A DNA stretch of 26,219 bases from a virus. This document shows, in pieces, positions 1 to 26,219 of this stretch. Every line of letters starts with the position of its first letter. Position 1 is the stretch's first letter. The stretch is taken from positions 1 to 26,219 of IMG/VR virus record IMGVR_UViG_3300021962_000555; one strand, 5' to 3'. The position numbers and the translations under genes are program-made. A model generated the notes under the pieces. That model saw nothing but the letters and a program-made list of their open reading frames with translations, was not told the DNA's origin and made no database searches.

Positions 1-1
1 A

Positions 2-3000
2 ATTACCGTCGATCCTAGCAATCCTACCTGCCAAGATGTAGCATCTGCTATCACATCTCTCTTCAGTATGCTAATCACTTCGATTGGCACAACTGCAGTT
101 CCTGGTACTCTGGCGGCATTTACAGCAGCATATACCGAAACTGCACCGTCAACTGCTCGTGCTGGTTATACCGATTCTTGCATCTCCCAAACATCTGCAA
201 TCACCAACTTCATCCGTATCATCACCGATACTCTTGAAGATCCAACTGGTGCAGATCCAACTACTTATCAGTGGTCAATTTCAAATCTCACTCGCGTTGA
301 ACCTCCGTATGCATTTGAAGATGGTGAAACAATTCGTTGCACCAAACACGCATACAGCAACAAGTCTTCTGGTGGTTTCTTCTCCTTTGGTAATGTCGTT
401 AAGGCAATTACTTCTGGAGCAACATTCGATGTTATTGGTTCAAACGCTGGCAACAAGTGGATTTACTCCACAGATGTAACTGGTACATTAATTCCTGATG
501 AATACATCACTAACTCCAAACTGACAATTGCAAATGCAAGTACAGATTCACTGACATATAAAACCAATACTGGTTCAATATATTTCACTGGATCTGCATC
601 AAGAATTGATTTCCCTTCAGATGGGAGATTTGATTTTGGTACTGGTGATTACACCGTAGAGGCTTGGATTCGTCCTTCTGTGGTAACTGGTGTTCAGAGA
701 ATAATCGACCTCCGTGCTAGTGGTTCAGATACTGCAATTAGCGTATTTATGAGTGGCACTTCGCTTCGTTTTGGAGTTGGCGCTGCTGACGTTATTATTG
801 CTACCAGTGCAATTACAACTGCAAATACTTGGTATCACATTGCTGTTTCCAGAACATCGGGAACAACAAAACTCTTTGTTAATGGTGCTCAAGTTGGTTC
901 AGATTATAATGACACAAATGACTATTCCGATAGAGCAATTAAGATTGGTGCTTCATATACAAATGGTGAGGTTTATACAGGTCACATTGATAGTTTGATC
1001 ATTCGCTCTGGAATCGCTTCATATTCTGGTGCGTTTACTCCCCCACTTTCTTACACTTCATCAATTTATGATAAGTTCGTAATTCTTGGTGATAGTCCCT
1101 TCCCAATTGAACAGGGAGCAATCTATGCAAATTATGTTGCCACAACAATATCAGAAACAGTTGTTGATGAGGTGGAACTCTGGAGGCAAGAACTTACAGC
1201 AGAGGTTGTTGATCTTGCTCGTGAAGATTACAGAAAATCGGCAGAGGTTATCAGAAACAACATTGATTGGATTGCCGAAGAAGCAGTTGGTCGCCTGAAA
1301 GATCGTTACCCAGATTTTGTGATGCCTGGTGATGGGGCAGGTTCTTATTTTGGTACAAATATCTGCCTTCGTGATACAAAGTCATATATCATCCCAGCAA
1401 TCATTCAAGATTTGATTGATGGTGGAAACTACAACACAACAGTTGTTGGTAGAGCATATCTGGAATCATCTGGCGCACTGAAGCATATTGCTGGCGAACT
1501 TCTCCAGTCAACTTATACCTGGAATGAAGTCGGTAAACTTTGTATTGATGTAATCACTCTGGATGAAACAGATCTCACTGGTACTCATACAGATCAAATT
1601 CGTGTACCCAACTACTTCACTGCACCTGCTGCACAGGCAATTCAAGATAAGATCACTGAACTCACTGAACTTCTCCTCAGTATCATTTCACCTTCTGGCA
1701 ACAGATTCTATGATGCTGCTGACCTGATTTACTTCAACAGAAAGTTCATTGCAGATGAAGCAGTTTATTACATCGAGAATAAGTATCAAGTTAATGTTGG
1801 ATTTGCAATCCAAAATAAACTACAGATTCCTGGCGGTAGAGCAAAATGCGTCCGTGACCTGAGAGATTATATTCTCCCAGCAATTGTTGGAGATTTGATG
1901 ACTGGTGGCAACAACCAAGTCAATGCTGCTCTTGATTACTATATTGATGGTCAAACAAACATCAACTTTGTTGAGAATGAACTTCTTGCAATGATTGATG
2001 CTATTGAGTATGCAAAATATCTTTGCGGAAAAGCAATTAGTAACCTACTGATTGGTTACAACGAAAATCCCGCAGATGTGGCACTCGATTTTAGTAACTA
2101 TTATCAGGCAATTTGGTCCGAGTTGGATGTTTATAGAGACGACACAATTACCGTCGATCCTCAAGCGTATCAGGTTGATAATAGAATTTTCGATGCTGCC
2201 AATCTGATTGAAGCAAATGCACGCACGATTGCTGAAGAAGCGGTCGATTTGATGACTAAACTGAGTGCATTTGAAGCAGATAACTTTAAGGTTCCTGGCG
2301 GTAAGGTTAATTGTGAGGATGATATTGTCGCAATCCTCGATCAGATTGTTCACGACCTTCGTTTTGGTGGTAACTCCAAGACATATGATGCCGCTGGTCT
2401 GTACCTGAATTCCGATTTTGGTCTACAGCATATCGAAAACCAGTCGGAGGAAACCCTCTACACATTCAAACTGGCAAGAGATATGACTATCCTTGCTATG
2501 CAGAATAGACTTGGTTTCGTCCCTTATGAGGATGCTTCCACAACTGGACTGGGTGTACCTATTCCTAGAGATGATTATTATAATAATGCATCAGACGACA
2601 CTTATTATGATGCAGCAAATGAAATAGAAGCTAACTTGGCGTTTATTGCATCTACTGCGGTTGGACGTACTGTTTCCCAGTATCCTTCACTTAACATTCC
2701 TGGTGGTCCGTCAAACTGTATTGATGATATCAAAGATTATCTTGAGGAGTTGATTTTCAACCTGAGACACGGTGGAAACAACAGAGTCTGGTATGCAACC
2801 GAGTTCTACATCACGAATGCGAATGCAATTCAACACGTTACTTCTCAGGCAGCAGAAACTAAGTATGCATATGAGCAGGCACGAGATATTGCAATTGAAG
2901 TTCTTCGTCACGACACTGTAACTACTAATGGTTACACTCAAGGTTCGGCAGTTTATGACAATACAATTACAGTAGATACTGCCAATCCTAAGTGCCAAGC

Positions 3001-6000
3001 CGCATCTGCAGCAGTCTCCACACTGATGAGCATTGTAATTGATTTGTTCAACAATACTGGGAATCCCCAAGGTTACCTGAATGGCATTACAAGAACTCTG
3101 CCCGAAGAATGGCCGTTGACTGGCGAACGTGAAATCCGTAGAGACATCACAATCACATATGACGCTGGTGGTTGCCAGAGTCAAGTTTCTGCTATTAATA
3201 CCCTGTGGGATATCGTTATTGACACTGTAGATACTGCTGCTCAAGGTAACGGTAACTACCTTGTTAACGTTACAAGAACAGAACCAGTTCAAACAAACAC
3301 TGAGTATTCTGCTGGCGTATGCTATGACGTTAGATCAGCAATGCATACTCTGTTTGGTATCATCACCGATACTCTTGGTGGTGCACCTGCGATGTATCAG
3401 GATGCTGCTCGTATGCTTCTGTATAACGATCAGTATATTAGGAATGAAGCGTATTACAAAACCACTGGTCAATACAGTGCATATTCAATTCCAGATACAC
3501 TGTCCGATGACATTGTAAAGGCACTTCAGTATGATCTCATCACAAATGGTAATGCCGCAACGCTTAATCTCCTGAACGGCTGGTTTAATGCAGATGGAGT
3601 CTTCATCGCATTCCAAAATGAGTTTAGAACTCGCGTTGTATATCACGTCAATGCGATTAAGCAGATGGTAATAGATGTATTGCAGCAGGATGCTCCCAAT
3701 CCTGGTGTGTACATCAACGAATCCACATACACTAATCGTGAAATTAGACTATCAACAGCTGCTACCAATAAGGTGAACTATCTGTTCCATCTTCTGCTGA
3801 CTGCCATTGAGAGATCTTCTTATCCACAAACATACCTCACCAAGACATTTGACGCTGGTGTTGCAGTTGCAAACAGCAGAATTAATGTAACATCTCATAG
3901 ATTCCAAGCATACGATAAGGTCGAATATACAGTTCTCGGTACTGCAATTCCTGGACTCAATAAAAAATTCTATTGGATTCATCCTCTTACAACTGCAACT
4001 GCCATCTATTTGATGGAGTATCCAGATTCCGATCCAACATATAAGGGCATTGTCCAAATTAGCCCTGGCAATGTTTCTGAGATTCACACACTACAAATTC
4101 CCACTGATCCTGGTATTGAACGTGTTGAAGTTAGCTATGGAAATCGTGAAGTTCAACCCCCAATTAGTGCTGGCATTACTTTGTCTGACGTTATCTACGG
4201 TGTTACAACTGGTGCATATGCAGAAGTTGTAAGAATTCAAGATAACCTTGCAGACATTCATTATGTGGTAACGCATTTTGAAATGGAGAACTTCTCATAT
4301 GATGGAGCAATTGGTCTCCAATTTGTAAATGGTGAGCAGGTTGTTGTACAAGGGGCAACACAAAATACTGGTTATATTCTTGCAACCGATAATGCAACTT
4401 ATGTTAAGTTGCTGTCTGTTGCTGGAGTCTTCAGTGCAGGCAATACTTTTGAAGGCATTGACAGTGGTGCCACTGCAGACATTGTTTCTTATAACAATAG
4501 AATGCTGGTCAACTTTAAACAGGGTGAATTCTTGTCAACCGATAAGATTTACTCCGTGAATTCTGGCACTAAAGCAAACGCTCTCGTTGTAAGAAACAAT
4601 AATGGTGCTCTTATTGATAACCAAGCTGGTCGCGTTACATTTGATATTGAGACTATCACTGGTGAATTTAAGACCAATGATGTCATCTATGGTTCTGTCA
4701 CTGATCAGATTGTTAAGATTGAAGCATTTACCAGCCTTCCCTCATTTGGTGATTATGTCCACGCTAGAGAGATCACTCGACTTACATACTCTCAGCTGGT
4801 TACCGATACTGGTGTTACCGACACTTTTGAGGTTGGCGATATCCTCCAAGTTCTTAATGGTGGTATCATTATTGACTGGACGGTAACTGTTACGGAACTT
4901 GATGAAGATAACAACTATTTGTATATTTGCAACGTAACAAATACTCCTGAAGGTCTGACAATTTCCGATATCGCTAGCAATTCTGCATACACTATCGGCA
5001 AGATTCCAAGTGGATCTCTGTTCCCATCTGTATATACCCAAGTGGCAGCAGTTGATATCACTCAGACAAGTGCATATGGTAAGATTGCAAAAATTGTACA
5101 ATCGGGTCTATCCGCGACTCTTTGGTTGGAAGATTCTTCTGGCACATTCCAAAAGAATGCTCAACTCATTGGTAATGCTGGATTCCGAGGTGCTTGCTCT
5201 GCAGCAAGAATTCTGAGAGGTAGAGTTCGTCGTTACTTCCGTGGTTTTGATGGTGTTCAAACATCATTCAAACTTACCACTGGTAATGGTACTCCCTACT
5301 TCCCAGATCCCGCAGGTCATATGATGATCTTCGTGAACGCGATTCTGCAACCTCCTGGAGCGGATTATTCATTCACATCATTCTCCGACGTTATCCAGTT
5401 TACCGAAGCACCTGCAGTTGGTTCTACTTTCCACGGCGTGTATGTGGGTAAACTGAGACAGTTGGATGATATTTCTTTCGACTTCGACTCGCTGAGGAAT
5501 TCCTTCAACCTGAAACTGAACGGCGTGTTCTACTCCCTGACCCTTACCGAAGGTGTTCAATCCAACACAATCAGACCCGAAAACAATATCATTTGTCAAT
5601 TGAATGGTGTTATTCAGGAACCTGGAATTGGTTTTGAACTTGTTGGTTCTAGAATCATTTTCTCCGAAATTCCTCGTGCGGGTTCAACCTTTGTTGCATT
5701 CTCCTACATTGGTTCTGACGTTGACGTTATTGCTGCAACCGTTGTTCCCCCAATCGAAATTGGTGATGAACTGATCATTGATGGTGAAGAAGATAACAGA
5801 ACTGTTGCACTGATTGAATCATCCAACTCACTCATCACATTTGAATACTCGGGTGCTGTTAAGGGTCGCAACGCAGATGCCTTGGCTGAGATTGAGACTG
5901 GAAGAGTTGTTTCTGCTGTATTGACTAATTCTGGTGATGGTTACGTTGACAGACCTCAAGTTGATGTTATTTCTTCTTCTGGTTTCGGTGCTCGTATTAA

Positions 6001-6952
6001 AGCTCTGGTTGGTCTCGCTCGCGTTGACGTGAAGAATGCTGGTCAAGGTTATAGATATCCTTCAGTTGTTGTTGAAACAACTGTTCCTGATGATTTCCTT
6101 GCACCTACTGGTCCAGCAGTTAATAGTGGTTTGGATATCTATGATCCTGGATTTGTTCCCATTGATCCCGCTAGCGGAATCATCGAGACCAGAATTGTCA
6201 TTCTTCAACAACCCAGAAGCATCACGGTCAATCAAGGTCAGACTGCAGTATTTGGTATTCTGGTAAACCTCGTGATTGATGAACCCGTTGTGTATACAAC
6301 AAAGACTGCTGCTAAGTCTGCTCTCCATCCATATTTCCAACAAGGTTCCACAGATGGTTACAGACTCTTGGGTGGTCAGTTCACCAAAGAAGCAGAATCT
6401 CCGATTCTGAACTTCGTGAGAGGTGCAACGTATGTATTCAATCAGTCTGATAATACAAACGTTGGTGATGCTCTATACATTGCTACTGAACTTGATGCGA
6501 CTGGTGGTGCATACCAGTTTACAACTGGTGTAACTTATAAGTTGGATGGTGTTGCTGTAGCAGATTTCGCTGAGTATGTTGCTGGGTTTAATACCTCCAC
6601 ACAACGCTTGGTCGAAATTGTGACTGATGAGCGTACTCCTCAGACTCTGTTCTACGTTTCAAACGGTGGAACAATTATGGGTAACAGCATCAACGTTGGT
6701 CCTGGTCAAATTGCATACCAATGGCAGAGAAAGGATTATGGCACAAATCTGTGGACAAATATTCCTGGAGCAACTAATGCAACATATGCAACTCCTCAAG
6801 TGACACAGGCATATGATAGGGATGAATATCGCGTGGGCGTTACTTCTCCTGGGGCAGTTCCTGTACTCAGTGAAGTTGCAGACCTCACGATTAACATTGG
6901 TGCAACTGTAATTGATGACTTTAACGCAACTCAGGTCTTTGACGATCCATAA
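2..6952 (+). CDS. Giant modular virion structural protein, 5' end outside the window
   Basis: The frame is open from base 2 and the codons before the first ATG (68) encode a copy of a repeat found later in the protein, so the gene begins to the left; 2316 residues are visible. Order seen: two short Cys-helix repeats (2-308), a LamG/concanavalin-like beta-sandwich (about 572-1055, with TVEAWIRP and WYHIAVSR signatures), four long helical repeats (1229-2920), three short Cys-helix repeats (2957-3390), a fifth long repeat (3391-3690), beta modules (about 4160-4700), two tandem modules of the FDGVQTSF...FVNAILQPPG type (5230-5730), GxGY beta-repeats (5900-6090), and an Ig-like domain (6190-6940) split by a cupredoxin-like insertion. 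There is no signal peptide or membrane segment. The neighbours (gp8, tail fibre) point to a baseplate or tail-associated protein; the exact role is unknown. Start outside window, stop TAA at 6950-6952. Confidence 0.88.
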   Translation: MTVDPSNPTCQDVASAITSLFSMLITSIGTTAVPGTLAAFTAAYTETAPSTARAGYTDSCISQTSAITNFIRIITDTLEDPTGADPTTYQWSISNLTRVEPPYAFEDGETIRCTKHAYSNKSSGGFFSFGNVVKAITSGATFDVIGSNAGNKWIYSTDVTGTLIPDEYITNSKLTIANASTDSLTYKTNTGSIYFTGSASRIDFPSDGRFDFGTGDYTVEAWIRPSVVTGVQRIIDLRASGSDTAISVFMSGTSLRFGVGAADVIIATSAITTANTWYHIAVSRTSGTTKLFVNGAQVGSDYNDTNDYSDRAIKIGASYTNGEVYTGHIDSLIIRSGIASYSGAFTPPLSYTSSIYDKFVILGDSPFPIEQGAIYANYVATTISETVVDEVELWRQELTAEVVDLAREDYRKSAEVIRNNIDWIAEEAVGRLKDRYPDFVMPGDGAGSYFGTNICLRDTKSYIIPAIIQDLIDGGNYNTTVVGRAYLESSGALKHIAGELLQSTYTWNEVGKLCIDVITLDETDLTGTHTDQIRVPNYFTAPAAQAIQDKITELTELLLSIISPSGNRFYDAADLIYFNRKFIADEAVYYIENKYQVNVGFAIQNKLQIPGGRAKCVRDLRDYILPAIVGDLMTGGNNQVNAALDYYIDGQTNINFVENELLAMIDAIEYAKYLCGKAISNLLIGYNENPADVALDFSNYYQAIWSELDVYRDDTITVDPQAYQVDNRIFDAANLIEANARTIAEEAVDLMTKLSAFEADNFKVPGGKVNCEDDIVAILDQIVHDLRFGGNSKTYDAAGLYLNSDFGLQHIENQSEETLYTFKLARDMTILAMQNRLGFVPYEDASTTGLGVPIPRDDYYNNASDDTYYDAANEIEANLAFIASTAVGRTVSQYPSLNIPGGPSNCIDDIKDYLEELIFNLRHGGNNRVWYATEFYITNANAIQHVTSQAAETKYAYEQARDIAIEVLRHDTVTTNGYTQGSAVYDNTITVDTANPKCQAASAAVSTLMSIVIDLFNNTGNPQGYLNGITRTLPEEWPLTGEREIRRDITITYDAGGCQSQVSAINTLWDIVIDTVDTAAQGNGNYLVNVTRTEPVQTNTEYSAGVCYDVRSAMHTLFGIITDTLGGAPAMYQDAARMLLYNDQYIRNEAYYKTTGQYSAYSIPDTLSDDIVKALQYDLITNGNAATLNLLNGWFNADGVFIAFQNEFRTRVVYHVNAIKQMVIDVLQQDAPNPGVYINESTYTNREIRLSTAATNKVNYLFHLLLTAIERSSYPQTYLTKTFDAGVAVANSRINVTSHRFQAYDKVEYTVLGTAIPGLNKKFYWIHPLTTATAIYLMEYPDSDPTYKGIVQISPGNVSEIHTLQIPTDPGIERVEVSYGNREVQPPISAGITLSDVIYGVTTGAYAEVVRIQDNLADIHYVVTHFEMENFSYDGAIGLQFVNGEQVVVQGATQNTGYILATDNATYVKLLSVAGVFSAGNTFEGIDSGATADIVSYNNRMLVNFKQGEFLSTDKIYSVNSGTKANALVVRNNNGALIDNQAGRVTFDIETITGEFKTNDVIYGSVTDQIVKIEAFTSLPSFGDYVHAREITRLTYSQLVTDTGVTDTFEVGDILQVLNGGIIIDWTVTVTELDEDNNYLYICNVTNTPEGLTISDIASNSAYTIGKIPSGSLFPSVYTQVAAVDITQTSAYGKIAKIVQSGLSATLWLEDSSGTFQKNAQLIGNAGFRGACSAARILRGRVRRYFRGFDGVQTSFKLTTGNGTPYFPDPAGHMMIFVNAILQPPGADYSFTSFSDVIQFTEAPAVGSTFHGVYVGKLRQLDDISFDFDSLRNSFNLKLNGVFYSLTLTEGVQSNTIRPENNIICQLNGVIQEPGIGFELVGSRIIFSEIPRAGSTFVAFSYIGSDVDVIAATVVPPIEIGDELIIDGEEDNRTVALIESSNSLITFEYSGAVKGRNADALAEIETGRVVSAVLTNSGDGYVDRPQVDVISSSGFGARIKALVGLARVDVKNAGQGYRYPSVVVETTVPDDFLAPTGPAVNSGLDIYDPGFVPIDPASGIIETRIVILQQPRSITVNQGQTAVFGILVNLVIDEPVVYTTKTAAKSALHPYFQQGSTDGYRLLGGQFTKEAESPILNFVRGATYVFNQSDNTNVGDALYIATELDATGGAYQFTTGVTYKLDGVAVADFAEYVAGFNTSTQRLVEIVTDERTPQTLFYVSNGGTIMGNSINVGPGQIAYQWQRKDYGTNLWTNIPGATNATYATPQVTQAYDRDEYRVGVTSPGAVPVLSEVADLTINIGATVIDDFNATQVFDDP
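572..1055 (+). other. LamG / concanavalin A-like lectin domain inside the giant structural protein
   Basis: About 160 residues read as a jelly-roll domain of the Laminin_G_3 kind: FDFGTGDYTVEAWIRP, then NTWYHIAVSRTSGTTKLFVN and a closing strand with HIDSLIIRSGIASY. The WYHIAVSR...LFVNG pattern is a hallmark of the family. Such domains often bind glycans or proteins, so surface attachment is plausible, but no ligand can be read from the sequence. It sits between the short and long helical repeats, as if inserted into a repeat array. Confidence 0.75.
1229..3690 (+). repeat. Five long helical protein repeats (about 105-120 residues each)
   Basis: Copies begin near 1229, 1706, 2183, 2600 and 3391. 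Each starts with a helix of the form DAAxLIxxNxxFIAxEAV, then a loop usually containing PGG, then (copies 1-4) a Cys followed by an amphipathic helix such as CVRDLRDYILPAIVGDL and a GGN turn. Copies are diverged at the DNA level, so the duplications are old. Copy 5 has lost the Cys. Between copies 4 and 5 lie three short repeats (2957-3390) made only of the Cys-helix part, and two more short ones lie at 2-308. These are repeats of coding sequence, not DNA regulatory repeats. Confidence 0.8.
6265..6697 (+). other. Cupredoxin-like domain without copper ligands, inserted in an Ig-like domain
   Basis: The Ig-like domain starts with ILQQPRSITVNQGQTAVFGI and resumes with QIAYQWQRKDYGTNLWTNIPG; between them is about 140 residues with FVRGATYVFNQSDNTN, TTGVTY and PQTLFYVSNGGTIMGNSINV. 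This insert aligns with the C-terminal domain of the protein at 8352-9734. At the positions of the copper ligands it has Asp (codon 6467), Ser (6659), Gly (6668) and Met (6677), so three of four ligands are lost and copper binding is not expected. Confidence 0.6.
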
Positions 6953-6955
6953 ATA
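6948..6955 (+). promoter_or_regulatory. T4-type late promoter-like box (CATAAATA)
   Basis: One base off the T4 late consensus TATAAATA. It overlaps the TAA stop of the giant gene (6950-6952) and lies 13 bases before the ATG at 6969, so a transcript starting about 10 bases downstream would have almost no leader. That short distance lowers confidence that it is an active promoter for the next gene. Confidence 0.35.
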
Positions 6956-6968
6956 TTAGAAAAAACAA

Positions 6969-8324
6969 ATGACCGCTATAGGTTCTTACGACAATCTAAC
7001 AAACACCTTAACAGTAACTGGGGATGGACTACCATACCCAGTTCGTCCTGGGGTCTTTCCAAATGCCAACAATCCTAACACCATTGTTGCTTACACATTC
7101 GACCATTCCTTCACTTACAGAGGCGGAACAAACACAGATTCTCCTGGGTCTGTCGGTTTGGGTGCTATTGGTATTGCTGCAAACGGTGTCGTCTTCTTTA
7201 ATCCTAGTGCTGGAAATGGCGGTAACCCGCCGCCAGGATTTTCCTATGTGGCAGCAGGCAACAATACTGCTGTTAGTTTTGGTGAAGATAGTTGTGGTGG
7301 TCATCCTGAGCAGAATGGTCAGTACCATTATCACGATAGTGACTTCATAGAATGTTGGAATAGCAATCAGTCTATGGCTGGTTACAATGATTACTATGGA
7401 TCATCGCAATACAATGGTGATAATATTAGACATCCAGATGGACACTCTAAGATTTTAGGGTTCTGTTTTGATGGATATCCTGTATATGGACCTTGGGGAT
7501 ATTTAAATCCCACAGATAATAATTCAAGTGTTGTCAGAATGGTTTCTGGTTATCAAACCAAACCATCCGAATCTCCTGGTAGACCATCATATTCCGAATA
7601 TCCTGCAGGTGTTTTTGTCGAAGACTGGGCATATTATGGTGGCGGTCAGACTCTGGATGAACATAATGGAAGATACTGCGTAACACCAGAATTTCCAAAT
7701 GGCACTTGGGCATATTTTGTCACAACTGATCCTCAGGGAGAACCAACATTCCCATTTATGATCGGATTGACCTCAAAAGAAACCCTACAAGTTCCACCCA
7801 ACAGTGGATTTGTTCCCCTTATTGAGGAAGAACAACCAGTTTTTGTTGGTGCACAGTCAATTGTAATTTCTCTGCAACCGACAAATGCAAGCACTCAAGT
7901 AAATACAAACCAAACATTTACAGTTCTAGCAAATGTGCAGCCTGGTAATGGAATTCTTCACTACCAATGGCAAGTTTCTACCGATGGTGGTTTTTCTTGG
8001 GCAAATATTAAGGGTCAAACATCAAATGTTCTGACTGTATATGCCTTGGCATATATGACTGGTTATCGTTATAGATGCATTTTGACGGGTCCGATTGGCG
8101 CTACAAACCCAGCGCAAAATTCTCCATTGGCATCAAATCTTGCCATTTTATCGGTCACAGGTATTGGATCAAGTATCGATTTTGCCAGCATCTTACAATT
8201 TGATGATGCTACTGGTTCATATGATATGACTCCAGTATCGTTTGATAAAGACAATAACAATCCAAACTTCACAACCACATCCATTAGGTTTAGCAACACT
8301 GTGGTTGACTTCGATATGACATAA
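6969..8324 (+). CDS. YHYH-family domain protein with C-terminal Ig-like domain, probable virion protein
   Basis: This 451-residue protein has a full YHYH-type domain (about residues 60-270): ANGVVFFNP, then DSCGGHPEQNGQYHYH (Tyr119-His122, with Cys109 and His112), GHSKILGFCFDGYPVYGPWG (about 158-177), and LDEHNGR...FPNGTWAYFVTT with a final FPFMIG. These are the ordered motifs of the YHYH family (Pfam YHYH), whose biochemical role is not established to my knowledge; the conserved His and Tyr suggest metal binding. Residues about 290-400 form an Ig-like domain (YQWQVSTDGGFSWANIKG) closely like the split one at the end of the upstream gene. There is no signal peptide, in keeping with a particle protein rather than a secreted host-type enzyme. 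ATG at 6969 is 16 bases after the previous stop, with no clear Shine-Dalgarno. The tail after the Ig domain is Asp-rich and unassigned. Confidence 0.85.
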   Translation: MTAIGSYDNLTNTLTVTGDGLPYPVRPGVFPNANNPNTIVAYTFDHSFTYRGGTNTDSPGSVGLGAIGIAANGVVFFNPSAGNGGNPPPGFSYVAAGNNTAVSFGEDSCGGHPEQNGQYHYHDSDFIECWNSNQSMAGYNDYYGSSQYNGDNIRHPDGHSKILGFCFDGYPVYGPWGYLNPTDNNSSVVRMVSGYQTKPSESPGRPSYSEYPAGVFVEDWAYYGGGQTLDEHNGRYCVTPEFPNGTWAYFVTTDPQGEPTFPFMIGLTSKETLQVPPNSGFVPLIEEEQPVFVGAQSIVISLQPTNASTQVNTNQTFTVLANVQPGNGILHYQWQVSTDGGFSWANIKGQTSNVLTVYALAYMTGYRYRCILTGPIGATNPAQNSPLASNLAILSVTGIGSSIDFASILQFDDATGSYDMTPVSFDKDNNNPNFTTTSIRFSNTVVDFDMT

Positions 8325-8327
8325 ATA
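8320..8327 (+). promoter_or_regulatory. T4-type late promoter-like box (CATAAATA)
   Basis: The same octamer as at 6948-6955, again overlapping the stop codon of the upstream gene (TAA 8322-8324). It lies 24 bases before the ATG at 8352, a workable distance for a late promoter with a short leader. Recurrence of the box at the same place relative to gene ends supports function. Confidence 0.45.
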
Positions 8328-8351
8328 CTCCTGTAGAAAAGTCCCCCGATT

Positions 8352-9734
8352 ATGGCAAAGCAAAACATAAATGTAGGTGTATCAGCCAACGATGGAACAG
8401 GTGATACTCTAAGAGATGGTGCCATTAAGATTAATAACGTCATCAATGAGCTTTATGCTTATCTTGGTGATGATACGAATCTTCGCATCAATATCAATTC
8501 GCCGTCCACAAATCAAGTTCTAAAATGGGATGGTACTACCTTCACGGAAGGTCAACTTTCTATTGAAAATCTGACTAATGTTGATTTGTCAGGTATCACT
8601 AATGGTCAAGTTCTGAAATGGAATACTACCAGTAACAAATTCCAACCTGGGGATGATCTACAAAGCACTGGATCTGGTAGCGGTCTCAGCAACATTTCAA
8701 ACAATGGTAACGGGGACCTTGTTGTTAGTGCAGATATTCTCCCCAATAGCGATGTTACATATGATCTGGGTTCGCCTTCACTGAAGTTCCGCGATCTGTA
8801 TCTCTCAACCGCCACAATTTGGTTGGATGATACTGGACTTTCTACTGACGAAAATACTCAAGAACTCGTCCATAAAAAGAGAAATCTTCACCTTGTCCAG
8901 TCGATTAACACTGGATCTCAGCGTATAGTTGAATCAAAACTTTCTACAGAGAATGCTCTCGAAAAAGAGAAATTCCACAGTCGTTTCGGTTCTATGAAAC
9001 CTGGAACGAGAGTTGATGTCCGTGATGTCGGTGGCATTCTGATTCACTTGGATTTTGTTAGCTTTACTGAAGAGACTGGTCCTGCTCGTGGTTATGCAGT
9101 ATTTAATGCTGTTGGTCCTGGCGACCAATCACCAGAACTTAATGTAAATCTTCCTCTGGAAATTACTTCACACAATAGAGTTCTTTCTGAGGATGAAACT
9201 GGTAGCGTTCAGATTCAAGCAGATGATCTGACTTTTGGTGGTGGTCACAAACTGAAGATCGACGCTGAAGGTAATCTTCAAGTTGCCGTTGAAGGTGGTG
9301 AGTTTGAAGATGCTGATGGCGGTTTCCGTAGAGAGCAGAGCAACGCACCTGAGGGATCAACAGTCATCAAGGGTCAGAATGGCGTATCTACTTACGCTCC
9401 ATCCCCCGCATTGTTCTACAGGATGACTCCTGTCGGTTCTAACGCATATCTGATGTATGGTCCTGGTCTACCTGCAGAGGGCGCTCAGAACCCCTCTCTG
9501 GTCCTTTACAGAGGGTTTACATACATCTTTATCAACCTTGCTGGTGGTGCACATCCGTTTAGGATTCAATCAACCGCTGGTTTGGCTGGTACAAGATATA
9601 CAACTGGTATAACTCCCCCGACTGGCGGTGAGTTTGGTGCTCAGCACTTCACCGTTCCCCACGATGCGCCCGACACTCTGTATTACCAGTGCACTATTCA
9701 CGCTGCAATGAATGGCACTTTTACGATTCGTTGA
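8352..9734 (+). CDS. Fibre-like structural protein with C-terminal cupredoxin-like domain
   Basis: The 460-residue protein opens with NINVGVSANDGTGDTLRDGA and a KINNVINELYAYLGD helix, an N-terminal motif common in marine phage tail and fibre proteins. Then come two GQVLKW repeats (about 55-100) and a YDLGSPSLKFRDLYLS motif typical of phage fibre modules. The middle (about 170-310) is unassigned. The last 85 residues form a cupredoxin-like beta-sandwich: LVLYRGFTYIFINLAGGAHPFRI, a TTGITPP segment, then APDTLYYQCTIHAAMNG. His401, Cys447, His450 and Met453 fall where type 1 copper ligands belong, and the C-x2-H-x2-M loop equals that of amicyanin. Copper binding is inferred, not shown. The gene starts 27 bases after the previous stop and ends in tandem stops TGA TAA, directly followed by the next ATG. 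Confidence 0.85.
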   Translation: MAKQNINVGVSANDGTGDTLRDGAIKINNVINELYAYLGDDTNLRININSPSTNQVLKWDGTTFTEGQLSIENLTNVDLSGITNGQVLKWNTTSNKFQPGDDLQSTGSGSGLSNISNNGNGDLVVSADILPNSDVTYDLGSPSLKFRDLYLSTATIWLDDTGLSTDENTQELVHKKRNLHLVQSINTGSQRIVESKLSTENALEKEKFHSRFGSMKPGTRVDVRDVGGILIHLDFVSFTEETGPARGYAVFNAVGPGDQSPELNVNLPLEITSHNRVLSEDETGSVQIQADDLTFGGGHKLKIDAEGNLQVAVEGGEFEDADGGFRREQSNAPEGSTVIKGQNGVSTYAPSPALFYRMTPVGSNAYLMYGPGLPAEGAQNPSLVLYRGFTYIFINLAGGAHPFRIQSTAGLAGTRYTTGITPPTGGEFGAQHFTVPHDAPDTLYYQCTIHAAMNGTFTIR

Positions 9735-9737
9735 TAA

Positions 9738-11612
9738 ATGGCAAGAACAGTACCTGGAAGTGGCGCAGTAATCGAACCCGTATTTAATAGTACATACGGG
9801 GTTAGGGATGTTTATGTGATTGATGGTGGATCTGATTATTCCGAATTTGATCCACCAAGATTAAGAATTGGCAATTGTGGTACACCATTAAGAGAAGCGG
9901 TTTTAGAACCAATCATTCAGAATGGAAGAATTGCTGCTGTAAAAGTATTAGATCCTGGTGAAGGATATGATCCAGTAAGGATTGAAATCCAAACAGAAGG
10001 TTTTGGTTATGGAGCTAAAGCAAAACCCGTTCTTTGGGAGGAAGATCAGTTTTCTATTGAAGGCGATCTTCTAGTTCCTGCAGGAGCAATTCAATATGTT
10101 CAAATGTTGTCTAATGGTGACAATTATTTCAAAGATCCAACCTCTGTTGTAATTAAAGGTGGTGGTGGATCTGGTGCAGAACTTCGTGCAGTTAATGGTT
10201 TAGTTACGGGTCTTTCACTGGAAGCACCTGGATCAAACTATGAAACTGGCGATATTAATATTGTTATCGCTGGTGGCGGTGGACAGGGAGCATCTGGAGT
10301 CGCAGATGTTGATCCGTTTGGTATCATCAAAAATGTAAATATCACAAATCAAGGTGAATTTTTTGAGTCGCCTCCAGTAGTTCTACTTAATGGCGGTGGT
10401 GGTGGTGGTGCAAGAGCTGTCGCAAATGTCGTTCTTGGTTCTATCACATCCATTGACATATTGGATCCTGGTGGTGGATATTCAACTGCTCCACAAGTTA
10501 TTTTCACCAGAAATACCGACCTCATCAAAAAGAACAGAAATAGGCAAGCGTTTAACTCGTTTGTTTATGATGTAACAGGTCTTCTTAAAGATGTTGATAT
10601 TTCAGATCAAACAATATATGTTGAGACAACGGATCCGTATCCTGGATCTGGAAAAATTCTAATCGGAAGAGAAGTCATTCGGTATACTGGTAAAACAGGT
10701 ACATCCTTTACTGGTTGCGATCGAGGAATCAACTTCAGATATGACCAAAAAGTTATTCTGGATTCTTTGGCGGATAATCCCGTAACAGGACTTTCGGAAT
10801 ATGTCTTCAACGTTGGCGATCGTGTCGTTAGAACTAATGAAAGTTCAGGCAGCAAAATTGCTCGTGTCTACGATTGGAGACCAGAAGAACGAGGACTTTA
10901 TTTAACATTTGAAGTTGATGAACTGGCATTTATTGATGGTGGTAACTCAAATGTTACTACTCAGGTAATTGACTTCAGTGGTGGTATTTCAAGTTCAACT
11001 GCAACTGGTGTAGAACCCCACACTCTCATCGATAAGGTGGGATCAAGAATCTATCAATTGACATACCCAATTCAGTTGATACAGGATAAGGCATTTGAAG
11101 ATGATGATGAACTTCAGGGTGATGGTGATGGTATTCCTGATCTGATTAATACCAATACAGATTACGAAGGTGAAATTAACCTTGATGGTGGTATTGCATC
11201 ATCACTATATGGTATTGAAGAAACCCTTGGTGGTCAAAATACTACGCTATTCCAAATTGGTGATCAGATGTCTGATGCATCAATCCCAACAAAATCACCA
11301 ACAGTATCCATTGCTGGTGCTCTTGGTGATGGTGAATACCACGCAGCAACACTCCAATTTACATTCAGAACAATGCTGAATAATTACAACTTTAGTATTG
11401 GAGAAACTGTAAGAGGAACCGTTAGTTTGGTTGAAGCAGTTGTTGTATCTTGGGATCCAGTTACAAAAGTTCTTGTGTGTAATGACCCCACTCCAAACGC
11501 GGGTAATTACCTTTGGAACAAAAACGAAAATATCCTTGGCGTTGGCACAGGAGCTGAGGGCAGAATTTTGAGGATTGATTATCCATCTTTTATCAGAAAC
11601 GAGCCCGACTAA
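9738..11612 (+). CDS. Glycine-rich beta-repeat virion structural protein
   Basis: The protein has 624 residues. The N-terminal 260 residues are tandem beta repeats of the form GxGY..P.V.I.GGGG.GA.A.A.V, with Gly-rich turns encoded at about 10160, 10272 and 10392 (GGGGS, GGGGQ, GGGGGG). A middle domain (about 280-360) has GKILIGREVIRYTGKTGTSFTGCDRG, a small beta domain seen in marine phage structural proteins. Near residues 455-470 lies an acidic stretch with DGDGIPD, which resembles a calcium-binding thrombospondin-3 type loop. The C-terminus (about 550-620) carries the IGETVRG...VVSWDPVTKVL module shared with gp8. No enzyme motif was seen. The start codon directly follows the tandem stops of the previous gene, so translation is probably coupled. 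Position just upstream of gp8 suggests a baseplate-associated protein; the function is otherwise unknown. Confidence 0.82.
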   Translation: MARTVPGSGAVIEPVFNSTYGVRDVYVIDGGSDYSEFDPPRLRIGNCGTPLREAVLEPIIQNGRIAAVKVLDPGEGYDPVRIEIQTEGFGYGAKAKPVLWEEDQFSIEGDLLVPAGAIQYVQMLSNGDNYFKDPTSVVIKGGGGSGAELRAVNGLVTGLSLEAPGSNYETGDINIVIAGGGGQGASGVADVDPFGIIKNVNITNQGEFFESPPVVLLNGGGGGGARAVANVVLGSITSIDILDPGGGYSTAPQVIFTRNTDLIKKNRNRQAFNSFVYDVTGLLKDVDISDQTIYVETTDPYPGSGKILIGREVIRYTGKTGTSFTGCDRGINFRYDQKVILDSLADNPVTGLSEYVFNVGDRVVRTNESSGSKIARVYDWRPEERGLYLTFEVDELAFIDGGNSNVTTQVIDFSGGISSSTATGVEPHTLIDKVGSRIYQLTYPIQLIQDKAFEDDDELQGDGDGIPDLINTNTDYEGEINLDGGIASSLYGIEETLGGQNTTLFQIGDQMSDASIPTKSPTVSIAGALGDGEYHAATLQFTFRTMLNNYNFSIGETVRGTVSLVEAVVVSWDPVTKVLVCNDPTPNAGNYLWNKNENILGVGTGAEGRILRIDYPSFIRNEPD

Positions 11613-11618
11613 ACCTAG

Positions 11619-11626
11619 TATAAATA
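11619..11626 (+). promoter_or_regulatory. T4-type late promoter box (TATAAATA) for the gp8 homologue
   Basis: An exact match to the T4 late promoter consensus lies in the 36-base gap before gene 8, 22 bases upstream of its ATG. A Shine-Dalgarno-like AAGGAAGG follows at 11628-11635, rather far (13 bases) from the start. In T4-like phages such boxes are read by host RNA polymerase carrying the phage sigma-like gp55 and gp33, coupled to the gp45 clamp. Confidence 0.65.
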
Positions 11627-11648
11627 AAAGGAAGGTAGAAACTGTCCA

Positions 11649-13184
11649 ATGGCACTACTTACAGACCAATTCAGAATTTTTACAGCGGAAAAGTTTATCA
11701 AGTCACTTGAAGGTCCAGACAAGACCGAGAGTGATATTTCTGCAGGCGCAAATCGTGATCGCTTGTATGTGTTCATTGGTAGACCGCAAGAATGGGATAA
11801 TGAAAATAATCCCCCAACTCCGATTGATTCATTTCAAGATTTTTCGGATGCTTACGACGATATGATTTCAATGAAGCGCATTCTTGCGAATGACGCTGTT
11901 CAAGTTATTCGTCGCATTGATTGGATTCCTCCTGAGCAAACTACAGGTGGTTTGGGTTATGTGTACGATATGTATCGTCACGATTACTCATCTTCCAAGA
12001 CCGCATCTTCTGGTGCTACTAAACTGTATGATGCAGACTTCTATGTGGTGAATTCATCATACCAAGTTTATAAGTGCATCTACAACGGCACTTCACCTTC
12101 CGATCCCAACGGTAAACCTTCAACCATCGAACCTACAGGTACTTCAACATCGATCATCACAACTGCTGATGGTTATCGTTGGAAGTATATGTACACCATC
12201 CCTGTGGGTCAGGTGTTGAAGTTCTTCTCGGCAGACTATATGCCCGTTCTGATCGATACCGCTGTTCAGTCTGATGCTGTTGGCGGTGAGATTGATACCG
12301 TAGTTATCCAGTCTTCTGGTTCTGGTTATAACAACGGAACTTATGAAAACGTTTCCGTTAAAGGTGATGGTACTGGCGGTCGTATCTCCATCGTGGTTGA
12401 TGGTGGTAAGATCGTTTCTGCTACTGTGACTTCTGGTGGTTCCAACTACTCCTTCGGTAAAGTGATTATCGATGAAGTCAATGGTATCGGTGCTGGTACA
12501 GGTACTGGTGGTGCTATTGACGTAATCATTCCCCCTAAAGGTGGTCACGGATCAACCCCCCAAATTGAACTTGGTGGTTTCCGTGTAATGATTAATACCA
12601 AGTTTACATATTCTGAAGGTTCTGGAGACTTCCCAACCGATAACGACTATCGTCGTATTGGTCTGGTGCTGAATCCCCTTAAGTTTGGTACGGAAGAACT
12701 TGCAGATGCGATTACTATTTCTGCATCTAATGCTGTAATTTTCCCCCCTGATTTCACAGGTTCGTTTAACACTGACGAAATCATCACCCAAACTAGAACT
12801 GTTGGTGGTCAACAGGTAACTGCTCGTGGACGAGTAGTTTCTTGGAATTCTGTAACTAAAGTTTTGAAATACTATCAAAATAGAATTGATGGTATTTTCC
12901 CAGAGATTACGGGCAACAAAGTTGAATTCTCTGGTGGTAATACAATTGTTGGTTCTGGATCTGGTACTTCAGTAGATCCCGATATCAACTTCCCTGTTGT
13001 TCCTGGTGAAGCTACTCGTGTTATTAACAACACAGAGTACGATCTTGGTATGTCATTCACTTCAGGTTACGCCAAACCAGAAGTGAAAAAGGACTCTGGT
13101 AAAGTTATCTACATAGATAATAGGAGAGCGATCTCCCGTGCTGGCGACCAAATTGAAGACATTAAGATCGTAGTAGAGTTCTAA
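11649..13184 (+). CDS. gp8: Baseplate wedge subunit, T4 gp8 homologue (enlarged)
   Basis: Gp8 is a structural subunit of the six wedges of the T4 baseplate. The N-terminus (RIFTAEKFIKSL, then VFIGRPQEWD and FQDFSDAYDDMISMKRIL) matches the T4 pattern of SKFRTEKML, ITFGRSEPW and a following helix. TADGYRWKYMYTIPVGQVLK...ADYMPV (about residues 172-200) matches T4 PGDGYVWEYLFEIP...NEYIVV. RRIGLVLNPL (about 335) matches QISIITNPL, and the last 28 residues (GKVIYIDNRRAI...DQIEDIKIVVEF) match GEMIYMENRPPI...DQTEEINILFTF. At 511 residues it is much longer than T4 gp8 (334). The extra length is a GxGY/Gly-rich beta insert (about 215-300) and a module with ARGRVVSWNSVTKVL (about 390-400) shared with the upstream protein. 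It is followed two bases later by the next ATG. Confidence 0.85.
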   Translation: MALLTDQFRIFTAEKFIKSLEGPDKTESDISAGANRDRLYVFIGRPQEWDNENNPPTPIDSFQDFSDAYDDMISMKRILANDAVQVIRRIDWIPPEQTTGGLGYVYDMYRHDYSSSKTASSGATKLYDADFYVVNSSYQVYKCIYNGTSPSDPNGKPSTIEPTGTSTSIITTADGYRWKYMYTIPVGQVLKFFSADYMPVLIDTAVQSDAVGGEIDTVVIQSSGSGYNNGTYENVSVKGDGTGGRISIVVDGGKIVSATVTSGGSNYSFGKVIIDEVNGIGAGTGTGGAIDVIIPPKGGHGSTPQIELGGFRVMINTKFTYSEGSGDFPTDNDYRRIGLVLNPLKFGTEELADAITISASNAVIFPPDFTGSFNTDEIITQTRTVGGQQVTARGRVVSWNSVTKVLKYYQNRIDGIFPEITGNKVEFSGGNTIVGSGSGTSVDPDINFPVVPGEATRVINNTEYDLGMSFTSGYAKPEVKKDSGKVIYIDNRRAISRAGDQIEDIKIVVEF

Positions 13185-13186
13185 AA

Positions 13187-16100
13187 ATGCCCCAGAATAC
13201 CAACCTGAATATTTCTCCTTATTTTGACGATTTCAATAAGGATAATAACTTCTACAAGGTTCTTTATCGTCCTGGGTATCCTATTCAGGCGAGAGAACTT
13301 ACTACAATGCAGTCCCTTCTCCAAAACCAATTGGAGTCTATGGGATCTCATATGTTTAAGGATGGCGCAATGGTCATCCCTGGACAGGTTGGTTACGATT
13401 TAGATGCTAAGGCAATTATTCTACAAGAGAGTTTTCTCGGTACAAACGTAGAACTCTATCGTGAGCAGTTAACTGGTGCTTTGATTACTGGTCTAACAAC
13501 TGGTATTCAAGCAAAGGTTTTGTTCTCAATTTCTTCTGCAGAATCTGAGCGTGGATACATTACGATGTATCTCAAGTACATCACTTCTGGTGGAGAAGAC
13601 AGTGATACTAATGAATTTGTTCCAAATGAACAATTGGTTTGTGACAGAGAACTGACCTTTGGTAGCACACTGGTCGAAATCGGTACACCTTTTGCTCAAC
13701 TTCTTCCCACATCCGCAACTGCAATTGGTTCCACAGCCACAGTTGCTAATGGCGTATACTTTATTCGTGGTTATTTCGTCGATGTAGAAGAGCAAACCAT
13801 TATCCTTGATCAGTATTCAAATAATCCTTCATATAGAATTGGTCTGGAAATTTTTGAATCTATTGTTACCCCAGAAGATGACCCAGGGCTGAATGATAAT
13901 GCAACAGGTACATCAAACTATTCTGCTCCTGGTGCACACAGATTTAGAATTCGTTGTCAACTGACAAAGAAAGTAATCGATGATGATACCGATAAGAACT
14001 TCATCGAACTGCTGAGAATCAATCAATCTCAAGTAGAGAATTTTGTAGATAGAACTGTATATAACGAACTTGCTAAAGAACTTGCTCGTCGTACATACGA
14101 TGAGTCTGGTGACTATACTGTTAGAGACTTCGATATTCGTGTAAGAGAGCACCAGAATGATGGATCTAATGGTGGTGTGTATCTTCCTGGAGAGAAATCT
14201 AGAGAAGGTGTAATCTCGGCATCTTCATATTATGCTACGGAAATTTCTCCTGGTAAGGCATATGTTAGAGGATATGAAATCGAAACGCTTACACCAACGT
14301 TCCTTGATTTAGATAAACCAAGAACAACTAAGGCACTTCAGAACTCAATTATTCCGTTTGAACTCGGCAATTATATGCTGATGAATAACGTCAAGGGTTC
14401 ACCAATTGTTAATGGTAATGGTATTAACTCCAACTACCAAGTTTTAGAATTTCGTGATGTAAAACCGAATGGGGTGCTTACCGCATCTGGTCAGGTTATT
14501 GCTTATGCAAGATGTGCGGCATATGAGCATCACAGTGGATCAGTCGTAACATCAGCAGCTACTCAGTGGAAAACCTATCTTTTCGATATTCAACCACTGA
14601 CACTGTTTGAGATGGATACATCAGTCAGTGCTGGGCAAGGCACGGTTATTCGTGGAAGAACCTCCAGAGCAAAGGCATTTATTTCATCAGATATTTCAAA
14701 CGCATCGACGTTTACAGTCTATCAAGTTTACGGCACATTCCGTACTGGCGAAGTTATTGAAAGAGATGGTGTAGAGATTGGTACTCTTGATAACTATTTT
14801 ACTTGGCAGTTGACTGATGCTAAAGGTGTAACTGGTAGAGATCCAGATACCAATAGTATCATTTTTGCTGGAGATCTTATTCTTGATAGCGAACGTGTAA
14901 TTATCGGCACAAACTTCAATGTTAATAGTGGAACCCTGACAGGAACCAAATCGAACTTCACCTTGGATCTTCGTCCTGGCGATATTCTCACGAGTGATGG
15001 TACTGACACATACACGATCAATAGAATCACAACTCCTGGTGGAACAATTACTGGAGCTGTAACAAGTGCAACTGTCGCAAACGGCGTATCTTCTGGAATG
15101 TCTAATGGTGATTATGCATTCCTCGTTCGTCTTAGAGCACAAGTTTATGATAAAGAGACTGCCGATCTTTTGATCGAAATGCCTAAAGAATCCATCAACC
15201 AGATTTCTGACGAATCTGTGATTGTTGCACGTTCTTTTGATGATATTACTGTTACTGGTGCGAACGACTTTACAATTTCATTGCCTGCAGATGAGCAATT
15301 CTTGGCATATGATGATGATCATTATTGCTTGGTGTCACTAGCACCCACAGCTGGCACTGTTCTTGATATCGAACCGAATCTGACATTTAATACAACTGGT
15401 ACTCCCAGAACTTCCTTAACAGTTTCAAATCTTGCTGGAGTTACTTCAGTTCGATTAATTGCGTCAGTCTCCAAAAACCAAGCAGAAAAGAAACTGAAGA
15501 ATGCTACTGTGATGGAAGTATTGAAGGTCGAAAGAACTTCAATTTCTTCAGATGCTCCCAAGTATGGTCTTTCATATGGTTCTTTGTATGGAACTCGTAT
15601 CGAAGATGACGAAATTTCGATGGGTTCATCTGATGTATACAAGATTCACGCGGTATACGAATCTACAGATGACAGTTCCGCAGTGATACCTTATTGCATT
15701 ATGCAAGATGCGACCATCTTCAAGAAAGGTACTATCATTGAAGGACTGACCTCCAAGGCAAAAGCAAGAGTTGTAAACTTTAACCCAGTCTCGTATGTTT
15801 GCCATTTCGTATATGAGAACGATGCGTTCTTTATTCTTGGAGAAACTCTTCGTGGTTTCGATGCAAATGATCAGGTAATTACTGGTATCATCAATGATGC
15901 GGATAATTCCATCAATAACGGAAGCAAAAATGTTACCGATTCGTTCTTCTTGGATACAAACCAGAAAGGACACTACTATGACATCTCTAAACTTGTTCGT
16001 TATGCAAGTTTTACAAAACCACTTCGTAAACTAAAAATTGTTTTTGATAGATTTGTTCACGAAGCAACTGGTGACTATTTTGCTTCAGAATCATACGTTG

Positions 16101-19100
16101 GTATCGATTACGACGATATTCCGTCATTCACAGAGAACAACGTAACAAAACAGCTTAGAGATGTTCTAGATTTTAGACCTGGAGTAACTCCCGTTCTTTC
16201 TGGTTCTGGTACGGTAGGATCCCCCTATTTTGTTAATTGCGCATCCCTCGATTTCAAGGATCGTAGTTTCACTTCTGGTGGTGTTTCAAACAATGCTACT
16301 GTGATCGACATTCCCAAACCAGAATCGGATTTTAGATGCGATTACGATTTTTATCTTGGTAGAGTTGATAAACTCTTCCTCACGGATCAATCCAAGTTTA
16401 AGATTATCAAGGGTATTCCTGGAGAACAATCTGAAATTCCAGCAAACATCGATAATGCAATGCTGCTGGCAACTATGTTCCATAAACCTTATGGATACTC
16501 ATATAAAGATGTGAGAATTGTTCGTGAGAACAATAGAAGATTTACGATGCGTGATATTGGTGCAATTGAAAAACGTGTTGACATTTTGGAATATTACACT
16601 TCACTGAACCTTCTCGAACTCGAAACATCATCACTACCGATCAAAGATGCCGATGGTTTCGATAAGTTCAAGAATGGATTCTTGGTCGATAACTTCACAT
16701 CTTTCGATTCTGCGGCTACAACACACGAAGATTTTGCTTGTTCTATTGATTTTAAAGAAGGCAATCTTCGTCCATCACACTACACTACTAACGTATCTTT
16801 ACAATTCTCCGAAAACAATTCATCTAATATCACAGTTCACGAATCGGGTGTCATCACACTGCCATACAATGAAGTCAAATTCATTATACAACCGTATGCA
16901 TCTCGTGTAGAGAATGTTAACCCGTTCAACGTATTTGCATATATTGGTCGTCTTGATCTATACCCGTCTTCAGATGACTGGGTGGATTCACGTAGATCGC
17001 CAGATCAAGTTGTAAACATCGAAGGTGATTTTAACTCAACCCTGCTGAGATTGGGTGCTGACTGGAATACTGGGTTTGCTCCTACTCAATGGAATTCTTG
17101 GAGAACAAACTGGGCTGCATCATCAACATCTTCTAACACTCAGTTCCTTCGTGGTCCTGGTATTCGTCGAATTACCACAACTACAACATCAACCACATCT
17201 TCACAAAGCCGTAGTGGTTTGAGAACTCGTGTTGTTCCTAGAGTTGATCGCCAATCACTTGGTGATAGAACCATTGAACGTACTATTATTCCGTTCATCA
17301 GATCTAGAAATATTGCGTTCAGAGTACAACGTCTGAAACCCAACACAAGATTCTATGCATTTATCGATAACGTAGACATCAACTTCTACACTACACCAAA
17401 ACTTTTGGAAGTAATTAAGAATACAGTAGAAGATATTAGAACCAATGATACTCCCTTTGTTGTTGGTGAGACTGTTGTTGGTCAAACATCAGGTTGTAGA
17501 CTTCGTATTGTAGATGTCAATGATGGTTTCGATGACAATCTATCTCCATATGATAAATCAGATCTTCCCTCATCATATGCATCTACGACACCGTATCTGA
17601 ATATCGATACAAAGATTATGTCAGAAACAGTTGCTGGCACATATTATGGAAACGCACTTGAGGGTGAAATTCTTGTTGGTGCAACTTCTGGTGCTCGTGC
17701 TGTTGTAAAACCCAAGCGTTTGATCGCAGATACTAATGGCAATATGTCTGGTATTATCTGGATCCCCAATCCAGCAATTAATACCAATTTGAGATTTGCC
17801 ACAGGTACTCGTGTTATTCGTCTTACAACATCACCTTCAGATTCACGTACTCCTGGTGAAGTTGACTCTGCTGCTCAGCATAACTATATTGCGTCAGGTG
17901 TTCTTGAAACTAAGCAGCAAACAATTCTTGCCGTTAGAAATGCTGATGTTGTTAGAGATACGGTATTCCAAGATCGTATTGTCAACACCACAAGCACAAG
18001 CGTTCGTGACACTGGTTGGTATGATCCTCTTGCCCAGTCATTCCTGGTCGAATCTAAGGGTGGTGCATTCCTAACTGGATGTGAGTTGTATTTCAGAACT
18101 CGTGATGAGAGAATTCCTGTTTCGGTTCAGGTTCGTGAGATGGCGAATGGTTATCCAACCACCAAAGTTCTCGCATTCTCCGATACAACACTGCTTCCTT
18201 CTCAGATCAATTTGTCCGAAAATGGTACTATTCCAACCAGATTCACTTTCCAATCACCAGTTTATGTTACTGAAAACAGAGAATACTGTCTGGTAGTTCT
18301 GTCAGACTCCAATGAATACAAACTCTGGATTTCCAGAATGGGTGAGGATGATGTAACTAGCGATAGAACCATCTCGGAGCAACCTTATGCTGGTGTTCTG
18401 TTCAAGTCACAGAACGCATCTACCTGGACTGCTGACCAGTATGAAGACCTCAAGTTCGTTCTGTATAAGGCAGAATTTACTCCAAATACAACAGGAACTG
18501 CTTGGTTCAATAATGCTGATCTTGCACTTGGTAATGGTGGTATTTCTCAGTTGAGAAATAATCCGATTATCACTACCAAACCACAAGTTAAGATTGTACT
18601 TTCAGATTCCACAGCGAACTATACTATCGGCGCAGAACTCACTCAAACTGATGTTTCTCCTGCTCCTTCCGCTGTCGTTCGTGAAATTGTTCAGGGTGTA
18701 CCAGGATCATCAAATGCATACCTGATTGTAGATGATCTTGTCGGATCTTTCCGTCAAGGCGTTCAATCTGGTAATACCTACATTTATAGAATCGTATCTT
18801 CAAGATCTCTGGCAACGATTACTTTGACTGGTGTTTCTGGAACCTTCCAAGTTGGAGAGTCAGTCACTAATGGCACTGGTGCATCAGCAGTCGTAACTTC
18901 TTGGACATCTGGTACTGGTGCACTTGAAGTTAAATCAGTTACTGGCACATTCTCGGATGGCGATCCAATTACACAGGTTGTCAATTCCGTAACTGTAGCA
19001 TCTGGTACTATTGGAACAAGTGGAGTTTCTCTCACTGGAGACGATATTAATGATTATCCTTCAGCACCAATCTCATACTTCAACAATGCAACTGAAGTAA

Positions 19101-20377
19101 CAGTTCTACACGCAAACCATTGTATGCACGACATTGGTAACAATGTGCGTATCAGCGGAGTTATTTCAGAAGTTTCGCCAACGATTATTGACTCGGCGTA
19201 TCACACCAACGGCATCACAGCCACAGACGGTGTTGGAACATCCTTCTCACTGCACGTTAATGACGCTGCAGCATTCCACACAATTATTAATGGCGAAGTT
19301 ATTAGTTCCTCAAACTCTGGTTATATTGTTATCAGAGATCCCGAGATTCCCGAGCAGCATTTTGAAATCATTGAGTATAATGCAATTACATCTGATGGTA
19401 AGATTATTACCCTTCCCGCAGGATCTCGTGGTCAAGCAGGAACTGCGGCTTTGGCACACTCACCTAACAGTATTGTTGAATGCTACAATCTCGACGGCAT
19501 TCCTTTGACAGAGATCAATAAATTGCATACTGCAATTGGTTCACCAACTATCGATAGTTATAAGATCGCCGTTGATTCTGTTTCCACTTCTGGTATTACA
19601 AGTGGTGGTTACAACGCAACTGCAACTCAGAACATTCAATTTGAGCAAGTATATCCTCAAATTCAAATGACTGTGTATCCCGAGACAGATATTGCCACAA
19701 GAGTCAATGCTGTTAGTGGAACATCAATTCAGGATGGCAACAACGTTGAACAAGCATCCTTTATCAATGACGGTGTATACTATGATCTGATTGCTAACGA
19801 AGATAATTACTTTGATGAACCAAAACTGGTCGCATCGGTAGTTAATGAGTCAGCAAAACTCTCTGGTTCTAAGTCTCTGAACCTTCAGTTGCTGATGACC
19901 ACAGAGAACCAAAATGTCTCTCCTGTCATTGATACCGATCGCTGCTCATTGATCACAACCACTAATAGAGTCAATAACCTCTCTATTGGCGTAAATGATG
20001 CGGAAAAGAATGCTGGCGATCTCAACAGCGCAGTTTACATCACAAAGGTAATTAACCTCCTCAACGCAGCAAATACCCTTAAGGTTCGTTTTGAAGCCTG
20101 GAGACATCCACAAACAGAGATTCGTGTTATGTACAAACTCAATCCTGTTGGCACGTCACTTTCGTTCGATGAGATTGGTTATACATACTTTAACGGGAAT
20201 GGTCTGGAAGATAAGAGCATTCAGAAAACTGAAGATCTTCTGTATAGAGATTTTGAATATACCTTGGAAACTACCGATTACACTTCGGCACAAATCAAGA
20301 TTATTATGACATCTTCCAACCAGGCATATGTCCCGCTAATTAAAAACCTTCGTGTAATTGCTTTGAGTGACTTGTAA
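13187..20377 (+). CDS. Giant DUF4815-like virion structural protein (2396 residues)
   Basis: The N-terminus (NISPYFDDF, YKVLYRPGYPIQARELTTMQ, HMFKDGAMVIPGQVGYD) is the signature of the DUF4815-type structural proteins of cyanomyoviruses and related phages; the name is recalled, not searched. Residues about 480-930 and 1420-1950 hold several beta modules of the form F..GE.V.G..SGA.A.V. A Thr/Ser-rich linker (about 1320-1345, with ITTTTTSTTSSQ) precedes ERTIIPFIRSRNIAFRVQRL (about 1363-1382). DPLAQSFLVES (about 1613) starts a domain ending in PYAGVLFKSQNASTWT. The C-terminus has FEQVYPQIQMTVYPETD (about 2150) and SPVIDTDRCSLI (about 2245). No enzymatic motif or signal peptide was found. It directly follows gp8 (2-base gap), so a baseplate or tail-fibre-attachment role is likely but not shown. 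Its stop overlaps the next start (TAATG). Confidence 0.85.
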   Translation: MPQNTNLNISPYFDDFNKDNNFYKVLYRPGYPIQARELTTMQSLLQNQLESMGSHMFKDGAMVIPGQVGYDLDAKAIILQESFLGTNVELYREQLTGALITGLTTGIQAKVLFSISSAESERGYITMYLKYITSGGEDSDTNEFVPNEQLVCDRELTFGSTLVEIGTPFAQLLPTSATAIGSTATVANGVYFIRGYFVDVEEQTIILDQYSNNPSYRIGLEIFESIVTPEDDPGLNDNATGTSNYSAPGAHRFRIRCQLTKKVIDDDTDKNFIELLRINQSQVENFVDRTVYNELAKELARRTYDESGDYTVRDFDIRVREHQNDGSNGGVYLPGEKSREGVISASSYYATEISPGKAYVRGYEIETLTPTFLDLDKPRTTKALQNSIIPFELGNYMLMNNVKGSPIVNGNGINSNYQVLEFRDVKPNGVLTASGQVIAYARCAAYEHHSGSVVTSAATQWKTYLFDIQPLTLFEMDTSVSAGQGTVIRGRTSRAKAFISSDISNASTFTVYQVYGTFRTGEVIERDGVEIGTLDNYFTWQLTDAKGVTGRDPDTNSIIFAGDLILDSERVIIGTNFNVNSGTLTGTKSNFTLDLRPGDILTSDGTDTYTINRITTPGGTITGAVTSATVANGVSSGMSNGDYAFLVRLRAQVYDKETADLLIEMPKESINQISDESVIVARSFDDITVTGANDFTISLPADEQFLAYDDDHYCLVSLAPTAGTVLDIEPNLTFNTTGTPRTSLTVSNLAGVTSVRLIASVSKNQAEKKLKNATVMEVLKVERTSISSDAPKYGLSYGSLYGTRIEDDEISMGSSDVYKIHAVYESTDDSSAVIPYCIMQDATIFKKGTIIEGLTSKAKARVVNFNPVSYVCHFVYENDAFFILGETLRGFDANDQVITGIINDADNSINNGSKNVTDSFFLDTNQKGHYYDISKLVRYASFTKPLRKLKIVFDRFVHEATGDYFASESYVGIDYDDIPSFTENNVTKQLRDVLDFRPGVTPVLSGSGTVGSPYFVNCASLDFKDRSFTSGGVSNNATVIDIPKPESDFRCDYDFYLGRVDKLFLTDQSKFKIIKGIPGEQSEIPANIDNAMLLATMFHKPYGYSYKDVRIVRENNRRFTMRDIGAIEKRVDILEYYTSLNLLELETSSLPIKDADGFDKFKNGFLVDNFTSFDSAATTHEDFACSIDFKEGNLRPSHYTTNVSLQFSENNSSNITVHESGVITLPYNEVKFIIQPYASRVENVNPFNVFAYIGRLDLYPSSDDWVDSRRSPDQVVNIEGDFNSTLLRLGADWNTGFAPTQWNSWRTNWAASSTSSNTQFLRGPGIRRITTTTTSTTSSQSRSGLRTRVVPRVDRQSLGDRTIERTIIPFIRSRNIAFRVQRLKPNTRFYAFIDNVDINFYTTPKLLEVIKNTVEDIRTNDTPFVVGETVVGQTSGCRLRIVDVNDGFDDNLSPYDKSDLPSSYASTTPYLNIDTKIMSETVAGTYYGNALEGEILVGATSGARAVVKPKRLIADTNGNMSGIIWIPNPAINTNLRFATGTRVIRLTTSPSDSRTPGEVDSAAQHNYIASGVLETKQQTILAVRNADVVRDTVFQDRIVNTTSTSVRDTGWYDPLAQSFLVESKGGAFLTGCELYFRTRDERIPVSVQVREMANGYPTTKVLAFSDTTLLPSQINLSENGTIPTRFTFQSPVYVTENREYCLVVLSDSNEYKLWISRMGEDDVTSDRTISEQPYAGVLFKSQNASTWTADQYEDLKFVLYKAEFTPNTTGTAWFNNADLALGNGGISQLRNNPIITTKPQVKIVLSDSTANYTIGAELTQTDVSPAPSAVVREIVQGVPGSSNAYLIVDDLVGSFRQGVQSGNTYIYRIVSSRSLATITLTGVSGTFQVGESVTNGTGASAVVTSWTSGTGALEVKSVTGTFSDGDPITQVVNSVTVASGTIGTSGVSLTGDDINDYPSAPISYFNNATEVTVLHANHCMHDIGNNVRISGVISEVSPTIIDSAYHTNGITATDGVGTSFSLHVNDAAAFHTIINGEVISSSNSGYIVIRDPEIPEQHFEIIEYNAITSDGKIITLPAGSRGQAGTAALAHSPNSIVECYNLDGIPLTEINKLHTAIGSPTIDSYKIAVDSVSTSGITSGGYNATATQNIQFEQVYPQIQMTVYPETDIATRVNAVSGTSIQDGNNVEQASFINDGVYYDLIANEDNYFDEPKLVASVVNESAKLSGSKSLNLQLLMTTENQNVSPVIDTDRCSLITTTNRVNNLSIGVNDAEKNAGDLNSAVYITKVINLLNAANTLKVRFEAWRHPQTEIRVMYKLNPVGTSLSFDEIGYTYFNGNGLEDKSIQKTEDLLYRDFEYTLETTDYTSAQIKIIMTSSNQAYVPLIKNLRVIALSDL

Positions 20378-20601
20378 TGAGAAAAAAATACGCTCCTGTT
20401 GAGGGACACCCCGACTTGGTTCGGGATCCCTCATCTAAGGCAATACTAAATATTAACAACCTTCCAACTGGAACGGCAAAATCGAATCGTAAGGCACAGG
20501 GTGAAGCAGTTGACTCATTGCAATATGACGTTAATATGCTAAAATCTGAAATGTCTGAGATCAAATCTCTTTTGAAACTGTTATTGGAGAAACAACAATG
20601 A
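20377..20601 (+). CDS. Small basic protein with C-terminal coiled coil
   Basis: The protein has 74 residues. The N-terminal half has YAPVEGHPDLVRDPSSKAIL followed by NINN, a GHPxLxRD...AIxN pattern that I recall from small proteins of T4-like marine phages with no known function. The C-terminal 30 residues (VDSLQYDVNMLKSEMSEIKS and on) show hydrophobic heptad spacing, so a short coiled coil. The ATG shares its A with the stop of the giant upstream gene (TAATG) and the gene ends in ATGA, overlapping the next start by four bases, so all three are likely translationally coupled. An assembly factor or minor virion component are both possible. Confidence 0.72.
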   Translation: MRKKYAPVEGHPDLVRDPSSKAILNINNLPTGTAKSNRKAQGEAVDSLQYDVNMLKSEMSEIKSLLKLLLEKQQ

Positions 20602-20801
20602 GTGCAACTGAAACTGAAGTGATGACGGAAGAAGAACTTCTTGATGACTTTAAAAAAAGATTTACTGCACTGCGAGATGAAAATCAGCAACTTGCAGCAA
20701 AAGTAAGAGACAATGAGACTCAAATGCTGAAACTACAGGGGGCAATTGAAACTCTAGAGTATCTTGCAACAAATACGATTGTAGATGAAGTAACTGAATA
20801 A
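20598..20801 (+). CDS. Small acidic coiled-coil protein
   Basis: The protein has 67 residues, of which about 13-55 (LLDDFKKRFTALRDENQQLA and the following helix to about LEYLATNT) form a predicted coiled coil with acidic ends. A good Shine-Dalgarno GGAG (20586-20589) lies 8 bases before the ATG, inside the preceding gene, and the start overlaps that gene's stop (ATGA). The pairing of a basic and an acidic coiled-coil protein from overlapping genes suggests that they bind each other; this is inference. It is the last gene before the terminator. The function is unknown. Confidence 0.72.
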   Translation: MSATETEVMTEEELLDDFKKRFTALRDENQQLAAKVRDNETQMLKLQGAIETLEYLATNTIVDEVTE

Positions 20802-20806
20802 CTTAC

Positions 20807-20829
20807 AGGGACCGCTGAGGTCCCTTTTT
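20807..20829 (+). terminator. Intrinsic (Rho-independent) terminator
   Basis: A perfect 7-bp inverted repeat AGGGACC (20807-20813) and GGTCCCT (20819-20825) encloses a GCTGA loop and runs into TTTTT (20825-20829). It starts five bases after the stop of the small acidic protein, and should end the baseplate transcript before the tail-fibre gene. Confidence 0.9.
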
Positions 20830-20835
20830 AATGCT

Positions 20836-20843
20836 TATAAATA
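20836..20843 (+). promoter_or_regulatory. T4-type late promoter box (TATAAATA) for the tail-fibre gene
   Basis: An exact late consensus 42 bases before the ATG at 20886 and seven bases after the terminator T-tract, so the fibre gene appears to begin its own late transcription unit. The leader (about 20853-20885) has no convincing Shine-Dalgarno close to the start; AGAGAGG at 20846-20852 is too far upstream. Confidence 0.7.
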
Positions 20844-20885
20844 TCAGAGAGGCTACTAACCGTCCGCACGGATTAAAGTATAAAA

Positions 20886-23800
20886 ATGGCAAATAGAATC
20901 CAATTAAGACGTGATGGTGCTCAGCAGTGGGCGAACATCAACCCAATTCTGGCACAAGGCGAACTCGGAATCGAAATCGATACGTCGCGTATTAAGATCG
21001 GTGACGGTGTTACTCCGTGGAACTCTCTCAGGTATGAGCGACCACTTGAGACCGAAACCAACGCTGCTAACACTCTAGTTAAGCGTGACGCTGACGGTAA
21101 CTTTGAAGCGGGTGCAATTAGTGCCACATTGATTGGTAACGCTTCTACTGCAACCCGTCTGGCAAACGCACGTCAGATTCAATTAACTGGTTCTATTACT
21201 GCATCTGGTTCTTTTGATGGTTCTGCAAACCTCAACCTCGCAACAAACCTGGAAGTTATTCCATCACTTCCACATTATAATCCGAATGATCTAGAAGCTA
21301 CTGGCACATATTCTCTCGTACAAGTAGACTCTAGAGGTAGAGTCATTGGCGCTCAACTTGCATCAACCCTGTCGGACTATGGTATTACTGATGCGCAACC
21401 CTTAGATAGTGATCTGACAAGTCTTGCCACTCTGACAACACTGGGTCTTCTGTCAAGATCCTCTCAGGGAAGCATCCTCACAAGAACCCTTACTGGTGGT
21501 GCTGGTCGCATCATCTTCACAAACGCTGACGGTGTTAATGCCAACCCGTTTATCGACCTTGCTGACACGGCAGTTGTTGTCGGTTCATATAACGTAGAGT
21601 CCCTGACCTCATCGGGTACAGGTTCTCAAACTGTCAATGCAACCAAATTTACCGTTGACAGATATGGTCGTCTGACATATGCTCTTACGATACCTATCGC
21701 AACAGCAACTGAAGGTTCTAAGTATGCAGCATATAGTGCAGGTGCAACCTACAGCAGATACGATATCATTGAAACTGGCACTGGTGTATATCAGGCACTG
21801 CTAGATATTTCTGCTGGTCTGGGTGCTCCTTCGCATACGGATTCCAGTGACACTGGCAGTTGGAGATATCTGGGTGCTGCACTCACCGAACAGAAAGGTC
21901 TTGCATCATTTGCACAAGAAGACTTTGATGTTGACTCAAATGGTCACGTTACCATTGCTGCAGCAGGTGTTGATAATCGTCAACTCCAAAATAACAGAAT
22001 TATCTTCACTGACAGAAATACTGCTCAGGAATTTGAACTTGATAATGAACTCACAGCCGCAAATGCCCACAACGGTTTTGATTATCTGAATTACATTTAT
22101 GTCAATGATACTTCTGGGAACCTTCTATTTACTGCTAATAACGTTGATAACTCTGGCAGTGGTGGGGTTGATATTAACGTTGATACTCACATCAGTGGTG
22201 CCAATATCGTGCTGGATCGTCCTGGCACAAGTCCTCTCCAAACTATTGAGCGCACTGCTGGATCACTCAAGATTTTCCATAACGTCAATTCAGCCACAGA
22301 TAGAACTTTTGACATTGTTAGTACCAACGCTGGTGCTGGTACTGCCACCCTCAATATCACTGCTGACAATGGTATCGTCATCACCTCAACAGATGTCAAT
22401 GCAAAAGTTCAGGTAGAAGACTTTTACTTCCAAGAAAATGTTCTTGGTACAAGCAATGCCACAATGGTGCTTGATCCTGGTGACGATGATGCTGCAACAG
22501 GATTGGTTCAAATTCGTGGTAACCTCCAAGTTGATGGCGTAACTACAACAGTAAACTCAACAACAATTACCGTCGATGATCCGATCATCACTTTGGGAGG
22601 AGACACTGCTCCTACCGTTGATGACAATAAGGACCGTGGTGTTGAGATTCGTTATTATGATACTCAGGCACGTCTTGGATTCTTTGGTTGGGATGAAGAC
22701 TATGCCGATAGTAATATCTGGTCTGGTACTGGTGGTTATCGTTTCCTCTATAACGCAGCAAATACCAACGAAGTTTTCAGCGGTACAGATGCTCCGTTGA
22801 TTGCAGGTAACCTCAGATTAACAACCAATACTGGTTCTACTTCTACAACTTCAGGTACTCTGGTTGTTACTGGCGGTACTGGAATTAGTCAAAACCTCTG
22901 GGTTGGCGGTACATCAAACTTTGCTGGTCGTATGGACCTGGCAAGTAGCTTTAATCTGACTGCAGCAACTCAGTGGTTCCGTATCAATAATGGAACTACA
23001 AATGTATTCTACATTGATAGTGCAAATGGCAACACCTCAATCTGGGGTGATTTGTATCAGTTCAACAATAAAGTTATTCAAACGAATGGTAGCATCGTTA
23101 TTGATGGTGCTGGACAGAATCTGTTAATTAAGAATGGTTCCCTCCAGACTAAGTTTAGTGTAGCAAGTAATACTGGTAATACTGTATCCCAAGGTACATT
23201 GAATGTTGTTGGTGGAACTTCTCTCGATTCTACCCTTGATGTAGATGGTGCTACTACACTCAATAGCACTCTGGATGTTGATGGAAATACGGTTCTCCAC
23301 AATAACCTCACAATTGACACTACTGGTAAAATCTTCAAACTTACCAATGGTGCAAGTGATAAGTTTGTTGTTAGCAGCACAAATGGCAATACCGATATTG
23401 AAGGTACTCTGAATGTTGCTGGTCTCACCTACTTTGAAAATGTAGATGAACCAACAATCTCTACTGATGCAAACAACTACTTCATCATTGTAAGTTCAGA
23501 TTATGGCGCATTTAGATATGCTGGTGGTGGTTATGTTGAAGGTAATACTCTCTTCAATAGTGATGTATATATCAATGGCGCACTCAATCAGAGAGACCAA
23601 GGTACAGCAACTGAGACATTTAGCACACAGAACTACCTGAGAGTACGATACAAACTTCGTGCTGGTAGTTCCATCGCTTACACTCCCTCATATGCTCAAG
23701 ACGATAATTCAAACTTGAGAGTGTATGGTGGTGCTGGTGTTGCAACAGATCTGCACATTGGCGATAATCTTTACATTGGTAGAAAGACCAGTGGAACTGA

Positions 23801-26219
23801 TCCGTATGACTTCCACGTTCAGGGAACAACTGGTAACACAATCATCGGTCGCTCTGGTTTTGGTACTGCATCTGCTGGTACACTGACAGTATATGGTGAT
23901 ACAACTCTAGATAGAAACCTATACGTCAATGGCAACACAGAAATTGGTAATGCTTCTTCCGATACTCTGGTTGTTGATGCAACATCAACATTCAATGCTA
24001 ACGTAACACTTGCTGCAGGTCAGAATCTCACCGTTGGTGGTAATGCAATTGTTGATGGTAACCTAACTGTTCACGGGACTACAACCACCGTGAATTCGAC
24101 GGTAATGACTATTGATGATCCCATCCTGACTTTGGGTGGTGATACCGCACCCACAACTAACGATGCTAAGGATCGTGGTATTGAGTTCCGTTACTACAGT
24201 GGCGGTGCCGCACGTCTTGGTTTCTTTGGTTGGGATGAATCTGCTGGTAGATTCGCACTCTTCAACGCTGCAACAAATGCATCTGAAGTATTCAGTGGCA
24301 CTCGTTCTGGCATTGATGCTGGTTCCATCAAATTGTTCGATACCACCAATTCATCTTCATCATCTACTGGCAGTTTAATTGTCGGTGGCGGTGCTGGTAT
24401 TGGTCTACAACTCTACGTTGGTACTAATCTTTTTGTTGGCGGCACTGCAGCAATTACTGGCGCAACAACAATGTCATCGACATTGGATGTTTCCAACGAT
24501 TTCAAAGTAAATACAAATAAGTTTACAGTTGCATCTGCAACTGGTAATACTGCTGTTGCTGGCACACTTTCTGTTGCTGCAGCAACAACGCTTTCATCGA
24601 CACTTAATGTTACTGGTAATACTTCAATTACTGGTACTCTCGGTGTTTCTGCAGCAACAACTCTGAACAGCACACTCGCAGTAACTAGCAATACTACTGT
24701 TGGTGGTACTCTGGGTGTAACTAATGCTACCACACTTAGCAGCACTTTGGGTGTAACTGGTGTAACATCAATCACAAATGCATCGCAAGCATCTACAACT
24801 GGATCATACAGTGGAGATGGTGCTCTGAGAGTCACTGGTGGTGGTTCTGTTGGTGGCAACTGGGTTGTTGGTGGTAACCTGAAAGTTTATGGTGATGCCA
24901 TCTATGATGGTGACATCAACTATGCAGGTACTCAGACATACACTGGTAAGGTTAGATTCAATAACACTTCTGATGCAGTTAGTGCAACCAGCAACAACGT
25001 TTCGGTATTCAGCGCAGGCGGTCTGGCAGTAACTAAGAAAGCATACATTGGTGATGACCTTGACGTTGGCGCTGGTAAGTTTACGGTAGATGGTCCTACT
25101 GGAGACACTGCAATTACTGGTACTCTCGGTGTAACTGGTGCATCATCACTATCATCATTGAGTCTTAGTTCTTCAGCAACATTTGCTTCGTCTCTGACTC
25201 TTGGTGGTAACCTTGCTATCAACACTGATAAGTTTACTGTTGCATCCACAACTGGTAATACTGTGATTGCTGGTACGTTAAACGTATCTGGATCATCAAC
25301 CGTTGGTACTCTGACAGCATCTGGTGCAGTCACCTTTAATGGTGCTAACACCGTTTCGCTGAGCAACTCTGGTGCTTACTTCAGTAACAGTGGTCTGACT
25401 CGTTTGATGAATGCAAGCGATTCCACTGGATATAATAACACTTCAGCATCTCTCTTCGTTAACGGTGGCGCATCCATTGTTAAGAGACTGAATGTTGGTG
25501 GTAACTTTATGGTTGGTGGTTCTGCTGGTGTTAAGGCAACAATTCTTGCTGCTAGCGGCAACTTCAGCACCAGTGGTACTTTAGCTGTCACTGGTGGTGC
25601 AACAATTGGTGGAACCCTTGGCGTAACTGGACAGATCACTGGTAACGTCACTGGCAACCTCACTGGTACAGCAGATAATTCGGATTTGGTTGGTGTGCTG
25701 AATACCACCACATCAAACCTCACATATTATCCGACGTTTGTTTCTGCAACTTCTGGGTATACGGAAATTCGTACAGACTCCGACAACCTCAGATACAACC
25801 CGAGCACAAACACTTTGCAAGTGTCCAACTTCACTTGTAGTACAAACTTTGAAGTTCAAGGTAACTTGAACATTACTGGTACTGTTACATACAATGAATC
25901 ACAAGTTGGTGATATCAGTAACCACAATACAGATGCTCTCGCAGAGGGTACAACAAATCTGTACTTCACTCAGACTCGTTCCAGAGAATCCATCTCTGCA
26001 ACTGGTTCCCTCTCATACAATAACCAGACTGGTGTTATCTCCTACACCGCTCCAACTCTCGCTGCTGTTGCTACCTCTGGTGCATACAGTGACCTGTCTG
26101 GCACACCTACAATCAGTGCATTCGGTGCAACTCTGATTGATGATACTTCTGCATCTGCTGCTCGTACCACTCTGGGTCTTGGCACCGCTGCTACCACAAA
26201 CAGCACTGCATATGCAACT
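20886..26219 (+). CDS. Very long tail-fibre protein, 3' end outside the window
   Basis: The frame is open from ATG 20886 to the right edge (1778 codons, no stop). The first 50 residues (MANRIQLRRDGAQQWANINP, then LAQGELGIEIDTSRIKIGDG and TPWNSL) match the N-terminal attachment domain found in many phage fibres and in the major tropism determinant. Next come fibre motifs such as LSDYGITDAQPLDSDLTSLA, a module like a carbohydrate-binding CBM5/12 (21720-21881, with YSRYDIIETGTGVYQAL and WRYLG), two copies of a block with DDPIITLGGDTAP and RLGFFGWDE (22520-22925 and 24052-24440), and many short beta repeats (GTLxVxGxTTLxSTL, KFTVASTTGNT). The right end has the AARTTLGLGTAAT motif of phage tail proteins. 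It presumably trimerises and recognises the host surface. A C-terminal adhesin or S74 chaperone domain may lie beyond the window. Confidence 0.88.
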   Translation, partial: MANRIQLRRDGAQQWANINPILAQGELGIEIDTSRIKIGDGVTPWNSLRYERPLETETNAANTLVKRDADGNFEAGAISATLIGNASTATRLANARQIQLTGSITASGSFDGSANLNLATNLEVIPSLPHYNPNDLEATGTYSLVQVDSRGRVIGAQLASTLSDYGITDAQPLDSDLTSLATLTTLGLLSRSSQGSILTRTLTGGAGRIIFTNADGVNANPFIDLADTAVVVGSYNVESLTSSGTGSQTVNATKFTVDRYGRLTYALTIPIATATEGSKYAAYSAGATYSRYDIIETGTGVYQALLDISAGLGAPSHTDSSDTGSWRYLGAALTEQKGLASFAQEDFDVDSNGHVTIAAAGVDNRQLQNNRIIFTDRNTAQEFELDNELTAANAHNGFDYLNYIYVNDTSGNLLFTANNVDNSGSGGVDINVDTHISGANIVLDRPGTSPLQTIERTAGSLKIFHNVNSATDRTFDIVSTNAGAGTATLNITADNGIVITSTDVNAKVQVEDFYFQENVLGTSNATMVLDPGDDDAATGLVQIRGNLQVDGVTTTVNSTTITVDDPIITLGGDTAPTVDDNKDRGVEIRYYDTQARLGFFGWDEDYADSNIWSGTGGYRFLYNAANTNEVFSGTDAPLIAGNLRLTTNTGSTSTTSGTLVVTGGTGISQNLWVGGTSNFAGRMDLASSFNLTAATQWFRINNGTTNVFYIDSANGNTSIWGDLYQFNNKVIQTNGSIVIDGAGQNLLIKNGSLQTKFSVASNTGNTVSQGTLNVVGGTSLDSTLDVDGATTLNSTLDVDGNTVLHNNLTIDTTGKIFKLTNGASDKFVVSSTNGNTDIEGTLNVAGLTYFENVDEPTISTDANNYFIIVSSDYGAFRYAGGGYVEGNTLFNSDVYINGALNQRDQGTATETFSTQNYLRVRYKLRAGSSIAYTPSYAQDDNSNLRVYGGAGVATDLHIGDNLYIGRKTSGTDPYDFHVQGTTGNTIIGRSGFGTASAGTLTVYGDTTLDRNLYVNGNTEIGNASSDTLVVDATSTFNANVTLAAGQNLTVGGNAIVDGNLTVHGTTTTVNSTVMTIDDPILTLGGDTAPTTNDAKDRGIEFRYYSGGAARLGFFGWDESAGRFALFNAATNASEVFSGTRSGIDAGSIKLFDTTNSSSSSTGSLIVGGGAGIGLQLYVGTNLFVGGTAAITGATTMSSTLDVSNDFKVNTNKFTVASATGNTAVAGTLSVAAATTLSSTLNVTGNTSITGTLGVSAATTLNSTLAVTSNTTVGGTLGVTNATTLSSTLGVTGVTSITNASQASTTGSYSGDGALRVTGGGSVGGNWVVGGNLKVYGDAIYDGDINYAGTQTYTGKVRFNNTSDAVSATSNNVSVFSAGGLAVTKKAYIGDDLDVGAGKFTVDGPTGDTAITGTLGVTGASSLSSLSLSSSATFASSLTLGGNLAINTDKFTVASTTGNTVIAGTLNVSGSSTVGTLTASGAVTFNGANTVSLSNSGAYFSNSGLTRLMNASDSTGYNNTSASLFVNGGASIVKRLNVGGNFMVGGSAGVKATILAASGNFSTSGTLAVTGGATIGGTLGVTGQITGNVTGNLTGTADNSDLVGVLNTTTSNLTYYPTFVSATSGYTEIRTDSDNLRYNPSTNTLQVSNFTCSTNFEVQGNLNITGTVTYNESQVGDISNHNTDALAEGTTNLYFTQTRSRESISATGSLSYNNQTGVISYTAPTLAAVATSGAYSDLSGTPTISAFGATLIDDTSASAARTTLGLGTAATTNSTAYAT
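22520..22925 (+). repeat. Tail-fibre internal duplication, copy 1
   Basis: The block reads LQVDGVTTTVNSTTITVDDP, then TLGGDTAP, DRGVEIRYYDTQARLGFFGW and NEVFSGT, ending with TSGTLVVTGGTGISQNLWVGG. It aligns end to end with 24052-24440. Copy 1 has a few extra residues after GWDE (DYADSNIWSGTGGYRF). Confidence 0.8.
24052..24440 (+). repeat. Tail-fibre internal duplication, copy 2
   Basis: The block reads LTVHGTTTTVNSTVMTIDDP, then TLGGDTAP, DRGIEFRYYSGGAARLGFFG, SEVFSGT and STGSLIVGGGAGIGLQLYVG. It pairs with 22520-22925. Strong protein identity with scattered DNA changes points to a segmental duplication that has diverged. Confidence 0.8.

Follow-up and report, generated by a model that had tools for sequence, protein, structure and literature searches.

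Can a tail protein of an ocean phage hold a type 1 copper site? Blue-copper domains are known as electron carriers and as parts of enzymes. A preliminary description of the viral DNA analysed here (26,219 nucleotides, hereafter the window) had reported an apparently complete site of this kind at the C-terminus of a phage structural protein. We examined the protein, its predicted fold, the conservation of the four putative ligands, and the related domains in which those ligands are kept or lost.

A gp9-like protein in a tail gene cluster

The window, a 26-kb virus fragment, derives from a T4-like cyanomyovirus, more precisely from its tail gene cluster. Among named phages, Prochlorococcus phage P-SSM7 and Synechococcus phages match its DNA most closely (~72–77% identity over parts), and its gene order (gp9, an unnamed gene, gp8 and a VrlC-like gene) is the same as in P-SSM7. 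The ORF of interest encodes 460 amino acids from an ATG start without an internal stop (Table 1). PF07880 (T4_gp9_10_N) matched its product with 39.9 bits against a cut-off of 25, and residues 70–459 matched PHROG 677, annotated as a baseplate wedge tail fibre protein connector; the ORF at 11649–13184 encodes a gp8-like baseplate wedge protein (phrog_438). The assignment as a phage structural protein is thus borne out, and can be sharpened to a T4 gp9-like connector between baseplate and tail fibres. The gp9 protein of T4 attaches the long tail fibres to the baseplate, and by homology (PF07880, phrog_677) the window protein would take a host-facing position on the tail. It shares with T4 gp9 and gp10 the PF07880 region and the baseplate gene neighbourhood, but its sequence similarity to the T4 proteins is limited to the N-terminal region, and its C-terminal domain matched no T4 structure in a Foldseek search of the PDB. 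The PHROG entry names the gp9-like protein only as a connector.

Two neighbouring ORFs have features of their own. ORF2 (6969–8324), which adjoins gp9, encodes a YHYH-family protein (PF14240, E = 1.1e-35). ORF1 encodes a large structural protein in which residues 390–441 (window 1235–1390) match the Pfam Phycobilisome family (PF00502, E = 1.8e-8); this segment has a CLRD motif that recalls a bilin-attachment site, and after it come several helical units that are similar but more degenerate.

Table 1. Features of the window that bear on the cupredoxin-like domain (all positions in window coordinates).
Feature	Position	Strand	Evidence
gp9-like baseplate wedge/tail-fibre connector with cupredoxin-like domain	8352..9734	+	PF07880 E 5.9e-10; phrog_677 E 8.5e-71
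T4 gp9/gp10-like N-terminal region, residues 3–92	8358..8627	+	PF07880; phmmer to T4 gp10 E 1.5e-5
C-terminal cupredoxin-like domain, residues 362–460 (~99 aa)	9435..9731	+	AlphaFold2 pLDDT 90.9; Foldseek ranks 1–25 cupredoxins; alignment A1
His401, predicted first metal ligand, in HPFRI motif just before central strand	9552..9554	+	83/83 gp9; aligned to amicyanin His53
Cys447, predicted thiolate ligand, end of next-to-last strand	9690..9692	+	invariant; aligned to amicyanin Cys92
His450, predicted second His ligand	9699..9701	+	invariant in gp9; aligned to amicyanin His95
Met453, predicted axial ligand	9708..9710	+	invariant in gp9; Gln in six non-gp9 copies; aligned to amicyanin Met98
Second domain copy near C-terminus of ORF1, metal site lost	6359..6697	+	profile E down to 1e-18; L160 alignment; tree

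On the translation of this ORF, the four residues singled out in the preliminary description fall exactly where it had placed them, His401 in AHPFRI and Cys447, His450 and Met453 in YYQCTIHAAMNG, and the C-x2-H-x2-M spacing (residues 447/450/453) is indeed that of the amicyanin ligand loop. It had taken the last 85 residues as the domain; the C-terminal location stands but the extent does not, as the domain starts near residue 362, somewhat further upstream. Cys447 is the sole cysteine of the protein, and a disulphide role for it is ruled out because there is no second cysteine; that a solitary Cys is nonetheless conserved speaks for a metal site.

Predicted fold and ligand register

We modelled the domain with AlphaFold2 from 26 close relatives (model 1, pLDDT 72.6) and from 48 more diverse relatives (model 2, pLDDT 90.9, pTM 0.82); model 2 is a confident beta-sandwich. 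When compared with the PDB by Foldseek, both models returned amicyanins at the top, and the best 25 matches of model 2 were all cupredoxins (probability 0.97–1.00), including amicyanin, plastocyanin, pseudoazurin, copper nitrite reductases, AcoP and the purple cupredoxin of Nitrosopumilus. The fold, which had been assigned from family knowledge, is therefore corroborated, with amicyanin and plastocyanin leading the comparison of predicted structures. The match scores are modest (best Foldseek E for model 2 of 1.4e-3, TM-scores only ~0.5), so we regard the domain as a divergent cupredoxin.

The putative ligands lie at the expected places in the predicted strand order. In model 2, the first-ligand His is at model position 43, before strand 45–48; the ligand Cys (C89) ends strand 84–89; and H92 and M95 precede the last strand (96–101). 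Profile comparison put all four ligands in register with those of amicyanin (pairwise E = 8.7e-4 for the stretch) and of copper nitrite reductase (pairwise E = 4.5e-5). Profile searches of the whole PDB gave weak matches to the same two families (amicyanin, E = 0.034; copper nitrite reductase, E = 0.016).

Could a beta-sandwich hold a His and a C-x2-H-x2-M motif by accident? Short motifs may arise by chance, and the window domain taken alone matches no Pfam family and has no significant PDB match by sequence. However, the top places in an unbiased fold search of the PDB are all taken by cupredoxins, and the ligands are conserved in 75–83 distinct gp9 copies as well as in copies at 20% identity. 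We give a chance motif a negligible probability, and conservation together with the set-wise ligand loss described below rules it out.

Matches to Pfam families emerged among relatives of the window domain, which itself matched neither of the two families concerned. With E up to 1 allowed, the Copper-bind family (PF00127) matched 7 of 37 diverse members, the best at 7.5e-5; PF25489 (At5g54830-like domain), which is named after a plant protein, gave weak matches to 22 of the 26 close family members (lowest E = 5.2e-4). A genome search with PF25489 gave no match, and its controls were equally without a match. Foldseek against BFVD returned proteins of Pithovirus LCPAC and Marseillevirus LCMAC that are named 'beta-sandwich' and share the fold, and a YHYH-domain phage protein was also among the fold matches.

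Ligand conservation in gp9

Across 83 distinct gp9 C-termini drawn from the first 160 loci (33–99% pairwise identity), H401, C447, H450 and M453 were each present in 83/83; H432, H437, M358 and M368 of the same C-terminal region vary. The loci had been fetched with peptide patterns, and a ligand residue was part of two of the six patterns in one set and of both patterns in another, so we re-checked conservation in loci chosen otherwise. Loci L160–L163, fetched through the N-terminal 357 residues of gp9, have the same four ligands. The same His and C-x2-H-x2-M were found in named phages recovered by tblastn with the whole domain; those checked span the tblastn ranking and include the podoviruses P-GSP1 and P-SCSP2 and Pelagibacter phage Baldr.

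The pattern extends to distant members of the family. In 37 members that share 20–67% identity with the window domain, invariance is limited to H, Y, Y, C and H; the axial Met is kept in 36/37, with Gln in the one exception. Natural type 1 copper sites with an axial Gln are known (PMC6400189). The ligands are thus not free to vary in homologues, whether judged by the 83/83 gp9 C-termini, by the 75/75 gp9 copies of the census given below or by the 37 diverse members, and this strict conservation is the strongest evidence for the site.

Ligand loss in paralogous domains

The domain is not confined to gp9. It recurs in 1–4 copies per record in the 13 named phage records searched, and it was found by fold in other tail proteins, for example the P-SSM2 proximal tail fibre. 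In a census of 261 distinct domain copies, all four ligands were present in 75/75 gp9 copies (HCHM); copies from other genes comprised 109 with HCHM, 6 with HCHQ and 71 others, most of which lacked the ligands or were incomplete. Outside gp9, copies had mostly kept all ligands or none. In L041 and in L111 (2902–3261), the gene downstream of gp9 carries Gln at the Met position (CHYHTGQGNSF), an axial ligand of the stellacyanin type.

The window itself contains a copy that has lost the site, near the C-terminus of ORF1 (Table 1). Here the first His is changed to Asp, the Cys to Ser and the second His to Gly, and the Met is kept; THAIYF...YYACANHLKMGN in a relative corresponds to GDALYI...FYVSNGGTIMGN in the window. 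The equivalent ORF1 copy in L160–L162 retains the ligands. We placed 134 domain copies on a tree with the ligand columns masked, a tree with few columns and many unresolved forks, on which loss of the site takes two changes compared with a mean of 31.9 for shuffled labels. One loss lies in a 35-row clade of the gene downstream of gp9 and the other in the ORF1 copy of the window, and both are demanded by well-supported branches.

These losses bear on whether the site is empty. The domain could be a cupredoxin descendant that serves as a structural beta-sandwich, with its four residues kept for packing or assembly and no metal in the virion. Two lineages hold the fold without the ligands, so metal is not required for the fold in general and the sandwich can serve without it; moreover, free copper is low in seawater and in the cytoplasm. 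However, residues kept for packing would be expected to vary conservatively and singly, whereas here the ligands go as a set, the gp9 copy never loses one, and Met is replaced only by Gln, itself a type 1 ligand (PMC6400189). A working metal site would be expected to show just this, loss of the ligands together and never in gp9. The invariance of gp9 is hard to square with an empty site, which we consider unlikely. The ORF1 copy is a natural ligand-free control, and such paralogues can serve as built-in controls for the intact domain.

Which metal, and for what role

Fold match, ligand register, conservation and set-wise loss all support the intact amicyanin-type type 1 site predicted in the preliminary description. 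The C-terminal domain of gp9 is, in our judgement, probably a true metal-binding cupredoxin-type domain, and it is likewise probable that some metal is bound in the virion. That a blue-copper-like domain keeps its four ligands so strictly suggests that cyanophage particles may carry copper, which would be the likely native metal of the domain.

A different metal in the site, such as zinc, or copper(I) without a redox role, deserves consideration. In vitro, metals other than copper can occupy cupredoxin sites, and the cytoplasm in which virions are assembled contains more zinc than free copper. Set against this, His2-Cys-Met/Gln at amicyanin spacing is the ligand combination classically associated with copper (PMC12723479, PMC6400189); nothing computed here separates the metals. 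We hold a non-copper or redox-silent site to be an unlikely outcome.

We favour a predicted site that binds metal, most likely copper. Free copper should be scarce in the cytoplasm, and we therefore propose that copper might be loaded at lysis, or on meeting the copper-containing periplasm of the host. The bound metal would connect the closing hairpin with the first His and thereby lock a rigid module, which may lie at the junction that gp9 makes between baseplate and long tail fibres, or may face the cell. The module is found again in other tail proteins, some copies having shed the metal site while retaining the fold. We prefer this account because it accommodates both the recurrence of the fold among tail proteins and the tolerated loss of ligands in some copies. 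Gene context and knowledge of T4 incline us, by a little, towards a structural or adhesive role for the domain.

More active roles can also be imagined, such as exchange of electrons or copper at the host surface, sensing of the host, or bait for host copper uptake. In amicyanin an intact type 1 site does transfer electrons (PMC12723479), for phage tail fibres an iron version of such a scheme has been put forward (PMC11705849), and gp9 lies by homology on the host-facing part of the tail. However, we identified no partner or docking surface, the domain occurs in Pelagibacter and methylotroph phages and so is not bound to photosynthesis, and related tail genes still carry ligand-free copies. 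A role of the domain in electron transfer, in capturing copper or in sensing it finds no positive support here; we rate these roles as rather improbable. Equally doubtful in our view is a copper-dependent infection, in which virion copper at the joint of baseplate and fibre would change its binding or redox state at the host surface and so aid attachment or tail triggering.

Comparison with known systems

The closest known relatives by structure are the amicyanins (PDB 1aaj, 1sf3, 3ply), which give the best PDB fold match and share the C-x2-H-x2-M loop and four aligned ligands (His53, Cys92, His95 and Met98 in amicyanin; PMC12723479). The differences are also clear. Amicyanin is a soluble periplasmic electron carrier, whereas the phage version is the C-terminal domain of a virion baseplate protein; the residue pair at the first ligand is HP in the phage domain and HN in amicyanin; and identity is only ~25% over the match. 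A virion protein is hardly a credible electron acceptor for methylamine dehydrogenase, the role that amicyanin plays. The evidence supports placing the domain in the cupredoxin fold, and we do not claim membership of the amicyanin family proper.

Plastocyanin likewise shares the cupredoxin fold and the type 1 ligand types. Its ligand loop is longer than C-x2-H-x2-M. The plastocyanin gene petE acts in host photosynthesis, whereas the baseplate domain belongs to the virion and is also present in phages of non-photosynthetic hosts. Cyanophages carry petE as a metabolic gene (PMC3037559). Descent of the domain from phage petE does not appear favoured, because the loop spacing is amicyanin-like.

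Iron-binding HxH tail fibres and the Ferrojan Horse hypothesis offer a parallel for metal held by a host-facing tail protein (PMC11705849). There, iron is bound by paired His in the fibres; here, a cupredoxin fold is predicted to hold a mononuclear Cys/His/Met site. In the open-licence literature we found no paper linking cupredoxins with cyanophages, phage baseplates or tail fibres, an absence that is not proof, and gp9 goes unnamed in the one virion proteome section covered. Cupredoxins themselves are well known; what is new is a cupredoxin-type domain in a new place. If the site is real, a copper-type baseplate site in abundant ocean phages adds a transition metal to the virion parts list and gives the iron-based Ferrojan Horse idea a concrete copper counterpart. 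Phage infectivity could then depend on copper, a scarce and sometimes toxic metal in the ocean.

Distribution of the domain

A tblastn search with the domain returned 330 phage records at E ≤ 0.01, nearly all of them Synechococcus phages, Prochlorococcus phages or 'cyanophage', with a few marine and Pelagibacter phages. The domain was also found in a methylotroph phage, and its presence there and in a Pelagibacter phage indicates that it is not tied to photosynthesis. A plasmid search with the domain gave no match. The bacterial genomes searched yielded one close match, in a Rhodopirellula MAG, which is probably a phage contig, as a gp9-like gene and downstream structural genes lie together on it. 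Weaker matches, from a search of Planctomycetota, were to secreted planctomycete proteins. Secreted-looking bacterial proteins from this search (L258 and L260) have a related domain with SHPF or AHPF and a C-x5-H-x2-M spacing, followed by an EF-hand-like tail; these are possible cellular relatives of the phage domain.
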